64,000 nt of DNA from Flavobacterium caseinilyticum (lineage in GTDB: Bacteria; Bacteroidota; Bacteroidia; Flavobacteriales; Flavobacteriaceae), in assembly GCF_004349085.1 (NCBI RefSeq), contig NZ_SMFM01000002.1, positions 620,001 through 684,000 on the forward strand. The letters are read 5' to 3'. This document shows, piece by piece, positions 1 through 64,000 of the stretch (the stretch's first letter is position 1; every line of letters begins with the position of its first letter). The notes beneath the pieces were generated by a model that was given only the letters and a program-made list of their open reading frames with translations, was not told the origin of the DNA and searched no databases. A program made the position numbers and the translations under genes.

Positions 1-1
1 T

Positions 2-574
2 GAATTGAGTGCTGATTTATCAATTCCAAAATATGCCACACATTTAGTTTACATGACCAATGCGGGAAGAACGGATGAAATTGAAGAAAAGGTAATGTAT
101 TCCATTTTACAAAAAAGACCTAAAAGAGCTGATATATACTGGTTTGTCCATGTGAATATATTGACTGAACCTTATAAAACTGAATATAAAGTAACTGAAA
201 TTGTAAAAGATGATCTGTATCGTGTAGACTTCAATTTAGGATTTAGGGAACCTACAAAAATAAACCTGATGTTTAAGGAAGTAATTAAGGATATGGTACA
301 AAAAGGCGAAATGGATATTACCAGCAGATATGAGTCTTTGAATAACAATAATATCATAGGCGATTTCAAATTCGTTTTATCTGAAAAATTTCTTTCTAAT
401 GACAGTGATTTAAGGTGGCATGAAAAAATAATTATGAACTCTTATTTTTTAATTAAAAAATTGAGTTTATCCGAAGAAAGAGCTTTTGGTTTAGACAGCA
501 GCTCCGTAAAAATAGAAAAATTTCCAATGGTACTTCATGCACCTGAAAACATAGGTTTAACAAGGATTAAATAA
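2..574 (+). CDS. kup: Kup-type potassium transporter, C-terminal part only (cut by window edge)
   Basis: This is the cytoplasmic C-terminal region of a Kup/HAK/KT potassium uptake protein. It aligns almost residue for residue with the C-terminus of the complete Kup gene that follows, starting at the shared stretch IPKYATHLVYMTN. The reading frame is open to the window edge, so the real start and all membrane helices lie upstream. A TTG at position 5 is inside the gene and should not be taken as the start. The gene ends 113 bases before the next kup gene in the same direction. The two copies differ by many substitutions, which fits an old tandem duplication. The family call is firm; why there are two copies is unknown. 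Confidence 0.93.
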   Translation, partial: ELSADLSIPKYATHLVYMTNAGRTDEIEEKVMYSILQKRPKRADIYWFVHVNILTEPYKTEYKVTEIVKDDLYRVDFNLGFREPTKINLMFKEVIKDMVQKGEMDITSRYESLNNNNIIGDFKFVLSEKFLSNDSDLRWHEKIIMNSYFLIKKLSLSEERAFGLDSSSVKIEKFPMVLHAPENIGLTRIK

Positions 575-658
575 TTATATTTAAAAGCTAAAAACGGACA
601 TACAACTTGAATAATTATCTTTTATTTTAACAATCAGTGTTACTTTATTCAAAAACAG

Positions 659-666
659 TAACTTTG
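659..666 (+). promoter_or_regulatory. Bacteroidota -7 promoter element of the second kup gene
   Basis: TAACTTTG matches the TAnnTTTG element 22 bases before the ATG of the complete kup gene. The second copy therefore seems to have its own promoter and is not only read through from the first. Confidence 0.6.
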
Positions 667-687
667 CCAAGTTTTTAAAAACATTAC

Positions 688-2673
688 ATGAGCACATCGC
701 ATAAAAATATACATACTCAGCTTTCGGCTGCCGGTTTATTACTTACTCTAGGAATAATTTACGGTGATATTGGTACCTCACCATTATACGTAATGAAAGC
801 CATCATAGGAGAACATACCATAAATAAACAATTAATATTAGGTGGTTTGTCTTGTATCCTGTGGACCTTGACTCTACAAACTACCCTAAAGTATGTCATT
901 ATTACCCTTAATGCAGACAATCATGGTGAAGGTGGAATTTTCTCCTTATACTCTTTGGTCAAAAAAACTAAAATACAATGGCTGATTGTCCCTGCTATTA
1001 TTGGGGGAAGCTTATTATTGGCCGAAGGTATTATTACGCCGCCTATTTCAATATCTTCCGCAGTTGAAGGATTGCATATCTTTAAACCTGATATTCCAAC
1101 AATTCCGATAGTTATTGCGATAATATTCATATTGTTTAGCATTCAGCAATTTGGGGCAAAGCTGGTAAGTAAGTTTTTTTCACCTACAATGCTAGTATGG
1201 TTTTCGATGCTTGGAATTTTAGGATGCATACAGATTTTTAAAAATGTTGAAATCTTCAAAGCTATTAATCCTTATTATGGCTATAAATTATTAACCTCAG
1301 ATAACGCGGGAGAAGGATTTCTGATTTTGGGGGCTGTTTTCTTGTGTACAACCGGAGCAGAAGCATTGTACTCGGATATGGGACATTGCGGACGACGCAA
1401 TATCCGAGTGAGTTGGGTTTTTGTAAAAACTACTTTAATTCTTAATTATTTTGGACAAGGAGCATTTTTACTGCTCCACGAAGGAAAAACATTAGCACAA
1501 TTAGGTAGTTCAAATCACAATCCATTTTATTTAATAATGGCCGATTGGTTTCAGCCCATTGGAATAGTAATAGCTACATTCGCAGCTATTATTGCTTCAC
1601 AAGCATTAATCAGTGGCTCATTTACACTGATTAATGAAGCCATGCGATTGAACTTTTGGCCAAAAGTAAAAATCAATTATCCAACAGATGTTAAAGGACA
1701 ACTATACATTCCTTCGATAAACTGGCTACTCTTTGTAGGATGTGTTGGTATTGTTTTGTATTTCAAAGAATCTAAATATATGGAGCATGCCTATGGTCTA
1801 TCCATAATTTTAGGAATGATGATGACTACAACTCTATTAAATTTTTATTTGATAATGAAAAGAGTCAAATGGTATTTTTTAACGCCGTTAATTGCGTTAT
1901 ACGCTACCATTGAAATTGCATTTTTGTATGCGAATGTCTCTAAATTTATGGAAGGTGGTTATGTAACGTTGTTTGTGGCAATATTTATGATTTTTATAAT
2001 GAGCACTTGGTTTTTAGCCAAGAAAATTAGCAAAAATTACACGCAAATTGTTAAAATTGACGATTATGCAAAAGTGCTGGGCGAGTTGAGTCATGATGAA
2101 ACAATCCCTAAATATGCAACGCATTTAGTGTACATGACCAATGCAACCAGATCCGATGAAATTGAAGAAAAAGTGATGTATTCAATCCTCCGAAAAAGAC
2201 CAAAAAGAGCTGATATATACTGGTTTATACATGTAAACGTGTTAAATGAACCTTATAAAAAAGAATACCGAGTGACCGAAATCTTAAAAGATGATTTGTA
2301 TCGCGTTGATTTTTACTTGGGCTTTAGAGAACCAACAAAAATAAACTTGATGTTTAAAGAAGTAATAAAAGATATGGTTAGCAAAGGCGAAATGGACATT
2401 TCCAGCCGTTATGAATCTTTGAATAAAAATAATATTATAGGTGATTTCAAATTTGTTTTATCCGAAAAGTTTCTTTCTAATGACAGTGATCTAACTTTCT
2501 TCGAAAAAATTGTAATGAACACCTATTTCATTTTGAAAAAATTCAGTTTGTCTGAAGGTAAAGCTTTTGGTTTAGACAATAGTTCCGTTAAAGTTGAACA
2601 GTTCCCCATGGTTCTGCATCCACCGGAAATTATCAATATGAAAAGAATAGAAAAGTCAAATCAGAATATATAA
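688..2673 (+). CDS. kup: Kup family potassium uptake protein
   Basis: This 661-residue protein is a full-length Kup/HAK/KT K+/H+ symporter of the inner membrane. The family signature GDIGTSPLY is at residues 26-34. About twelve hydrophobic segments follow up to roughly residue 450, and then a soluble C-terminal domain. The length is normal for the family. The ATG is preceded by a TAnnTTTG promoter, and a strong hairpin terminator follows. It is the second of two tandem paralogues; the first is represented here only by its C-terminus. I see no truncation or missing signature residue. Expression by potassium starvation is usual in the family but is not shown by this sequence. Confidence 0.95.
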   Translation: MSTSHKNIHTQLSAAGLLLTLGIIYGDIGTSPLYVMKAIIGEHTINKQLILGGLSCILWTLTLQTTLKYVIITLNADNHGEGGIFSLYSLVKKTKIQWLIVPAIIGGSLLLAEGIITPPISISSAVEGLHIFKPDIPTIPIVIAIIFILFSIQQFGAKLVSKFFSPTMLVWFSMLGILGCIQIFKNVEIFKAINPYYGYKLLTSDNAGEGFLILGAVFLCTTGAEALYSDMGHCGRRNIRVSWVFVKTTLILNYFGQGAFLLLHEGKTLAQLGSSNHNPFYLIMADWFQPIGIVIATFAAIIASQALISGSFTLINEAMRLNFWPKVKINYPTDVKGQLYIPSINWLLFVGCVGIVLYFKESKYMEHAYGLSIILGMMMTTTLLNFYLIMKRVKWYFLTPLIALYATIEIAFLYANVSKFMEGGYVTLFVAIFMIFIMSTWFLAKKISKNYTQIVKIDDYAKVLGELSHDETIPKYATHLVYMTNATRSDEIEEKVMYSILRKRPKRADIYWFIHVNVLNEPYKKEYRVTEILKDDLYRVDFYLGFREPTKINLMFKEVIKDMVSKGEMDISSRYESLNKNNIIGDFKFVLSEKFLSNDSDLTFFEKIVMNTYFILKKFSLSEGKAFGLDNSSVKVEQFPMVLHPPEIINMKRIEKSNQNI

Positions 2674-2706
2674 TTCTTTTTATTTTCTTATGGTAAATCT
2701 TATTTC

Positions 2707-2743
2707 AAAAAAGTTTTTTTCTTTATCAGAAAAAAACTTTTTT
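2707..2743 (+). terminator. Intrinsic terminator after kup
   Basis: A run AAAAAAG-TTTTTTTC is mirrored by GAAAAAAAC-TTTTTT around a short loop, giving a long A/T hairpin ending in U residues just after the kup stop codon. Confidence 0.7.
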
Positions 2744-2828
2744 GCTTTTAGGCCAAGAACAACTATTTGCAGGCAACACCCTTGTAAACTCCTAAACTAC
2801 AAATGCAAAAACTCACATAAAAAAAACC

Positions 2829-2836
2829 TACCTTTG
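2829..2836 (+). promoter_or_regulatory. -7 promoter element of the rRNA methyltransferase gene
   Basis: TACCTTTG matches TAnnTTTG exactly and lies 17 bases before the ATG at 2854, so it supports that start. Confidence 0.65.
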
Positions 2837-2853
2837 CACCTCAATTATTCAAA

Positions 2854-4110
2854 ATGAGATTACACAGAAATTTAGTTTATACAACAATAGACGCATTGAA
2901 CGCCATTTTCAACGAGGGCGAATATGCAGATAAAGTGGTCGCAAGATCCTTAAAAAAAGACAAGCGTTGGGGAAGCTCTGACAGAAAGTTTGTTGCCGAA
3001 ACCATCTACGAAATTGTACGTTGGAAAAGATTATACGCAGAAATAGCCGAAGTTAAAGAACCATTTGACAGAGACAATCTTTGGAGAATGTTTTCTGTTT
3101 GGGCAGTATTAAGAGGATATCCAATTCCGGATTGGCGTCAGCTGGAAGGAACTCCGGAACGAAAAATAAAAGGGCGTTTTGACGAACTTTCAAAAGTAAG
3201 AGCTTTAAAAGAATCTATTCCGGACTGGATGGATGAATTAGGAGTTAAAGAATTAGGCGAAAAAGTTTGGGCTACTGAAATTACAGCTCAAAATCAACCA
3301 GCTAAAGTAATTTTGAGGGTAAATACTCTAAAGACAACGAGAGAAGCATTGCGTGCTATTTTGATGGATTTAAACATTGAAACAGAAACGCTGAAAAATC
3401 AGCCTGACGCTTTAGTGTTAAAAGAAAGAGCTAATGTTTTCCTGACTGATGCTTTCAAACAAGGTTTCTTTGAAGTTCAGGATGCCAATTCACAACTAGT
3501 TGCTGCTTTTCTTGATGTTAAACCGGGAATGCGTGTGGTTGATACTTGTGCCGGCGCTGGTGGAAAAACATTGCACATTGCATCTTTAATGGAAAACAAA
3601 GGACAATTAATTGCGATGGATTTGTATGAAAGCAAATTGAAGCAATTAAAAATCAGAGCCAAAAGAGACGGTGCTTTTAATATTGAATACCGCATTATTG
3701 ACTCTACAAAAATCATCAAAAAATTACACGAAAAAGCGGATCGTGTTTTAATTGACGCACCTTGTAGCGGTTTAGGAGTTTTGAAAAGAAATCCGGACGC
3801 TAAATGGAAATTGAAACCCGAATTCATCGACAACATCCGTAAAGTGCAATCGGAAGTTTTAGAGAGTTATTCTAAAATTGTAAAACCGGGAGGGAAATTA
3901 GTCTACGCTACTTGTTCTATATTACCATCCGAAAATCAGGAACAAGTTCAACGTTTTTTGACAACCGAAATTGGTAAACAATTCAATTTTATAAAAGACC
4001 AAAAAATCTTGGCTTCGGAATCTGGTTTTGACGGATTCTACATGGCTTTGTTAGAACGAAAAGAAAGCTCAGAACAGAAAGAAAAAAGAGTACAAAAAGA
4101 AGTAGAATAA
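2854..4110 (+). CDS. RsmB/NOP family 16S rRNA (cytosine-C5) methyltransferase
   Basis: This 418-residue protein belongs to the RsmB/Nop2/Sun family, which methylates cytosine C5 in rRNA using S-adenosylmethionine. The SAM-binding motif DTCAGAGGKT begins near Asp230. The two family cysteines are visible: Cys304 in DAPCSG and Cys354 in YATCS, the second being the expected nucleophile. The N-terminal 150 residues resemble the NusB-like/pre-PUA region of the family. It is a single-gene unit, with its own promoter and a bidirectional terminator shared with the convergent rho gene. The exact target cytosine cannot be deduced, so I do not assign rsmB outright. Confidence 0.92.
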   Translation: MRLHRNLVYTTIDALNAIFNEGEYADKVVARSLKKDKRWGSSDRKFVAETIYEIVRWKRLYAEIAEVKEPFDRDNLWRMFSVWAVLRGYPIPDWRQLEGTPERKIKGRFDELSKVRALKESIPDWMDELGVKELGEKVWATEITAQNQPAKVILRVNTLKTTREALRAILMDLNIETETLKNQPDALVLKERANVFLTDAFKQGFFEVQDANSQLVAAFLDVKPGMRVVDTCAGAGGKTLHIASLMENKGQLIAMDLYESKLKQLKIRAKRDGAFNIEYRIIDSTKIIKKLHEKADRVLIDAPCSGLGVLKRNPDAKWKLKPEFIDNIRKVQSEVLESYSKIVKPGGKLVYATCSILPSENQEQVQRFLTTEIGKQFNFIKDQKILASESGFDGFYMALLERKESSEQKEKRVQKEVE

Positions 4111-4133
4111 AAAACAGATTTTAGACTCCAGAA

Positions 4134-4174
4134 TTCACAAAAAAGTCCTCGAAATTCGAGGACTTTTTTGTGAA
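4134..4174. terminator. Bidirectional terminator between the methyltransferase and rho
   Basis: This is a nearly perfect 41-base palindrome with the stem AAAAAAGTCCTCGAA/TTCGAGGACTTTTTT. It has U-tracts in both orientations and sits between convergent genes. Confidence 0.9.
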
Positions 4175-4240
4175 TTTATTTTTTCAGCTTAATCTTTTTT
4201 CAACTTTAAACATTAAACTAAAAAAATTTTAAACTTTCTT

Positions 4241-6016
4241 TTAATCATTCATTGAGATTAAAAACTCTTCATTATTCTTCGTTTTCTTGAAACGATCATT
4301 GATGAAATCCATCGCTTCCACCGGATTCATATCCGAAAGGTATTTTCTCATAATCCACATGCGTTGCAATGTTTTTTGATCCAATAACATATCGTCGCGT
4401 CTTGTACTTGAAGAAGTCAAATCGATAGCCGGGAAAATACGTTTGTTAGCAATTTTTCTGTCCAATTGCAATTCCATATTACCGGTTCCTTTAAATTCTT
4501 CAAAGATAACTTCATCCATTTTCGAACCCGTTTCAGTCAATGCAGTTGCAATAATACTTAACGAACCACCATTTTCTACGTTACGAGCAGCTCCAAAAAA
4601 ACGTTTTGGTTTTTGCAATGCATTCGCATCCACACCACCACTCAATACTTTACCTGAAGCAGGCTGAACTGTATTATATGCTCTGGCCAAACGCGTAATG
4701 GAATCCAACAGAATCACGACATCGTGACCACATTCTACCAATCGTTTTGCTTTTTCCAGAACGATATTTGCAATTTTGACATGCTCTTGCGGTTCTCTGT
4801 CAAAAGTGGAAGCAATTACTTCTCCACGCACACTGCGCTGCATGTCTGTAACTTCTTCCGGGCGTTCGTCAATCAATAAAACGATTAAATATACTTCAGG
4901 ATGATTTGCCGCAATAGCATTGGCAATTTCCTTAAGTAACATCGTTTTACCCGTTTTAGGCTGCGCCACAATCATTCCACGCTGTCCTTTACCTATTGGT
5001 GAAAACAAATCGATGATTCTCGTTGAAATCGTACTTTGCTTTTCGGCCAATTTAAATTTTTCTGATGGAAAAACAGGAGTCAAATGTTCGAATGAAACTC
5101 TATCACGAACTACTTGCGGATCGTGTCCGTTTATTTTTAAAACGCGTACTAATGGAAAAAATTTCTCTCCTTCTTTTGGTGGACGAACCACACCTTTTAC
5201 CGTGTCTCCGGTTTTAAGACCGAATAATCTGATTTGAGAAGTAGATAAATAAATATCATCTGGCGAAGCCAAATAGTTGTAATCCGAAGAACGCAGGAAA
5301 CCATAACCATCAGGCATCATTTCCAGAACGCCTTCACTTTCTATAATTCCGTCAAATTCAAAATCAGAAGCAGCAAAATTACTTTTCTTATTTTTGAAAT
5401 TCGGATTTTGATTCCCGTTTCCATTTCCGTTTTGATTTGGATTTTGATTGGGATTCTGCTTATGTAATTGATTTGGATTTATTTTTTTTACAGGAATCTG
5501 TTCTTCAACTTTTTCTTCTAATGAGGTTTCTTGTACAGAATCATTCTCATTTTGGGTTTCTTTCACTTCTTCCTTGTCTTTTTTCAAGGCAATTTTTTTC
5601 TCGTAAGCTGATTTATTAAACTTAATCACCTTACCCACTTTTTTTTCGCTAAGTCCAGATTCTTGAATTAAAGCTGCTTCTTGTTCTTTTGGCATTTCTT
5701 CATCAGAAGAAATATTTTGAACAGGAACGCTGGTTTCTGTTACTGTTTCTTCGGTTTCAGAAACGGAATTTTTTACCGCTTTTTGAATAGCTGATTTTTT
5801 TACAGGTAAAATTCTAGCTCTTTTAGGTTTATCGTCTTCAAGAATACCTTCCGTTTTGGAATCTGGTGCAGCGTCAACAGTAGCCACTTGATGATCCAAA
5901 ATCTGACCGATTAAAGTATCTTTTTTTACACCGTTAAATTTTATGGTTTTAGCTGCTTTAGCTATTTCTTGAAGCTCAGAAAGCTTCATTTCTTTTAATG
6001 CAGAAATATCAAACAT
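4241..6016 (-). CDS. rho: Transcription termination factor Rho with long disordered insertion
   Basis: This 591-residue protein is the hexameric RNA helicase that ends transcription. Residues 1-43 form the Rho N-terminal helical domain. The RNA-binding cold-shock-like domain starts near residue 218. The ATPase core has a Walker A PKTGKT and the lower motifs [15 protein letters not shown] and [16 protein letters not shown]. Escherichia coli Rho is about 419 residues. The extra length here is a Lys/Glu/Asn-rich low-complexity stretch at about residues 44-212, with an [13 protein letters not shown] tract at 184-206. Such insertions are known in Bacteroidota Rho. The gene is monocistronic and convergent with the methyltransferase. 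Confidence 0.97.
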
Positions 6017-6173
6017 GAATGTTCTATGAGTTTAATTAATTTTTGGAAATAATGTAAAAGATAGGTAGTGAACTTAAAATTGAATCAACCGCAGTATGAA
6101 GTGCTTACGGAATTATGATGCAATAATACGAATAAAATTTAATCAGACAATAGTATTTTTAAAAAAGAAAATA

Positions 6174-6181
6174 TATTTTTG
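6174..6181 (+). promoter_or_regulatory. -7 promoter element of the DUF4293 gene
   Basis: TATTTTTG fits TAnnTTTG and lies 17 bases before the ATG at 6199. This argues against the longer overlapping frame that would start near 6096. Confidence 0.5.
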
Positions 6182-6198
6182 TAAAACATATTTAACAA

Positions 6199-6612
6199 AT
6201 GATACAAAGAATTCAGACTATTTATTTATTGCTTGCTTTTGTAGTGACAGGCATTTTACTATTTTTTATTCCATTATGGACAATGAGCGATGGTAAGGAG
6301 TATTATTTCATGCAAAGTCAAGTGTATACGATATTATTAGGATTGAGTACGACGTTGAGTTTATTTAGTGTAGTTTCCTATAAAAAAAGACAAAATCAGT
6401 TTGTTATTGGCAGACTGAATATCATATTAAATTTGATTTTATTAGGATTGTTTGTATATCGTTCACTAAATCTATCTGGAGAAACACCTGCTGTTTCGGA
6501 GAAAGGTATTGGGATGTTTCTACCTGTAGTTGCTATCGTGTTATTAGTCTTGGCTAATAAGGCTATCAAAAAGGATGAAGATCTTGTAAAATCTGTGGAC
6601 AGATTGAGGTAA
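6199..6612 (+). CDS. DUF4293 family four-helix membrane protein
   Basis: This 137-residue protein has four hydrophobic helices. The first begins MIQRIQTIYLLLAF and leads into FFIPLW, the pattern I associate with the DUF4293 family of Bacteroidota membrane proteins. The C-terminus is charged and probably cytoplasmic. Its function is unknown. It is divergent from rho, a neighbourhood I believe is common in Flavobacteriia. A clear terminator follows, so it is a one-gene transcript. Confidence 0.8.
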   Translation: MIQRIQTIYLLLAFVVTGILLFFIPLWTMSDGKEYYFMQSQVYTILLGLSTTLSLFSVVSYKKRQNQFVIGRLNIILNLILLGLFVYRSLNLSGETPAVSEKGIGMFLPVVAIVLLVLANKAIKKDEDLVKSVDRLR

Positions 6613-6643
6613 ACCTATAATATTTAGTTTATTAGTGCGAAGG

Positions 6644-6673
6644 AAACCCGAATGTAACAATTCGGGTTTTTTT
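6644..6673 (+). terminator. Terminator after the DUF4293 gene
   Basis: The stem AACCCGAAT/ATTCGGGTT encloses a short loop and is followed by a run of T. Confidence 0.85.
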
Positions 6674-6743
6674 GTGTCATTTATTTTTTTAATCTAAAAC
6701 AGAATAAAAATCTTATAAAAGGCTATTCTCCTGTTTTTTTTTA

Positions 6744-6751
6744 TAAATTTG
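6744..6751 (+). promoter_or_regulatory. -7 promoter element of the response regulator
   Basis: TAAATTTG matches TAnnTTTG, 16 bases before the ATG at 6768. Confidence 0.55.
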
Positions 6752-6767
6752 GATATAACAATTTTAT

Positions 6768-7430
6768 ATGACTAAAAAATTACTTATTCATCTAGCTGAT
6801 GACCATCAGATCCTTATCGATGGAATCAGGACTTTATTACATACAATCCCGGATTTTCAAGTTGTTGGTTTTTCGCTAACTGGCAAAAACCTTTTCAATG
6901 AAGTGATTCTTAATAAATCAGATATTCTTATTCTGGATCTAAATATGCCCGAAAAGGACGGGATCGAAGTCTTAAAAGAGTTTGCTGAAAAAGGATTCCC
7001 ATGCAAAATTATTGTTTTGTCGAGTCACGATGATTTAAGAATAATAAAAGAAGTGATGAAATTAGGCAGCAGCGGTTATTTGACAAAAAAGTGTGCCGGC
7101 GAAAATATAGTTGAAGCAATTCATGCGGTTCACCGCGGGGAAGAATATTTTTGTAAAGCTGTTCGGGAGAAAATATTTACCACTGTAACTAAGGATAATC
7201 CACGATTAAACAAATCTGATCTCACAGGAAACTTAACATTGACGGAAAGAGAATTAGAAATTATCACTTTGATTTCACTTGAGTTCAGTGGTAAAGAAAT
7301 CAGTGATCAACTTTTTATTAGTGTGAATACGGTGGAAACGCATCGAAAAAACATAATGAAAAAATTGGATGCCAAAAACTCCATAAGTCTCGTCAAATAT
7401 GCCATTAAACACAAATTGATTAAATCCTGA
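6768..7430 (+). CDS. NarL/FixJ family response regulator
   Basis: This 220-residue two-component regulator has an N-terminal receiver domain and a C-terminal LuxR-type helix-turn-helix. The acidic pocket includes ADDHQ near residues 10-14, the predicted phosphoacceptor is Asp57 in DLNMPEKDG, and the conserved Lys is in TKKCAG. The DNA-binding domain starts at LTERELEII and contains the usual NTVETHRKNI recognition helix. The kinase gene 118 bases downstream in the same direction is its likely partner. I see no terminator between them, so they may be cotranscribed. Target genes cannot be read from the sequence. Confidence 0.93.
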   Translation: MTKKLLIHLADDHQILIDGIRTLLHTIPDFQVVGFSLTGKNLFNEVILNKSDILILDLNMPEKDGIEVLKEFAEKGFPCKIIVLSSHDDLRIIKEVMKLGSSGYLTKKCAGENIVEAIHAVHRGEEYFCKAVREKIFTTVTKDNPRLNKSDLTGNLTLTERELEIITLISLEFSGKEISDQLFISVNTVETHRKNIMKKLDAKNSISLVKYAIKHKLIKS

Positions 7431-7548
7431 AGCGGATTTCACTTGCACAATTAAAGATTCTTTTTGCTATACTATACAAGTTTTTACAGATTCAAAAATC
7501 AAATTAATTTATAATTAAATGCATCCAATAGATTAAAATAAAATATTT

Positions 7549-9240
7549 ATGTTGGTAAAACACCTTCTTATCATTCTGCTTTTAGTATTGAATTTTGCCA
7601 CTTTAACAGTCTTGGCGCAAAGCAATATTCCTTCCAAAAGTAAAGTTACGGCAATTGCCAAAGAAGCTAATGAGTTAATGAAAGTAGGCAATCATGAGCA
7701 ATCACTTATAAAATCAAGATTAGCGTTAAGTCAGGCTATCCTTTTAAAAGACGATAATCTCATTGCCGGTTTGTACAATACCATTGCTGCAAATTTTGAT
7801 CAGTTATCTGAAAATGACAAAGCTTCTTATTATTACCACAAAGGTTTGACCTATGCCAACAAAACCAACAATGACATTTTAAAAAACTGGCTAAATAATA
7901 ATTTAGGAAACATTTATTGTTTTGACAAAAAGCAATATAAAAAAGGAATTGAACACTACAAAAAATCGTTGCAGTATAGCAGTAAAATAAAAGATTCAGT
8001 GCAAATACTTTTTACCAAACTCAATTTGACTTGGGCATATTTTGATATTGGCCGTTATAACGAAGGACTACCGTATCTAAAATACATTAACAAACACCAT
8101 AAAAAACATGGCGACAGCTCTACCATTGTTGCACTAAACATGCTTAACGGGATGTATTATAATTATAAAAATGATACTAAAAAAGCACAATTCTTTTTCC
8201 TAAACGCTATTAAACTGGGAAATGAAGGAAATGAAAAATCAGACTTATCCTACTCACATCATGAGTTTTCTAAGTTTTTATTAAAAAACGGCGATTATAA
8301 AAACGCTTATAAAAACCTCGAACTTTTCAATACCATTACAGAGAAACTAAACAACGAAGAGAAACTCCAAAAAGCAAATGTTGCTGGTATTAATCTTCAA
8401 ATTGATGAATACAAAAGAGAAATCGATAAAATAGAAAGCGAATTCAAAACCAAAGAATATCTGCTATTGCAGGAGCAATCCAAAAATAAAAAAATTGTCG
8501 TTGTATTGATCTCAATTTTGGTATTATTGTTCTTTATTTTTTACTTTTATTCTCAAAACGCGCAACTAAAACATAAAAATAAACTCAAAGACCTTCGAAG
8601 CAAAGTCCAGGAAAACATGATTAATGCATCGATAAACGGGCAGGAATTAGAACGAAAAAAAATCGCTTCTTTTTTGCACGATAATATTAGCGCTTTACTT
8701 TCTTCGGCAGGATTGCATCTTCAGGCCTACACTTCCCAAAATCAGTCTTCCTCGCAAGAAATTGTAAAAACCAAGGCAATTCTGGAACAAGCTCACGATC
8801 AAGTCCGCGATTTATCACACGAACTGATGCCTTCCCTTCTAGCCCGTTTTGGCTTATTTGACGCTTTGGAGGATTTATGCCAAAAAAATTCCAACTCCAT
8901 TCTTCACATGGAATACTCCAGTACGCTAAATCGCACAACGCGTTATGACGAAGATTTCGAAATGAAAATTTATTTCATCATTATGGAACTCCTGAACAAT
9001 ATCATAAAACACAGTCAGGCGCAGCAGGCAAGATTAAGCATCCATGAAAACAGCAAATATCTGGATATTACTATTACGGACAACGGAAAGGGATTTGATT
9101 CCAATAGATTTCATGTTTTAGAAGGTTTTGGTATTAACCAAATTAAAGCCCGAATTAATAATCTAAAAGGAACTGTTGCTATAAATTCCAAGCTTGATTC
9201 TGGAACAGCCATTAAAATAAATGTTCCTATTACCTATTAG
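7549..9240 (+). CDS. TPR sensor histidine kinase (HisKA_3 type)
   Basis: This 563-residue membrane sensor begins with a signal peptide ending near VLAQS. A large periplasmic region of tetratricopeptide-like repeats follows to about residue 280, then a coiled coil and one transmembrane helix near residues 320-340. The kinase part has the HisKA_3 motif ERKKIASFLHDN with phospho-acceptor His377. The ATPase domain follows, with NNIIKHSQA and DNGKGFD. This layout is typical of NarL-linked kinases in Bacteroidota. The regulator upstream is the likely partner. The signal sensed is unknown. The gene ends 9 bases from the convergent phosphodiesterase, with no terminator between. Confidence 0.9.
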   Translation: MLVKHLLIILLLVLNFATLTVLAQSNIPSKSKVTAIAKEANELMKVGNHEQSLIKSRLALSQAILLKDDNLIAGLYNTIAANFDQLSENDKASYYYHKGLTYANKTNNDILKNWLNNNLGNIYCFDKKQYKKGIEHYKKSLQYSSKIKDSVQILFTKLNLTWAYFDIGRYNEGLPYLKYINKHHKKHGDSSTIVALNMLNGMYYNYKNDTKKAQFFFLNAIKLGNEGNEKSDLSYSHHEFSKFLLKNGDYKNAYKNLELFNTITEKLNNEEKLQKANVAGINLQIDEYKREIDKIESEFKTKEYLLLQEQSKNKKIVVVLISILVLLFFIFYFYSQNAQLKHKNKLKDLRSKVQENMINASINGQELERKKIASFLHDNISALLSSAGLHLQAYTSQNQSSSQEIVKTKAILEQAHDQVRDLSHELMPSLLARFGLFDALEDLCQKNSNSILHMEYSSTLNRTTRYDEDFEMKIYFIIMELLNNIIKHSQAQQARLSIHENSKYLDITITDNGKGFDSNRFHVLEGFGINQIKARINNLKGTVAINSKLDSGTAIKINVPITY

Positions 9241-9249
9241 AAAAAATAA

Positions 9250-9747
9250 TCAGACCCGTTTTTCAATCTCTATTATTTCCATATCCTTGATTTTATCCCC
9301 TTCAATCACAAATCGCAACATGGTGCGTACCTGATGAAAACCACTTTTTCCGGCTGCTCCGGGATTCATGTGCAATAAATTATGTTTCTTATCGAATATC
9401 ACTTTCAGGATGTGCGAATGTCCACAAATAAATAATTTTGGCGGATTCAATTGCATCTCTGCTTTGATATTCGGATTATATTTTCCCGGATAACCGCCAA
9501 TATGCGTAATCCAGACATCGACACCTTCACACTTAAATCGGTTGTGCAACGGAAATTCCATTCGCGCCTTGGCATCGTCAATATTCCCATACACACAACG
9601 CAACGGTTTTAGCTTTTTTATCGCATCAGTCACAGCCAAATCACCAATATCACCGGCATGCCAAACCTCGTCAGCTTGAGCTACATATTTCAAAATCGTA
9701 TCATCAATATGACTGTGCGTATCAGAAAGCAAAAGTATTTTTTTCAA
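9250..9747 (-). CDS. YfcE/MJ0936 family metallophosphodiesterase
   Basis: This 165-residue cytoplasmic calcineurin-like phosphoesterase has the expected metal-binding motifs in order: DTHSH near the N-terminus, GDIGD, GNIDD in place of GNHD, and CGHSH near residue 110, with the final HMNPGAAG. YfcE-type enzymes hydrolyse phosphodiesters such as bis-pNPP in vitro; the natural substrate is not known. The length is normal. It is divergent from truA, and one copy of a recurring intergenic hairpin lies between the two genes. Confidence 0.9.
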   Translation of the reverse strand: MKKILLLSDTHSHIDDTILKYVAQADEVWHAGDIGDLAVTDAIKKLKPLRCVYGNIDDAKARMEFPLHNRFKCEGVDVWITHIGGYPGKYNPNIKAEMQLNPPKLFICGHSHILKVIFDKKHNLLHMNPGAAGKSGFHQVRTMLRFVIEGDKIKDMEIIEIEKRV

Positions 9748-9760
9748 AGTATTTTTTTTA

Positions 9761-9842
9761 GGAGCAATTTCCTGCTATCCGTTACAATCTTTATTGTTTA
9801 AAAAAAAAACAATAAAGGATTTTCACTTTTATCAGGGCTAGA
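9761..9842 (+). repeat. Intergenic hairpin family, copy A
   Basis: The copy begins GGAGCAATTTCCTGCTATCC and ends TATCAGGGCTAG. Its central stem AATC-TTTATTGTTT pairs with AAACAATAAAG-GATT, leaving one G unpaired on the 3' side. The outer segment CCTG pairs with CAGG, and AGC with GCT. It lies between the divergent phosphodiesterase and truA genes. Four other copies with different stem sequences occur in this window. Confidence 0.8.
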
Positions 9843-9943
9843 ATTTTGTGGTAAAAATAAACATTCACATTCCAAATAAAAAATCAATTTGAAACTTACC
9901 AAACTTTGCACCTGTGCGACTTCGTGGCAAAAAAATTAATAAG

Positions 9944-9951
9944 TATCTTTG
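9944..9951 (+). promoter_or_regulatory. -7 promoter element that fixes the truA start
   Basis: TATCTTTG matches TAnnTTTG. It lies inside the longest truA reading frame, so that frame's upstream start at 9914 would precede the promoter. Confidence 0.6.
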
Positions 9952-9970
9952 TGGCTTCAAAAAAATTTAC

Positions 9971-10711
9971 TTGAGATATTTCATCAAATTAGCATATAAC
10001 GGAACGCATTATCACGGCTGGCAATACCAACCCAATGCTGCTTCTGTTCAGGAAACGATGAACAAAGCGTTTTCGGTGGTGTTGAATACGACCATCAGTC
10101 TCATGGGAGCCGGAAGAACGGATACTGGTGTTCATGCCAAAGAGATGTACGCTCATTTTGATTTTGAAACCCCATTTGATATTCCAAGTTTAGTACACAA
10201 ACTCAACTCCTACTTGCCCAAAGACATTGTTATTTATGACATTATTCCGGTTCATGATGAAGCGCACTCTCGTTTTGACGCGACAAAAAGAACCTACGAA
10301 TACCACATCAATACGTTCAAAGATGTTTTTTCGCAAGAGCAAAGTTGGTATTTCCATCAAAAGTTAGATGTCGATTTAATGAATCAAGCGGCGCAAATAC
10401 TTTTCGATCAGACTGATTTTCAATGTTTTTCGAAAGTAAATACGGATGTGAATACTTTTGATTGTACAATTTTTGAAGCCTGTTGGAACCACGAAAATGG
10501 CAACCTGATTTTCACCATTTCGGCCAATCGTTTCTTACGGAATATGGTACGTGCCATTGTCGGAACATTAATCAATATAGGGTTACACAAGATTACACTG
10601 GCTGATTTTACTGCCATCATAGAAAGTAAAAACCGAGATAAAGCTGGTTTTTCGGTTCCGGCGCATGGTTTGTATTTAACCAAAATAGAGTACGATTACA
10701 TTACGCAATAG
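9971..10711 (+). CDS. truA: tRNA pseudouridine(38-40) synthase TruA
   Basis: TruA converts uridines 38-40 in the anticodon arm of many tRNAs to pseudouridine. The catalytic motif GAGRTDTGVHA is intact, and the conserved FLRNMVRAIVG follows in the C-terminal half. I place the start at the TTG at 9971, giving LRYFIKLAYNGT, and not at 9914. The extra 19 residues are unlike the family, and a TAnnTTTG promoter sits at 9944-9951. The stop codon lies within the end of a hairpin repeat (copy B), so the last codons may have been shaped by its arrival. The ABC exporter follows in the same direction. Confidence 0.93.
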   Translation: MRYFIKLAYNGTHYHGWQYQPNAASVQETMNKAFSVVLNTTISLMGAGRTDTGVHAKEMYAHFDFETPFDIPSLVHKLNSYLPKDIVIYDIIPVHDEAHSRFDATKRTYEYHINTFKDVFSQEQSWYFHQKLDVDLMNQAAQILFDQTDFQCFSKVNTDVNTFDCTIFEACWNHENGNLIFTISANRFLRNMVRAIVGTLINIGLHKITLADFTAIIESKNRDKAGFSVPAHGLYLTKIEYDYITQ

Positions 10712-10840
10712 CCCTGATTACTTCGCTAGACTTTTATTTTCATAGGAGTTCAGTGAATGTAAACATTTGAAGTGAAGATCCTTTTATGTTTTTGCTGCCA
10801 AAAACATAAAAAATTGCAACGAATAGCAGGACTAAGCTCC
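10709..10840 (-). repeat. Intergenic hairpin family, copy B, with nested module
   Basis: Read on the minus strand this begins GGAGCTTAGTCCTGCTATTC and ends AATCAGGGCTA, matching the ends of copies A, C and D. The central stem is TTTTTTATGTTTTT/AAAAACATAAAA with a GGCAGC loop. A 42-bp module occupies 10716-10757 near the 3' end of the element. The last three bases of the element are the truA stop codon. Confidence 0.8.
10716..10757 (-). repeat. 42-bp nested module, copy 1
   Basis: On the minus strand this reads from TTCACTGAACTCC to GCGAAGTAATC. It is a diverged copy of the module found twice, identically, in hairpin copy D at 46.5 kb. The ends TTCACT and AG(T/C)GAA form a short inverted repeat. 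Confidence 0.75.
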
Positions 10841-10868
10841 TGAAAACAGTCAGGATAAAATACACAAT

Positions 10869-12623
10869 ATGAAAGCAAAAGCATTTGATACCAGATTATT
10901 CAAACGAATATTAAAATTTACCAAACCCTATCAATGGCGTTTTAATGGTGTGATTATCTTCGCCATTTCGCTATCGGTATTTGCGGCATTACGACCGTAT
11001 TTATTAAAACAAACCGTTGATGGTTACATTGCAACGCAAGACAAGCAGGGATTATTGCTGTATGTAATCCTGATGGGAATCGTTCTTTTGTTTGAAGTGT
11101 TTTCTCAGTTTTACTTTGTGTATTGGGCAAATTGGCTCGGCCAGGATATTGTAAAAGACATTCGGACGAAACTATTTCAACACATTTTGAGTTTCCGAAT
11201 GAAATATTTTGACCACGTTCCTGTGGGCCAACTCGTGACTCGCTCGGTTTCAGATATTGAGTCCATCGCTCGAATTTTTAGTCAGGGATTATTCATGATT
11301 ATCAGTGATTTGATGAAAATGGTTGTGGTGCTGGCTTTTATGTTTTATATGAACTGGAAACTAACTTGGATTGTCATTGTGGCAATGCCAATTTTAGTCT
11401 TTGTGACCCGAATATTTCAAAAGAAAATGCAAGTCGCTTTTGAAGAAGTGCGCACTCAAATTGCCAATATGAACTCCTTTGTGCAGGAACGCGTAACGGG
11501 AATGAAGATTGTTCAACTCTTTAATCGTGAAAAAATTGAATACGAAAAATTCAAAAGTATCAATGATAAGCACAAAAAAGCCTGGATCAAAACCATTCTT
11601 TATAACTCCATCTTCTTCCCAATTGCAGATATTATTTCGTCTTTAACGCTTGGTTTCATTGTGTTGTATGGCGGAATCAAAATATTAAACGGAGATAACT
11701 TTACCACTTTTGGAGATTTATTTTCGTACACGATGTTCATCGGAATGTTATTCAATCCGTTGCGTCAAATTGCGGATAAATTCAATGAGATGCAACTGGG
11801 AATGATTGCGGCGAACCGTGTTTTTGATATCTTGGATACCGAAGATCAAATTCAGGATACAGGAATTATCGAAGCACCAATTTTTAAGGGAGATATAGAA
11901 TTTAAAAAAGTCCGTTTTGGGTATATTCCGGATGAAGAAGTGATAAAAGGAATTGATTTGGAGGTGACTGCTGGTCAGACAATTGCAATTGTTGGTTCTA
12001 CAGGCGCAGGAAAATCGACGATTATCAATCTACTGAATCGTTTTTACGAAATCAACAGTGGTTCTATTTACATCGATAATCACAATATTGAGAATTACAC
12101 CTTGGGCTCTTTGCGTCAACAAATTGCAGTTGTATTGCAGGATGTTTTCCTTTTTGCCGATACGATTTTCAATAATATCACCTTGAATAATCCTGAAACA
12201 AGTCGGGAACAAGTTTTAGCTGCAGCCAAAAAAATCGGCGTACATGAATTCATCATGAGTTTACCGGATAATTATGACTTTGATGTGAAGGAACGTGGCG
12301 TTATGCTTTCGTCAGGTCAGCGCCAACTGATTGCTTTCTTGAGAGCGTATGTGAGCAATCCAAGTATTTTGATTTTGGACGAGGCAACGTCTTCGATCGA
12401 TACCTACTCGGAAGAATTGATTCAGCGTGCTACGGAAACAATTACCAAAGGCCGAACTTCAATTGTGATTGCGCATCGTTTGGCAACGATTGTCAATGCT
12501 GATAAAATTGTAGTGATGGACAAAGGACTTATTGTAGAACAAGGAACACATCAGGAATTAATCAACCGCGACAATGGGTATTACAGAAATTTATATGATT
12601 CCCAGTTTTCGGTAGCGAATTAG
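10869..12623 (+). CDS. ABC exporter, fused permease and ATPase (MsbA-like half transporter)
   Basis: This 584-residue type IV ABC exporter half-transporter probably works as a homodimer in the inner membrane. Residues 1 to about 320 hold six transmembrane helices and the typical ABC membrane-domain motif MKYFDHVPVGQLVTRSVSD. The nucleotide-binding domain has Walker A GSTGAGKST, signature LSSGQRQL, Walker B ILILDEATSS and the switch histidine in IAHRLAT. The signature reads LSSGQ where LSGGQ is commonest. The substrate is unknown; lipid or drug export is usual for this group. It follows truA after hairpin repeat copy B. Confidence 0.92.
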   Translation: MKAKAFDTRLFKRILKFTKPYQWRFNGVIIFAISLSVFAALRPYLLKQTVDGYIATQDKQGLLLYVILMGIVLLFEVFSQFYFVYWANWLGQDIVKDIRTKLFQHILSFRMKYFDHVPVGQLVTRSVSDIESIARIFSQGLFMIISDLMKMVVVLAFMFYMNWKLTWIVIVAMPILVFVTRIFQKKMQVAFEEVRTQIANMNSFVQERVTGMKIVQLFNREKIEYEKFKSINDKHKKAWIKTILYNSIFFPIADIISSLTLGFIVLYGGIKILNGDNFTTFGDLFSYTMFIGMLFNPLRQIADKFNEMQLGMIAANRVFDILDTEDQIQDTGIIEAPIFKGDIEFKKVRFGYIPDEEVIKGIDLEVTAGQTIAIVGSTGAGKSTIINLLNRFYEINSGSIYIDNHNIENYTLGSLRQQIAVVLQDVFLFADTIFNNITLNNPETSREQVLAAAKKIGVHEFIMSLPDNYDFDVKERGVMLSSGQRQLIAFLRAYVSNPSILILDEATSSIDTYSEELIQRATETITKGRTSIVIAHRLATIVNADKIVVMDKGLIVEQGTHQELINRDNGYYRNLYDSQFSVAN

Positions 12624-12708
12624 TTTTTTTGCTGAAAAGCAACAGAGGGACAAAGAATAAAGAATAAAAGATAAAGCCTCAAAAGTTTTAAATTAAAAAA
12701 TCAGCGTA

Positions 12709-12823
12709 AATCCGTTGAATCCGTGTCAGCTGTCTGCCATTTTTTTAACAATGAGACTTAGAGAGAAAGAGAAGAATCCGTTGAATCTGTTTCCCATCTT
12801 TTCAACAATGAGAATAAAAGAAT
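12709..12823 (+). repeat. Two diverged tandem copies of a roughly 55-base intergenic sequence
   Basis: The first copy begins AATCCGTTGAATCCGTG near 12711 and contains TTAACAATGAGACTTAGAG. The second begins AATCCGTTGAATCTGT near 12776 and contains TCAACAATGAGAATAAAAG. A third fragment, TTTTAACAATGAGATTAAGA, occurs near 52917. The rest of the 445-base gap between the exporter and lpd holds no convincing gene. Confidence 0.55.
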
Positions 12824-13008
12824 TAAGAGTAAAAATTAATTTAATTTGTGTGCTTTAAATTTCACTTTACTTTTTGTAGAGATGCAGCAGTTAAAAAACA
12901 GAGGTGTTTTTTTGAAAATTGGTTAGTTTGCGACTTTATTACTTTGAAACTTTCTCAAAACAGAATAAATCATTAAATTCGCCCATTCAATTAAATACAA
13001 AAAAAACA

Positions 13009-13068
13009 TAAAATGAAATGAGTTTTTACAAATTCATTTTGTACAAATAACAAATAAACAAGCATAAA
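13009..13068 (+). promoter_or_regulatory. Leader of lpd with inverted and direct repeats
   Basis: CATAAAATGAAAT occurs at about 13009 and again across the lpd start at about 13064. AAAATGAA is also inverted as TTCATTTT near 13031-13040. The upstream ATG is followed at once by AAA TGA, a three-codon dead end. This could be a chance product of AT-rich sequence or a small control element. Confidence 0.3.
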
Positions 13069-14457
13069 ATGAAATACGATATTATAGTTTTAGGAAGTGG
13101 TCCAGGAGGTTATGTTACAGCGATTAGAGCATCACAATTAGGCTTTAAAGTAGCCGTAATAGAAAAAGAAAGCTTAGGCGGTGTATGTTTGAACTGGGGT
13201 TGTATCCCAACAAAAGCGTTACTAAAATCAGCGCAGGTTTTTGATTATTTAAAACATGCTTCGGATTATGGACTGACTGTTTCATCATTTGACAAAGACT
13301 TCTCCGCTGTTGTACAGCGCAGCCGTTCTGTAGCGGACGGAATGAGCAAAGGGGTTCAATTCTTGATGAAAAAAAACAAAATTGACGTGATTGATGGTTT
13401 TGGAAAACTAAAACCAGGAAAGAAGGTTGATGTTACTGACAAAGAAAATAAAGTTACTGAATACAGTGCAGATCATATCATCATTGCCACTGGAGCACGC
13501 TCCCGTGAGCTGCCAAACTTGCCTCAAGATGGTGTAAAAGTGATTGGATATAGACTGGCAATGACATTAGCAACACAACCTAAATCAATGATAATTGTTG
13601 GTTCTGGAGCTATTGGGATTGAATTTGCACACTTTTACAACTCCATGGGAACTGAAGTTACCATCGTAGAATTTATGCCAAATGTAGTTCCTGTTGAAGA
13701 CGAAGATATTTCAAAACAAATGGAACGTTCTTTGAAAAAAGCAGGTATCAAGATTATGACCAACTCTTCAGTAGAAAGAATAGATACTTCTGGAGCAGGT
13801 GTTAAAGCATTTGTCAAAACAACAAAAGGAGAAGAAGTTTTGGAAGCGGAGATTTTACTTTCAGCGGTTGGAATCAAAACCAATATTGAAAATATAGGAC
13901 TAGAAGAAGTAGGAATTGCTACCGATAAAGATAAAATTTTGGTAAATGCTTACAATCAAACTAACATTCCGGGTTATTACGCCATTGGCGATGTTACGCC
14001 AGGACAAGCATTAGCTCACGTAGCTTCGGCGGAAGGAATCAACTGTGTGGAGAAAATTGCAGGACTTCACGTAGATCCTATAGATTACGGAAACGTACCG
14101 GGTTGTACTTATGCAACTCCAGAAATTGCTTCTGTAGGATTGACTGAAAAGCAAGCTAAAGAAAAAGGATACGAATTGAAAATCGGTAAATTCCCCTTCT
14201 CAGCTTCAGGAAAAGCAAAAGCATCTGGAACACCGGATGGTTTTGTAAAAGTAATTTTTGATGCTAAATACGGAGAATGGTTAGGATGTCACATGATCGG
14301 AGCCGGAGTTACTGATATGATTGCTGAGGCAGTTGTAGCACGTAAACTGGAAACTACAGGACACGAAATCCTGAAATCAATTCACCCACACCCAACGATG
14401 AGCGAAGCCGTTATGGAAGCGGTTGCGGATGCATATGGCGAGGTAATACACTTGTAA
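13069..14457 (+). CDS. lpdA: Dihydrolipoyl dehydrogenase (E3)
   Basis: This 462-residue flavoprotein disulfide reductase reoxidises dihydrolipoamide in 2-oxoacid dehydrogenase complexes, passing electrons to NAD. The FAD-binding GSGPGGY is near residue 9, and the redox-active disulfide motif is GGVCLNWGCIPTKAL. The NAD-binding GSGAIGIEFA is near residue 180, and the catalytic HPHPTMSE is near the C-terminus. The length is normal. No E1 or E2 gene is adjacent, so it stands alone. It is followed by a perfect palindrome and a terminator. Confidence 0.95.
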   Translation: MKYDIIVLGSGPGGYVTAIRASQLGFKVAVIEKESLGGVCLNWGCIPTKALLKSAQVFDYLKHASDYGLTVSSFDKDFSAVVQRSRSVADGMSKGVQFLMKKNKIDVIDGFGKLKPGKKVDVTDKENKVTEYSADHIIIATGARSRELPNLPQDGVKVIGYRLAMTLATQPKSMIIVGSGAIGIEFAHFYNSMGTEVTIVEFMPNVVPVEDEDISKQMERSLKKAGIKIMTNSSVERIDTSGAGVKAFVKTTKGEEVLEAEILLSAVGIKTNIENIGLEEVGIATDKDKILVNAYNQTNIPGYYAIGDVTPGQALAHVASAEGINCVEKIAGLHVDPIDYGNVPGCTYATPEIASVGLTEKQAKEKGYELKIGKFPFSASGKAKASGTPDGFVKVIFDAKYGEWLGCHMIGAGVTDMIAEAVVARKLETTGHEILKSIHPHPTMSEAVMEAVADAYGEVIHL

Positions 14458-14465
14458 ATTTAACG

Positions 14466-14493
14466 GTAGAGACGCACTGCAGTGCGTCTCTAC
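14466..14493. repeat. 28-bp perfect palindrome
   Basis: The half-site GTAGAGACGCACTG is followed directly by its exact reverse complement, giving a loop-free palindrome centred on CTGCAG. It lies 8 bases after the lpd stop and just before a conventional terminator. Its GC content is far above the surroundings. It resembles the REP-like palindromes found between genes in Bacteroidota. Confidence 0.8.
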
Positions 14494-14503
14494 AGAATAA
14501 TAT

Positions 14504-14537
14504 AAATCCGATTTGTGAAAGCAAATCGGATTTTTTT
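14504..14537 (+). terminator. Terminator after lpd (CCGATTTG family, copy 1)
   Basis: AAATCCGATTTG and CAAATCGGATTT pair around TGAAAG, followed by a T run. Two close relatives end the next two transcription units. Confidence 0.9.
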
Positions 14538-14796
14538 ATGGGCTTAGTCAAGATTCACCGCCTTTAAAACTATAATCTTCAACTTCACTCCAATAAAAAA
14601 GCAAATTGCGCTGCTTCAACTGCCTTATCCTCTTGACCATAAATTAGTTTGTAACTAATTTAACTAAGAATTATGAAACTTTTACACAGAATTACGTAAC
14701 AAAAATTTTACTCTGTTTTGCGAAATTTGAATTAATAAAAATAGTTACAGTAAACAGAATCAATTTTCTTTTTATAATTATTTAAATATATGTCTT

Positions 14797-15582
14797 ATGA
14801 AAAATATGTATCTAAATACCGGAACAATAAATGAAGTTTTTAGTGGACTGGAAACTTCTTTTAATGGCGTTTTAAATTCAAGTGATAACGAATTTAAACT
14901 AGCGCTAAATACCGATTTGATTAAGGCAAATATTGAAGCGGTAACCTTTATAAACGGTATTACTTCTATTCAGGTAAACCTGATGTTTTCTGATGATGTA
15001 ACACTAAGTATGGAATCTTTAAGCGCAACGTCAATTGTATTTGCGTATTGTACTGAGGGATCTTTTAAACACAGCTTTGGCATATCTGGACACCAATCAA
15101 CCCTCAGAAAACATCTTTCAACTGTTGTAACCAGCAAAAGAAGTATAAATACCATATTACATTTTAAAAAAGATACGGCCGTTCAATTTTCGATTATAAA
15201 AGTCGAAACTGCAAACTTATCAAATACTATTAATGATCCTTTAATTTCGAATTTAAAGAAAACCTTTTTAGACAAACAACCAAATTATAGCTATCAAGGC
15301 ATTCAAAATATGAGAATCGCAGAAAAGCTCCAGCAGCTTATTGCTGTTAGCGAGCACGGAATGGTTGGGCATATCATGAAAAAAGAGATTATTCAATCCA
15401 TTATAGCTATGGAGGTTGATGACAATACGGATACTATTATTAGAATGTCACGTGCAATCAAACGTTCGACTTTACATAAAATCAATGAATTAAAAAAGAT
15501 ATCCGGTTTGATTAAACAGTATACTTTTGACGCTGTATACAGCAAAGTTATTAATTCAAAAAACAGAATTTTCATCAAGTAA
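14797..15582 (+). CDS. AraC-like protein lacking the helix-turn-helix domain
   Basis: This 261-residue protein resembles the N-terminal and linker part of a group of Flavobacterium AraC-type regulators of about 330 residues. The clearest marks are FAYCTEGSFKHSFGI near residue 87 and IAEKLQQLIAVSEHG near residue 171. Family members continue after the helix ending ELKKISGLIKQY with two helix-turn-helix units. Here the protein ends about 20 residues later, and I find no such domain in any forward frame before the terminator at 15681. It could be a truncated relic or a true regulator without DNA binding. The family assignment is from memory of the motif pattern and is moderate. Confidence 0.6.
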   Translation: MKNMYLNTGTINEVFSGLETSFNGVLNSSDNEFKLALNTDLIKANIEAVTFINGITSIQVNLMFSDDVTLSMESLSATSIVFAYCTEGSFKHSFGISGHQSTLRKHLSTVVTSKRSINTILHFKKDTAVQFSIIKVETANLSNTINDPLISNLKKTFLDKQPNYSYQGIQNMRIAEKLQQLIAVSEHGMVGHIMKKEIIQSIIAMEVDDNTDTIIRMSRAIKRSTLHKINELKKISGLIKQYTFDAVYSKVINSKNRIFIK

Positions 15583-15680
15583 TTGTTCGCAAAATCTTTT
15601 TATCAAACTTCAAAACTCTTGAAACCAGTTACCATTTCAAAAAAAAATTTAATAATTCATTTTTGATATTGTAAATATTT

Positions 15681-15713
15681 AATCCGATTGACGAAAGCAA
15701 ATCGGATTTTTTT
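15681..15713 (+). terminator. Terminator after the AraC-like gene (CCGATTTG family, copy 2)
   Basis: AATCCGATT and AATCGGATT pair around GACGAAAGCA, followed by a T run. The loop and stem are nearly the same as in the terminator after lpd. Confidence 0.85.
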
Positions 15714-15810
15714 ATAACACCAATTACAACACAAATCATCCATTTTGTGCGAATTTAACATATTAACATTTATTTAGACAGCAGGGTTATGAAGCTATTC
15801 AATTCTGCTC

Positions 15811-15818
15811 TATATTTG
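15811..15818 (+). promoter_or_regulatory. -7 promoter element of the cysteine operon, followed by a leader hairpin
   Basis: TATATTTG matches TAnnTTTG, 48 bases before the ATG. The leader that follows contains ACGAG-N8-CTCGT at 15823-15840, a short hairpin near the predicted 5' end of the transcript. Confidence 0.55.
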
Positions 15819-15866
15819 TATAACGAGCCATTTTACTCGTATAATTCTGATTTTATTCCTTTATAA

Positions 15867-16703
15867 ATGAACACTGCAACCAACCATTTTTCGAATACAC
15901 TGCATGAAAGCCAAAATAAAAATTGGGTAAGAGCCATCGATTCTTCTAAGATTATTACTTGGATTGATGATTTATTCAAAATATTATTCCCCGAAAAAGC
16001 TCTGGAAACCATCCAGATAGAAATGCTCTTGGACCAAAATAAAGCCGATTTTATCACGATTTTATCTGAAATTGTAAAAGACAAAACGTCCAATGAAATT
16101 CTGGATGACGCCGAAGCTTTTTATACCGGACTTCCGGAATTGTACAATTCGATGCAAAAAGATGCACAAGCCATTCTGGATACGGATCCCGCTGCTGATT
16201 GTATCGAGGAAATCATCAACTCCTATCCCGGTTTTTTTGCCATTGAGGTCTACCGTATTGCTAATGCGATTGCTACCCGAACCGCTTGTCTGCTGCCGCG
16301 AATTCTAACCGAATATGCACACAGCAAAACAGGAATCGACATTCACCCCAGCGCTACTATTGACGTTCCTTTTATGATTGATCATGGAACCGGAATTGTC
16401 ATTGGCGAAACCACAATCATAGGGAAATATGTCAGTATCTATCAAGGAGTGACTTTGGGAGCGTTGCAAGTTGAGAAAAGCATGCAGGAAAAAAAACGAC
16501 ATCCTACCGTAGAAGATCATGTTATTATTTATGCCAATGCCACTATTTTAGGCGGAAGCACCATCATAGGAAATCACAGTATTGTAGGTGGAAACACGTT
16601 TATTACCAAGAGTGTAAATCCCTATTCGTTTGTTATGCAATCCAATAAAAACACGGTTTTGAACCAGCAGGAAATAAAAGATATTAATTTTTTCTCTATA
16701 TAA
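15867..16703 (+). CDS. Serine O-acetyltransferase
   Basis: This 278-residue enzyme makes O-acetylserine from serine and acetyl-CoA, the first step of cysteine synthesis. An N-terminal helical domain of about 160 residues is followed by a left-handed hexapeptide-repeat helix. That region carries the family motifs [24 protein letters not shown] and YQGVTLGAL. The C-terminus does not end in the usual short CysK-binding tail with a final isoleucine preceded by acidic residues, but it does end in FFSI. Only 5 bases separate it from cysM, so the two form an operon covering both steps of the pathway. Confidence 0.92.
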
Positions 16704-16708
16704 ATATT

Positions 16709-17623
16709 ATGAAATACAATAACATACTCGAAACAATAGGCAATACGCCACACGTAAAAATCAATCGTTTATTTGGTGCCAACCGCAATGTCTGGATCAA
16801 ACTGGAACGCGCCAATCCTGGTGCCAGCATCAAGGACAGAATCGCTCTTGCGATGATTGAAGATGCCGAAACTAAAGGATTTTTAAAAGCAGGAGGCACC
16901 ATCATTGAAGCCACTTCCGGAAATACAGGAATTGGGCTCGCTATGGTTGCGGCCGTAAAAGGCTATAAATTAATATTGGTGATGCCAGAATCGATGTCTA
17001 TAGAAAGACGCCGACTCATGAGCCTGTATGGTGCCGAATTTGTCTTGACGCCCCGCGAAAAAGGAATGAAAGGCGCACTGGAAAAAGCACAAGAATTAGT
17101 TTCCGAAATGCCAAATGCCTGGTCACCGCTTCAATTTGACAATCCTGCTAATATTGAAATTCATAAAACAACCACCGCTCAGGAAATCATAAAAGCGTTC
17201 CCAGACGGATTGGACTATATGATAACCGGCGTAGGTACCGGCGGCCACATCACGGGCTGTGCCGAAATATTGAAACAACATTTCCCTAACCTGAAAGTAT
17301 ACGCTGTAGAACCAGAAGCTTCACCCGTTATCAGCGGCGGCACAGCTGCTCCCCACCCTATTCAAGGGATTGGAGCAGGATTTATCCCCACAAACTTACA
17401 TACTGATTTATTGGATGGAACTATCCAAGTAAGCAAAGACGAAGCATTTACCTATACTCAAAGAGCCGCCAAAGAAGAAGGCATGTTCATAGGAATTTCC
17501 TCGGGAGCATCGCTCGCTGCCGTGGCCAAAAAACTTTCAGAAATCCCTGAAAACGCTAAAGTCCTCACTTTTTGTTACGATACCGGCGAACATTATTTAA
17601 GCATCGAAGGCTTATTTGTATAA
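16709..17623 (+). CDS. cysM: Cysteine synthase (CysM/CysK family, PLP enzyme)
   Basis: This 304-residue fold-type II pyridoxal-phosphate enzyme joins O-acetylserine with sulfide to make cysteine. The PLP lysine is in [12 protein letters not shown] near residue 41, the substrate loop is [12 protein letters not shown] near residue 70, and the phosphate-binding loop is GVGTGGH near residue 174. It follows the serine acetyltransferase by 5 bases. The length and the absence of the usual CysK C-terminal extension favour the CysM type, but CysK cannot be excluded by eye. Confidence 0.92.
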
Positions 17624-17647
17624 ACGGAAATCTCCTTTTAATACGAG

Positions 17648-17677
17648 CCGATTTGTGAAAACAAGTCGGTTTTTTTT
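17648..17677 (+). terminator. Terminator after the cysteine operon (CCGATTTG family, copy 3)
   Basis: CCGATTTGT and ACAAGTCGG pair around GAAA with one U-G pair, followed by eight T. It is related in sequence to the terminators at 14504 and 15681. Confidence 0.85.
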
Positions 17678-17753
17678 ATGACACATATTTTTATTTTGGA
17701 CGTGTCCTTGTTACATTGCTATTGTGTAGATTACTTTATTTAGTACCGCAACA

Positions 17754-17826
17754 AGGTCAGGCTGTACGTTGTAATCTTTTATTACGCTACGCTTCATAAA
17801 AGGATTTTCACTGCCATCCTTCACGC
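17754..17826 (+). repeat. Intergenic hairpin family, variant copy E
   Basis: The segment CGTTGTAATCTTTTAT and its partner ATAAAAGGATTTTCACTGCC match the core of copies A to D, including the unpaired G. The outer arms differ: AGGTCAGGCTGTA on the left and CATCCTTCACGC on the right. It lies in the long gap between cysM and the MscS gene. The rest of that gap (17830-18480) holds no gene I can support; a minus-strand frame at 17911-18243 has no family features. Confidence 0.65.
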
Positions 17827-18480
17827 AAAACCGACTAATTACATGCTTTTGCAGTTATTAGAACCATCCCACAAATACCAAAGCTCTTTTAATAATTTGT
17901 AACTTATTATTTATATATTTGGGAAACATAAAACGAAACTAAGCTTTGCCAATCGCTTTTTTACTAGATTGACTGTAGTTTTTTTTTTGAAGTAAATCAG
18001 CGTTACTTGTAAATAATTAAGAACACCCGACCACGCTGATATAGCATCACCGTTAGCGCAGTTTTGAAAACTGTGCCCACAATAATGAGAAACTAAGAGC
18101 CAATAATATAAATAACAAAGTATAAAGCCACAACAACCGAAGAAGCTTATTTCATAATGATTAACACCATTCGCTGGATTTATGCTTGTATCCGATTTAA
18201 TCAAAAAAATATTAGTATTCAATTGGTACATAGTGGAGAACAAAAGGGCTTAGAAATCTAATATTATTGTATTATGTTCATCCATAACCATTTATACAGA
18301 AAGCAGTAAATGGTTTTATATTATGCGATCTAATGCGTGACTTTAAAAAATATAAATCAGTTTTATAATAGTTGCGAATTGTAGCGGGCACAGTTTGCGA
18401 AATAGTGTTAAAGATTATCTATAAATACAAGCTTCTGCTTTTTTTAAAACCGATTATTAATATATCTACTTAAAAAAAAT

Positions 18481-19554
18481 ATGGAAAATTCAGAATCTAT
18501 AGAAGATAAGGAATTACAAGACATTCAAAAGGATGAGAAAGTACAAAGAGCCTTGAGCGAAAACTCAATTTCTGTACAAAAGGAAAGTGCTGTTGCTTTA
18601 ACAATAGAGGCTCCCTTGCTGGGAATATCTGCCATCATATTTATAATCTGCGGTGCCGTTTATTTTCTTCTTGGATTGAAACGTTTGCCCATTTCCAGCA
18701 TTTATATTCCGTTGGCGCAAAAAATCGTGCTTGCCGTAATGTTGATTTCTTTAGTGTTGTTGGCTTCAAAACTTTTCAAAAAAATATTTAACCGCAAGAT
18801 TGTAGATAAAACCCATGTATTTAATTTCAATCTTATTGTCGACTTATTTGCGAGCCTGCTCATCCTCGGTATTATCCTGTCACTGCTTTTTGCTAATTGG
18901 TATACTGCTTTGGTTTCATTTGGTATTGTATCACTAATACTTGGTTTTGCTTTACAAAATCTCATAATAAGTTTTTTTGGATGGTTATATATTCTTATCC
19001 GTAAGCCTTACGAAGTTGGTGACCGTATACGGATCGGTAACGTGTATGGTGATGTGATTAACGTAAGCTACATTGATACAACACTATGGGAATTTAATGG
19101 CGATTATTTATCGGGCGACCATCCAAGCGGACGTATTATACGATTTGCCAACTCAAAAGTATTCAATGAATATGTATATAATTACTCCTGGCCATTATTC
19201 CCTTTCATCTGGAACGAACTTAGTTTGTTCATATCTTATGATAGCGATTTCAAATTTACCAGCGATACGATAAAACGTATTGTTGAAACGGAAATTGGTG
19301 AAGCAATGGTGAAACGGGTAAAGCGATTTAAAACAATTTTGAAAAACACTCCTGTAGATGAGCTCGATGTAAATGAATTTCCTTCAGTTATTTTAAAAGC
19401 TCATAGCAACACATGGATAGAAGTGGTAGTGCGATACTTGGTTGAACCAAAAAAATCAGGCCAAGTGAAGAAGAGACTTTTTGACGTCGTGATGGAAGAA
19501 CTAAAGAAAAATCCGCAAAAGGTAATCTTTCCAAATACAAATAGGCGGTCATAA
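18481..19554 (+). CDS. MscS family mechanosensitive ion channel
   Basis: This 357-residue membrane protein has a hydrophilic N-terminus of about 40 residues and four to five transmembrane helices. The MscS core follows: a pore-lining helix ending in GFALQNLIISFFGWLYIL, then the beta-domain motif RKPYEVGDRIRIG with YGDVINVSYIDTTLWE. The C-terminal domain is shorter than in large MscS relatives. Such channels open under membrane tension and protect against osmotic downshock. It stands alone between two gene-poor stretches. No good TAnnTTTG element was found directly upstream. Confidence 0.9.
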   Translation: MENSESIEDKELQDIQKDEKVQRALSENSISVQKESAVALTIEAPLLGISAIIFIICGAVYFLLGLKRLPISSIYIPLAQKIVLAVMLISLVLLASKLFKKIFNRKIVDKTHVFNFNLIVDLFASLLILGIILSLLFANWYTALVSFGIVSLILGFALQNLIISFFGWLYILIRKPYEVGDRIRIGNVYGDVINVSYIDTTLWEFNGDYLSGDHPSGRIIRFANSKVFNEYVYNYSWPLFPFIWNELSLFISYDSDFKFTSDTIKRIVETEIGEAMVKRVKRFKTILKNTPVDELDVNEFPSVILKAHSNTWIEVVVRYLVEPKKSGQVKKRLFDVVMEELKKNPQKVIFPNTNRRS

Positions 19555-19744
19555 ATTAACTGCGGTGCTATGTCACGATCGGTAGCGCATTTTATATAAA
19601 TACGAGCGATCGGGTTTTAAATAATTTTGTTACTTTCAATATAAAATTAAGCGGTATAACTTTAAAAAAACACGGTATTTAACGACATTTCACATTGATA
19701 ATTTAGAAAAATAACATTCTATTAAAACCTTAAATTAAAAAAAA

Positions 19745-19915
19745 TTGAATAATTTAGAATTAGAAATTAGAGAATTGATAATAGAATCGAAAAAATATCT
19801 TGTAAACGGAACGTAAAAACTACAATTTAAAATTATAGCTGTCTCATTAAGTCTTTCTGCGATATTTAATGCAGGAAAAAGTTTAGGGACAATAATTTTT
19901 TATATCGCAAATTAA
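19745..19915 (+). pseudogene. Remnant of a small membrane protein with one in-frame stop
   Basis: Read from TTG at 19745, the frame gives 23 charged residues ending KKYLVNGT. A TAA follows at 19814-19816, then 32 more residues in the same frame with one hydrophobic helix (KLQFKIIAVSLSLSAIFNAG) to a stop at 19913. The pattern of a charged helix followed by a membrane helix continues across the stop. I do not recognise a family. The rest of the 19555-20228 gap shows no other supported gene. Confidence 0.35.
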
Positions 19916-20228
19916 GTTTTAACATAAAATTATAAAAACTATGAACGTAAGCCCCACTCTTCTTTTAAAAAATGTTAACCAAATTTTGAATAGAATATAC
20001 CTTGACTGGAAACATAAACTTTAGTCCCATAGCACCTACTTGTATTCTTTTCCCATGACAATAAGACAAAACAGATAATCAATCATTTTTATTAAAGTGT
20101 AAGCATTTTGTCAATTGGAAGATGCGAAGATTTCAAATGCACTATCCGGATTGTTCCTTAACAAGTAAAATGATTTATTTTGATATTACAAAAGATAAAG
20201 GGAATTTTGACATACATTAGTTTACATC

Positions 20229-20612
20229 TTAATTTAATCCTTTTGTCGACTTACCTACCGTTAAATAAATACGATTATTAGGATATATAAATTCGATCTT
20301 GGTATGTAGTTTGTTTAATTTCATCTCTATTTGTTCACGTCCATTTTCTAATGTAAACAACGTATAATTAGGATCAGGCGAGAAATTAGCCGATTTTACG
20401 ATTTTATATTTCATTTTCATCTGAGTAAAAAAAAATACAACTTCACTCTTTTTAATATCTAAAAACACGAAAGAATATTCGTTCCCTACCAGATCACATT
20501 GCCCATTTTTAAAAGGAATTTCGTCTACGCAATAGCGCTGCACATTAAACACCTGCTCTTGAGCATAGGCACCACAGGTAATAAGGAGCATGAATACTAA
20601 TTTTTTTATCAT
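20229..20612 (-). CDS. Small exported hypothetical protein
   Basis: This 127-residue protein begins with a signal peptide, MIKKLVFMLLITCGAYAQ, cleaved after the final AQ. The mature part has two cysteines (in QRYCVDE and GQCDL) that could form a disulfide. It is rich in beta-type sequence. I do not recognise a family. It is isolated, with about 670 bases without an intact gene upstream of its 3' end and a broken DinB-family gene on the other side. Coding is supported by the clean signal peptide and an uninterrupted frame. Confidence 0.6.
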   Translation of the reverse strand: MIKKLVFMLLITCGAYAQEQVFNVQRYCVDEIPFKNGQCDLVGNEYSFVFLDIKKSEVVFFFTQMKMKYKIVKSANFSPDPNYTLFTLENGREQIEMKLNKLHTKIEFIYPNNRIYLTVGKSTKGLN

Positions 20613-20874
20613 TTTACACTACTTTTCTATATCCAGAATTGAATTACAATCTGTAATACAAAAGATAGGCCATACTTCCATTTCCGAAACATTTAAATCA
20701 AATTAATACTTCAATCAAAAAATTAAAGGAGAAATGGCTGTTTCATCCGCTGGTTTATTTGCTGCAGTAATTATGAAAACAAATATTACCATTTCGGTTA
20801 AAACTCCTATATTTACTTTAGTTTAAGGTATAATAAACCCACTTTAATTTATCTCACCATAAAAAGTAAACACC

Positions 20875-21370
20875 ATGTACAGACAAGGAGGAATAGGAGC
20901 ATTGGTAGACTTATACGAACAAGCACTATTAGAAATTGGAAAGGTGATTGAAGATATTTCTGATACTTTTTTGTCAAGTATTAAAGACCCTGAAGCCACT
21001 GACGAAATCCAGACCGTTTTGTCTCGCACCGTAAGTTAAGGCTATTGCTATGCGATTTACATTCATAATCTGAAAGGGAATAAAACAGAGCGGCCTCAAA
21101 AAGTTTTTCACACAACAATAAAAGAATATTTGCAAGACTTTAATAAAATGATGGTTTACAATGAAAATGTACTCAACGCTTTAAATGATGATGAAATTGA
21201 AGAACTGGATGAAAACAAAAAGATAACTACTTCGTGGAAGCAAAGTTATGATGTTGAGCAATTAATGGAACATGCAATTGTATATTTTTTTGCGTCATAA
21301 AAGACATATTCAAAAATTTAAAAGCACAATCAACACGCCTCAAAATGGAGACGATTCTAATTATCAGTAG
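20875..21370 (+). pseudogene. Broken DinB-superfamily gene (internal stop plus frameshift)
   Basis: From ATG 20875 the frame reads MYRQGGIGALVDLYEQAL and runs to a TAA at 21037-21039. It then continues in the same frame with GYCYAIYIHNLKG and later TTSWKQSYDVEQLMEHAIV. Near 21287 a T-rich run changes frame: the next frame reads FLRHKRHIQKFKS to a stop at 21368. Joined, these give the pattern of a DinB-like four-helix protein with the conserved GYxYAxYI, QLMEHAI and RHxxQI segments. One stop and one frameshift in a single short gene point to recent inactivation. Sequencing error is possible but would need two events. Confidence 0.72.
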
Positions 21371-21439
21371 GATATCAGCAAGCTTAAAAAACATACAACA
21401 AATTATCTCAAAAGTGTCAAAGACGCAACGATTTTACTA

Positions 21440-22540
21440 ATGAAAAAAAAATCTACAAACTTTTTAAAAATAAAAAAAATGCTTCAAATTAATTCCTTAA
21501 AGATATTACTGCTTTTTTTAATGATATCATTACTTCCATACAACGGTTATTCTCAAAAGAACATCTCAAAAATTGCTTTCGGATCATGTTCGAACCAAAG
21601 CAATCCGCTACCCATTTTTGATGTTGTGGTAAAACATCAACCGGATTTATTTGTATTTCTGGGCGACAACATTTACGGAGACACGGACAATATGAATACA
21701 TTACAAGCCAAATACGATCGATTAGGGGCTAAACCTACTTTTCAAAATTTGAAAAAAAATGTACCTATTATTGCTACTTGGGACGATCACGATTACGGAC
21801 AAAATGATGCGGGTCGGCATTATCCAAAAAAGGAAGAATCTAAAGAACTGTTCTTGAAGTTTTTTAATGAACCTGCAGATTCCGAAAGACGAAAACACGA
21901 GGGAATATACACGTCCTACATGTATGAAAACAAAGGTAAAAAAGTACAAATTATCTTATTAGACAATCGTACCTTCAGAGATAATTATAAGAAATATAAT
22001 GATGAATTTAAGGATGATAAAAGGTATTTCTACTCTCTAGACTATGCTCCTTTACAAAACCCAGATTCTACGTATTTAGGAGCCGCGCAATGGAAATGGC
22101 TGGAAGCCGAATTGCAAAAACCCGCGGATATCAGACTGATTGGTTCGGGGTCCCAGTTTGGAATTGAATACAACGGTTACGAAGGCTGGGCTAATTTTCC
22201 GCTGGAGCAAAAAAGATTCCTAAACCTCATCAAAAAAACGAAAGCAAATGGTGTTTTGTTTTTAACAGGCGACGTACATTATGGCGAAATCTCTAAACTT
22301 ACGGAACCGGGACTGTATCCTATTTACGACTTTACCTCAAGCGGACTTTCTTCAACCTGGCATTTTGCAACACCCAATAACAACAGAATTGAAGGTCCTA
22401 TTATGGAAAACCATTTTGGCTTATTAACGATAGACTGGAAAAAGAAAATCCCAAAAATAAAAATGGAAATTTGGGATGTCAATGACAATCAACGTGCGGA
22501 ATACACGATAGGATTGGATGAAATTAGTTTTAAGAAATAG
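21440..22540 (+). CDS. PhoD-like alkaline phosphatase / metallophosphoesterase, exported
   Basis: This 366-residue protein carries the PhoD-type metal site: FGSCSNQSNPLPIFD, FLGDNIYGD, TWDDHDYGQND and GDVHYGEIS. Enzymes of this group cleave phosphomonoesters or diesters outside the cytoplasm. An N-terminal signal peptide ends near NGYSQ. The start may be the ATG at 21440 or, more naturally for a signal peptide, the internal ATG at 21479 (MLQINSLKILLLFLMISLL). It stands alone next to the broken DinB gene. No phosphate-starvation box is apparent. Confidence 0.88.
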   Translation: MKKKSTNFLKIKKMLQINSLKILLLFLMISLLPYNGYSQKNISKIAFGSCSNQSNPLPIFDVVVKHQPDLFVFLGDNIYGDTDNMNTLQAKYDRLGAKPTFQNLKKNVPIIATWDDHDYGQNDAGRHYPKKEESKELFLKFFNEPADSERRKHEGIYTSYMYENKGKKVQIILLDNRTFRDNYKKYNDEFKDDKRYFYSLDYAPLQNPDSTYLGAAQWKWLEAELQKPADIRLIGSGSQFGIEYNGYEGWANFPLEQKRFLNLIKKTKANGVLFLTGDVHYGEISKLTEPGLYPIYDFTSSGLSSTWHFATPNNNRIEGPIMENHFGLLTIDWKKKIPKIKMEIWDVNDNQRAEYTIGLDEISFKK

Positions 22541-22640
22541 CACTTTTGTCAGATTAAATCATCGAAACCTACATATTTAGTTATAGTTAAAAACTATTTG
22601 CTTTAAGCAAAATAAATCGTGAGTTTCCAACTAAATTTAT

Positions 22641-23195
22641 TTACAAAACACGTATCGCTTTCACAAATCTACGTGTATACCCTGGCTTTTTTAAACTGGT
22701 AATAACCACTTGCATTTCACGACCTGAGGTAGAATGAATAAAATCACTGTCCATTCCTTTTGGATTTGATACGATCCCAATATGCCCAATAACATTTCTG
22801 GTTGGACTCAAAAACAACAAAATATCACCTTTTTTTACATCAGCTATCGGGATTTCTTCACCGAAATTCTCAAACTGTGACGAGCTGCGCGGAACCTTAA
22901 TTTTAAAATTATTATAGACATAGTATATAAAACCGGAACAGTCAAAACCGTCCTTGCTACAACCAGCTGCTACATAAGGCGTACCCAAAAATTCCATTCC
23001 ATATCTCACAATTCTATCTCCCAAGGAATCATCATTTTCAATCGGATTTACAAATGTCTGATTGACAGTAATTTCATTTTTTTGAGGAGAAGATTTAACT
23101 GATTTAAATGCACTAAAAGCTACGCTACTTGCAACTAGTATCGATAAACCTATAAACAGTGTCAATTTCATGGTATTTATATTTTTAAATTTCAT
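22641..23195 (-). CDS. NlpC/P60 family cell-wall peptidase, exported
   Basis: This 184-residue C40 cysteine peptidase cuts peptidoglycan stem peptides. The catalytic cysteine is in DGFDCSGFIYYV, the first histidine is in GHIGIVS, and the third residue is the His of DFIHSTSG. An N-terminal signal or anchor helix (MKLTLFIGLSILVASSVAF) starts at the second ATG, at 23171, which is an alternative start. The catalytic domain fills the C-terminal 110 residues, with no extra wall-binding domain. A possible promoter, TAGATTTG, lies at 23304-23311 on the minus strand, giving a leader of about 100 bases. Confidence 0.9.
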   Translation of the reverse strand: MKFKNINTMKLTLFIGLSILVASSVAFSAFKSVKSSPQKNEITVNQTFVNPIENDDSLGDRIVRYGMEFLGTPYVAAGCSKDGFDCSGFIYYVYNNFKIKVPRSSSQFENFGEEIPIADVKKGDILLFLSPTRNVIGHIGIVSNPKGMDSDFIHSTSGREMQVVITSLKKPGYTRRFVKAIRVL

Positions 23196-23303
23196 AGTGA
23201 AAAAATTAAATTAGCATACTCTAAGTTTTTAATGAGAATCGCTGTATTCTGTATTTCATAATCGAAACAGGAAGATTATGGAATCCCATAAAGTTCAACT
23301 TTA

Positions 23304-23311
23304 CAAATCTA
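23304..23311 (-). promoter_or_regulatory. Possible -7 promoter element of the NlpC/P60 gene
   Basis: TAGATTTG on the minus strand fits TAnnTTTG, 109 bases before the first ATG of the peptidase gene. The long leader makes this less certain than the other promoter calls. Confidence 0.4.
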
Positions 23312-23447
23312 ACTAATTTATATCATTTGAAATGAGAACGAAGGGAAAAGCCCAAAAGCTAAAGATAAACAATAAACATACCAAGAAACCTATAGTATAA
23401 CATTCTTTGTGTGTATTAAAATACAACTAATACAAATTACTTTCCAC

Positions 23448-23474
23448 AAAAAAAGCCCCAATTCGGGACTTTTC
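23448..23474 (-). terminator. Terminator after rluD
   Basis: On the minus strand AGTCCC-GAATT-GGGGCT, with one U-G pair, is followed by seven T, directly after the rluD stop codon. Confidence 0.75.
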
Positions 23475-23480
23475 ATGTTT

Positions 23481-24527
23481 TTATTCTTCTTCTTCGTCTG
23501 TACCATGGGATTTTGAATATCCTCTCCATTTCTCGATACAATCCATTAAATCCTGCGGAAGTTCCGTATCAAAACGAATCATATCGCCGGTTGTAGGATG
23601 CACAAAACCTAAAGTTTTGGCGTGCAAAGCCTGTCTAGGTAAAACTTTAAAACAGTTGTCTATAAACTGCTTATATTTAGTAAACGTAGTTCCTTTTAAA
23701 ATTAAATGACCGCCATAACGCTCGTCATTAAATAAAGGATGTCCGATATGTTTCAAGTGTGCACGAATCTGGTGTGTTCTTCCTGTTTCTAGTTGGCACG
23801 AAATCAATGTAACGTATCCAAAACGCTCCAACACTTTGTAATGCGTCACGGCAGGTTTCCCTATTTCCGGATCAGCAAAAACCGCCATTTGCATGCGATC
23901 TTTTAAGTGTCTTGCTAAGTTTCCTTCAATCGTTCCTTTATCAGCCACCACATTTCCCCAAACCAAAGCTACATATTCTCTTTCGGAAGTTTTAGCTTCA
24001 AATTGTTTGGCAAGATGCGTCATAGCCGCTTCAGTTTTGGCAATCACCAATAAACCCGAAGTGTCTTTATCAATTCGATGCACTAATCCGGGACGTTCGC
24101 TGCTGTTCATTGGCAAATTATCAAAATGATATGCCAACGCATGAACTAAAGTTCCGGTATAATTCCCGTGACCGGGATGCACCACCATTCCTGGCAATTT
24201 ATTTATCAACAATAAAGTATCGTCTTCATACACAATATCAAGCGGAATATTCTCCGGAATAATATGGTTTTCATAAGGAGGATGCGTAAGCATAACTCGA
24301 ACCACATCGTTGGCTTTCACCTTGTAATTCGACTTTACGGTAGCGTCGTTTACAAAAATATTTCCTTCGGTAGCTGCGGTCTGTATTTTGTTGCGTGTAG
24401 CATTTTGAATAAGGCTCATCAAGTATTTATCAATTCGCAACGACGCTTGGCCTTTGGGAACTTCAAACCTGAAATGTTCAAATAACTCGTCTTCTAAATC
24501 TATTGTATCTATATTATTGTTCATCAA
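23481..24527 (-). CDS. rluD: RluD-type 23S rRNA pseudouridine synthase
   Basis: This 348-residue RluA-family enzyme has an N-terminal S4 RNA-binding domain (RIDKYLMSLIQNATRNKIQ) and a catalytic domain. The active motif is HRIDKDTSGLLVIAKT, where the Asp attacks uridine, and GRTHQIRAHLKHIGHPLF is also intact. RluD modifies helix 69 of 23S rRNA; related RluC or RluA enzymes differ mainly in target, so the precise assignment is by similarity of layout. Its start overlaps the end of the PASTA gene by 14 bases, so the two are translated from one transcript. Confidence 0.88.
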   Translation of the reverse strand: MMNNNIDTIDLEDELFEHFRFEVPKGQASLRIDKYLMSLIQNATRNKIQTAATEGNIFVNDATVKSNYKVKANDVVRVMLTHPPYENHIIPENIPLDIVYEDDTLLLINKLPGMVVHPGHGNYTGTLVHALAYHFDNLPMNSSERPGLVHRIDKDTSGLLVIAKTEAAMTHLAKQFEAKTSEREYVALVWGNVVADKGTIEGNLARHLKDRMQMAVFADPEIGKPAVTHYKVLERFGYVTLISCQLETGRTHQIRAHLKHIGHPLFNDERYGGHLILKGTTFTKYKQFIDNCFKVLPRQALHAKTLGFVHPTTGDMIRFDTELPQDLMDCIEKWRGYSKSHGTDEEEE

Positions 24528-25140
24528 CTGGTATTTCTTCTTCTATTGGTGCTGCAAGGGTATCTACGGCATTTTCCTCTTCTTCGTAACTCATTTTTCC
24601 ATCACCTAAAACCAAATCAATTTTGGACGATCTCAACACTCTGTCTCCTGCTTTCAGGTTTCTTCCTTTGAAACGCATTTCCAGCACCATATCTTTTCCA
24701 AGATTTGGAACATAAGTAACCGATCCTTCTTCAAGTCCTAAAGCTTTCAAAGTTGGCACTGCTTCACGATACGTTTTATTTACTAATTCAGGAATTCGCA
24801 CGGATGAAAATCCCGAAGTATTAATTTTTATATATATTTTTCTGCCTTCTTTTACCTTTGTCCCCGGCGTGGGATCTTGCTCAACAACACTGTATTGCGG
24901 ATAATCGCTTTTGTAATCCACACTATCCAATAGCACATAATTTAAGTCCAATTCATCCAACTTTTCCTCCACTTGCTCTTCAGTCAATTTACTCAAATTT
25001 GGAACCTCTATTTCATGCCCATGATTTGTCGTAAAAGTCAGCCAATGCATAAATAAATAGGCCAAAACAACTATAATTCCAATTGCAATTAACATTTGCA
25101 CTAAAAAAACACGGCTAGTAAGATACTTACGTAAACTCAT
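24514..25140 (-). CDS. Membrane-anchored PASTA-domain protein
   Basis: One N-terminal transmembrane helix (LVQMLIAIGIIVVLAYLFMHW) is followed by about two to three PASTA repeats in the periplasm, visible from EIEVPNLSKLTEEQVEEKL and again from SVRIPELVNKTYREAV. The acidic tail is near the C-terminus. PASTA repeats bind peptidoglycan fragments in other proteins, but here no kinase or penicillin-binding domain is attached. I start the protein at MSLRKYL (25140), not at 25185, because a TATCTTTG promoter element occupies 25161-25168. It overlaps rluD and is divergent from ddl, which fits a cell-wall link. Confidence 0.85.
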   Translation of the reverse strand: MSLRKYLTSRVFLVQMLIAIGIIVVLAYLFMHWLTFTTNHGHEIEVPNLSKLTEEQVEEKLDELDLNYVLLDSVDYKSDYPQYSVVEQDPTPGTKVKEGRKIYIKINTSGFSSVRIPELVNKTYREAVPTLKALGLEEGSVTYVPNLGKDMVLEMRFKGRNLKAGDRVLRSSKIDLVLGDGKMSYEEEENAVDTLAAPIEEEIPVDEQ

Positions 25141-25160
25141 AAATTTATTTTTATATGCGG

Positions 25161-25168
25161 CAAAGATA
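25161..25168 (-). promoter_or_regulatory. -7 promoter element that fixes the PASTA gene start
   Basis: TATCTTTG on the minus strand matches TAnnTTTG exactly, 20 bases before the ATG at 25140. Confidence 0.65.
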
Positions 25169-25215
25169 AAGCTATTTCGTTCCAAAAAAAATGATAATTT
25201 TGTTTAATGCTTTTT

Positions 25216-25306
25216 GGAGCTATTTCCCGCTATTCGTTGCAATCTTTTTATCCGCTGAAAAAGCTGATAAAAAGGATTTCCACTGCTATCGGGGCTATGG
25301 CGTCCG
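25216..25306 (+). repeat. Intergenic hairpin family, copy C
   Basis: The copy begins GGAGCTATTTCCCGCTATTC and ends GGGGCTATGGCGTCCG. The central stem AATC-TTTTTATC pairs with GATAAAAAG-GATT, again with one unpaired G, and a CTGAAAAAG-type loop lies between. It lies in the divergent PASTA/ddl gap. Confidence 0.8.
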
Positions 25307-25344
25307 TTTTCAAAAGAAAACTTTCATTTTAAAACATCTAAAAG

Positions 25345-25436
25345 CCACCCCGCCCGTTGGGCACCCCTCCATTATAGGGGAATCCATACAATTTCCCCTC
25401 CGCTGGAGGGGTGCCAGAAAGGCGGGGTGGTTTTTT
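25345..25436. repeat. GC-rich long inverted repeat ahead of ddl
   Basis: CCACCCCGCC at 25345-25354 pairs with GGCGGGGTGG at 25421-25430. Inside it GGCACCCCTCC pairs with GGAGGGGTGCC, and AGGGGAA with TTCCCCT. Six T follow, so on the plus strand it looks like a terminator, yet it ends only 37 bases before ddl. It may be a dispersed Bacteroidota repeat. Confidence 0.75.
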
Positions 25437-25472
25437 ACTATTTAAAACAATACAATAATCAAACAAAAAATA

Positions 25473-26444
25473 ATGAAAAACATTGCCATCATCATGGGCG
25501 GATATTCCAGCGAGTATAAAATCTCACTTATCAGTGGAAATGTCGTGTATCAATTTCTGGACAAAAAAAAATATAACGCATTCCGAATCCATATTTTCAA
25601 AGAAAAATGGGTTTATGTTGATGCTAATGATGCTGAATTCCCTATTGATAAAAATGATTTTTCAGTAATTGTTGATGGTAACAAAATCAGTTTTGACTGC
25701 GTTTTCAATGCCATTCACGGAACTCCCGGCGAAGACGGATTGATGCAGGCGTATTTCGAATTATTGCATATTCCGCAAACATCCTGCGATTATTACCAAG
25801 CGGCTTTAACGTTCAACAAACGTGATTTATTATCGGTTTTAAAACCATACGGAATAAAAACTGCGACCTCTTATTACTTAAACAAAGGCGATGGGATCAA
25901 TACGGACGAAATTATCGCTAAAGTAGGTTTGCCTTGTTTTGTAAAACCCAATAAAGCAGGTTCCAGTTTTGGAATTTCCAAAGTAAAAACCATCGCTGAA
26001 TTGCCAATCGCGATAGAGGTCGCTTATAAAGAAGACAACGAGATCATCATCGAAAGTTTCCTTGACGGCACCGAAGTTTCTGTTGGCGTAATCAATTACA
26101 AAGGAAAAGTAACCGTTTTACCGATAACGGAAATCGTTTCTGACAATGATTTCTTCGATTATGAAGCCAAATATCTGGGTAAATCCCAAGAAATTACACC
26201 CGCCAGAATTTCGGATGAAATGACCCAAAAAGTAAGCGAAATTGCCAAACGCGCTTACGAAGTATTAAAAATGAAAGGTTTTTCCAGAAGCGAATTTATA
26301 TTGGTAAACGGAGAACCACACATGTTGGAAATGAATACCATTCCTGGATTAACCACAGAAAGTTTGATTCCGCAACAAGCCAAAGCCGCCGGAATTTCAT
26401 TGGGAGATTTGTTTACCAATGCAATAGAATTAGCTTTGCCGTAA
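25473..26444 (+). CDS. ddl: D-alanine-D-alanine ligase
   Basis: This 323-residue ATP-grasp enzyme makes the D-Ala-D-Ala dipeptide for peptidoglycan. The N-terminal GGYSSEYKISLISG corresponds to the family's GGxSxExxxS motif. HGTPGEDGLMQ follows near residue 87, then FVKPNKAGSSFGISK, and the C-terminal EMNTIPGLTTESLIPQ binds metal and the second D-Ala. The length is normal. It is divergent from the PASTA gene and is followed by coaD after 95 bases. No clear TAnnTTTG element is seen in its leader, which instead holds two repeats. Confidence 0.95.
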   Translation: MKNIAIIMGGYSSEYKISLISGNVVYQFLDKKKYNAFRIHIFKEKWVYVDANDAEFPIDKNDFSVIVDGNKISFDCVFNAIHGTPGEDGLMQAYFELLHIPQTSCDYYQAALTFNKRDLLSVLKPYGIKTATSYYLNKGDGINTDEIIAKVGLPCFVKPNKAGSSFGISKVKTIAELPIAIEVAYKEDNEIIIESFLDGTEVSVGVINYKGKVTVLPITEIVSDNDFFDYEAKYLGKSQEITPARISDEMTQKVSEIAKRAYEVLKMKGFSRSEFILVNGEPHMLEMNTIPGLTTESLIPQQAKAAGISLGDLFTNAIELALP

Positions 26445-26539
26445 ATCGCTTAATTAAAAAAAACTTGCCACTTCAATACAGTAGAAAAACTAGATCATCA
26501 GATCTGTGCTTATTCGGAAAGACAAAACAGAAAAAATAA

Positions 26540-26995
26540 ATGAGAAAAGCCATATTTCCGGGTTCATTTGACCCAATCACTTTAGGACATGAAGACATCA
26601 TCAAAAGAAGCATTCCGTTATTTGATGAAATCGTAATTGCAATTGGAATTAATGCCGAAAAAAAATACATGTTTTCGCTCGAAGAAAGAAAACATTTCAT
26701 CGAAGAAACCTTCAAAAACGAGCCAAAAGTTTCGGTAATTACCTACGAAGGTTTGACTATAGATTTGTGCCATAGAATAAAAGCTGACTTCATCCTTCGT
26801 GGCTTACGTAATCCAGCCGATTTCGAATTCGAAAAAGCAATCGCGCATACCAATCGACGTTTGTCAAAAATAGAAACCGTATTTTTATTGACTGCAGCCA
26901 GGACTTCCTATATCAGTTCCAGTATTGTAAGAGATGTAATCCGTAACGGAGGACAGTATGAAATGCTGGTTCCCGATGCCGTTAGAGTAAAATAA
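26540..26995 (+). CDS. coaD: Phosphopantetheine adenylyltransferase
   Basis: This 151-residue nucleotidyltransferase carries out the fourth step of coenzyme A synthesis, transferring AMP from ATP to 4'-phosphopantetheine. The T/HxGH-type motif is in FPGSFDPITLGHEDII near residue 18. The C-terminal motif, RTSYISSSIVRDV, corresponds to the ISSSxVRE signature. The conserved LRGLRNPADFEFE is near residue 92. The length is typical. It lies downstream of ddl in the same direction. Confidence 0.95.
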   Translation: MRKAIFPGSFDPITLGHEDIIKRSIPLFDEIVIAIGINAEKKYMFSLEERKHFIEETFKNEPKVSVITYEGLTIDLCHRIKADFILRGLRNPADFEFEKAIAHTNRRLSKIETVFLLTAARTSYISSSIVRDVIRNGGQYEMLVPDAVRVK

Positions 26996-27006
26996 TTTTA
27001 AAGAGT

Positions 27007-27067
27007 TTTGTCAAGTCGAGCGCAGTCGAGACTAAAAGATAGGTCTCGGCTGCGCTTGACTTGACAA
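27007..27067. repeat. 26-bp-arm hairpin repeat after coaD
   Basis: The left arm from TTTGTCAAGTCGAGCGCAGT to GAGAC pairs over 26 positions with the right arm ending CTTGACTTGACAAA. Only two positions are not Watson-Crick, and both become G-U pairs in RNA. The loop is about 9 bases. No T run follows. Confidence 0.8.
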
Positions 27068-27142
27068 ATAAACAGTAACAATATTACTTGTGAAACGGAG
27101 CAAGAAGCCGTACTTTTACCTAAAAATAAAAGCCATCAAAAA

Positions 27143-27721
27143 ATGAGTACAGAAAGAGAATTAAGCAAACGCAGCGGATCAAAATGTGAACTTTGTGGCG
27201 CAACTGAAAATCTAAAAATGTTTGAAGTACTACCTACCAGAAAAGGTGGACTTGACGAAAGTATCATGGCTTGCAGCACTTGCATAGACCAAATAGAAAA
27301 TGCAGGACACGAAGATTTAAACCATTGGAGATGTCTAAACGACAGTATGTGGAGCGAGTATATTCCGGTACAAGTTGTTTCTTGGAGAATGTTAAGCCGC
27401 TTGCGTGCAGCGGGATGGCCTCAAGAATTATTAGACCAAATGTACTTCGACGAAGATACTTTGGCTTGGGCGCAATCAACCGGTGAAGGGGAAGAAGACG
27501 AAACCAAAGTAATTCACCGTGACAGCAACGGCGTGATTCTTGAAATTGGAGATTCAGTCGTTTTAATCAAAGATTTGAAAGTAAAAGGCTCCAGCATGGT
27601 AGCCAAACAAGGAACTGCAGTGCGTAACATCAGATTAGACCATGAAAACGCAGAGTATATTGAAGGAAAAGTAGATGGTCAGACTATTGTAATTATTACG
27701 CAATACGTTAAGAAAATATAG
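27143..27721 (+). CDS. PhnA-domain protein with N-terminal zinc ribbon
   Basis: This 192-residue protein has a zinc ribbon formed by CELCGA near residue 16 and CSTC near residue 43. A middle segment follows, and then the small PhnA domain, HRDSNGVILEIGDSVVLIKD to the end. PhnA was named from an Escherichia coli phosphonate locus but is not proven to act on phosphonates in general. No phosphonate genes are nearby. It is a single gene between coaD and a convergent helicase. TACTTTTA at 27111 is a weak -7 candidate. Confidence 0.85.
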   Translation: MSTERELSKRSGSKCELCGATENLKMFEVLPTRKGGLDESIMACSTCIDQIENAGHEDLNHWRCLNDSMWSEYIPVQVVSWRMLSRLRAAGWPQELLDQMYFDEDTLAWAQSTGEGEEDETKVIHRDSNGVILEIGDSVVLIKDLKVKGSSMVAKQGTAVRNIRLDHENAEYIEGKVDGQTIVIITQYVKKI

Positions 27722-27811
27722 TCATCAGTGTGCAGTGATCAGTGATCAGTACCTGACTTTATAAAAAAATTCAGTGGTCAGAAAAAAGTGTAATTAGAAA
27801 CACATTAGAGC

Positions 27812-27856
27812 AAAAATCGTTAACAGTAAATCAAATTTACTATTAACGATTTTTTA
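27812..27856. terminator. Bidirectional terminator between the PhnA gene and the helicase
   Basis: AAAATCGTTAACAGTAAAT pairs with ATTTACTATTAACGATTTT, with one mismatch, around CAA. There are A and T runs at both ends, and it lies between convergent genes. Confidence 0.85.
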
Positions 27857-27922
27857 TTATTAAATCATTTTTTTTCTACTCACTAAAAGTTGAACATTGA
27901 GCACTTTTTAAACTGAAAACGG

Positions 27923-27950
27923 AACACTGAACACTGAACACTGAACACTA
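27923..27950. repeat. Four tandem 7-bp units AACACTG
   Basis: AACACTG is repeated three times exactly and a fourth time as AACACTA. The same words appear in the opposite sense as CAGTGATCAGTGATCAGT at about 27733-27750, at the other side of the same gap. Confidence 0.75.
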
Positions 27951-27955
27951 AAAAA

Positions 27956-29302
27956 CTACTCCTCTTCTTTCTTAATCACTTTTCGGGCAACTTCGATTTT
28001 AAATTTTTTGCCTTTCATTTTTTCGTCTTTAATGGCGTGCAATAAATCTTTTACTTTATTGAATTTGACTGCAGCAAAAGAGATAAAATCTTTCACTTCG
28101 ATTAATCCTAAATCGCCTTTTTCCAGTTTTCCTTTTTGAGAAAAGAAACCTACAATATCAATTTTATTCAATTTATTTTTCTTTCCACCACTGATATAAA
28201 TAGTTTGAAATTCAGGTGGTTTTGGCAATGAGGTAGAGTTTTCTACTTTCAAAGCTTCCATTCCATAATCGATGTAATCCATTTTTTTCTCACTTTCATG
28301 AGCAATGATATAGGCGGTTCCAGAGGCTAACATACGTGCTGTACGTCCGTTTCTATGCGTAAATTCGTCTTCTTTGGATGGCAAATGATAATGAATAACA
28401 TGATTCATTTCGGGAATATCGAGTCCACGGGCAGCCAAATCAGTTGTGATTAGATAACTTACACTTCCGTTTCTGAACTGGATTAGTGCGCGTTCTCTCT
28501 CGTCTTGATCCATTCCGCCATGATAATACGTGGCATAAATTCCTTTTTCGTTCAACGTATCGCTTATGCGTTCTGCAGCATCACGATGGTTGCAAAAAAC
28601 AATAGCCGACTGTGATTTCAACGAACAAATCAAATTGAATAAACTTCCAATTTTGTCTTTTTCTTTCGAAACAACCATTTTCATGGAAAGATTCGTTTCT
28701 TCTACATTTTCTGGAATGAAATCCAAAATCGTTGGATTCACAACTCTTGTATATCTTGGAATCTCAATATCGGAAGTGGCCGAAACTAAAACACGTTTGT
28801 TCAGTTTCGTTAATTTTCCAATGATAAAAGACATTTGCTCATGAAAACCCAATTGCAACGATTTATCAAATTCATCCAAAATCAAGGTTTGAATTTTATC
28901 TACTCGGAATGTTCCTCTGTCGATATGGTCCGCAATTCTTCCCGGAGTCCCTATTAAAACTGCTGGAGGATTGCTTAAATTCTTGATTTCAGTATCAATG
29001 GAATGTCCGCCGTAACACACATTTACTTTATAATCGGTTCCCATTTTTTTCCAAACCTGCTCAATCTGCAATCCTAATTCACGTGATGGAACTAAAATTA
29101 AACATTGAACCGATTGAATTTCAGGCTGCAACATTTCTAAAATCGGTAACAAAAAAGCCAAAGTTTTTCCAGAACCTGTTGGCGAAAGCAATAGTACATT
29201 ATTGTCATTCAGAATAGCACCTTGTGCTACTTCCTGCATTTCGTTAAGGCTTTCAATGCCTAAATTCAAAAGTATATTGTTGGAATGGTGTTTCTTATTC
29301 AT
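27956..29302 (-). CDS. DEAD-box-type RNA helicase, DbpA-like
   Basis: This ATP-dependent RNA helicase has motif I SPTGSGKT, motif Ia PSRELGLQ, TPGRIADH, motif II with DEFD in place of DEAD, motif III SAT, and the C-terminal motifs TTDLAARGLDIPE and HRNGRTAR. The last 75 residues match the DbpA RNA-binding domain that targets 23S rRNA. A ribosome-assembly role is therefore likely. I use the start MNKKHHSNN at 29302; the longer frame to 29320 would begin inside the -7 element at 29318-29325. It is transcribed toward the PhnA gene. Confidence 0.9.
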   Translation of the reverse strand: MNKKHHSNNILLNLGIESLNEMQEVAQGAILNDNNVLLLSPTGSGKTLAFLLPILEMLQPEIQSVQCLILVPSRELGLQIEQVWKKMGTDYKVNVCYGGHSIDTEIKNLSNPPAVLIGTPGRIADHIDRGTFRVDKIQTLILDEFDKSLQLGFHEQMSFIIGKLTKLNKRVLVSATSDIEIPRYTRVVNPTILDFIPENVEETNLSMKMVVSKEKDKIGSLFNLICSLKSQSAIVFCNHRDAAERISDTLNEKGIYATYYHGGMDQDERERALIQFRNGSVSYLITTDLAARGLDIPEMNHVIHYHLPSKEDEFTHRNGRTARMLASGTAYIIAHESEKKMDYIDYGMEALKVENSTSLPKPPEFQTIYISGGKKNKLNKIDIVGFFSQKGKLEKGDLGLIEVKDFISFAAVKFNKVKDLLHAIKDEKMKGKKFKIEVARKVIKKEEE

Positions 29303-29317
29303 TTTTTCAATTTGGTG

Positions 29318-29325
29318 CAAAGGTA
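29318..29325 (-). promoter_or_regulatory. -7 promoter element of the helicase gene
   Basis: TACCTTTG on the minus strand matches TAnnTTTG and rules out the start codon at 29320. Confidence 0.65.
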
Positions 29326-29428
29326 ATTTTTAATTGTGAGTTATGAATTTTGAATTATTAAATTTCATTCTTTTTCAATTGGAAAATTCCTTTTAGTACA
29401 TTCATTTCTACAGTTATCTAAAAAAAGC

Positions 29429-29436
29429 TACATTTG
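29429..29436 (+). promoter_or_regulatory. -7 promoter element of the M14 peptidase gene
   Basis: TACATTTG matches TAnnTTTG, 23 bases before the ATG at 29460. Confidence 0.6.
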
Positions 29437-29459
29437 AAATTCCATTTAAAAACCGAAAT

Positions 29460-31190
29460 ATGAGACTTTTCAGATTCCTTTTTTTACTACTCTCCATCAG
29501 TTCATTTGCACAAAAAATGAATAAATACGATACTTTTTTCGAAAAAGGCAATGGAAACCAATCTGCTAGTTATCAAGAAACAATTGCTTATTACAAACTT
29601 TTGGCAGATGATTTTCCTACTATCGAAATGCAAAAAATGGGATTGACAGACAGTGGCGAACCCTTGCACATGGTTATTTTTAATCCTGAAAAACAATTTG
29701 ACTTTGGAAACATCCAAAAAAACAAAGCAGTAATCCTACTCAATAATGGTATTCACGCAGGAGAACCGGATGGAATTGACGCTTCAATGCAATTGTTTAG
29801 AGATTTAGCTTTAGGCAAAATAAAAGCTCCTAAAAACACGGTTATTGTTTGTATTCCGGTATATAATATTGGCGGTGCTTTAAACAGAAATTCCACTTCA
29901 AGAGCCAATCAGGACGGACCGGAAATCTATGGCTTTCGTGGCAATGCCAGAAACTATGATCTAAATCGCGATTTCATCAAGTCGGATACCCGAAACACGA
30001 AAAGTTTTGTTGAAATATTCCATAAAGTAAATGCCGATGTTTTTATTGATAATCACGTTAGCAATGGCGCGGATTATCAATACAAACTCACCTACATTAT
30101 GACCCAACATAACAAATTGGGAACTGTTTTAGGTGATTTTTTAAATACCGAAATGATGCCGGCTTTGGTCCAAGATTTACAAAAAAAGAATATCGAAAGT
30201 ACGCCTTATGTCAATGCTTTTCAGGACACACCGGACAAAGGTTTTGGTCAATTTTTTGAGAGCTCACGATTTGCAACGGGTTATACTTCATTGTTTAGCA
30301 CCATTGGGTTTGTGGTGGAAACGCACATGCTTAAAAAATATGCCGATCGTGTTAAAGTAACCTACGAATACATGCGCTCAGCAATTGACTTTACGGATGC
30401 TAATTACAAAAAAATCAAACAACTGCGATTGAAAAATGAAGAGCAGTATAAACCAAAGAAAGCGTACACGATAAAATGGGAAATAGACAGTACCAAAACG
30501 GTTCCTTTTTCGTTTTTAGGCTACGAAGCCAGTTACAAAAAAAGTGACGTCACATCAGGAAATCGCTTGTTTTATGACCGTACAAAACCATTCAAAAAAG
30601 ACATTCCGTACAGCAAGGAATTTAAATCCGTAAAAGAGATAATCATTCCCGAAGCGTACATCATTCCAAGAGGATTTTGGCCAGTAATCGATTTATTAAA
30701 AAGTAACACGATTACCTATACCCAATTAAAAAAAGACACCATAATTGAAGTCGAAAGCTACAGAATTGCAGATTTTAAAACTACAAATTCAGCTTATGAA
30801 GGCCATTATTTGCACCGAAACACTTCGGTAACTTCTAAAATGGAAAAAGTGGCTTTCACCAAAGGAGATTACGTAATTCCCACACAACAAAAAGGAATCA
30901 AATATTTATTGGAAACTTTAGAACCGGAAGCAGTCGATTCTTTTTTTAACTGGAACTTTTTCGATACGATGTTACAACAAAAAGAAGGCTACTCCGATTA
31001 TGTTTTTGAAGATTCAGCAACGCAAATTCTGAAAGAAAATCCAAAACTAAAAGCTGAATTTGATTTAAAAAAGCAAAGTGATGTGAATTTCATCAATAAT
31101 CCCGAAGCCCAACTTGACTGGATTTACAAACATTCGGTTTATTATGAAAAGGCACATTTACAATATCCGGTATATCGTATTTTGAAATAA
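29460..31190 (+). CDS. M14 family zinc carboxypeptidase, exported
   Basis: This 576-residue protein starts with a signal peptide (MRLFRFLFLLLSISSFAQ). The peptidase domain follows, with the zinc ligands in NGIHAGEPDG (HxxE) and the third ligand probably His in IDNHVSNGAD. The conserved NRDFIK and VETHMLKKY segments are present, the latter carrying a candidate catalytic glutamate. The C-terminal 250 residues are an additional beta-rich part of no clear family. M14 enzymes remove C-terminal residues or act on peptidoglycan peptides; this subgroup's substrate is not known. It has its own promoter and a shared bidirectional terminator. Confidence 0.88.
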   Translation: MRLFRFLFLLLSISSFAQKMNKYDTFFEKGNGNQSASYQETIAYYKLLADDFPTIEMQKMGLTDSGEPLHMVIFNPEKQFDFGNIQKNKAVILLNNGIHAGEPDGIDASMQLFRDLALGKIKAPKNTVIVCIPVYNIGGALNRNSTSRANQDGPEIYGFRGNARNYDLNRDFIKSDTRNTKSFVEIFHKVNADVFIDNHVSNGADYQYKLTYIMTQHNKLGTVLGDFLNTEMMPALVQDLQKKNIESTPYVNAFQDTPDKGFGQFFESSRFATGYTSLFSTIGFVVETHMLKKYADRVKVTYEYMRSAIDFTDANYKKIKQLRLKNEEQYKPKKAYTIKWEIDSTKTVPFSFLGYEASYKKSDVTSGNRLFYDRTKPFKKDIPYSKEFKSVKEIIIPEAYIIPRGFWPVIDLLKSNTITYTQLKKDTIIEVESYRIADFKTTNSAYEGHYLHRNTSVTSKMEKVAFTKGDYVIPTQQKGIKYLLETLEPEAVDSFFNWNFFDTMLQQKEGYSDYVFEDSATQILKENPKLKAEFDLKKQSDVNFINNPEAQLDWIYKHSVYYEKAHLQYPVYRILK

Positions 31191-31207
31191 AAATTCTTTT
31201 TTCAAAG

Positions 31208-31246
31208 AAATGCCCCCAAATAGTTTTTACTTATTGGGGGCATTTA
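31208..31246. terminator. Bidirectional terminator between the M14 peptidase and NUDIX genes
   Basis: AAATGCCCCCAA pairs with TTGGGGGCATTT around an AT-rich loop, between convergent genes. Confidence 0.85.
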
Positions 31247-31248
31247 AT

Positions 31249-31848
31249 TTATATAATCTTCTCTTCTTCGAACAATAATTTTATGTTTTCGTAGGAGTTT
31301 TTCAAAGCTTCCTTGATTTGTTCCGGATTCATCCACGCCACTTTATCGATTCCTTCGTCTAATTGCCCCTGAGGCGTTCCTTCAAAATCAGATTGCATTT
31401 CGAACCAGTGCGTAATTTTTAGTTTGTACTTCCCGTTTCGCCTAAAAACATGATACGTTTTTTGAAGTTTATGTGAAATTGACAAGCCATTTACGCCAGT
31501 CTCCTCCTCCACCTCACGCATGGCAGTATCCTCGATTTCCTCTCCTTTTTCGATTCCACCTTTAGGCAAATCCCATTTCCCATTTCTAAAAATGAATAAA
31601 ACCTCCCCTTTTTTATTGTAAACCAAGCCGCCTCCCGCTTTACAAACGGGGATTTTAGCTTTTAAAGTCTTCATAATCAAGCTTTCGTCAGGATGATAAA
31701 GATAGGCCTTGCTAATTTTATTTTGAAAAATTTTAACTATAAGTTGCTCTATATCAATACTTTCTAATAGAAATAATTGAAAATCAGTCTCCTTCGAGAT
31801 GTGATTTGTCAAAAAAAGTGGTTTGTCGTTAACAAAAACTTTATACAT
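31249..31848 (-). CDS. NUDIX hydrolase
   Basis: This 199-residue protein has about 70 N-terminal residues of no known domain, followed by a NUDIX fold. The Nudix box reads GGIEKGEEIEDTAMREVEEE-TG, matching the metal-binding Gx5Ex7REUxEExGU pattern. The segment KWDLPKGG precedes it as expected. NUDIX enzymes hydrolyse nucleoside diphosphates linked to another group; the substrate cannot be predicted. Its first codons lie within 8 bases of the divergent pyrE start, so the two genes share a very compact promoter region. Confidence 0.9.
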   Translation of the reverse strand: MYKVFVNDKPLFLTNHISKETDFQLFLLESIDIEQLIVKIFQNKISKAYLYHPDESLIMKTLKAKIPVCKAGGGLVYNKKGEVLFIFRNGKWDLPKGGIEKGEEIEDTAMREVEEETGVNGLSISHKLQKTYHVFRRNGKYKLKITHWFEMQSDFEGTPQGQLDEGIDKVAWMNPEQIKEALKNSYENIKLLFEEEKII

Positions 31849-31851
31849 TTG
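31844..31851 (+). promoter_or_regulatory. -7-like element immediately before pyrE
   Basis: TACATTTG fits TAnnTTTG and ends only 4 bases before the pyrE ATG. If it is used, the transcript would be leaderless or nearly so. It also overlaps the first codons of the divergent NUDIX gene. Confidence 0.4.
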
Positions 31852-31855
31852 TAAT

Positions 31856-32503
31856 ATGATTTTTAATAAAGATACAGCCGAAAAAACAGCCGAATTTCTT
31901 TTGCAAATAAATGCAATTAAATTGAATCCAAGAAATCCTTTTACATGGGCTTCTGGATGGAAATCGCCTATTTATTGTGATAACCGATTAATCCTCTCAT
32001 TTCCAGCCGTGAGAAATTATGTTCGGGATGAATTTTCTAAGAATATTGAGAAACAATTTGGTAAACCAGATGTTATTGCAGGTGTTGCCACTGGAGCAAT
32101 AGGAATTGGTATGCTGGTGGCGGAAAGTATGGGATTGCCGTTTGTATATGTTCGCCCGGAACCAAAGAAACACGGCAGACAAAACCAAGTGGAAGGTTTT
32201 CTACAAAAAGGACAAAACGTAGTCGTTGTAGAAGATTTAATCAGCACCGGAAACAGTAGTTTGCTTGCTGTGGAAGTATTACGTGAAGCTGGCGCCAATG
32301 TCAAAGGTATGGCCGCAATCTTTACGTACGGTTTTGATGTAGCGGAACAGAATTTTAAAAGTGCGAATCTGGATTTATTTACGTTGAGTAATTATCAAAA
32401 TTTATTGAATTTAGCTGTTGCCAAAAGATATATCACTGAGGACGAAGAACAGACTCTACGAGAATGGAATGTGAGTCCGTCTACTTGGACAATTGAAGTT
32501 TAA
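31856..32503 (+). CDS. pyrE: Orotate phosphoribosyltransferase
   Basis: PyrE joins orotate to PRPP to form orotidine 5'-phosphate in pyrimidine synthesis. The PRPP-binding motif VVVEDLISTGNSSL is intact, and the catalytic loop contains RPEPKKHGRQNQVEG. The protein starts MIFNKDTAEKTAEF at 31856, giving 215 residues. The longer frame from 31823 reads across the divergent NUDIX start and adds residues unlike the family. A small START-like protein follows after 23 bases and is probably cotranscribed. Confidence 0.94.
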   Translation: MIFNKDTAEKTAEFLLQINAIKLNPRNPFTWASGWKSPIYCDNRLILSFPAVRNYVRDEFSKNIEKQFGKPDVIAGVATGAIGIGMLVAESMGLPFVYVRPEPKKHGRQNQVEGFLQKGQNVVVVEDLISTGNSSLLAVEVLREAGANVKGMAAIFTYGFDVAEQNFKSANLDLFTLSNYQNLLNLAVAKRYITEDEEQTLREWNVSPSTWTIEV

Positions 32504-32526
32504 ACAATTAATAAAAAATAAAAACA

Positions 32527-32919
32527 ATGAACTTAGAAAGTCCTAAAGTTACAGTTCAAAAATCAGCTCAAGAATTATTCGATTTATTGAGTGATGTGAA
32601 AAATTTTGAAAAATTAATGCCCGAAAACATCGCTAAATTTGAAGTTATCGGCGACGATGCTTTCATTTTTGGACTAAAAGGGATGCCGGAAATAAAGTTA
32701 AAAATGAAAGAAAAAGTAGCTCCAACCAAAATAGTTTTGGGTGCAGCAAGCGACAAACTTCCATTTACATTGGTAGCAAATATAGATGCAGTTTCTGAAA
32801 CTTCAAGTGATGTAAAACTTGATTTTGAAGGGGATTTCAATCCGATGATGGCCATGATGATAAAAGGTCCAATTGGAAAATTCATCGAAACTTTAGCGAG
32901 CAACATGAACAAATTGTAA
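32527..32919 (+). CDS. SRPBCC/START-like family protein
   Basis: This 130-residue protein shows the pattern of the SRPBCC fold: an opening strand then ELFDLLSDVKNFEKLMPENI, which is typical of polyketide-cyclase or START-like proteins. Alternating strands follow, and then a long C-terminal helix ending in LASNMNKL. Such proteins bind hydrophobic ligands in a deep pocket, but nothing here tells the ligand. It follows pyrE closely and is followed by a terminator, so it is probably the second gene of a two-gene unit. Confidence 0.82.
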   Translation: MNLESPKVTVQKSAQELFDLLSDVKNFEKLMPENIAKFEVIGDDAFIFGLKGMPEIKLKMKEKVAPTKIVLGAASDKLPFTLVANIDAVSETSSDVKLDFEGDFNPMMAMMIKGPIGKFIETLASNMNKL

Positions 32920-32935
32920 ATGCTTTCGACTGACT

Positions 32936-32973
32936 TAAAAACCTTTTAGCGTTAAAAACTGAAAGGTTTTTTT
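32936..32973 (+). terminator. Terminator after the pyrE unit
   Basis: AAAAACCTTT pairs with AAAGGTTTTT around a 15-base loop, followed by further T residues. Confidence 0.75.
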
Positions 32974-33008
32974 GTTTATTATTGTGAAACTTCCTTAGGA
33001 TCTGAAAA

Positions 33009-33737
33009 TCAATAGAGCATGTGGATTTCCTTTATATCAAATTCTTCAACACTGTCATTTTCAAGAAGAACTTGCAGTTTCCCTTGCGAAGAAACTCCTT
33101 GAATAATTCCCATAAAATTTTGATTCTTTTGATCTGAAAAAGGCATCGGCAAACCTTTCTTATATAATTTATTGCTATAATCTGACCACAACTGGGTCGA
33201 ATTGTACCTGCATAACTTCACATTTTTTTCAATTGCATCACAAATCGAAAAAAGCAGTTCCTCTTTATTGAAATTTACGTTACAAATAACCGCCAAAGAA
33301 GATGCTTTTGGTAAATTTTCAAAATTAATTTGATTCACATTAAGGCCCAAACCCACGATCGAAATGATGGTTCCGTTACTTTTTATAGTATTCTCTATCA
33401 ATATGCCACCTATTTTTCTATTGTATGACATTATGTCGTTCGGCCATTTAATACTAAGATCAGGAATCTTATATGATTCTAAAACGCTAATTACAGCAAC
33501 TGAAACTGCAATATTAAGAGTAAAAAGCTGGCTAATATCCATTATAAAATCCTTAACCAAAATACTCATAGTTAAGTTTTTACTAGCCTCCGAAGTCCAT
33601 ACTGAACCCATTTGACCTTTACCCTTTGTTTGATTTTCCGCAGTAACAACAGTGAAATTATCGATCTCCTGTTCGTTGGACAATCCTTTGAGGAATTCAT
33701 TAGTTGAATCTATGGCATCGAGTTTGATTAGCTTCAT
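33009..33737 (-). CDS. birA: Biotin-[acetyl-CoA carboxylase] ligase
   Basis: This 242-residue enzyme attaches biotin to the carboxyl carrier protein through biotinyl-AMP. The biotin-binding segment TAENQTKGKGQMGSVW corresponds to the family's GRGRxGxxW loop, with Lys replacing Arg at two places. SIKWPNDIM and KIGGILIEN follow as expected. There is no N-terminal helix-turn-helix, so this is a group I enzyme that does not act as a repressor. It is divergent from rsfS. Confidence 0.92.
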   Translation of the reverse strand: MKLIKLDAIDSTNEFLKGLSNEQEIDNFTVVTAENQTKGKGQMGSVWTSEASKNLTMSILVKDFIMDISQLFTLNIAVSVAVISVLESYKIPDLSIKWPNDIMSYNRKIGGILIENTIKSNGTIISIVGLGLNVNQINFENLPKASSLAVICNVNFNKEELLFSICDAIEKNVKLCRYNSTQLWSDYSNKLYKKGLPMPFSDQKNQNFMGIIQGVSSQGKLQVLLENDSVEEFDIKEIHMLY

Positions 33738-33781
33738 AGTAATTTTTTTTGTGAAACAGAATTTAATATTGTGTTAAGGTT

Positions 33782-33789
33782 CAAAAATA
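33782..33789 (-). promoter_or_regulatory. -7 promoter element of birA
   Basis: TATTTTTG on the minus strand fits TAnnTTTG, 44 bases before the birA start. On the plus strand TAACTTTA at 33804 is a weaker candidate for rsfS. Confidence 0.45.
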
Positions 33790-33835
33790 ATCACAAAAAA
33801 GGGTAACTTTACAAACTTATATATAAAAATATTTC

Positions 33836-34207
33836 ATGGCGAAAAAGACTATAAATAATGATGACCTGCTGGCAAACATCATTAAGGGAATAGAAGAAGT
33901 AAAAGGAAATGACATTACCATCCTTGATTTAAGAGAAATAGACACGGCAGTATGCGACTATTTTGTAATTTGTAACGGTAATTCAAACACACAAGTTAAC
34001 GCCATAGTAAACTCTATCCAAAAAACAGTTTCTAAAGAATTGAAGGACAAGCCATGGCATGTAGAAGGAACTGATAATGCGGAATGGGTATTAATGGATT
34101 ATGTAAACATTGTAGTTCATGTATTTCAAAAACATATCCGTGAATACTACAACATCGAAAGCTTATGGGGCGATGCTAAAATAACGACCATAGAAAACAA
34201 ATACTAA
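33836..34207 (+). CDS. rsfS: Ribosome silencing factor RsfS
   Basis: This 123-residue protein binds ribosomal protein L14 and blocks joining of the subunits when nutrients are short. The family core is visible: DITILDLREIDTAVCDYFVICNG, then VEGTDNAEWVLMDYVNIVVHVF, then REYYNIESLWGDA. The length is normal. ftsH starts 19 bases after its stop, so the two form an operon, an arrangement common in Bacteroidota. Confidence 0.94.
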   Translation: MAKKTINNDDLLANIIKGIEEVKGNDITILDLREIDTAVCDYFVICNGNSNTQVNAIVNSIQKTVSKELKDKPWHVEGTDNAEWVLMDYVNIVVHVFQKHIREYYNIESLWGDAKITTIENKY

Positions 34208-34226
34208 AGACATATAATCCGTAGTA

Positions 34227-36152
34227 ATGGCTAAAGAAAATAATCCAAATCCGAATAAGTTTAAAGTAAGCCCTTGGTTAATTTACACTGCAATATTATT
34301 AATTTTCTTATTTATAAGTTTCATAACTGGTGGTTCCAACTTAAACGAACCCGGACAATTGACTTCCTCTAAGTTTAACGACTATTTAGAGAAAGGACAA
34401 ATTGAAAAAGTTATCGTTTATAATAAAACCGAAGCAGAGGTTTTTCTAAATGCTGCAGCAATGAAAGATGCTGCGCATAAAAAAGTTTCGAAAGATGTTT
34501 TTGACCGACCTAACAAAGGACCACATTACACCTTTGATATTGGTAATGATCAAATCTTTCAAAACAAATTAGAAAAAGCAGTTGCCGAAGGTAAATTGAA
34601 AGATTTTAATTTCTTACCAAAGAACAATTGGTCGGATATTTTAATTAGTTTATTGCCAATCATCATCATTATTGCTGTTTGGATATTTATCATGAGAAAA
34701 ATGTCAGGTGGCGGTGCAGGTGGTGGCGGTCAGATTTTTAATATTGGAAAATCGAAAGCAAAACTATTTGATGAAAAAACAGATATCAAAACGACTTTTA
34801 AAGATGTAGCCGGTTTAGAAGGAGCGAAAGAAGAAATACAAGAAATTGTAGAGTTCCTTAAAAACCCTGAAAAATACACTAATCTTGGTGGAAAAATTCC
34901 AAAAGGTGCTTTACTGGTTGGACCTCCGGGAACAGGTAAAACCTTACTGGCAAAAGCCGTAGCCGGTGAAGCTCAAGTACCATTTTTCTCCTTGTCAGGT
35001 TCTGATTTTGTGGAAATGTTTGTTGGTGTGGGAGCATCACGAGTGCGTGATTTGTTTAAACAAGCCAAAGAAAAGTCTCCTGCGATTATCTTTATCGATG
35101 AAATTGATGCTGTAGGTAGAGCCCGCGGAAAAAGCAATATGTCAGGAGGTAATGACGAACGTGAAAATACATTGAACCAATTACTGACAGAAATGGATGG
35201 TTTTGGAACTAACTCGAACGTAATCGTTTTGGCTGCAACAAACAGAGCTGATGTATTGGATAAAGCGTTAATGCGTGCAGGTCGTTTTGACAGACAGATT
35301 TTCGTAGACTTACCGGATATTCGCGAGCGTGCTGAAATTTTTAAAGTGCATCTTGCTCCTTTGAAAAAAGTAGAGGGACTGGATACTGACTTTTTAGCCA
35401 AACAAACTCCAGGTTTCTCAGGTGCCGATATTGCAAACGTTTGTAATGAAGCAGCTTTAATTGCAGCCAGAAACAATAAAACTGCTGTAGACAAACAAGA
35501 TTTTCTTGATGCAGTTGATAGAATCGTGGGTGGCCTTGAAAAGAAAAATAAGATTGTCACTCCGGATGAAAAGAGAGCAATTGCAATTCATGAAGCAGGT
35601 CACGCAACCGTGAGTTGGATGCTGGAACATGCAGCTCCTTTAATCAAGGTAACCATTGTTCCAAGAGGACAAAGTTTAGGTGCGGCGTGGTATTTACCGG
35701 AAGAACGATTAATTGTTCGTCCTGATCAAATGCTGGACGAAATGTGTGCCACAATGGGCGGAAGAGCTGCAGAAAAAGTGACTTTCAACAGAATTTCAAC
35801 TGGAGCATTGAGTGATTTAGAAAAAGTGACCAAACAAGCACGCGCGATGGTAACGATATATGGTCTGAATGAGAAAATAGGTAATGTTACTTATTATGAT
35901 TCAACAGGTCAAAGTGAATACAACCTTTCTAAACCTTATTCCGAGGAAACGGCTAGAGTTATTGATGAAGAAATTTCATTACTAATTGAAAGTCAGTACC
36001 AAAGAGCGATTCAAATCTTAGAGGAGAATAAAGATAAATTGGATCAGTTAGCAAATATCCTAATCGAAAAAGAGGTGATCTTTAAAGATGATTTAGAAGC
36101 TATTTTCGGAAAAAGAACTTTTGATAAAAATCTTGAAGAAGTAGTGTCATAG
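34227..36152 (+). CDS. ftsH: ATP-dependent zinc metalloprotease FtsH
   Basis: This 641-residue membrane protease has two transmembrane helices, near residues 13-32 and 135-155, flanking a periplasmic domain. The AAA module has Walker A GPPGTGKT, Walker B IIFIDEIDAVG and the second region of homology ending RAGRFDRQIF. The zinc motif HEAGH is near residue 454 and the third ligand is in the LSDLEKVT region. It degrades misfolded membrane proteins and selected soluble ones. A Gly-rich linker (GGGAGGGGQ) follows the second helix. A strong terminator separates it from the next operon. Confidence 0.97.
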   Translation: MAKENNPNPNKFKVSPWLIYTAILLIFLFISFITGGSNLNEPGQLTSSKFNDYLEKGQIEKVIVYNKTEAEVFLNAAAMKDAAHKKVSKDVFDRPNKGPHYTFDIGNDQIFQNKLEKAVAEGKLKDFNFLPKNNWSDILISLLPIIIIIAVWIFIMRKMSGGGAGGGGQIFNIGKSKAKLFDEKTDIKTTFKDVAGLEGAKEEIQEIVEFLKNPEKYTNLGGKIPKGALLVGPPGTGKTLLAKAVAGEAQVPFFSLSGSDFVEMFVGVGASRVRDLFKQAKEKSPAIIFIDEIDAVGRARGKSNMSGGNDERENTLNQLLTEMDGFGTNSNVIVLAATNRADVLDKALMRAGRFDRQIFVDLPDIRERAEIFKVHLAPLKKVEGLDTDFLAKQTPGFSGADIANVCNEAALIAARNNKTAVDKQDFLDAVDRIVGGLEKKNKIVTPDEKRAIAIHEAGHATVSWMLEHAAPLIKVTIVPRGQSLGAAWYLPEERLIVRPDQMLDEMCATMGGRAAEKVTFNRISTGALSDLEKVTKQARAMVTIYGLNEKIGNVTYYDSTGQSEYNLSKPYSEETARVIDEEISLLIESQYQRAIQILEENKDKLDQLANILIEKEVIFKDDLEAIFGKRTFDKNLEEVVS

Positions 36153-36180
36153 AAAACTATAAAATTATTTAATTATTTTT

Positions 36181-36222
36181 AAAATCTTAATTCAAAAACT
36201 GCTTTTGAATTAAGATTTTTTT
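36181..36222 (+). terminator. Terminator after ftsH
   Basis: AAAATCTTAATTCAAAA pairs with TTTTGAATTAAGATTTT around ACTGC, followed by T residues. Confidence 0.88.
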
Positions 36223-36229
36223 ATCTTTG
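36222..36229 (+). promoter_or_regulatory. -7 promoter element of the LUD-cdsA-psd operon
   Basis: TATCTTTG matches TAnnTTTG. It overlaps the last T of the ftsH terminator and is 39 bases before the ATG at 36269. Confidence 0.6.
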
Positions 36230-36268
36230 GACGTTTTCAAATAATAAATTTTATTCGTTTATAGATAT

Positions 36269-36871
36269 ATGAGTCTTTTTAGAAAAATTTTTGGTTCTAT
36301 TAATCCGACTTCTGAGGAAGGTAAAGAAAGTGAATTAAGTAAATCCAGTGCTGAAAAAGCAATGTCTATAGATGAACAATTTATCTTTAATTTTAAAAAA
36401 AATGGAGGTAAATTTTTATATTGTGAAAACACTGATGAAGTGAAAGAGCAGTTTGAAAATATATTAGAAGAAAATGACTGGTTCGAAAGCCAAGTTTTAT
36501 GTTTTGACCCTTCTCTTTTTGGAATGTTGGATGATAACAAGCTAATCTATGACAGACCTGCTAATCCCAAATTTATTCTTGCTAGTTGTGAAAATTTAAT
36601 TGCTGACGAAGGCTCTATTTTATTTTCATCCAAACAAATCAAGCAACTTAAGCCCTACGAATTACCAGCAAATATCGTTGTTTTAGCTAAAACAAGCCAA
36701 ATACTTCCTGCGAAAAGCGACGGTTTAAGTGCGATAAAAAAGAAATACGAAAGAGATTATCCTACCAACATTACTACAATAAAATATTTCGAAAAAGCCA
36801 AAGAAGAAGACTTCACACAATATGGAAGTTCCGCAAAAAACCTTTATTTATTGCTCTTAGAAGATCTTTAA
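36269..36871 (+). CDS. LUD-domain protein (LutC/YkgG-like)
   Basis: This 200-residue protein shows the LUD-domain pattern near its C-terminal half: ILASCENLIADEGSILFSS, then LPANIVVLAKTSQILP. LutC is one of three subunits of an iron-sulfur lactate oxidation complex, but the other two (LutA, LutB) are not here. The N-terminal 40 residues are charged and probably flexible. It heads a tightly packed unit with cdsA (1-base gap), psd, an acyl-CoA-binding protein and a superoxide dismutase. A role connected to membrane lipid synthesis is only a guess from position. Confidence 0.8.
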   Translation: MSLFRKIFGSINPTSEEGKESELSKSSAEKAMSIDEQFIFNFKKNGGKFLYCENTDEVKEQFENILEENDWFESQVLCFDPSLFGMLDDNKLIYDRPANPKFILASCENLIADEGSILFSSKQIKQLKPYELPANIVVLAKTSQILPAKSDGLSAIKKKYERDYPTNITTIKYFEKAKEEDFTQYGSSAKNLYLLLLEDL

Positions 36872-36872
36872 G

Positions 36873-37763
36873 ATGAATGAAACTCTAAAACGAGGTCTAT
36901 CAGGAGCAGTTTACATTATATTATTACTTTCCTGTATTTTATATTCTACGGAAAGCTTTTTTATACTTTTTGGTATATTTCTTACTATTGCCGTTTATGA
37001 ATTTTGCAATCTAATTCAAATACATAAAATATTTCCAATTTTTTTTGCAATTACTTTTTATACGGTAGTAACTTTAATAAGCCATTATAATAAGTTGACT
37101 ACTGACCTACTCAGTCAAATTTTCAAAACTGATTTAGAAATCCCTATAAACATCAAACAATTAGATGTTGTTCTACTGGTTATAGCGCTAGTAGTTTCAG
37201 TAAAATGCATTGTTTTTTTATTTTATGACAATATTCAAAAGATCAGTACATCATCAAAATACCTGTATTTAATAGGATATATTATTTTACCATTTTTATT
37301 TATCACTAAAATTTCATTTGGTATAAATGACTATAATCCTAAAATCATTATTGGGTTATTTATTTTAATCTGGACGAATGATACCTTTGCTTATATCGTG
37401 GGTAAATCTGTAGGTCGAACCAAATTATTCGAAAAAATATCACCTAAAAAAACAGTTGAAGGATTCTTAGGAGGAATACTATTTGCAGTTTTAGCGGGCT
37501 ATTTAATATCTAAATATTACATCAGAGCCAGTCCTGAATTTAGTGAACGTTCCATTATAATTTGGACTTCAATTGCAGTTATTGTTGGAATAGCAGGTAC
37601 TATTGGAGACTTAATTGAATCAAAATTCAAGCGAATTGCGGGTGTAAAAGACAGCGGAAGCATAATGCCTGGTCATGGAGGCATACTAGATCGTTTAGAT
37701 AGTGTTATATTTGTAGCACCAATTATATTTTTATTTTATCAAATTTTAAACTATGTTTCATAA
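36873..37763 (+). CDS. cdsA: Phosphatidate cytidylyltransferase
   Basis: This 296-residue inner-membrane enzyme makes CDP-diacylglycerol from phosphatidate and CTP. Around eight transmembrane helices are visible. The C-terminal signature is ESKFKRIAGVKDSGSIMPGH followed by GGILDRLDS, matching the family pattern SxxKRxxxxKDxxxxxPGHGGxxDRxD. Its end overlaps the psd start by 11 bases, so translation is coupled. CDP-diacylglycerol feeds phosphatidylserine synthesis, whose product is used by the next gene. Confidence 0.95.
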   Translation: MNETLKRGLSGAVYIILLLSCILYSTESFFILFGIFLTIAVYEFCNLIQIHKIFPIFFAITFYTVVTLISHYNKLTTDLLSQIFKTDLEIPINIKQLDVVLLVIALVVSVKCIVFLFYDNIQKISTSSKYLYLIGYIILPFLFITKISFGINDYNPKIIIGLFILIWTNDTFAYIVGKSVGRTKLFEKISPKKTVEGFLGGILFAVLAGYLISKYYIRASPEFSERSIIIWTSIAVIVGIAGTIGDLIESKFKRIAGVKDSGSIMPGHGGILDRLDSVIFVAPIIFLFYQILNYVS

Positions 37764-38406
37764 AGAAGGAAGCCAATCTATTTTACTAGGCACTATTTTC
37801 ACTGCTGTTGTCCTTTTATTGTCTGATTATTTCATAGACACCAACTGGCTTAAAATGGCCATTCAAATAGCAGCGCTATTGCTTTTGATCATCATCTTGC
37901 AATTTTTCAGAAATCCAAAAAGAACGGTTGTAATCAACGAAAATCACATTTTGGCTCCTGTTGATGGAAAAGTTGTGGTTATTGAAGAAGTATATGAAGC
38001 TGAATATTTTAAAGACAAGCGATTGCAAATATCAATTTTCATGTCGCCAATTAACGTCCATGTTACACGTTATGGACTTAGTGGATTGGTAAAATTCAGT
38101 AAATACCATCCTGGGAAATTCTTAGTAGCCTGGCATCCAAAAGCAAGTGAGGAAAACGAAAGAACGACAATCGTTATAGAGAACAAAACCTTTGGTGAAG
38201 TGTTATACCGTCAAATTGCCGGCGCATTAGCCCGACGAATAGTTAACTATGCCGTAGAGGGAACTCAGGTAATTCAGGGAACCGATGCCGGTTTTATAAA
38301 ATTTGGTTCAAGAGTTGATATTTTTCTACCATTAGGAACACCAATAAATGTTGTATTGAATCAAAAAGCAATTGGAGGAAAAACAATTATTGCAACAAAA
38401 GCATAA
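37753..38406 (+). CDS. psd: Phosphatidylserine decarboxylase family protein
   Basis: This 217-residue enzyme turns phosphatidylserine into phosphatidylethanolamine, the main lipid of these bacteria. Two N-terminal membrane helices are followed by LAPVDGKVVVIEEV, then MSPINVHVTRYGLSG and HPGKFLVAWHPKAS. The self-cleavage site is the Gly-Ser in KFGSRVDIFLP near the C-terminus, which creates the pyruvoyl group. The short form, about 220 residues, is the type found in Bacteroidota and archaea. It overlaps cdsA by 11 bases and the next gene by 1 base. Confidence 0.94.
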   Translation: MFHKEGSQSILLGTIFTAVVLLLSDYFIDTNWLKMAIQIAALLLLIIILQFFRNPKRTVVINENHILAPVDGKVVVIEEVYEAEYFKDKRLQISIFMSPINVHVTRYGLSGLVKFSKYHPGKFLVAWHPKASEENERTTIVIENKTFGEVLYRQIAGALARRIVNYAVEGTQVIQGTDAGFIKFGSRVDIFLPLGTPINVVLNQKAIGGKTIIATKA

Positions 38407-38675
38407 TGATTAAAAAAGATTTAGATACCCGATTTTTAGAGGCGGTTTATAAAGCCTCTGAAATGACGCAAGCATCTTTACCTCAAGATGTCCAATTGCG
38501 ACTTTATGCTTTCTATAAGCAAGCCACATTGGGAACTTTAGATCTTAAACAAAACTCCATTTATCATTTAAGAGATGCATTCAAAACCAATGCATGGATG
38601 CAAATCAGTCATCTGAGCGCCGATGAGGCCAAAGAACAATACATAGAAATAATATATTCTTTACTGAAAAAATAG
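38406..38675 (+). CDS. Acyl-CoA-binding protein
   Basis: This 89-residue protein has the layout of the eukaryote-type acyl-CoA-binding protein, a four-helix bundle. The signature YKQATLGTLD near residue 37 and the helix with FKTNAWMQISHLSADEAKEQY match the family. Such proteins hold long-chain acyl-CoA esters; they are uncommon in most bacteria but occur in Bacteroidota. Its ATG overlaps the psd stop codon in TAATG, so its synthesis is coupled to that of lipid enzymes. Confidence 0.9.
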   Translation: MIKKDLDTRFLEAVYKASEMTQASLPQDVQLRLYAFYKQATLGTLDLKQNSIYHLRDAFKTNAWMQISHLSADEAKEQYIEIIYSLLKK

Positions 38676-38682
38676 TCTATTT

Positions 38683-39453
38683 ATGAAAAAGTTTAATTTT
38701 TTAATTTCCGCATTATTTCTTCTTATAACTTTAATTTCCTGCAATAATAAAAAATTAACCGAAGTGGTTGAAGTACCGCTTCCCACAGCAGAGGAAAAAG
38801 TGGCTATGGGATTGCCTGATGATGTAAAAGCTAACGAAGGATCCTTTCAACTGGATAAGTTGCCTTATGCCTACGATGCTTTGGCACCTGATATATCACC
38901 AAGCACTTTAGAAATGCATTATTCTAAGCATTATCTGACTTATACAAACAATTTGAACAAAGCGGTATTAGGAACACCATTAGAAAATCTGACTATAGAA
39001 GAAGTTTTGGCACAATTAGATCCCAATGATGCAGCTCTTCGTAACAATGCGGGCGGTTTTTACAATCATTCTCTATACTGGAAGTGTATGGCGCCAAAAG
39101 CCGGAGGTAAACCATCAAATGCACTGGCCGAAGCAATAACCAGAGATTTTGGCTCTTTTGAGAACTTTACTTCATTATTCAAAGGGGAGGCAATAAAACT
39201 ATTTGGTTCCGGTTGGACCTGGCTTATCATAGACAAAACTGGAAAACTTCAGGTAACAAGCACTGCAAATCAGGACAATCCTTTGATGCGTAATGCAGTT
39301 GTTCCCGGAACTCCATTATTAGCCATAGATGTTTGGGAACATGCTTATTATCTGGATTATCAATATAAAAGAAAAAACTATATCGATGCATTTTTCAATG
39401 TTATTAATTGGAAAAAAGTTCAGGAGAATTACGATGCTGTTAAAAAAAAGTAA
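38683..39453 (+). CDS. Fe/Mn superoxide dismutase, predicted lipoprotein
   Basis: This 256-residue protein has an N-terminal lipoprotein signal, with the lipobox LISC at the end of a hydrophobic stretch near residue 20. A spacer of about 40 residues follows, then a complete Fe/Mn superoxide dismutase. Metal ligands are the His in MHYSKHYLTYTNNLNK, the His in FYNHSLYW, and the Asp and His in DVWEHAYY. Most Fe/Mn dismutases are cytoplasmic, so an envelope-anchored form is notable. It starts 7 bases after the acyl-CoA-binding protein and ends the operon. Confidence 0.93.
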   Translation: MKKFNFLISALFLLITLISCNNKKLTEVVEVPLPTAEEKVAMGLPDDVKANEGSFQLDKLPYAYDALAPDISPSTLEMHYSKHYLTYTNNLNKAVLGTPLENLTIEEVLAQLDPNDAALRNNAGGFYNHSLYWKCMAPKAGGKPSNALAEAITRDFGSFENFTSLFKGEAIKLFGSGWTWLIIDKTGKLQVTSTANQDNPLMRNAVVPGTPLLAIDVWEHAYYLDYQYKRKNYIDAFFNVINWKKVQENYDAVKKK

Positions 39454-39466
39454 TTAATGACTAATT

Positions 39467-39507
39467 AAAAAAGCTGAAGCAATATTAATTTTGCTTCAGC
39501 TTTTTTA
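39467..39507. terminator. Bidirectional terminator between SOD and the GH13 genes
   Basis: AAAAAAGCTGAAGCAA pairs with TTGCTTCAGCTTTTTT around TATTAATT, with A and T runs on both sides. Confidence 0.9.
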
Positions 39508-39559
39508 TTGCTTAAATCCATACTCTTTATAACCTTGAATATTATCTAAACATTTCAGA

Positions 39560-41368
39560 TTATTTTAAAATGGTATTGCTCAATACCATAACATCCATAG
39601 GTTTTACCGTCACCTTTTTTATTCTTTTTTTAGTAAAAACATCTTTGTATTTACCTTTTCTCAGAATAGAATTCGTGAAATTAACATTTTTATCACTTCG
39701 ATTGATAATTACAATCACTTCTTCATTGCCAAGTTTTCGACTAAATGCATACATCTTATTAGCATCATTTGTTTCAATAGACGTGTAAGTACCTAGTTTA
39801 ATCGCTATATATTGATTGCGTAATCCAATGAATTTTTTGTACCAATTAAATAAGTCAACATCGAAGTTTACTTTATCTGCCTCATGTTTACTTTGGTTAG
39901 GATTGATTGTTTCTGAATCATACTTTTTGTCAGACCAAACCATTGGTTTACGGCAATCAGGATCATTACTTCCCCACATACCGGATTCGTCACCATAATA
40001 AATCATAGGTGATCCCAAATATAACATCTGAAATGCAGCAATTAATTTGTGCTTTTCCAATTGTTTATCGGTTGGTTTTCGAGCATTATAATCGATATTA
40101 TTACTTTTCTGACTCCAATTAAAGTAATCTCCCCAATCACTGAATTTCTTCCCGTCAGGATTTGCTACGGCACTACCGATTCTTGTGGCATCATGGCTTC
40201 CCACCAAATTCTGCATATTTAACGCAACACCTTCTCCAAATCCTTCACGCAATTCTTTCAATTGAGTATCAAATTGGGTAACAGAAATCCCTTTTGCATC
40301 CTGCACAAAAAAATCATGCACTAGAAAAGAAAAATTATAATTCATCGTCGCATCGAATTCGTCTCCGCTTAAATAAGGTTTTGTTTTTTCAATCGGATCA
40401 ACTAATTCAGCAGTCAAATACGCTTCACTATTAATAGATTTTACTTCATTTCGCCAATCTTTCCAGAAAGGATGTGCAATGCAATATGCCACATCCAATC
40501 GCCAACCGTCAATTCCATATTGAGAGCCTTTGTTCATTGGATTCATCCAACGTTTGGTCGCATCAAAGATATATTTTTTAGGACCTGATACGATTCCATT
40601 CTCATCCTCTTTAAACTCTGGTAAGGTTTTTACACCAAACCAACCTTGGTATTCAAACTTAGTCCCTTTGGCAGCATCTCTCCAACTATCAACCATGAAC
40701 CAATCTTTGTAAGCTGATTTTTCCTGTTTTTCCTCCACATCACGAAAAGCAAAACTGTTCACTCCTAAATGGTTGAAAACACCATCAAAAATTATAAACA
40801 TCTTACGTTTGTGTACTTCATCTATCAGCTTAAGAGCCAGTAAATCTGCTTTAGTCCAAACCCATTTATCAGGATTTAAAGGATCTTCGTTCATTATCAT
40901 TTTTTTATCACCTTCCGGATCAGGTCCAAATGATGGATCAACATGGTGATAGCACAATGCATCGTATTTATGGGAAGATGGCGCCCAGAAAATCGGATTC
41001 ATATAGATAGCATTAATGCCTAATGACTGCAAATAGTCTAATTTATCAATAACTCCCTGCAAATCTCCACCGTAACGTCTGCGTTGAAGATTGTAATAAA
41101 TATCTTTTCCGTTTTTCTTTTCGTAAGGTTTCAATTCGTACCAATCACTCGTCCACGGATGAATTTGAAAATCAGAAGTACTGTCAAAGGGATAAGCTCC
41201 ATCTTGATCTTCTACTTTTGGGTCGTTTGAAGGGTCCCCGTTATGAAACCTATCCGGAAATATTTGATACCACACGACTCCTTTACTCCAATTTGGGGTA
41301 AAATCAGTTTGTGCAAATGATGGCATAAATAATAAAAAGAGTAAACAAATTATGATTTTTTTTGTCAT
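39560..41368 (-). CDS. GH13 alpha-amylase-family glycoside hydrolase, exported (neopullulanase-like)
   Basis: This 602-residue protein begins with a signal peptide ending FMPSFAQ. The GH13 barrel follows, with conserved regions FDGVFNH, GWRLDVAY (nucleophile Asp292), LTAELVD (acid/base Glu321) and VGSHDATR. The last reads SHD where NHD is usual. The start VVWYQIFPDRFHNGD is typical of cyclomaltodextrinase or neopullulanase-like enzymes that act on maltodextrins. A C-terminal beta domain is present. It lies 33 bases after the other GH13 gene, so both are on one transcript. No SusC/SusD pair is in the window. Confidence 0.9.
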   Translation of the reverse strand: MTKKIIICLLFLLFMPSFAQTDFTPNWSKGVVWYQIFPDRFHNGDPSNDPKVEDQDGAYPFDSTSDFQIHPWTSDWYELKPYEKKNGKDIYYNLQRRRYGGDLQGVIDKLDYLQSLGINAIYMNPIFWAPSSHKYDALCYHHVDPSFGPDPEGDKKMIMNEDPLNPDKWVWTKADLLALKLIDEVHKRKMFIIFDGVFNHLGVNSFAFRDVEEKQEKSAYKDWFMVDSWRDAAKGTKFEYQGWFGVKTLPEFKEDENGIVSGPKKYIFDATKRWMNPMNKGSQYGIDGWRLDVAYCIAHPFWKDWRNEVKSINSEAYLTAELVDPIEKTKPYLSGDEFDATMNYNFSFLVHDFFVQDAKGISVTQFDTQLKELREGFGEGVALNMQNLVGSHDATRIGSAVANPDGKKFSDWGDYFNWSQKSNNIDYNARKPTDKQLEKHKLIAAFQMLYLGSPMIYYGDESGMWGSNDPDCRKPMVWSDKKYDSETINPNQSKHEADKVNFDVDLFNWYKKFIGLRNQYIAIKLGTYTSIETNDANKMYAFSRKLGNEEVIVIINRSDKNVNFTNSILRKGKYKDVFTKKRIKKVTVKPMDVMVLSNTILK

Positions 41369-41401
41369 TAAATAGAGTTTAAAATTTAGTTATCGATTTT
41401 T

Positions 41402-43270
41402 TTACAATTGATAAATAAACGATTCCGATGGTGCGATTGTAATTTGTGCTTTTCCTTCACCATTCAAAACCTGTAGCTTAACAGCACTTTTATGGTACAA
41501 TTGATCCGTTATTGTATAATTCCCATCTTTCAAATTCCATTTTTGAATAATGTCTGAAGGAATTTTCAATTCGAAATTACTCGTGGTAAGCCATGAAAAA
41601 TTTGTAACAACAATTAACTTTTGAGTATCAGACCACCGTGTGAATGCATATATTCCCGAATCATATCCTTGTGTTGTTTGACGATTCACCGTTTGAATTT
41701 CTTGAAATTTTCCCATTAAGGCCGAACTGTTTAAAGAGAAATTCAGCAATTTTTTATAGAAATCACGCAACTCTTTTTCATCCTGCGATAACTGACCACC
41801 ATCAAATTTTCCGCCGTTCATCCAACGCTGGTGATTCGGAACTCCGATGTAATCAAAGATTGACGTTCTGGAATGGGTTCCAAATCCAGCATTTTCATTT
41901 CCGGCCTCTCCTACTTCCTGTCCAAAATAAACCATCGTAGGCGAAGTACTTATCGTAGTAGAAACCACCATCAAAGGCTTTCCTTTTTGTGGTGTTCCGG
42001 CAAATTCAGGACTAGCCAAACGCTGTTCGTCATGATTATCCAAAAAATGCAACATGTGATGCTCAATATCTGCCATTCCGTTTTGGATATCTGATAAACC
42101 ATCCGGCAATGCTCTTCCTTGAATAATATCTTTTAATTTATCATACGTTTCTACTTTGTCATACAAATAATCCATTTTACCCAAATGAATGTAATTTCTA
42201 TATTCTTTAGGATTGTAGACTTCAGCCAATAAAAATGCATCCGGATTACTCACTTTTATAGCTGAATTCATATAACTCCAAAATTCATAGGGAACCATTT
42301 CAGCCATATCAAATCGAAAACCATCCACTCCGTTTGCGGTCCAATACAAAGCAATGTCTTTGAATTTATCCCAAGAATCCGGAACGTCTTTTCCTTTCCA
42401 AAAATCGAAATGTTCCTGATATGATTTGGTATCAAAACCAGCCGGAAGTTCCGGAAAATCTTTGGAGCCATCCGGACGGATTCCGTAATTTACTTTTACG
42501 GTTTCGTACCAATCATTCTTATCTGGCTTTGCTAAACGGGAACCATTTCCTGTCCATTTAGCTGGAATTTCTTCAAATTTTCCATCAATTAATGGATTAT
42601 TTTCTCCATTTAATGGTTTGTCTGTATCGGGAATTTCAAAGCGGGTATTTGGAATATAAAAGAAGTTATTATCTCTTTTATATTCAACCGTTGTATCATC
42701 GCCAACACCAAAATCGGTAACGCCTGCCGGATTGCTTTTTCCTTCATATTTACGCGCAATGTGATTGGGCACAATGTCAATTATCACTTTTAAACCCGCT
42801 TTGTGTGTTCGATCAATCAAAGCTTCAAATTCTTGTAAACGATTTGCCGGATTTACGGCCAAATCTGGGTTTACATTATAGTAATCTTTTACAGCATAAG
42901 GAGAACCTGCTCTTCCTTTAACCACTTCCGGATCATCATTAGAAATCCCAATAGCGGAATAATCCCGAATCACAGCATGATGCGGAACTCCGGTGTACCA
43001 AACATAAGTAACTCCCAAATCCTTGATTTCCTGCAAAGCTGTTTCCGTAAAATCGTTGAACTTCCCAACTCCATTTTCCTCAATGGTTCCCCAAGGTTTG
43101 TTTGTGGTATTTTTATTTCCGAATAATCGGGTAAAAACCTGATACACCACTTCTTTTTTATTGGAGACTGACTCGTTCTTTTGTGCGTTCATTTTTAAAT
43201 CTTTCGTTTTACAAGCCGTTACCAAAAGCATCACGCTTATCCCAGCAACAATAGTTGTTTTTTTTACCAT
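41402..43270 (-). CDS. GH13 alpha-amylase-family glycoside hydrolase, lipoprotein
   Basis: This 622-residue protein has a lipoprotein signal with the lipobox LVTAC near residue 20. The GH13 regions are VIIDIVPNHIA, GFRFDMAE (nucleophile Asp321), LLAEVYN (acid/base Glu) and FLDNHDEQR. It also carries a calcium-site-type insertion and a C-terminal beta domain ending in SESFIYQL. Surface lipoprotein amylases of this type act on starch or glycogen in Bacteroidota. It is the first gene of a two-gene unit with the neopullulanase-like enzyme. The 286-base divergent gap upstream (43271-43556) shows no clear promoter for it. Confidence 0.9.
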   Translation of the reverse strand: MVKKTTIVAGISVMLLVTACKTKDLKMNAQKNESVSNKKEVVYQVFTRLFGNKNTTNKPWGTIEENGVGKFNDFTETALQEIKDLGVTYVWYTGVPHHAVIRDYSAIGISNDDPEVVKGRAGSPYAVKDYYNVNPDLAVNPANRLQEFEALIDRTHKAGLKVIIDIVPNHIARKYEGKSNPAGVTDFGVGDDTTVEYKRDNNFFYIPNTRFEIPDTDKPLNGENNPLIDGKFEEIPAKWTGNGSRLAKPDKNDWYETVKVNYGIRPDGSKDFPELPAGFDTKSYQEHFDFWKGKDVPDSWDKFKDIALYWTANGVDGFRFDMAEMVPYEFWSYMNSAIKVSNPDAFLLAEVYNPKEYRNYIHLGKMDYLYDKVETYDKLKDIIQGRALPDGLSDIQNGMADIEHHMLHFLDNHDEQRLASPEFAGTPQKGKPLMVVSTTISTSPTMVYFGQEVGEAGNENAGFGTHSRTSIFDYIGVPNHQRWMNGGKFDGGQLSQDEKELRDFYKKLLNFSLNSSALMGKFQEIQTVNRQTTQGYDSGIYAFTRWSDTQKLIVVTNFSWLTTSNFELKIPSDIIQKWNLKDGNYTITDQLYHKSAVKLQVLNGEGKAQITIAPSESFIYQL

Positions 43271-43532
43271 ATAAAAGTATTTCTACTGATTTTCAATTCT
43301 TTTTATAATTTGATAATGCCTTTCGACTATCATTTTTTAAATTTAATATTTTTTAAATAATAAGGACTAATTATCTTCTGCATTTAAAATGATTTCTGCT
43401 TATAAAGTTAAACTACAACGAAAGAGTACTTGTAATTGTTGATAACTTTAAAGGGCAAAATAAGTAGTTGTTGTGCCAATTGACCTTTTTATAAATATAT
43501 CTTAATATCGATTAGGATCGTTTCCTTTTTCA

Positions 43533-43540
43533 TAAATTTG
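43533..43540 (+). promoter_or_regulatory. -7 promoter element that supports the TTG start of the OstA gene
   Basis: TAAATTTG matches TAnnTTTG, 16 bases before the TTG at 43557. Confidence 0.55.
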
Positions 43541-43556
43541 ACAAAAATTAAATCCA

Positions 43557-45188
43557 TTGAAGAAATCACTGTTTTTCCTTTGCTATTGTTTGATGCTACT
43601 TGTTACTAATTTGGTTTTGGCGCAAGCCCCAAAAAAAATATTTATAGAAAATGCAGATTTTCAAGATATTAATCAGTTTGAAATTCCTGGTGCTATATTA
43701 CTAACTGGCAATGTACGCATCAATCATGACGGAGTGGTAATGACATGTAATAAGGCCTATTATTTTCAAAAAGAAAATTATTTGAAAGCTTTTGGAAACG
43801 TACAAATGGTGCAGGGCGATACATTATTTTTGAACAGTAAATACGCGGAATACAATGGAAATGTAAAAAAAGCCTATGCATCCGGAGATGCGATGATGAG
43901 TTCTCCCGATGCAACTTTGACTACCGAAATCATTAACTTTGATCGAAACACCCAGGAAGTATTTTACGATACAGCTGGTACAATTATCAATAAAGACAAT
44001 ACATTAAAAAGCAATTCAGGAAGATATTTTGTGAAACAAAAGAAATTTCAATTCCTGACTGCGGTTACCATTACAAATCCAACCTATGTAATCAAATCAA
44101 ATCATTTGGATTATTTTAGTAATTCCGGTCATTCTTATCTTTTTGGACCTTCAACAATTACCAGTAAAGCCAATTATATTTATACCGAGAAAGGATTTTA
44201 TGATACCAAAAAAAATCTGGCGCATTTTGTAAAAAAATCCTATATCAGATACGATGATCGTGTCATAAAAGGTGACAGCTTGTATTACGACCGAAACAGG
44301 GAATTTGCATCCGCAACGCGAAATGTAAAAATTACCGATTCAGTCAATCGCGGCATTATAAAAGGAAACTATGCTGAATTATATAAAAAAAAGGATTCTG
44401 TTTATGTCACCAAAAGAGCCGTTGCCGTAAATTTTGTTGAAAATGACTCCGTTTACATCCACGGAAAAAAATTAATGGTAACCGGAAAAGAAGGAAACCG
44501 AATTATCAGAGCGTTCAATAATGTCCGATTTTTCAAAACTGATATGAGCGGTAAATGTGATTCGATTCATTCGAGTTCCAAAACTGCTTTGACGAAAATG
44601 ATCGGAAATCCGATACTTTGGAACGCTGAAAGCCAAATAACAGGTGATATTATGCATCTGATAGGCAATAACAAAACCCAGGAACTAGATTCACTCAAAG
44701 TGCTCGAAAATACTTTTATAGTCTCCAAAGACACGATAGGTACTGGTTACAATCAGGTCAAAGGACAAAATTTGTACGGCAAATTTGAGGAAGGAAAACT
44801 CCACGATGTTGATATTGTAAAAAATGCCGAAGTCATCTATTACATGCGGAACGAAGCCCAAGAACTTATTGGTATCAACAAAAATGTCAGCAGTAAAATC
44901 AATCTTATTTTAGAAAAAAATGAAATTGAAACCATCACCTTTTTTCAGCAAGTAGATGGCGATATTTATCCCGAACAAGATTTACCTGAAAATGCTCGAA
45001 AACTACGTGGATTAGTCTGGCGTGGTGATGAACGAATTAAATCCAAGGACGATATTTTTCCACCTGAAGAAAATGAAGACAATGATAAAATTGCTAAAGC
45101 AACTAAATCAGCTAAAGCAAAAGAAGACGTTCCTATGAAAATCCGAAAAGAAACCCTGAATTACGATAAGAAGAAAGGAATAAAATAG
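43557..45188 (+). CDS. OstA-like / LptA-domain outer-membrane biogenesis protein
   Basis: This 543-residue exported protein begins at TTG with a clear signal peptide, LKKSLFFLCYCLMLLVTN to LAQA. A long series of beta-rich repeats follows, typical of the OstA/LptA family. Examples are GAILLTGNVRINHDGVVMTC, KAFGNVQMVQGDTLFLNS and later related units. The family carries lipopolysaccharide through the periplasm, and this larger form is the one seen in Bacteroidota. The C-terminus is Lys/Glu-rich. It is divergent from the GH13 unit, with the aminotransferase following 133 bases later. Confidence 0.88.
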   Translation: MKKSLFFLCYCLMLLVTNLVLAQAPKKIFIENADFQDINQFEIPGAILLTGNVRINHDGVVMTCNKAYYFQKENYLKAFGNVQMVQGDTLFLNSKYAEYNGNVKKAYASGDAMMSSPDATLTTEIINFDRNTQEVFYDTAGTIINKDNTLKSNSGRYFVKQKKFQFLTAVTITNPTYVIKSNHLDYFSNSGHSYLFGPSTITSKANYIYTEKGFYDTKKNLAHFVKKSYIRYDDRVIKGDSLYYDRNREFASATRNVKITDSVNRGIIKGNYAELYKKKDSVYVTKRAVAVNFVENDSVYIHGKKLMVTGKEGNRIIRAFNNVRFFKTDMSGKCDSIHSSSKTALTKMIGNPILWNAESQITGDIMHLIGNNKTQELDSLKVLENTFIVSKDTIGTGYNQVKGQNLYGKFEEGKLHDVDIVKNAEVIYYMRNEAQELIGINKNVSSKINLILEKNEIETITFFQQVDGDIYPEQDLPENARKLRGLVWRGDERIKSKDDIFPPEENEDNDKIAKATKSAKAKEDVPMKIRKETLNYDKKKGIK

Positions 45189-45260
45189 TATTCAGTGTTC
45201 AATTTTCAGTCTTAATTAACAGACTTAAGCTTTCAATATATCTGATAAAAAAATACCTTT

Positions 45261-45304
45261 AAAAAACTTCGTGAACTTTGCGAAAAAACTTCGTAAACTT
45301 TGCG
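45261..45304 (+). repeat. Two tandem 22-bp units before the aminotransferase gene
   Basis: AAAAAACTTCGT-GAACTTTGCG is followed directly by AAAAAACTTCGT-AAACTTTGCG; the units differ at one base. Each ends in a near-promoter word, AACTTTG. They occupy the promoter position of the TTG-start gene at 45322. Confidence 0.75.
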
Positions 45305-45321
45305 GTTAAATTTCTAATAAA

Positions 45322-46512
45322 TTGAATACCGATTTCCTAAAATACCAAGCGCAAACCTCACCATATCCATTAGGAATGGAAGTTTCACACGCTGTAGGTT
45401 CCTATATTTACGATACGAATTCTAAAAAATATTTGGATTTTGTAGCCGGAGTTTCGGCTTGTGCCTTAGGACACCAACATCCAAGAGTAAACCAAGCCAT
45501 AAAGAATCAGTTAGATAAATATTCTCACGTCATGGTATATGGCGAATATTCGCAAAGCCCGGCTGTAGAATATTGCAAACTGCTTGCCTCGCTCCTGCCC
45601 GCTCCATTAGACAAAACTTATTTAGTCAATTCAGGAACAGAAGCGATAGAAGGTGCCTTAAAACTCGCCAGAAGAACTACCGGAAGAAGCCAATTAATTT
45701 CTTGTCATAACGCCTATCACGGAAATACTATGGGCTCTATGAGCGTTATGGGATTTGAAGAACGCAAACAAATCTTTCGCCCCTTAATTCCTGATGTTGA
45801 TTTTATCACGTTTAACAACGAGACAGATTTACAAAAAATAACCACCAAAACTGCTGGAATTATTCTGGAAACCATTCAAGGTGGTGCCGGTTTTATTCAG
45901 CCACACAATGATTTCCTCAAAAAAGTGCGCGAGCGCTGTAATGAAGTGGGCGCAATAATGATTCTCGACGAAATCCAACCGGGTTTCGGGAGAACAGGAA
46001 AACTTTTTGGATTCCAAAATTACGATGTTGTTCCTGATATCGTAGTTATGGGAAAAGGGATGGGCGGCGGTATGCCTGTAGGCGCTTTTACGGCTTCGTC
46101 TGCTATGATGGAACTGTTGAGTCATGATCCAAAACTGGGACATATCACCACTTTTGGAGGCCATCCTGTCATTGCGTCAGCCTGTTTAGCGACTTTGCAG
46201 GAAATTACCGAGACCAATCTGATGGCCGAAGCAATGGAAAAAGAAAAGCTATTCCGATCACTTTTGGTACATCCTTTGATAGAGGAAATTAGAGGAAAAG
46301 GATTGATGCTTGCCGCAATGACGAAAAGTTCCGATATCACTAATGAGGTGATTCTCAAATGTCAAGACAGAGGGCTCATTTTATTCTGGCTGCTTTTTGA
46401 AGCATGCGCCATAAGAATTACACCTCCGCTAACCATTTCTGAAGAAGAAATACGAGAAGGTTGCAGCATTATTTTGGAAGTAATGGATGAAATGATGAAC
46501 AATAATAAGTAG
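45322..46512 (+). CDS. Class III PLP aminotransferase (acetylornithine/ornithine type)
   Basis: This 396-residue fold-type I enzyme has the substrate-family motifs VNSGTEAIEGALKLARRTTG near residue 95 and LDEIQPGFGRTG near residue 215. The PLP lysine is in VMGKGMGGGMPVG near residue 243. This subgroup includes acetylornithine, ornithine and 4-aminobutyrate transaminases. No arginine-synthesis gene adjoins it, so the substrate is left open. The start is a TTG at 45322, since LNTDFLKYQAQTSPYPLGM matches the start expected for the family. Confidence 0.9.
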   Translation: MNTDFLKYQAQTSPYPLGMEVSHAVGSYIYDTNSKKYLDFVAGVSACALGHQHPRVNQAIKNQLDKYSHVMVYGEYSQSPAVEYCKLLASLLPAPLDKTYLVNSGTEAIEGALKLARRTTGRSQLISCHNAYHGNTMGSMSVMGFEERKQIFRPLIPDVDFITFNNETDLQKITTKTAGIILETIQGGAGFIQPHNDFLKKVRERCNEVGAIMILDEIQPGFGRTGKLFGFQNYDVVPDIVVMGKGMGGGMPVGAFTASSAMMELLSHDPKLGHITTFGGHPVIASACLATLQEITETNLMAEAMEKEKLFRSLLVHPLIEEIRGKGLMLAAMTKSSDITNEVILKCQDRGLILFWLLFEACAIRITPPLTISEEEIREGCSIILEVMDEMMNNNK

Positions 46513-46562
46513 TTAAAAATGTAGCGATTAGAAGCTATTCCTGCTATCCGTTATAAATGAAA

Positions 46563-46604
46563 TTCACTGAACTCCAATTAAAATAAAAGTATAGTGAAGT
46601 AATC
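46563..46604 (+). repeat. 42-bp nested module, copy 2
   Basis: It runs from TTCACTGAACTCC to AGTGAAGTAATC and is identical to the copy at 46654-46695. Its ends TTCACT and AGTGAA are inverted. Confidence 0.85.
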
Positions 46605-46653
46605 TTTTACTTTTTGGCAGCAAAAAGTAAAAGGATTTCCACTCCAAACGAAG

Positions 46654-46695
46654 TTCACTGAACTCCAATTAAAATAAAAGTATAGTGAAGTAATC
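46654..46695 (+). repeat. 42-bp nested module, copy 3
   Basis: It is identical over 42 bases to the module 91 bases upstream. Both are joined at their 3' end to a continuation of the host hairpin at the word ATC. Confidence 0.85.
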
Positions 46696-46822
46696 AGGGC
46701 TATGGCATCCGTTTTAACTAAAGCTTTTTTGTTAATTAAATTGTTCACAACAATTCTAACTTTCCCTCTTAGTAATCGCACTATTCCCTAAATTTATTTA
46801 GGCCAAATTAAAAATACACAGT

Positions 46823-48220
46823 ATGCAATTAAGCAACGAAGAAGAAGACTATAACTTATCCCTGTCTAAATTTGAGTCCATGTTGAAAACCAACAAAGTA
46901 CTCTTTTTTGACTCCGAAGAATTTGAAGAAATTATTCTTCATTATCTCGATATGGGCAAGGCCGCTTTGGCAAAAAAAGCTCTAAAACTGGCATTGGAAC
47001 AACATCCAAAATCTACCGGACTAAAACTAGTCCAAGTGGAAATGTTAGTGTATGATGATAAACTCGAATTTGCTGAAAAACTTTTGAATGAGTTATATGC
47101 TATCGAACCAACCAATGAAGAAATTTATATTCAAAAAGCTAATATCTTCTCTAAAAGAGATCAACATGAAAAAGCAGTTGAATTATTAAAAATAGCGTTG
47201 AAATACACTGATGATAATGCTGACGTCTATAATTTAATAGGAATGGAATATCTTTTTATGGACAATCTTGAAATGGCCAAAGAAAGCTTTATCAAATGTT
47301 TAGAAGAGGATTTGGAAGATCAATCTGCTTTGTATAACGTAGTGTATTGTTTTGAATTTTTAGATCAAAACCAAGATGCAATCAGTTATTTACAAAAATA
47401 CATCGACAAAAATCCCTACAGCGAAATTGCCTGGCATCAACTGGGTCGACTGCATTACAGCGTGAAAGAATATGAAAATGCCATTCGTGCCTTTGATTAT
47501 GCCACTTTAATTGATGACGAATTCCTAGGCGCTTTTATGGAAAAAGCAAAAGCTTACGAACGTTTAAAAAAATATTCTGAAGCTATAGAAAGTTACAACA
47601 GAACTATCGAATTAGATGACGCTACTTCTTATGCGCTACTGCGAATGGGTAAATGCCATGAAAAATTAGGCGATAAAGCTCTAGCTTTAAAGTATTTCAA
47701 TCAAACCGTGCATGAAGATCCGCTTTTAGACAAAGGCTGGATTGCCATCACTGACTTTTACGTTCGTCAAAAAAATTACCAAAAAGCGCTTTTCTTTGTC
47801 AACAAAGCATTAGCGATAGACAACCAAAACCGGTTGTATTGGAAACGTTACGCCAGTATCAACAAGCAAATGAACTTCTATGAGGAAGCTGAATTTGGTT
47901 ATCGAAAAGCAGTCGAATTTGGTGAAACCGGATTAGAAACTTGGTTATTTTGGGTTGATATTCTGCAATTTTTGGGCGAATTCGAAAGTGCCATTCAAAC
48001 ATTATTACAAGCCTCAGACTATTTCCCGGAAGAAAATGAAATCGAATACCGCTTGGCAGGATTGTATTTTATGATGACGGATACCACTAAAGCAAAATTC
48101 CACTTGAGCAATGCCTTACGATTGAATTTTGATAATTACATAATATTGGAAGATCTATTCCCTGTGGTTTGGACAAAAAAAATGGTGCAAAATTATATTG
48201 CAAAACATAAAAAACAATAA
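46823..48220 (+). CDS. Tetratricopeptide-repeat protein
   Basis: This 465-residue cytoplasmic protein is made almost wholly of TPR units, about twelve. Clear examples are AEKLLNELYAIEPTNEEIYI, then AIRAFDYATLIDDEFLGAFM and AIESYNRTIELDDATSYALL. It has no signal peptide or membrane helix. TPR proteins act as scaffolds, and no partner can be named. Its stop overlaps the aroE start in TAATG, so the two are translationally coupled. The pairing of a TPR protein with aroE has no obvious functional meaning. Confidence 0.88.
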   Translation: MQLSNEEEDYNLSLSKFESMLKTNKVLFFDSEEFEEIILHYLDMGKAALAKKALKLALEQHPKSTGLKLVQVEMLVYDDKLEFAEKLLNELYAIEPTNEEIYIQKANIFSKRDQHEKAVELLKIALKYTDDNADVYNLIGMEYLFMDNLEMAKESFIKCLEEDLEDQSALYNVVYCFEFLDQNQDAISYLQKYIDKNPYSEIAWHQLGRLHYSVKEYENAIRAFDYATLIDDEFLGAFMEKAKAYERLKKYSEAIESYNRTIELDDATSYALLRMGKCHEKLGDKALALKYFNQTVHEDPLLDKGWIAITDFYVRQKNYQKALFFVNKALAIDNQNRLYWKRYASINKQMNFYEEAEFGYRKAVEFGETGLETWLFWVDILQFLGEFESAIQTLLQASDYFPEENEIEYRLAGLYFMMTDTTKAKFHLSNALRLNFDNYIILEDLFPVVWTKKMVQNYIAKHKKQ

Positions 48221-48969
48221 TGACTGACACTGTTAAGAAACGCTTTGGATTGGTAGGACGTAATATTAGTTATTCATTTTCTAAAGGATATTTTACCGAC
48301 AAATTTGACAACGAAAACTTTGTAGGTTGCAGCTATGAAAATTTTGATATTCCAGAAATAAGCGCATTTACAGAGGTAATTAAAAACACTTCGGATTTAA
48401 AAGGATTGAATGTTACTATTCCATACAAGGAAGCGGTTATTCCATTTTTGGATAAATTATCAAAAAAAGCAACAGTAATTGGTGCAGTAAATACCATTAA
48501 AATCACAAAAAAAGGAATGTTGAAAGGCTACAATACGGACTTTTATGGTTTCAAAAAATCATTAGAACTGCTATTGCAACCACACCATAAAAAAGCATTG
48601 ATTTTAGGCACAGGCGGCGCTTCCAAAGGAGTCGCTTTTGCTCTGGATGAACTGGGTATATCCTACACTTTTGTTTCCAGAGAAGCCAATGAAAATGGGA
48701 TTGATTACGACCGCATCAACGCGACAACATTTGACAATTACCAAATCATAATCAACGCAACACCAGTAGGCACAAGCCCTAACACGGATGCGTTTCCGTT
48801 AATTCCATACGAATTTTTCACGGAGAATCATATTGCCTATGATTTGATTTACAATCCTGCTGAAACACAATTCCTTAAAAAAGCCAAACAACAAGGTGCA
48901 CAAATCAAAAATGGTCTGGATATGCTTATTTTTCAGGCAGAGAAAGCCTGGAAGATTTGGAATAAATGA
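48220..48969 (+). CDS. aroE: Shikimate dehydrogenase
   Basis: This 249-residue enzyme reduces 3-dehydroshikimate to shikimate with NADPH. The shikimate-binding segment FGLVGRNISYSFSKGYF is at the N-terminus, with the Ser-x-Ser that contacts substrate. GLNVTIPYKEAVIPFLD carries the catalytic lysine. The nucleotide-binding loop is LGTGGASKGVAFAL, and the conserved NATPVGTSPN follows. It is slightly short but complete. The 362-base gap that follows (48970-49331) holds no gene I can support. Confidence 0.94.
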   Translation: MTDTVKKRFGLVGRNISYSFSKGYFTDKFDNENFVGCSYENFDIPEISAFTEVIKNTSDLKGLNVTIPYKEAVIPFLDKLSKKATVIGAVNTIKITKKGMLKGYNTDFYGFKKSLELLLQPHHKKALILGTGGASKGVAFALDELGISYTFVSREANENGIDYDRINATTFDNYQIIINATPVGTSPNTDAFPLIPYEFFTENHIAYDLIYNPAETQFLKKAKQQGAQIKNGLDMLIFQAEKAWKIWNK

Positions 48970-49292
48970 TATTGAAAAACATTTTTATCGCCTAGATCTA
49001 GTTAGGTAAAAAATCCATTTTCTACTATTTATTTACTGCAAGCAATTATTCCACAGAAGTTTTAAAACACTATTAATTTTAAAATTATTAACCAACAAAT
49101 ATATTATAAAAATGCAAGTTTTGTAAACATTATTACAATTTTATCGACTGCGGAATGCTTTCGATCGCGCTTTTTATTGCTATGGACCAACCTCAAAAAG
49201 CTAAAAGTCCCTTCAAAAAAACAATTTTCTTAACCTAAAATCACAATAAATAAGGAGTAATATTTTGTATTTCCATACTGCTTTACTATCTT

Positions 49293-49300
49293 TAGATTTG
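49293..49300 (+). promoter_or_regulatory. -7 promoter element of the DUF349 gene
   Basis: TAGATTTG matches TAnnTTTG, 31 bases before the ATG at 49332. Confidence 0.55.
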
Positions 49301-49331
49301 AATCTATTTAAAAACCTTATACATTGAAAAA

Positions 49332-51344
49332 ATGTTAGAAGAAAAGAACGACAACCTGCCAGAGGCAGATGGAAATTTAGAAAACAGGTCAGTTGAAACA
49401 ACGGAGATCAACAGTGAAGTTTTAGAAGAAGGTACATTAAGTGAGCCTACTGATGTGCCTGCAGAAGAAAATACGATATACCCTTCTAACACAGTACCGC
49501 CTGTAAACGCTGCTGCTGCAGAAACAGAAAATCAAACTGCGCTCGATGCAATTGCAGAAACAAATGCTGAAGAGAGCGAAGATGAAACTTTAAAAGACCG
49601 TCACGATATTCCGATGCAGGATTACGACGCGCTGTCTCTTGAAGAGCTTATAGCGGAAATGAAAAACTTAGTTTCCAGCGAAAAAGTAATGTCTGTAAAA
49701 GACCATATTGAAGAAGTAAAAAAAGCATTCTTGGCAAAATACAATCATCTTCTTGAAGAGAAAAAAGAGGAATTTTTAGCCGAAAATCAAGATATAAATG
49801 AAGAATTTCAGTATCATTCTCCATTGAAAACGCAGTTCGATAATTATTATTCTCTTTTCAGAGACACCAAAAACACTCATTTCAAAAGCTTGCAAACCAA
49901 TCTAAAAACCAATTTAGAAAATCGCCTAGCAATCGTGGAGGAATTGAAAGAATTGATTAATCCGCAGGAAAATATTAAAGACACATTAAAACATTTTAAT
50001 GAATTAAGAGATCGCTGGAAAAATGCGGGCCCAATTCCTAAAGATAAATACAACCACGTTTGGAACAACTTTCATTTTCATGTGGAGAACTTCTATGACT
50101 ACTTGCACTTAGACAGAGAAGCGAGAGATCTAGATTTCAAACATAATTTAGAGCAAAAACAAAAAATTGTAGCGCGTGTTGAAGAATTGGTTAAGGAATC
50201 TGACATCAACAAAGCCTTCAGAGAATTACAAGATTTACACCGAATCTGGAAAGAAGATATAGGACCAGTTTCAAGAGAACATCGTGATGACATTTGGAAT
50301 AAATTCAGTGATTTGACTAAACAAATGCATGATAAGCGCGAAGTTTTATTTGAAAATCAACGAGGAACAGAATTAGAGAATTTAGAGAAGAAAAAAGAAA
50401 TTATTAGCAAAATTGAAGTTCTGGCTACAGAAAAAGTCAATGCTCATGTGCAATGGCTATCTCAAATTGAAAAAGTGGAGGCGCTGCGTACTGCATTTTT
50501 CTCAGCAGGAAAAGTTCCATCTGATGTTAACGAGGAAACTTGGGCTAGTTTTAAAACCGCTGTTAGAAATTTTAATTCCTTCAAAAATTCATTTTATAAA
50601 GACATTAAAAAAGATCAAAACGACAATTTAAGCAAGAAAACTGCTCTTGTTGCCAAAGCGAGAGAATTACAGGAGAGTACCGACTTTGCGTCCACTACTC
50701 CTATCATGAAAAAAATTCAGGATGAGTGGAAACAAATTGGACATGTACCTAGAAAGTATTCTGAAAAAATCTGGAAAGAGTTCAAAGATGCCTGCAACCA
50801 TTATTTTGACAAGTTAAAAGAGCAAAAAAATGAGGAGAACACTGAAGAAGTAGAAGCTTTTGATAATAAAAAAGCATATTTAGAAACGTTGAGAGAATTT
50901 CAATTGACCGGAGATCATAAAACTGATCTAGATGCAATAAAATTGCATATTGAGAATTGGAAAAATTTTGGAAAAGTACCGTTTCCCAGAAGGCATATTG
51001 AAGGGAAATTCAATAAAATATTAGACGCTCTTTTTGAAAAGCTGAGTTTGAGTAAAAAAGACACTGAAATGATACGTTTCTCCCACAGAATGGATCATTT
51101 ATCAGAAAATAATGATACTCGCAAACTTGACAATGAAAAGATTTTCTTAATGCGGAAAATAGAAGAAGTTCAAAATGAAATTTTCCAGTTAGAGAATAAT
51201 ATTCAATTCTTCACCAATACAAGAAATGCTAAAAAAGAAAATTCTATAGTATTAGAAGTTCGCAAAAACATTGCTATCCACAAGGAAAGCCTTGATGTTT
51301 GGAAAGAAAAATTAAAACAACTACGGAATTTGAAAACTGAATAG
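49332..51344 (+). CDS. DUF349 repeat protein
   Basis: This 670-residue protein has an acidic, low-complexity N-terminus of about 110 residues. It is followed by around five repeats of the DUF349 type, each about 75 residues. The repeat mark is a W-K-x-x-G-P-I/V-P segment such as DRWKNAGPIPKDKYNHVWNN, IWKEDIGPVSREHRDDIWNK and EWKQIGHVPRKYSEKIWKEF. The whole is strongly helical and ends in a coiled coil. The function of DUF349 is not established here. No signal peptide is present, so it is cytoplasmic. Confidence 0.88.
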   Translation: MLEEKNDNLPEADGNLENRSVETTEINSEVLEEGTLSEPTDVPAEENTIYPSNTVPPVNAAAAETENQTALDAIAETNAEESEDETLKDRHDIPMQDYDALSLEELIAEMKNLVSSEKVMSVKDHIEEVKKAFLAKYNHLLEEKKEEFLAENQDINEEFQYHSPLKTQFDNYYSLFRDTKNTHFKSLQTNLKTNLENRLAIVEELKELINPQENIKDTLKHFNELRDRWKNAGPIPKDKYNHVWNNFHFHVENFYDYLHLDREARDLDFKHNLEQKQKIVARVEELVKESDINKAFRELQDLHRIWKEDIGPVSREHRDDIWNKFSDLTKQMHDKREVLFENQRGTELENLEKKKEIISKIEVLATEKVNAHVQWLSQIEKVEALRTAFFSAGKVPSDVNEETWASFKTAVRNFNSFKNSFYKDIKKDQNDNLSKKTALVAKARELQESTDFASTTPIMKKIQDEWKQIGHVPRKYSEKIWKEFKDACNHYFDKLKEQKNEENTEEVEAFDNKKAYLETLREFQLTGDHKTDLDAIKLHIENWKNFGKVPFPRRHIEGKFNKILDALFEKLSLSKKDTEMIRFSHRMDHLSENNDTRKLDNEKIFLMRKIEEVQNEIFQLENNIQFFTNTRNAKKENSIVLEVRKNIAIHKESLDVWKEKLKQLRNLKTE

Positions 51345-51366
51345 ATTTCAGCACTTATTGATACTT

Positions 51367-51400
51367 AAAACCTCGAATATGAATTATTCGAGGTTTTTTT
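51367..51400 (+). terminator. Terminator after the DUF349 gene
   Basis: AAAACCTCGAATA pairs with TATTCGAGGTTTT around a short loop, followed by T residues. Confidence 0.88.
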
Positions 51401-51417
51401 ATGCAATATCCTAATGG

Positions 51418-51433
51418 TATGATAATTATCATT
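51418..51433 (+). promoter_or_regulatory. FNR-like box upstream of hemN
   Basis: TATGA-TAATTA-TCATT contains a perfect 14-bp palindrome, ATGATAATTATCAT, at 51419-51432. The core TGA-N6-TCA equals the FNR/CRP core spacing. Its centre is 36.5 bp upstream of the last base of the hemN -7 element, the same distance as in the ccoS and ccoI promoters. Confidence 0.7.
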
Positions 51434-51454
51434 TTAATATTTGAGTAGTCGTTC

Positions 51455-51462
51455 TACTTTTG
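51455..51462 (+). promoter_or_regulatory. -7 promoter element of hemN
   Basis: TACTTTTG matches TAnnTTTG, 22 bases before the ATG at 51485. Confidence 0.6.
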
Positions 51463-51484
51463 ATCAACAATAAATGATTTTGCC

Positions 51485-52849
51485 ATGAAAAATTCCTTGA
51501 TACAAAAATACAATGTTCCGGGTCCAAGATACACGAGCTATCCAACGGTTCCCTATTGGGATGAAACTGATTTTTCGGATGAAATTTGGGCTGAAACACT
51601 AAAGAAATCATTTGTAGAAAGTAATTCTTCAGAAGGCATTAGTTTATACATCCATTTGCCATTTTGCGAAAGCTTATGTACTTTTTGTGGCTGTAACAAG
51701 CGGATTACCAAAAATCATGGCGTTGAGAATCCATATATAGAGGGAGTCTTGAAAGAATGGGCATTATATTGTAAGATTCTTGGAGAAAAGCCAACTATAA
51801 AAGAAATTCATTTGGGCGGTGGAACTCCTACGTTTTTTTCCACCAAAAACTTAGAGGATTTAATAAATGGTATTTTTGTTCATGCCAAAAAAGCCAAAGA
51901 TCACGAGTTTAGTTTTGAAGGCCACCCGAATAACACCTCCCACGAGCATTTGCAAAAACTATACGATTTAGGTTTTAGAAGAGTGAGTTTTGGCGTTCAG
52001 GATTACTCAGAGAAAGTACAAAAAGCGATTCACAGGTTGCAGCCTTTTCATAATGTAGCAAAAGTTACATTTTGGGCCAGAGAAATTGGGTATACCTCCA
52101 TTGGACATGATATCATTTTTGGTTTGCCATTTCAGGAAATTGAAGATATTATTGATACGATTGAAAAAACAAAATCATTACAGCCAGACCGATTAGCATT
52201 TTATAGTTACGCGCATGTTCCTTGGATTAAGGGAAACGGACAACGTGGTTTTAATGATGAGGATATTCCAAAAGATGATAAAAAGAGAATGTTGTACGAG
52301 ACTGGTAAAAAATTATTGTTTGAAAACGGATATCATGAAATAGGTATGGATCATTTTGCGCTGAAAACAGACAGTTTACATGAGGCTTTTCAAAATGGTG
52401 CATTGCATCGCAATTTTATGGGCTATAGTTCCTCAAAAACACAATTGATGATTGGATTGGGTGTTTCGTCCATCAGTGACAATTGGTATAGTTTTGCACA
52501 GAATGTAAAAAATCTGGAAGATTATTATCAAATATTAGAATGGAATAAATTACCGGTTTTCAGAGGACATTTATTGACCGATGAAGACCTAATCATCCGA
52601 AAACACATTCTGAATTTAATGTGCCAATTTGAAACTTCCTGGGAAAATAAGGAAAGTTATTTCATTGAAATCCCAGATGTCCTACTTCAGTTGCAAGAAA
52701 TGGAAAATGATGGATTACTGATCATTAAAGACAATTCAATTACCGTTACTGAAAAAGGGAAACCTTATGTTAGAAATATTTGCATGGCATTCGATTTACG
52801 CTTAAAAAGAAAAGCTCCGGAAACAGCATTGTTTTCGATGACCATTTAA
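51485..52849 (+). CDS. hemN: Oxygen-independent coproporphyrinogen III oxidase
   Basis: This 454-residue radical-SAM enzyme converts coproporphyrinogen III to protoporphyrinogen IX when oxygen is scarce. The iron-sulfur cluster motif is CESLCTFCGC (CxxxCxxC plus the extra Cys) near residue 60. The conserved LGGGTPTFFS, GRxSFGxQD-like FRRVSFGVQDYSEKVQKAI and HDIIFGLPFQ are present. The length fits the true HemN group and not the shorter HemW. An FNR-like box and a -7 element lie upstream, which fits low-oxygen induction together with the cbb3 oxidase genes 1-10 kb away. Confidence 0.95.
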   Translation: MKNSLIQKYNVPGPRYTSYPTVPYWDETDFSDEIWAETLKKSFVESNSSEGISLYIHLPFCESLCTFCGCNKRITKNHGVENPYIEGVLKEWALYCKILGEKPTIKEIHLGGGTPTFFSTKNLEDLINGIFVHAKKAKDHEFSFEGHPNNTSHEHLQKLYDLGFRRVSFGVQDYSEKVQKAIHRLQPFHNVAKVTFWAREIGYTSIGHDIIFGLPFQEIEDIIDTIEKTKSLQPDRLAFYSYAHVPWIKGNGQRGFNDEDIPKDDKKRMLYETGKKLLFENGYHEIGMDHFALKTDSLHEAFQNGALHRNFMGYSSSKTQLMIGLGVSSISDNWYSFAQNVKNLEDYYQILEWNKLPVFRGHLLTDEDLIIRKHILNLMCQFETSWENKESYFIEIPDVLLQLQEMENDGLLIIKDNSITVTEKGKPYVRNICMAFDLRLKRKAPETALFSMTI

Positions 52850-53035
52850 TTTTATGAATTTTTTAAAATAAAAAAGTAATTGGACGGTCACAACTTATAT
52901 GGTAATTCCCTTCAAATTTTAACAATGAGATTAAGAGATAACGAGCAAATACATTCAAATTTAAAGTTAGAAGCTATTGACGATCTTGAATATTAAATAA
53001 TAAATTCCTGACAATTAACAAATTTTACATAGCAC

Positions 53036-53064
53036 AAAAAAGCACGCTGAATGGCGTGCTTTTC
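53036..53064. terminator. Bidirectional terminator between hemN and the cbb3 operon end
   Basis: AAAAGCACGC pairs with GCGTGCTTTT around a short loop. It lies close to the end of the TauE/SafE-type gene on the minus strand. Confidence 0.8.
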
Positions 53065-53084
53065 TATACTAAACTATTAGAAAG

Positions 53085-53786
53085 TTAATGACAGTTTGGA
53101 TCAGATTGAATAAACAAACTCATATTAGATGGGGAAATATAAGGGATTCCCAATCCTAATCCTCTCAAGATAAATAAGCAACCAATGCATACCGCTACAT
53201 AAGGTATTGCTTTCTGGATTTTATTTCTAAAAGGAACTGTTAGATATGAATTGATATACACAACGCTGCTCATCATAGGAACGGTTCCTAATCCGAATAG
53301 AATCATGTACAGAACACCTAAGCTCTCACTTTGCATGGCAATCGCACCAAACAACGCTACATAAACCATCCCGCAAGGTAAAAAACCGTTCAGTAAACCA
53401 ATAGTAAATAGGGATTTATAACTCTTGTTTCTAAACTGACTTCCTAAAGCCGTTTTAATTTTAGAAATTATTTTAAAAACAGGTTTTGAAAAATTATATT
53501 TGGCAAAAATTTTCTCTGGAGTCAAAACTACTAAAATCATGGCTACACCGATAAATATGGATAAGTTTTGTTGTAAACCGGCCATAAAAAAACCTTTTCC
53601 AAGCAGTCCAAAAACGAAACCTATGGTCGAATAAGCTGTTAATCTTCCTAAATGATAAGTGATAATTTGAGTTGCTTTTTTGGCCTGATTCGTTCTGTCT
53701 ACGGGCAACATCATAGCAATAGGACCGCACATACCAATGCAGTGGAAACTACTTATTAAACCGAAAATGAAGGCAGTGTAAAGCAT
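53085..53786 (-). CDS. TauE/SafE-type membrane protein of the cbb3 locus
   Basis: This 233-residue protein has about six transmembrane helices and begins MLYTAFIFGLISSFHCIGMC. The SSFHCIGMCGP motif, with its His and two Cys residues, is typical of the sulfite exporter TauE/SafE or DsbD-like proteins found beside cco genes. Relatives are thought to act in copper handling or oxidase assembly. It is the last gene of the cbb3 unit, 72 bases after ccoH. I do not assign a gene symbol because the naming in this group is inconsistent. Confidence 0.82.
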   Translation of the reverse strand: MLYTAFIFGLISSFHCIGMCGPIAMMLPVDRTNQAKKATQIITYHLGRLTAYSTIGFVFGLLGKGFFMAGLQQNLSIFIGVAMILVVLTPEKIFAKYNFSKPVFKIISKIKTALGSQFRNKSYKSLFTIGLLNGFLPCGMVYVALFGAIAMQSESLGVLYMILFGLGTVPMMSSVVYINSYLTVPFRNKIQKAIPYVAVCIGCLFILRGLGLGIPYISPSNMSLFIQSDPNCH

Positions 53787-53858
53787 TTTTTTACTCTAAT
53801 GTCATAGTGCCAATGGTCATAAAGTCCAGTAACTGGCTTTATCACTTTGACTTTGAGA

Positions 53859-54311
53859 CTAATTGATATAAATTGTTTCTTTAGACAAGTACGATTTTCC
53901 ATCATATTGCCATTCCATATTAATGTCCCATCGACCGCCTGCCAAACTTTTTTTAGGTATGAGCAAAGTAGTAGCATCAGATAGTGAAATGGGAATTTCA
54001 AAATCTAATTTTTTGTTAGACGGTCTGTAAAGGGACACTTTTCCTTTGACAATTTTTGGATCAAAAACTTTTGGGAATACTATTTCAATTCCATTTGAAA
54101 CACTCTTAATTGTTGGCTTTTGAGCCAAATCAGCTGCATTTTGCACACGAGCCATTTCATCACCAAAATGTGCATCGTGTTTATAATATTCTTCTACAAC
54201 TAACTCATTATCGTACTTTGAATCGGATTGAACCGTAAAAACAAAATACAAAATGAAGGTCATAAACAAACCAAAAGCGATTACTATTCCTGTTCCCCAG
54301 CTAATTTTCAT
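53859..54311 (-). CDS. ccoH: CcoH/FixH family oxidase assembly protein
   Basis: This 150-residue protein has one N-terminal transmembrane helix (GIVIAFGLFMTFILYFVF) and a periplasmic domain of about 110 residues. The FixH-type segments are ELVVEEYYKHDAHFGDEM and, near the C-terminus, SLAGGRWDINMEWQYDGKSY. FixH/CcoH is needed for stable assembly of the cbb3 oxidase. It lies between ccoG and the TauE/SafE-type gene, with a gap of 47 bases from ccoG. Confidence 0.9.
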   Translation of the reverse strand: MKISWGTGIVIAFGLFMTFILYFVFTVQSDSKYDNELVVEEYYKHDAHFGDEMARVQNAADLAQKPTIKSVSNGIEIVFPKVFDPKIVKGKVSLYRPSNKKLDFEIPISLSDATTLLIPKKSLAGGRWDINMEWQYDGKSYLSKETIYIN

Positions 54312-54358
54312 GATATTGTATTTATATTTTTTTTTTTGAACCTTGAAGTGGATACTAT

Positions 54359-55777
54359 TTAATCAAAACTACGCGGACTTAAAAAATTAGTGGTCGCCGT
54401 TTCAATTTTTTCATCTCCATTATACACCTCAATTTTCAATTTTGTTTTATCGCTATCCAATAAATTTTGGTTGATTTCAACAAATAAAGTTCCACCATTC
54501 ATTCCTTGTTTGGGTACTTTTAATTGTTGTTTTCCGACCATTTTTAAAGTTCCTTTTATACCCACCAACTTGAAACGAATATCATTAAAATCATTATTTG
54601 TTTTATTGATGATTTTAAAAGTGTAAATGTTGCTAATATTATCACCTTTATGCTGAAACAATTGTCCTGGCAATCTTAAAATGCTGGCTTCAACATCCGA
54701 ACGTAAGAACAATAATCCAATCAAAATTCCTGTCAAGATGAATAATACGGCCGAATATCCTTTCATTCTTGGCGTAAATTTGAACTTAACTTTTTTCTCA
54801 ATTTCATCTTCTGAAGCGTATCTAATAAGTCCCTTTGGTAAACCAACGCTATCCATAATCGTATCACATTCATCAATACAAGCGGTACAATTGATACATT
54901 CCATCTGCGTCCCGTTACGGATGTCAATTCCGGTTGGACATACATTTACACATTGTTTACAATCGATACAATCGCCTTTTCCAGTAGTCGCTCTGTCTTC
55001 TTGCTTGTTGAATTTAGCACGGCCTACTTCTTTTTCGCCACGAACAAAATCGTACGCAACATTTATAGATTTATCATCTAATAAAACGCCTTGTAATCTT
55101 CCGTAAGGGCAAGCTATGATGCAAACCTGTTCTCTAAACCAAGCAAAAATAAAATAGAAGACTCCTGTAAAAATGAATAAAGAAACCAACGTACTGACAT
55201 GGTTTTTTGGTCCTTCCTGAATCATTAAAAACAGCTTGTCGCTACTGATAAGATACGCAAGAAATACATTGGCAATAAAAAAAGAAATGATAAGGAACAC
55301 TGTCCATTTTATGCTTTTCTTTCTGATTTTTTCTGCATTCCATTCTTGTTTTTCCAAACGAATCTGGGCACCGCGATCGCCTTCAATCCAATATTCTATT
55401 CTGCGGAAAACCATTTCTAAAAAGATGGTCTGCGGACAAATCCATCCGCAAAATATCCGTCCAAAAATCACCGTAAAAAGGATGACGAAAACTACCCCGA
55501 TAATCATAAAAAGCACAAACAGATAAAAATCTTGCGGCCAAAAAGGAAATCCGAATATATTAAATCGGCGCTCCAGTATATTGAACATCATGAATTGATT
55601 CCCATTTATCTTTATAAAAGGATTCGCAACAAGTACAATCAGTAAAAAATAACTCACCCATTTCCTGTAATCATAAAACTTCCCTGAAGGTTTTTTGGGA
55701 AAAATAAATTTTCTATTTCCCTCTTCATCAATAGTTCCAATGGTATCTCTAAACGCTTCGTCTGGTAATTTTGACAT
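54359..55777 (-). CDS. ccoG: CcoG iron-sulfur membrane protein
   Basis: This 472-residue protein has several membrane helices and two cluster-binding regions: CIDCKQCVNVCPTGIDIRNG and CINCTACIDECDTIM, each of the ferredoxin type. GRIFCGWICPQTIFLE is also typical of CcoG. The C-terminal 120 residues form an immunoglobulin-like periplasmic domain. CcoG reduces copper during cbb3 oxidase maturation in other bacteria. It lies 75 bases downstream of ccoP, in the same direction. Confidence 0.94.
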   Translation of the reverse strand: MSKLPDEAFRDTIGTIDEEGNRKFIFPKKPSGKFYDYRKWVSYFLLIVLVANPFIKINGNQFMMFNILERRFNIFGFPFWPQDFYLFVLFMIIGVVFVILFTVIFGRIFCGWICPQTIFLEMVFRRIEYWIEGDRGAQIRLEKQEWNAEKIRKKSIKWTVFLIISFFIANVFLAYLISSDKLFLMIQEGPKNHVSTLVSLFIFTGVFYFIFAWFREQVCIIACPYGRLQGVLLDDKSINVAYDFVRGEKEVGRAKFNKQEDRATTGKGDCIDCKQCVNVCPTGIDIRNGTQMECINCTACIDECDTIMDSVGLPKGLIRYASEDEIEKKVKFKFTPRMKGYSAVLFILTGILIGLLFLRSDVEASILRLPGQLFQHKGDNISNIYTFKIINKTNNDFNDIRFKLVGIKGTLKMVGKQQLKVPKQGMNGGTLFVEINQNLLDSDKTKLKIEVYNGDEKIETATTNFLSPRSFD

Positions 55778-55852
55778 TTTTTCTTATTTAAAACACACAA
55801 GTTTAAAATAATTAGTAAAATTCTTTAGTTAAATAAAAACGTGTGTTAATTG

Positions 55853-56752
55853 TTATTTAACCGCAACAGTAACATCTTCTTCTACCCAAACTTCTCCTTC
55901 AGGACCTTTTGCATCTGGTGGGTTACTTCCTTTTAAGGATAAGATATAACTGGCAACTTTCTGCATTTCTTTAGGTTTCAATGTACCTTTCCAAGAAATC
56001 ATTCCTTTTCCGTCACGTCCTCCATTCACCAAAGTATGAAATACATTTTTTATTCCGCCACCTAAAATCCATTGATCATCTGTTAGGTTCGGCCCAATTT
56101 GCCCTCCCGCATCTGCCCTGTGACAAGCTGCACAATTGGTTGTGTAAATTTCTTTCCCCGCTGCTAAATCAGCAGGATCTGTCAATAAAGTCACCGTTTT
56201 TTCATCCATCATGTCTGGTGCAGTTTTCATATATTCTGCAATATCAATTTTGGCCTGAGCCACTTCTTTCGTAAGTTCCATTTCCTGATTGTCAGCTCCT
56301 AAAACTTCATAGCGCACCATATAAACAACTCCGAATAAGATACAAGCATAGAATAAATACACCCACCATGGCGGTAAATTATTATCTAACTCTTTGATAC
56401 CGTCATAATCATGATCTAATAATAATTGACCTTCGTTATCCAATGACTCGGTTTTAGTCAGTTTTGTCATCAGCTTTTTAAACCAGTCGCTATCTCTGAA
56501 ACTTAAAGCGTTTGCTTCCTTTAATTGTATTTTTTGTTCCTCGGTCAACAAGTGATAGGTAATATTGTCAACGGCATTCACGGTAATTTCTATTGCTATC
56601 AAAAGGAAAAGAAATACGAATAAGAATACGGAAACCATTGGGAATTTTATAAAAGCAGGTCTGTCTCCTGAGTCAATAAAGTATTCCATTGCTAGCAATA
56701 CAGCAAAGAAAATAACAGGTACTCTAACGTATGCTGGAATTAATTTTTTCAT
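55853..56752 (-). CDS. ccoP: cbb3 oxidase subunit III (CcoP), one haem c site
   Basis: This 299-residue subunit carries electrons toward the catalytic subunit. The N-terminal half has membrane helices and the CcoP N-terminal domain with WWVYLFYACILFGVVYM. The C-terminal cytochrome domain has a single haem c motif, CAACH, near residue 204, with a later methionine in GKGMISWKG as likely axial ligand. Proteobacterial CcoP has two CxxCH motifs; only one is visible here. It lies between ccoQ and ccoG. Confidence 0.93.
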   Translation of the reverse strand: MKKLIPAYVRVPVIFFAVLLAMEYFIDSGDRPAFIKFPMVSVFLFVFLFLLIAIEITVNAVDNITYHLLTEEQKIQLKEANALSFRDSDWFKKLMTKLTKTESLDNEGQLLLDHDYDGIKELDNNLPPWWVYLFYACILFGVVYMVRYEVLGADNQEMELTKEVAQAKIDIAEYMKTAPDMMDEKTVTLLTDPADLAAGKEIYTTNCAACHRADAGGQIGPNLTDDQWILGGGIKNVFHTLVNGGRDGKGMISWKGTLKPKEMQKVASYILSLKGSNPPDAKGPEGEVWVEEDVTVAVK

Positions 56753-56779
56753 TTTCTAAATTTTAAAAAATTATACTAT

Positions 56780-56950
56780 TTAGTTGTCTCTTAATGGAAA
56801 TTGACTCAATTCATTTATCGTTTCTTTTTTATAGGACAAAACCCACAAACCAAGACCTACAAAAAAGAAGAAAAAAATCAATAGTGATAAGATGGGATAT
56901 ATCGCCACACCTTCAATCGTTTCCATATTATGTTTTATTTGTTCGAACAT
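56780..56950 (-). CDS. ccoQ: cbb3 oxidase small subunit CcoQ
   Basis: This is a 56-residue protein starting MFEQIKHNMETIEGVAIYP. One transmembrane helix (LSLLIFFFFFVGLGLWVLSY) is followed by a short charged tail ending QFPLRDN. The position between ccoNO and ccoP, the size and the single helix match CcoQ. It starts 5 bases after the ccoNO stop codon. The frame is uninterrupted and too short for many gene finders. Confidence 0.9.
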   Translation of the reverse strand: MFEQIKHNMETIEGVAIYPILSLLIFFFFFVGLGLWVLSYKKETINELSQFPLRDN

Positions 56951-56955
56951 GACTT

Positions 56956-59145
56956 TTATTTTTTAGCAACATCTTTTACTTTAATATCGGTTCCAAGTCT
57001 TTGCATATAAGCAATCATTGCAACGATTTCTCTTTCATTCATTGGAATAAATTTCTCTCCTCTAGCTTCGGCTTTTTTCTTGCTTTCATCATAACTTTTT
57101 ACAAAGTCAGGATCATTTTTCAAACTTTCTTCAATTGCGACAGCTTGTTTTCGTAAATCATCTAAACCACTTGCAATTTCAGCTTCAGTGTAAGGAACTC
57201 CAAGCGTTACCATTACCTGCATTTTCTTTTGAGTCAAAGAAACATCCATTGGTTTATTGTCAAACAACCATTTGTAACCTGGCATAATTGATCCAGCAGA
57301 GATACTTTGAGGATTCCAAAAGTGGTTAAAATGCCAATTATCATTGTATTTTGCTCCAACTCTCAATAAATCCGGACCTGTACGTTTTGATCCCCAAAGG
57401 AACGGGTGATCGTATACAAATTCTCCTGCTTTAGATTGCGGTCCATAACGTTCTACTTCACTACGGAAAGGACGAACAGACTGCGAGTGACAACCCACAC
57501 AACCTTCACGAATGTATAAATCACGTCCTTCTAATTCTAATGGAGAATATGGTTTTACACTGGCAATAGTTGGAATATTTGACTTAACCATAATCGTTGG
57601 TACAATTTGGATAACACCGCCAATTAAAATTGCGATAGTTGCCAAAATAGTTAACTGAATTGGTTTTCTTTCTAACCAAGGGTGAAATTTCTCTCCTTTA
57701 ACTCTTCCTGCACTAATTTTCAATAATTCCTGCGCTTCAGCTAATTCATCTTCAATTTTAGAACCTAATCTTACCGTTTGGATAATGTTGTAAACCAAAG
57801 TAAACATTCCTATTAAATAAAGGGTTCCACCAATAGCTCTCATCCAATACATTGGCATAATTTGAGTTACTGTTTCAAGGAAGTTACCGTAGGTTAAAGT
57901 TCCGTCCGGATTAAATTGTTTCCACATCGATGCTTGTAAAAAACCAGCAACATACATTGGAATCGTGTATAATATAATTCCTAAAGTTCCAATCCAAAAG
58001 TGAAAATTAGCTAATTTAAGAGAGTATAAACTACTTTTAGTCATTCTAGGAACCAACCAATAAATCATACCAAAAGCCATAAATCCATTCCAGGCTAATG
58101 CACCTACGTGAACGTGAGCAATAATCCAGTCTGTATAATGCGCAATAGCATTTACGTTTTTCAAGGATAACATCGGTCCTTCAAAAGTCGCCATTCCGTA
58201 ACCGGTAATCGCTACAACGAAGAATTTTAAAACTGGTTCCACACGTACTTTATCCCAAACGCCTCTCAACGTTAAAAGTCCGTTTATCATTCCACCCCAA
58301 GATGGCGCAATCAACATAATAGAAAATGCAACTCCTAAATTTTGTGCCCAGTTAGGTAAAGCAGAATATAATAAATGGTGTGGTCCTGCCCAGATATAAA
58401 TAAAAATCAACGACCAAAAGTGAACAATTGACAATCTATAAGAATACACCGGACGATTTGCCGCTTTTGGAACAAAATAATACATCAATCCTAAGAAAGG
58501 TGTGGTCAAGAAAAATGCAACCGCATTATGACCGTACCACCACTGCACTAAAGCATCTTGAACTCCTGCATAAACGGAATAACTTTTCATTCCTGAGACC
58601 GGTAATGCCAAACTATTGAAAATATGTAAAACCGCTACAGTAACAAAAGTTGCTAGGTAAAACCAAATCGCAACATACAAATGGCGCTCTCTACGTTTCA
58701 TGATTGTCCCAATCATATTTATACCAAAAACAACCCAAATCAATGCGATTGCAATATCTATTGGCCATTCTAATTCGGCATATTCTTTAGATGTACTGTA
58801 CCCTAATGGCAATGATACCGCTGCCGCGACAATAATTAATTGCCAACCCCAGAAATTAATAGCACTCAAAAGATCACTGAACATTCTGGCTTTTAACAAT
58901 CGCTGCAACGAATAATAAATACCCGCAAACATTGCATTTCCAACAAATGCAAAAATAACCGCATTGGTGTGTAATGGTCTTAATCGACCGTAACTCAACC
59001 ACGAAATACCATCGGTAATATTTGGAAAAAGAAACATAAAGGCCAATGTAAGTCCCACTAACATTCCTACTACTCCAAAAACGATGGTCGCGTAAATGAA
59101 GTTTTTTACAATTTTGTTATCGTAATAAAACTGCTGCATTTCCAT
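56956..59145 (-). CDS. ccoNO: cbb3 oxidase fused subunits I and II (CcoNO)
   Basis: This 729-residue protein joins CcoN and CcoO, which are separate in Proteobacteria. The CcoN part (to about residue 490) has the haem-copper oxidase helices, with histidines such as those in WYGHNAVAFFLTTPFLG and HVHVGALAWNGF. The CcoO part contains one haem c motif, CVGCH, near residue 548, then GPDLLRVG and a distal methionine in SIMPGY. Together they reduce oxygen with high affinity and pump protons. The fusion is common in Bacteroidota. The gene lies 49 bases after ccoS. Confidence 0.96.
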   Translation of the reverse strand: MEMQQFYYDNKIVKNFIYATIVFGVVGMLVGLTLAFMFLFPNITDGISWLSYGRLRPLHTNAVIFAFVGNAMFAGIYYSLQRLLKARMFSDLLSAINFWGWQLIIVAAAVSLPLGYSTSKEYAELEWPIDIAIALIWVVFGINMIGTIMKRRERHLYVAIWFYLATFVTVAVLHIFNSLALPVSGMKSYSVYAGVQDALVQWWYGHNAVAFFLTTPFLGLMYYFVPKAANRPVYSYRLSIVHFWSLIFIYIWAGPHHLLYSALPNWAQNLGVAFSIMLIAPSWGGMINGLLTLRGVWDKVRVEPVLKFFVVAITGYGMATFEGPMLSLKNVNAIAHYTDWIIAHVHVGALAWNGFMAFGMIYWLVPRMTKSSLYSLKLANFHFWIGTLGIILYTIPMYVAGFLQASMWKQFNPDGTLTYGNFLETVTQIMPMYWMRAIGGTLYLIGMFTLVYNIIQTVRLGSKIEDELAEAQELLKISAGRVKGEKFHPWLERKPIQLTILATIAILIGGVIQIVPTIMVKSNIPTIASVKPYSPLELEGRDLYIREGCVGCHSQSVRPFRSEVERYGPQSKAGEFVYDHPFLWGSKRTGPDLLRVGAKYNDNWHFNHFWNPQSISAGSIMPGYKWLFDNKPMDVSLTQKKMQVMVTLGVPYTEAEIASGLDDLRKQAVAIEESLKNDPDFVKSYDESKKKAEARGEKFIPMNEREIVAMIAYMQRLGTDIKVKDVAKK

Positions 59146-59194
59146 AAATAAAAAAATTAAATGATTGAAAAATTTAAAAAATTAGTGTTGAATA

Positions 59195-59386
59195 TTATAA
59201 AGTCTCCTGACTTTCGCCCTTTGACTTTTCAACTTTAGGCTGGATTAACTCATCGTCAAATAGCATTCTGACCGATGGTGTATAATCGTCATCATACTGG
59301 CCTGTCTTTACTGCAGTTATAAAAGCAATAAAAAATCCGATAGCGACTATTATACTGATGGAGATTAATAAATAAATGACACTCAT
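59195..59386 (-). CDS. ccoS: cbb3 oxidase maturation protein CcoS
   Basis: This 63-residue protein has one N-terminal transmembrane helix (MSVIYLLISISIIVAIGFF). The CcoS tail follows, with TGQYDDDYTPSVRMLFDDE. It helps insert cofactors into the oxidase. It is the first gene of the ccoS-ccoNO-ccoQ-ccoP-ccoG-ccoH unit. A promoter with an FNR-like box lies upstream, in the 114-base gap after ccoI. Confidence 0.92.
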   Translation of the reverse strand: MSVIYLLISISIIVAIGFFIAFITAVKTGQYDDDYTPSVRMLFDDELIQPKVEKSKGESQETL

Positions 59387-59403
59387 ACCTTAATTTATGT
59401 TAA

Positions 59404-59411
59404 CAAAGTTA
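59404..59411 (-). promoter_or_regulatory. -7 promoter element of the ccoS-ccoNOQP unit
   Basis: TAACTTTG on the minus strand matches TAnnTTTG exactly, 17 bases before the ccoS ATG. Confidence 0.65.
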
Positions 59412-59432
59412 CTTTGACGATTTCAAGTAAAA

Positions 59433-59448
59433 TATGACATTTATCATA
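59433..59448 (-). promoter_or_regulatory. FNR-like box upstream of ccoS
   Basis: TATGA-CATTTA-TCATA on the plus strand is a 5-6-5 palindrome. Its centre is 36.5 bp from the last base of the ccoS -7 element, the same as at hemN and ccoI. That places it near -42 of the predicted start of transcription. Confidence 0.7.
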
Positions 59449-59500
59449 CTTATCACTTTTGTTAAAAATATGTGAAAAAAATCAGAAAATTTTTATTTTT

Positions 59501-61942
59501 CTACTTTTTATTTGAATAATAACTGCTCATCACCGTTACAAAACTTACAATGGTTATTGTACTTAACGGCATGATAATAGCTGCAACCAGTGGCAACAGA
59601 TTTCCGGTTATGGCAAACGATAATCCCACGACATTATACAATAAGGATAATGCAAAACTCATTTTAATTGTTGTAATAGAATTTTTAGATAATTTCAAGA
59701 AATAATTCAGTTTTTGAAATTCACCGGCATCCAAAATAGCATCACAAGCCGGTGAAAAAACATTCACATTTTCAGAAATCGAGATTCCAACATTGCTTTG
59801 CGCCAAAGCTCCGGCGTCATTTAATCCATCGCCCACCATCATCACATTTTTGCCTTGTTCCTGCAAATTTTTTATGAATTCTAATTTTTGTTCTGGTTTC
59901 TGATTGAAAATCAATTCCGTGCCTTTCGGCAAAAGCTGTTCAAGAGTTGTTCGTTCGCCTTCGTTGTCACCTGATAAAACCTTGATTTGATAGTTAGTGC
60001 TTAAGTTCCTGAAAAGCTCTTCCAGTCCTTCTCTGTATTGATTGTTAAAAACGAATTTCCCGTAATAAGTATCATTAATCTTGATGTGAACTGATGTCCT
60101 CTCCCCAACTCTCTCCAAAGAAGAGGGAAACGAAATAGAAAATGGTGGCTCACAAAATTCTTCAGAACCAATTTGGATTTGGTGACCAAAAATCTGAGCT
60201 CGAATTCCTTTTCCGGTGATTTCTTCAAAAGAATCTACTTTCAACTTTTTGGAATCGTGTACCGATTTACTTTGTAAAATTGAAATAGGCAAATAATCAT
60301 ACAACATTCGGCTTAACGGATGATTGGAGGCGCGTAATACATTTTTTATCAGCAACAAATTTTCATCAGAAAGAATGGTTCCTTCATAAGAAATATTCGA
60401 TTTTTTATTGGTGGTAATCGTTCCCGTTTTATCAAAAACAATTGTATCAACTTTTGCTAATTGTTCAATTACCAAAGCATTTTTGAGATAAAACTTCTGC
60501 TTACCTAAAATTCTCAATATGTTCCCAAAAGTAAATGGTGCCGTCAGTGCTAAAGCGCAAGGACAAGCAACAATCAATACCGCAGTAAATACATTGAAAG
60601 CAGTGTTGGCATCTATAAAAATCCAATATCCAAATCCTGCAAAAGCAATCAGTAATAAAATAGGTGTAAAATAACGGCTGATACTATCGGTAATCGTTTT
60701 GTGTTTTTGCTCTACATTTTTTTGGAACACATCATTACTCCATAATTGTGTCAGATAACTTTGAGAGACGGAATGTAAAACCTCCATTTCGATTACTTTT
60801 CCTATTTGTTTCCCCCCCGCAAAAACTTTGTCTCCAGACTGTTTCGTAATGGGAATCGCTTCTCCTGTGACGAAACTATAATCGATTTCCGCTTTTTCCG
60901 AAATCAAGATTCCATCAACCGGAATAAGTTCTTGATTTCTGATTAGTAGTCTGTCGCCTTTTTCAACTTCATAAATTGCTACGCTTTCTTCTGATAAATC
61001 CGAATTGATTTTGGTAATCGCTATTGGAAAATACGATTTAAAATCCCTTTCGAAACTCAAAAAACTATAGGTTTTGATTTGGAACATTTTCCCCAAAAGC
61101 ATAAAGAAAATCAATCCGGTCAAGCTGTCGAAAAAACCGGAACCGTAATCCATGACAATATCAAAAGTACTTCGCACAAACATCACTACAATTCCTAAAG
61201 CAATTGGAATATCGATATTTAGCATTTTAGTTTTGATACTTTTATACGCCGAAACATAATAACCACTCGCTGAATAGAAGAAACTTGGCAGCGATAAAGC
61301 GAAAATTAACCAACGAAAAAAACCGCGGTATTGATCCAGCCAATATTCTTTAACCTCAAAATATTCGGGAAATGAAAGCAACATAATATTTCCGAAACAA
61401 AAGAAAGCAACGCCCAATTTATAGGTTAAACTTCTATCTACATTTTTACTTCCCGTTTCATAGTTTTCTAAACTAATGTACGGTTCATAACCAATAGAAC
61501 TTAACAAGTAAACAATCGTTTTGATAGAAACCACTTCGGGATTGAAGGTGATTCGGACTCTTTTTTCAGGGAAATTAACCTGCGAAGTGCTTATTCCTTT
61601 TTGAAGACGCTGTAGATTTTCCAAAATCCAAATACACGAGCTACAATGAATATGTGGAATGTTAAGTGAAATAATTGCGGTTGAATTTTCTTGAAATTCC
61701 AAAAGCTTGGATACAATACTTTCATTGTCTAAAAAATCATATTTACCATTAATATCTTGCGGGGTTGCTCCAGGGGATTTTTCGAAATCATAATAGCACG
61801 TCAAATCGTTAAGACTAAAAATTTCATACACCGTTTTACAACCGTTGCAACAGAAATTTTTAGCATCAAAAATAATTTCGTCTTCTTTAATAATATCTAA
61901 CCCACAATGGAAACAGTTTTGTGTGTCCATAACTTTGCTCAT
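59501..61942 (-). CDS. ccoI: Copper-translocating P-type ATPase of the cbb3 locus (CcoI-type)
   Basis: This heavy-metal P1B ATPase loads copper for the oxidase. The N-terminal region has cysteine motifs CFHCG and CNGCKTVYEIF, then a heavy-metal domain with HCSSCIWILEN. The membrane copper motif is CPCAL near residue 459, the phosphorylated Asp is in DKTGT near residue 501, and GDGLNDAGAL is near the end. The frame allows ATG at 61942, but the ATG at 61930 (MDTQNCFHCG) is more likely, since it leaves an 18-base leader after the predicted promoter. It ends 114 bases before ccoS. Confidence 0.93.
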   Translation of the reverse strand: MSKVMDTQNCFHCGLDIIKEDEIIFDAKNFCCNGCKTVYEIFSLNDLTCYYDFEKSPGATPQDINGKYDFLDNESIVSKLLEFQENSTAIISLNIPHIHCSSCIWILENLQRLQKGISTSQVNFPEKRVRITFNPEVVSIKTIVYLLSSIGYEPYISLENYETGSKNVDRSLTYKLGVAFFCFGNIMLLSFPEYFEVKEYWLDQYRGFFRWLIFALSLPSFFYSASGYYVSAYKSIKTKMLNIDIPIALGIVVMFVRSTFDIVMDYGSGFFDSLTGLIFFMLLGKMFQIKTYSFLSFERDFKSYFPIAITKINSDLSEESVAIYEVEKGDRLLIRNQELIPVDGILISEKAEIDYSFVTGEAIPITKQSGDKVFAGGKQIGKVIEMEVLHSVSQSYLTQLWSNDVFQKNVEQKHKTITDSISRYFTPILLLIAFAGFGYWIFIDANTAFNVFTAVLIVACPCALALTAPFTFGNILRILGKQKFYLKNALVIEQLAKVDTIVFDKTGTITTNKKSNISYEGTILSDENLLLIKNVLRASNHPLSRMLYDYLPISILQSKSVHDSKKLKVDSFEEITGKGIRAQIFGHQIQIGSEEFCEPPFSISFPSSLERVGERTSVHIKINDTYYGKFVFNNQYREGLEELFRNLSTNYQIKVLSGDNEGERTTLEQLLPKGTELIFNQKPEQKLEFIKNLQEQGKNVMMVGDGLNDAGALAQSNVGISISENVNVFSPACDAILDAGEFQKLNYFLKLSKNSITTIKMSFALSLLYNVVGLSFAITGNLLPLVAAIIMPLSTITIVSFVTVMSSYYSNKK

Positions 61943-61953
61943 TTTACCTGAGG

Positions 61954-61961
61954 CAAAGGTG
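61954..61961 (-). promoter_or_regulatory. -7-like promoter element of ccoI
   Basis: CACCTTTG on the minus strand matches TAnnTTTG at seven of eight positions. Its distance from the shared FNR-like box is 36.5 bp, the same as at hemN and ccoS. Confidence 0.5.
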
Positions 61962-61980
61962 ATTAATTGAATAAGTTAAA

Positions 61981-62000
61981 AATATGATATTTGTCATATT
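61981..62000. promoter_or_regulatory. FNR-like box shared by ccoI and fnr
   Basis: AATATGA-TATTTG-TCATATT is a perfect 7-6-7 palindrome between two divergent genes. Toward ccoI its centre is 36.5 bp from the -7 element, the activating position. Toward the regulator gene it is only 24.5 bp away, where a bound protein would cover the -33 region. Confidence 0.72.
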
Positions 62001-62007
62001 AAAGGGT

Positions 62008-62015
62008 TAGTTTTG
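62008..62015 (+). promoter_or_regulatory. -7 promoter element of the Crp/Fnr gene
   Basis: TAGTTTTG matches TAnnTTTG, 25 bases before the ATG at 62040. Confidence 0.58.
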
Positions 62016-62039
62016 TACGCCCAATAAATTCTAAACAAT

Positions 62040-62720
62040 ATGAGTAAATGCGAACAATGTATAGTAAGAGAATTCAGCTCTTTAAAAGCACTTACTAAAG
62101 ACGAATTACTAAAACTTTCAGACTGTAAAACATCTCATATCATTAAAAAAGGGGAGGTTATATTTGAAGAAGGCGAGAATGTAAACGGTATTTACTGCAT
62201 CAAAGATGGCATCTGCAAGCTTACTAAACTAAGTGCAAACGGTAAAGATCATATTGTAAAATTAGTTACCAAAGGAGAATTACTAGGACAACGCTCGATG
62301 ATTAGCGATGAACCGGTGAATCTAAGCGCTGTTGCTCTTGAAGACATGCAGGTTTGTTTTATTCCAAAGTCGGAAGTGATGGGATATTTTGATAAGAATA
62401 ACCAGTTTTCGATGAATGTGATGCGAAGTATTTGTGGTGATTTAAAAGAAGCCGATGATCACATGGTGAATTTAGCCCAAAAAACCGTTAAAGAAAGATT
62501 GGCAGAAGCGCTTCTTTACTTGCACGACACCTTTGGAGAAAATGACGATAAATCCTTAAAAGTACAACTTTCAAGAGACGAACTAGCCAGCATAATTGGC
62601 ACTGCCACCGAAAGTTGCATCCGTTTGCTATCTGATTTTAAAAAATTAGGTCTGATTGAATTAACAGGAAAAAAAATAGTTTTAAAAGATATCAATGCGC
62701 TAAAAAAATTAGCAGAATAG
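62040..62720 (+). CDS. Crp/Fnr family transcriptional regulator
   Basis: This 226-residue regulator has an N-terminal cyclic-nucleotide-type beta barrel, a long dimer helix and a C-terminal winged helix. The N-terminus carries CEQC (Cys4, Cys7); Cys29 and Cys106 could complete an FNR-like 4Fe-4S site, though spacing differs from Escherichia coli FNR. The recognition helix is ELASIIGTATESCIRLL, whose Glu and Arg align with the FNR residues that contact the TGA half-site. The gene is divergent from ccoI and shares a TGA-N6-TCA box with it. An oxygen-response role is inferred from context. Confidence 0.9.
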   Translation: MSKCEQCIVREFSSLKALTKDELLKLSDCKTSHIIKKGEVIFEEGENVNGIYCIKDGICKLTKLSANGKDHIVKLVTKGELLGQRSMISDEPVNLSAVALEDMQVCFIPKSEVMGYFDKNNQFSMNVMRSICGDLKEADDHMVNLAQKTVKERLAEALLYLHDTFGENDDKSLKVQLSRDELASIIGTATESCIRLLSDFKKLGLIELTGKKIVLKDINALKKLAE

Positions 62721-62731
62721 CAAGATTCATT

Positions 62732-64000
62732 TTACTCTTTCTTATTCATTACAAAATAATACACCGGAATTCCCAGCGCCACAATACACAATCCCAATCC
62801 AGTATTGAACGTATCATAAATCAATAAAGTCAAGCAGATTGCCGAGGTCACTATAATATAAATGGCTGGTACAATTGGATATCCAAACGCTTTGTATGGT
62901 CTGTCTGCATTGGGTTCTTTTTTTCTTAGGATAAAAACTCCCAAAATCGTCAGGATATAAAACAACAACGACGCAAAAGTAGCATACGTCAGTAAATCTC
63001 CAAATTTTCCAGAAATACAAAGTACACAAGCCCAAATACATTGCACCCATAATGCTTTGGCCGGAACCTGATTCTTATTAAGTTCCGTCGCTTGTTTAAA
63101 AAATAATCCGTCTTTTGCCATCGCAAAAAACAATCTTCCTCCCGAAAGAATCAAACCGCTATTACATCCAAAAGTGGAAACCATGATTAACGCAGCCATC
63201 ACAAAAACACCAACATTTCCCATAATAATACTTGCCGCGGCCGCTCCTACTCGGTCGTTACTGGCAAACATTATTCCGTTACTCAAACTATCAGCAGCGT
63301 TTGGTGTTCCTTGCATTGGCAATAAAGCCAAATAAGCCAGATTTGCCAAAACATAAATAACAGTGACAATTAGAGTTCCAAGAAACAAACTTCGAGGAAT
63401 ATTCTTTTTCGGTTCTTTAATTTCACCTGCAATAAAAGTCACGTTATTCCAAGCATCACTTGAGAATAGTGAATTGATAATCGTTGCTCCTGCAGCGCCC
63501 AAAATTGCCATTCCAACTAATTTTGTAACCGTAACCGTTCCATCAGGATTGACCACCGTTTTGCTGGCTTCCCACATGTTTGCAAAATTATTGGACAAAA
63601 CATCCGTTTGTAAACCAACATACAATCCTAAAACAATCAATGCAAAAAGCGCAATTAATTTAGCCGAAGTAAAAATCAATTGAACCGTTTTTCCGCTTTC
63701 AACTCCTTTGGTATTAATATAAGTTAGCAGAATTATACTAAAAATAGCCAATACTTTTTGGTACGAAAAAACAAAACCAGTACCAATAGTAAAAAGACTT
63801 TGATCTAAAACAGGAAAGAAGATAGCGGCATAATTAGCAAAAGTAACCGCTATAGCGGCAATAACTCCAGTTTGAATTACCGTGAAAACAGTCCAGCCGT
63901 AAAGGAAAGAAACTAATCTTCCATAAGCGCGTTGAATATAAACGAATTGTCCGCCTGCATTAGGCATCATTCCAGCCAATTCTCCATAACTCAATGCGGC
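62732..64000 (-). CDS. APC family amino acid permease, N-terminus beyond window
   Basis: This 12-helix-type transporter belongs to the amino acid-polyamine-organocation superfamily. Visible motifs include ALSYGELAGMMPNAGGQFVY, which is the end of helix 2 in this family, and FIAGEIKEPKKNIPRSLFLG in the loop before helix 6. The frame is open to the window edge, and the first one and a half helices lie outside. A TTG near 63994 is internal and not the start. It converges with the Crp/Fnr gene, with an 11-base gap and no obvious terminator. The substrate is unknown. Confidence 0.92.
   Translation of the reverse strand, partial: AALSYGELAGMMPNAGGQFVYIQRAYGRLVSFLYGWTVFTVIQTGVIAAIAVTFANYAAIFFPVLDQSLFTIGTGFVFSYQKVLAIFSIILLTYINTKGVESGKTVQLIFTSAKLIALFALIVLGLYVGLQTDVLSNNFANMWEASKTVVNPDGTVTVTKLVGMAILGAAGATIINSLFSSDAWNNVTFIAGEIKEPKKNIPRSLFLGTLIVTVIYVLANLAYLALLPMQGTPNAADSLSNGIMFASNDRVGAAAASIIMGNVGVFVMAALIMVSTFGCNSGLILSGGRLFFAMAKDGLFFKQATELNKNQVPAKALWVQCIWACVLCISGKFGDLLTYATFASLLFYILTILGVFILRKKEPNADRPYKAFGYPIVPAIYIIVTSAICLTLLIYDTFNTGLGLCIVALGIPVYYFVMNKKE

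Follow-up and report, generated by a model that had tools for sequence, protein, structure and literature searches.

Genes for the cbb3-type oxidase (cco) and the hemN gene are typical oxygen targets of FNR and FixK proteins, and proteins of the CRP/FNR type act as class II activators from a position centred at -41.5. FNR of Escherichia coli and Aliivibrio fischeri recognises TTGAT half-sites, the full consensus being TTGATnnnnATCAA (PMC4214427). FixK proteins, such as FixK2 of Bradyrhizobium, are distinguished by the absence of the FNR cluster cysteines (PMC2908626), and HcpR and other CRP-type proteins bind wTGTGAnnnnnnTCACAw, with residue 180 linked to base 3 (PMC1274295). In Flavobacterium psychrophilum, the -7 box lies at -12 to -5, and oxygen limitation strongly induces the cbb3 oxidase and also induces heme-synthesis enzymes (PMC9723704). 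Among the matches listed, no open-access title or abstract opening names an oxygen regulator for the cbb3 oxidase in Flavobacterium.

The window—the whole 64,000-nucleotide stretch of Flavobacterium caseinilyticum DNA analysed here—encodes a Crp/Fnr-type regulator of 226 aa (62040..62720, plus strand), a candidate oxygen sensor with cysteines C4, C7, C53, and C106. Also on the plus strand is hemN (51485..52849), encoding oxygen-independent coproporphyrinogen III oxidase, which scores 422.8 bits against TIGR00538 and exceeds the cut-off. On the minus strand, the ccoI/fixI-type P-type ATPase gene (59501..61942) is named by its domains (E1-E2_ATPase, ATPase-cat_bd, HMA) and its place. It is accompanied by ccoS (59195..59386; TIGR00847 over cut-off), a ccoNO fusion for cbb3 oxidase subunits I/II (56956..59145; PRK14485, 1329 bits), and a ccoP-like gene for subunit III (55853..56752), the last possessing FixP_N and Cytochrome_CBB3 domains with a TIGR00782 score of 106.7 bits, below the cut-off of 180. 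The minus-strand genes ccoG (54359..55777; TIGR02745 over cut-off), ccoH (FixH; 53859..54311; PF05751), and, at the end of the cco cluster, a gene for a DsbD_2-type membrane protein (53085..53786; PF13386) complete the set.

Three palindromes described in the initial annotation are present exactly as written, and each is a candidate site for the regulator: TATGATAATTATCATT upstream of hemN (51418..51433, plus strand), TATGATAAATGTCATA upstream of ccoS (59433..59448, read on the minus strand), and TATGATATTTGTCATA (61983..61998), which is shared between ccoI on the minus strand and the regulator gene on the plus strand. All three stand exactly 21 nt upstream of the Bacteroidetes -7 box TAnnTTTG, which has one mismatch at ccoI and a background of 0.00087 per position in the window. 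These boxes are TACTTTTG in the hemN promoter (51455..51462, plus), TAACTTTG in the promoter of the ccoS operon (59404..59411, minus), and the weak CACCTTTG in the ccoI promoter (61954..61961, minus). With the box at -12 to -5, as in F. psychrophilum, the 21-nt spacing sets the palindrome centre at -41.5; class II placement upstream of low-oxygen genes is thus found in the sequence, relative to predicted starts. The regulator's own promoter has its -7 box, TAGTTTTG, at 62008..62015 (plus), 9 nt past the shared site. Viewed from the regulator gene, this site lies at about -29 to -29.5 and over the -33 region, a geometry from which autorepression is predicted. The 21-nt spacing had been missed in the initial annotation.

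Taken without the box, TATGAN6TCATA with at most one mismatch occurs 9 times in the window versus 3.79 expected—a count reached in 0 of 100 shuffles—and its perfect form is restricted there to the ccoS and ccoI/fnr sites. Across the 3.84 Mb genome, the perfect form occupies 10 places versus 5 for the reversed control; three of these are intergenic (L006, L007, L010), four fall within an ORF (L003, L005, L008, L009), L001 lies across a gene start, and for L002 and L004 no complete ORF is visible in 3 kb. The loose motif is weak by itself genome-wide, barely above control, and was rejected as a definition of the regulon on these counts. The genome search envisaged with the bare TATGA motif consequently looks poor, most places being outside promoters, and it is the 21-nt spacing that rescues it. 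The TATGA form needs widening to YATGAY to allow for variation at the outermost base and for the importance of the inner Y-A, giving the refined motif YATGAYANNTRTCATR. Its core, ATGAYANNTRTCAT, has 7 exact genome places, 3 of which are the hemN, ccoS, and ccoI/fnr sites, and 76 places at 0-1 mismatch versus 52 for the reversed control.

When the originally proposed motif is combined with the box at 21 nt, the sole match without mismatch in the own genome is the ccoS site, which alone of the three window sites fits both elements perfectly; the hemN and ccoI sites are two of the four matches with one mismatch. The refined composite adds one further match in the own genome (C25:132534). Allowing up to 3 mismatches in motif plus box yields 75 matches versus 73 and 61 in controls, and that target list was rejected. 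The count of the bare motif, 10 against 5, would also suit palindromes that arose by chance or that form hairpins in the transcript instead of binding a protein, and the ccoI/fnr site does fold somewhat better than shuffles (z -2.53). The other two sites, however, fold no better than shuffles (z -0.16 and -0.36), and the sites lie upstream of predicted starts with a conserved spacing to the -7 box. A hairpin was therefore rejected for these two sites, and chance or hairpins as the general explanation is barely conceivable.

Conservation was followed in the best 80 of 388 encoding stretches, 79 of them for the fnr side (L094 has no adjacent ccoI) and 73 for the ccoS upstream region (seven are without the gene or the stretch), while for hemN, which has 94 places in 92 genomes, the sample comprised 70 (the 30 given loci plus 40 picked by hand down the list of the 64 others). 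The motif had been expected to persist upstream of orthologous ccoS, ccoI/fnr, and hemN genes, and it does: site and 21-nt spacing are kept in 72/73 ccoS loci and in 69/70 genomes for hemN. One locus, L119, has the regulator and no proper site upstream of ccoS. At the shared ccoI/fnr site, the best match has 10/10 letters in 59 loci, 9/10 in 19, and 8/10 in 1 of 79. The regulator-side box, TAnnTTTG or TAnnTTTA, lies 7-9 nt from the site in 76/79. The ccoI box with at least 5/6 letters is at 21 nt in 60/79 loci, at 20 or 22 nt in 8, and absent in 11; it is weak, with a TA start in just 5/68. Alignment on the site of 72 ccoS promoters, included for a box with at least 5/6 letters at 21 nt, shows both half-site cores, ATGA and TCAT, to be invariant along with TTTG in the box, and most spacer positions to be free.

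Genus-wide, motif plus N21 plus box gives 105 matches in 69 of 101 genomes, with 0 for the reversed-pattern control. Where the spacer is left free from 6 to 36, 97 of the 150 matches listed have a spacer of 21, 10 have 20 or 22, and 35 have 7-9; the reversed control yields 1 match in total. With identical sites taken once, there are 118 distinct composite sites, 4 of which are centred inside an ORF call of at least 150 aa, although ORFs entering the stretch from outside escape this count. A start codon lies within 260 nt of 117/118, which is a weak test with ORFs of at least 40 codons counted. Sorted by target, 68 belong to the cco operon, 15 to a small membrane peptide, 6 to hemN, and 29 to others, the latter including PEPCK, PPDK, NiFe hydrogenase, HypA, a NapC/NirT-type cytochrome, a multicopper oxidase-cytochrome c, and an MFS transporter.

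The initial annotation assigned these sites to the adjacent Crp/Fnr protein, and this assignment gains support from the conservation of the sites, from co-occurrence, from the helices of the other Crp-type proteins, and from Glu191 and Arg195 of the regulator. Within the genus, the composite is found in 68/91 genomes with an ortholog versus 1/10 without. Of those ten, however, 8 are also without hemN, and a ccoNO match is missing from 7 and reaches just 31% in one more, so that the targets are mostly absent too. At the level of the phylum, 23 Bacteroidota genomes encode a close ortholog, and 18 of them have motif plus box, versus 0 of 224 others. This comparison ignores kinship, uses an ortholog line (E < 1e-60) drawn after the list was viewed, and has all 18 positive genomes in one family. 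The strict composite is absent despite an ortholog in 23/91 genus genomes and 5/23 phylum genomes, and outside the family, where weaker homologs occur in other classes, it was found in 0/220 genomes.

G068, 76% complete, has sites with no ortholog found, and G038, 99% complete and lacking an ortholog, retains a single palindrome, which is followed by boxes at 22 and 14 nt. In the complete genome G072, which also lacks the ortholog, a response-regulator/Crp fusion is encoded instead beside hemN and the cco cluster. It combines a Crp-type output domain with a receiver domain, is accompanied by a PAS histidine kinase gene, and has no CxxC/C53 set. The box at 21 nt is kept at ccoS and, with one mismatch, at hemN, and one half of each of the three sites reads GTGA. 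The description of G072 as a genome in which the site was lost with the regulator was rejected, because all of its sites are still there, altered in one half.

The palindrome retained in G038 could be taken to mean that another Crp-type regulator binds the sites and that the adjacent gene is a mere neighbour, and the own genome does encode three further Crp-type HTH proteins (one below the family cut-off). Two of these, however, have SREVISR helices (the third has PETLSR), and the gene for one SREVISR protein adjoins genes with TGTGA sites of the same spacing; in G072, moreover, the shift of half-sites to GTGA accompanies replacement of the ortholog by the fusion. Binding by another regulator is thus very unlikely, and the adjacent protein is preferred.

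Membership of this protein in the CRP/FNR superfamily is indicated by PF00027 and PF13545, both over cut-off, and the fold agrees. Against the NCBIfam Fnr model it scores 90.8 bits, below the cut-off of 228. The classical set, an N-terminal C-x2-C-x5-C together with the Cys122 place, is incomplete, the third position being Ser13 and never Cys among the best 120 of 7982 homologs, and the sites read ATGAYnnnnRTCAT rather than the classical TTGATnnnnATCAA. Judged by its sequence, the regulator is an FNR relative and not a classical FNR. In the recognition helix, Glu191 and Arg195 are found in 120/120 of the same homologs; Thr190 occupies what we take to be the place of CRP Arg180, and Ile194 presumably that of FNR Ser212. 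Half-site spacing is the same as for HcpR and CRP-type sites, but the base linked to residue 180 is A here, with Thr190 replacing Arg180. An assignment to HcpR2 was rejected, as the motif published for it, GTAACnnnnGTTAC (PMC1274295), differs. The Porphyromonas gingivalis Crp/Fnr protein 2gau aligns with other residues than Cys at both C53 and C106, and its helix reads SNAIR versus ESxIR here.

Cysteines distinguish the regulator further. Whereas FNR of E. coli and A. fischeri has its third ligand at Cys29, the regulator has Ser at this place, most of its relatives have Ser/Asn, and C53 is added. Measured by the FixK criterion, the regulator is without one classical Cys of four and has a different conserved set of four, and it differs from FixK2 in this invariant set and in the linkage of its gene to ccoI. 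All four are present in 118/120 of the best homologs, a sample that leans that way because the profile behind it was made from 13 sequences that all have them, and in 83/83 hand-picked rows. Among full-length relatives from distant genomes (50 loci, with the interrupted gene L199 left out), C53 and C106 occur in 47/49 and all four in 45/49. Of 20 paralogs picked from the list, 11 have CxxC and 9 do not; all 11 of the former have an extra N-terminal Cys, Phe (10) or His (1) at 53, and a retained C106. In L397 and in the G072 fusion, only position 106 is Cys. Cys at position 16 occurs in 46/121 sequences, meaning that C53 is not the sole possible third ligand; as these 46 also have C53, the idea that C53 and a third Cys in the N-terminal tail strictly exclude each other was rejected. 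Strict linkage of C53 to CxxC was likewise rejected, because L401, a paralog without CxxC, carries Cys at both 53 and 106. In the structural model, the CxxC-bearing tail is at low confidence. The altered cysteine set was overlooked in the initial annotation.

The same regulator could act at the same sites with no [4Fe-4S] cluster, sensing redox state, NO, thiol modification, or a small molecule, with oxygen control located elsewhere as in FixK2/MalR-like systems. Six cysteines outside CxxC (29, 53, 59, 106, 132, 193) are all invariant in 81 Flavobacterium sequences, which makes a thiol switch possible, L401 has its C53 and C106 without CxxC, and some Flavobacteriales CRP/FNR homologs, which may be other paralogs, are predicted carbon sensors (PMC8510549). 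Such sensing is nevertheless unlikely: all four cysteines are kept in the distant sets, this subclass has Cys at position 53 where the 11 other CxxC paralogs have Phe or His, and the targets cco and hemN are those of FNR/FixK oxygen control.

The preferred mechanism retains the cluster. The regulator probably binds the YATGAYANNTRTCATR-type palindromes and, at low oxygen, would act from -41.5 to switch on hemN, ccoI, and the ccoS-ccoNO operon, while at about -29.5 on its own promoter the shared site would let it repress its own gene. Oxygen would be sensed by an O2-labile [4Fe-4S] cluster with C4, C7, C53, and C106 as its ligands, the third ligand of the E. coli FNR arrangement having putatively left the N-terminal tail for the beta-roll. 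Thr190 and Ile194 may account for the switch from TTGAT to ATGAY half-sites, with Glu191 and Arg195 presumably still reading TGA. Hypoxia genes of F. psychrophilum are also induced by iron scarcity (PMC9723704), a response not expected of a simple iron-sulfur activator.

If this is correct, low-oxygen control in Flavobacterium would gain a named regulator, along with its site and promoter geometry and four defined residues, and the CRP/FNR recognition code would be extended by one base, with A at the position of CRP G and FNR T. More broadly, we lean towards Bacteroidota having an FNR class of their own, with the third ligand moved to C53 beside the Cys122 strand, ATGAY half-sites, a Thr/Ile helix, and class II -7 promoters at a fixed 21 nt. 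The accepted four-cysteine FNR rule (PMC2908626) would then miss a phylum-wide class. Among promoters of the most distant homologs, outside the family, one locus (L180) shows this architecture clearly and one (L183) weakly.

The three palindromes, 16-mers with a TGA-N6-TCA core, lie exactly where the initial annotation had placed them in the window (contig C12, 620001–684000): at 51418 before hemN, at 59433 before ccoS, and at 61983 between ccoI and a divergent gene for a 226-residue Crp/Fnr protein (62040..62720, plus strand), whose best named relatives are from Flavobacterium species (96% identity). Alongside hemN, the genes around the sites make up a cbb3 oxidase cluster comprising ccoI, ccoS, a ccoNO fusion, a ccoP-like gene, ccoG, ccoH, and a gene for a DsbD_2-type protein. 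The proposal that these sites define a low-oxygen regulon bound by the Crp/Fnr protein is supported. The analysis also sharpens the motif and adds a promoter rule that had been missed: a −7 box, TAnnTTTG, begins 21 nt past each palindrome, as TACTTTTG in the hemN promoter, TAACTTTG in the ccoS promoter, and, with one mismatch, CACCTTTG in the ccoI promoter.

In F. psychrophilum, the Bacteroidetes −7 box is placed at −12 to −5 (PMC9723704). With the box set there, the 16-mer spans −49 to −34 and is centred at −41.5. This is the classical position of a class II activator site. An FNR promoter named FF-41.5 was used in PMC4214427. The regulator is predicted to bind the palindromes and activate transcription at low oxygen. 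At fnr's own promoter, the palindrome shared with ccoI lies 9 nt from the box and is centred at −29.5, overlying the −33 region, a position from which the regulator would most naturally be expected to repress its own gene.

Both site and spacing are conserved. Among 73 ccoS loci from named genomes (drawn from the best 80 of 388), all except L119 combine the site with a box exactly 21 nt away. An alignment of 72 ccoS promoters shows no variation in ATGA, TCAT, or the TTTG of the box, and a variable central spacer. The hemN promoters follow the same rule in 69 of 70 genomes. In the fnr–ccoI gap (79 loci, likewise from the best 80 of 388), the best site matches 10 of 10 letters in 59 loci, nine in 19, and eight in one; the fnr-side box (TAnnTTTG or TAnnTTTA) is 7–9 nt away in 76, and a weak ccoI-side box (at least five of six letters) lies at 21 nt in 60, at 20 or 22 nt in eight, and is missing from 11. 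When 120-nt stretches are drawn at random from these loci, with the true sites left in, nine or ten letters match in 394 of 20,000 draws, and AT-rich stretches, the choice of which favours true promoters, in 352 of 5,000. In Flavobacterium restrictum (L105), the best site in this gap is an odd one at an unusual place, TATGACAAAAGTCACA, which combines a TATGA with a TGTGA half.

A strict composite of the refined palindrome, 21 free nucleotides, and the box, with no mismatch, gave 105 matches, spread over 69 of the 101 Flavobacterium genomes scanned; the reversed pattern gave none. When the spacer was left free between 6 and 36 nt, 97 of the 150 matches listed fell at 21, 10 at 20 or 22, 35 at 7–9, and eight elsewhere, and the reversed control gave a single match (genome G098). 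Across 247 Bacteroidota genomes, the strict composite occurs in 18 of 23 with a close ortholog of the regulator (E under 1e-60) versus none of the 224 others (Fisher 3e-23, uncorrected for kinship); the 23 belong to one family, within which the counts are 18/23 with the ortholog and 0/4 without, and outside which weaker homologs are present and the composite is absent. Within the genus, the composite is found in 68 of 91 genomes with the ortholog versus one of 10 without (Fisher 1e-4), that one being 76% complete. Eight of these 10 lack hemN, seven lack a ccoNO match, and one has only a 31% ccoNO match; regulator, sites, and targets are thus retained or lost together, and the genus comparison is not an independent test.

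Two genomes bear on how tightly regulator and site are tied. G038 retains one palindrome without the ortholog, which argues against a strict one-to-one link. G072, a single contig rated 100% complete, contains hemN and the cco cluster but no ortholog, and carries beside these genes a response-regulator/Crp fusion with the helix PETVSR (L392:131-1177) and a PAS histidine kinase (L392:1174-2361). Its ccoS, hemN, and ccoI sites keep TGA-N6-TCA, with one half of each being GTGA, and the box stands at 21 nt for ccoS and, as TAATTTAG, for hemN. This would be a natural swap of regulator in which one half-site has drifted to GTGA.

The 118 distinct composite sites precede the cco operon in 68 cases, a 41–46-residue peptide in 15, hemN in six (an undercount, because hemN sites mostly end in TCATT), and other genes in 29. 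Only four are centred within an ORF call of at least 150 aa; three of these calls (218, 522, and 399 aa) exceed the target ORF by just 17–25 codons and may be the target frame with its start called too early. The other targets include ATP-dependent PEPCK, pyruvate phosphate dikinase, a NiFe hydrogenase small subunit, HypA, a NapC/NirT-type cytochrome, a multicopper oxidase–cytochrome c protein (which we read as nitrite-reductase-like), an MFS transporter, and another Crp/Fnr protein; a sulfate permease and CBS, YceI, and Fasciclin proteins have no evident oxygen link. On balance, the set looks like a low-oxygen regulon. The peptide, the commonest target after the cco operon, has one predicted membrane helix and is possibly a small oxidase subunit; the F. 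caseinilyticum copy (L295:1604-1732, contig C25 at about 132604; MKDTTLFSWDNGTFIM...) has no Pfam match, and relatives occur at L127, L207, L216, L223, L224, L230, and other loci. A perfect intergenic site in the same genome (L010/L294, C26:132659), TATGACCATTGTCATA, is followed shortly by TATGATTTTGTCATA, whose middle is one base shorter, and precedes a 235-residue lipoprotein-like gene with no Pfam match.

In F. psychrophilum, oxygen limitation is reported to induce the cbb3 oxidase and heme-synthesis enzymes (PMC9723704). The hypoxia genes there are reported to respond to iron scarcity too, which is at odds with a simple iron–sulfur activator; the main text of that paper contains no word starting Crp or Fnr.

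In sequence and fold, the regulator is closest to P. gingivalis 2gau, with A. fischeri FNR among the next, and it fails the NCBIfam Fnr model. The cluster ligands of E. coli FNR are Cys20, 23, 29, and 122 (PMC4214427); in alignment, C4, C7, and C106 match the first, second, and fourth, whereas Ser13 occupies the third place. Eight cysteines are invariant across 81 Flavobacterium sequences. Among 49 full-length relatives, mostly from other genera, C53 and C106 are present in 47 and the full set (C4, C7, C53, C106) in 45; the N-terminus is unresolved in two others, and the last two (L196 and L197) have none of the four. The full set also occurs in 118 of the best 120 of 7982 homologs found with a 13-sequence profile, a set biased toward the query; the remaining two lack C4. 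A regulator gene copy in another Bacteroidota genome (L199, G302) is interrupted by two in-frame stops.

Of 20 further paralogs, 11 have CxxC and at least one additional N-terminal Cys; all 11 keep C106 and have Phe (10) or His (one) at position 53. Phe or His at 53 where the tail has an extra Cys suggests that the tail and C53 are alternative places for the third cluster ligand. Against a strict either/or rule, an extra Cys at 16 accompanies C53 in 46 of 121 rows of the profile-derived alignment. The model puts C53 on strand 50–56 and C106 on strand 103–109, presumably neighbours in the cNMP fold, with a low-confidence N-terminal tail. The four cysteines would ligate the cluster, and the regulator would work like FNR, yet it falls outside classical FNR; the altered cysteine set is the new part and marks a candidate Bacteroidota class of FNR. 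Also against a strict rule for the third ligand, L401 (G334), a Crp/Fnr paralog with a SNAIR helix and no CxxC, carries Cys at 53 and 106, which the ligand model leaves unexplained; in L397 and the G072 fusion, only position 106 is Cys. In other Flavobacterium (L406, L407, L410, L411), a paralog with an N-terminal C-x2-C-x4-C, Cys at the 106 place, and the helix TEEQ or TDEQ looks like a second FNR type of this genus, closer to the classical one.

Residue 180 of CRP is linked to base 3 of its site (PMC1274295). Two paralogs in the F. caseinilyticum genome have Arg at that place (SREVISRLL), and one adjoins genes of sulfide type, with TGTGA-type sites in their promoters, likewise 21 nt before the box. 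The window regulator has Thr190 and Ile194 in its recognition helix and A at the corresponding base of its sites; contacts by one or both of these residues may decide the base choice. In C12:436000-507500 of this genome (L291, L292, L293, L296), a sulfide:quinone reductase-like gene is accompanied by a second Crp-type regulator (L292:1002-1628), in a wider stretch with metallo-beta-lactamase/rhodanese (persulfide dioxygenase-like) genes and peroxiredoxins. Several promoters there have TGTGA..TCAC-type sites 21 nt before a TAnnTTTG-type box, and these genes form a candidate sulfide regulon.
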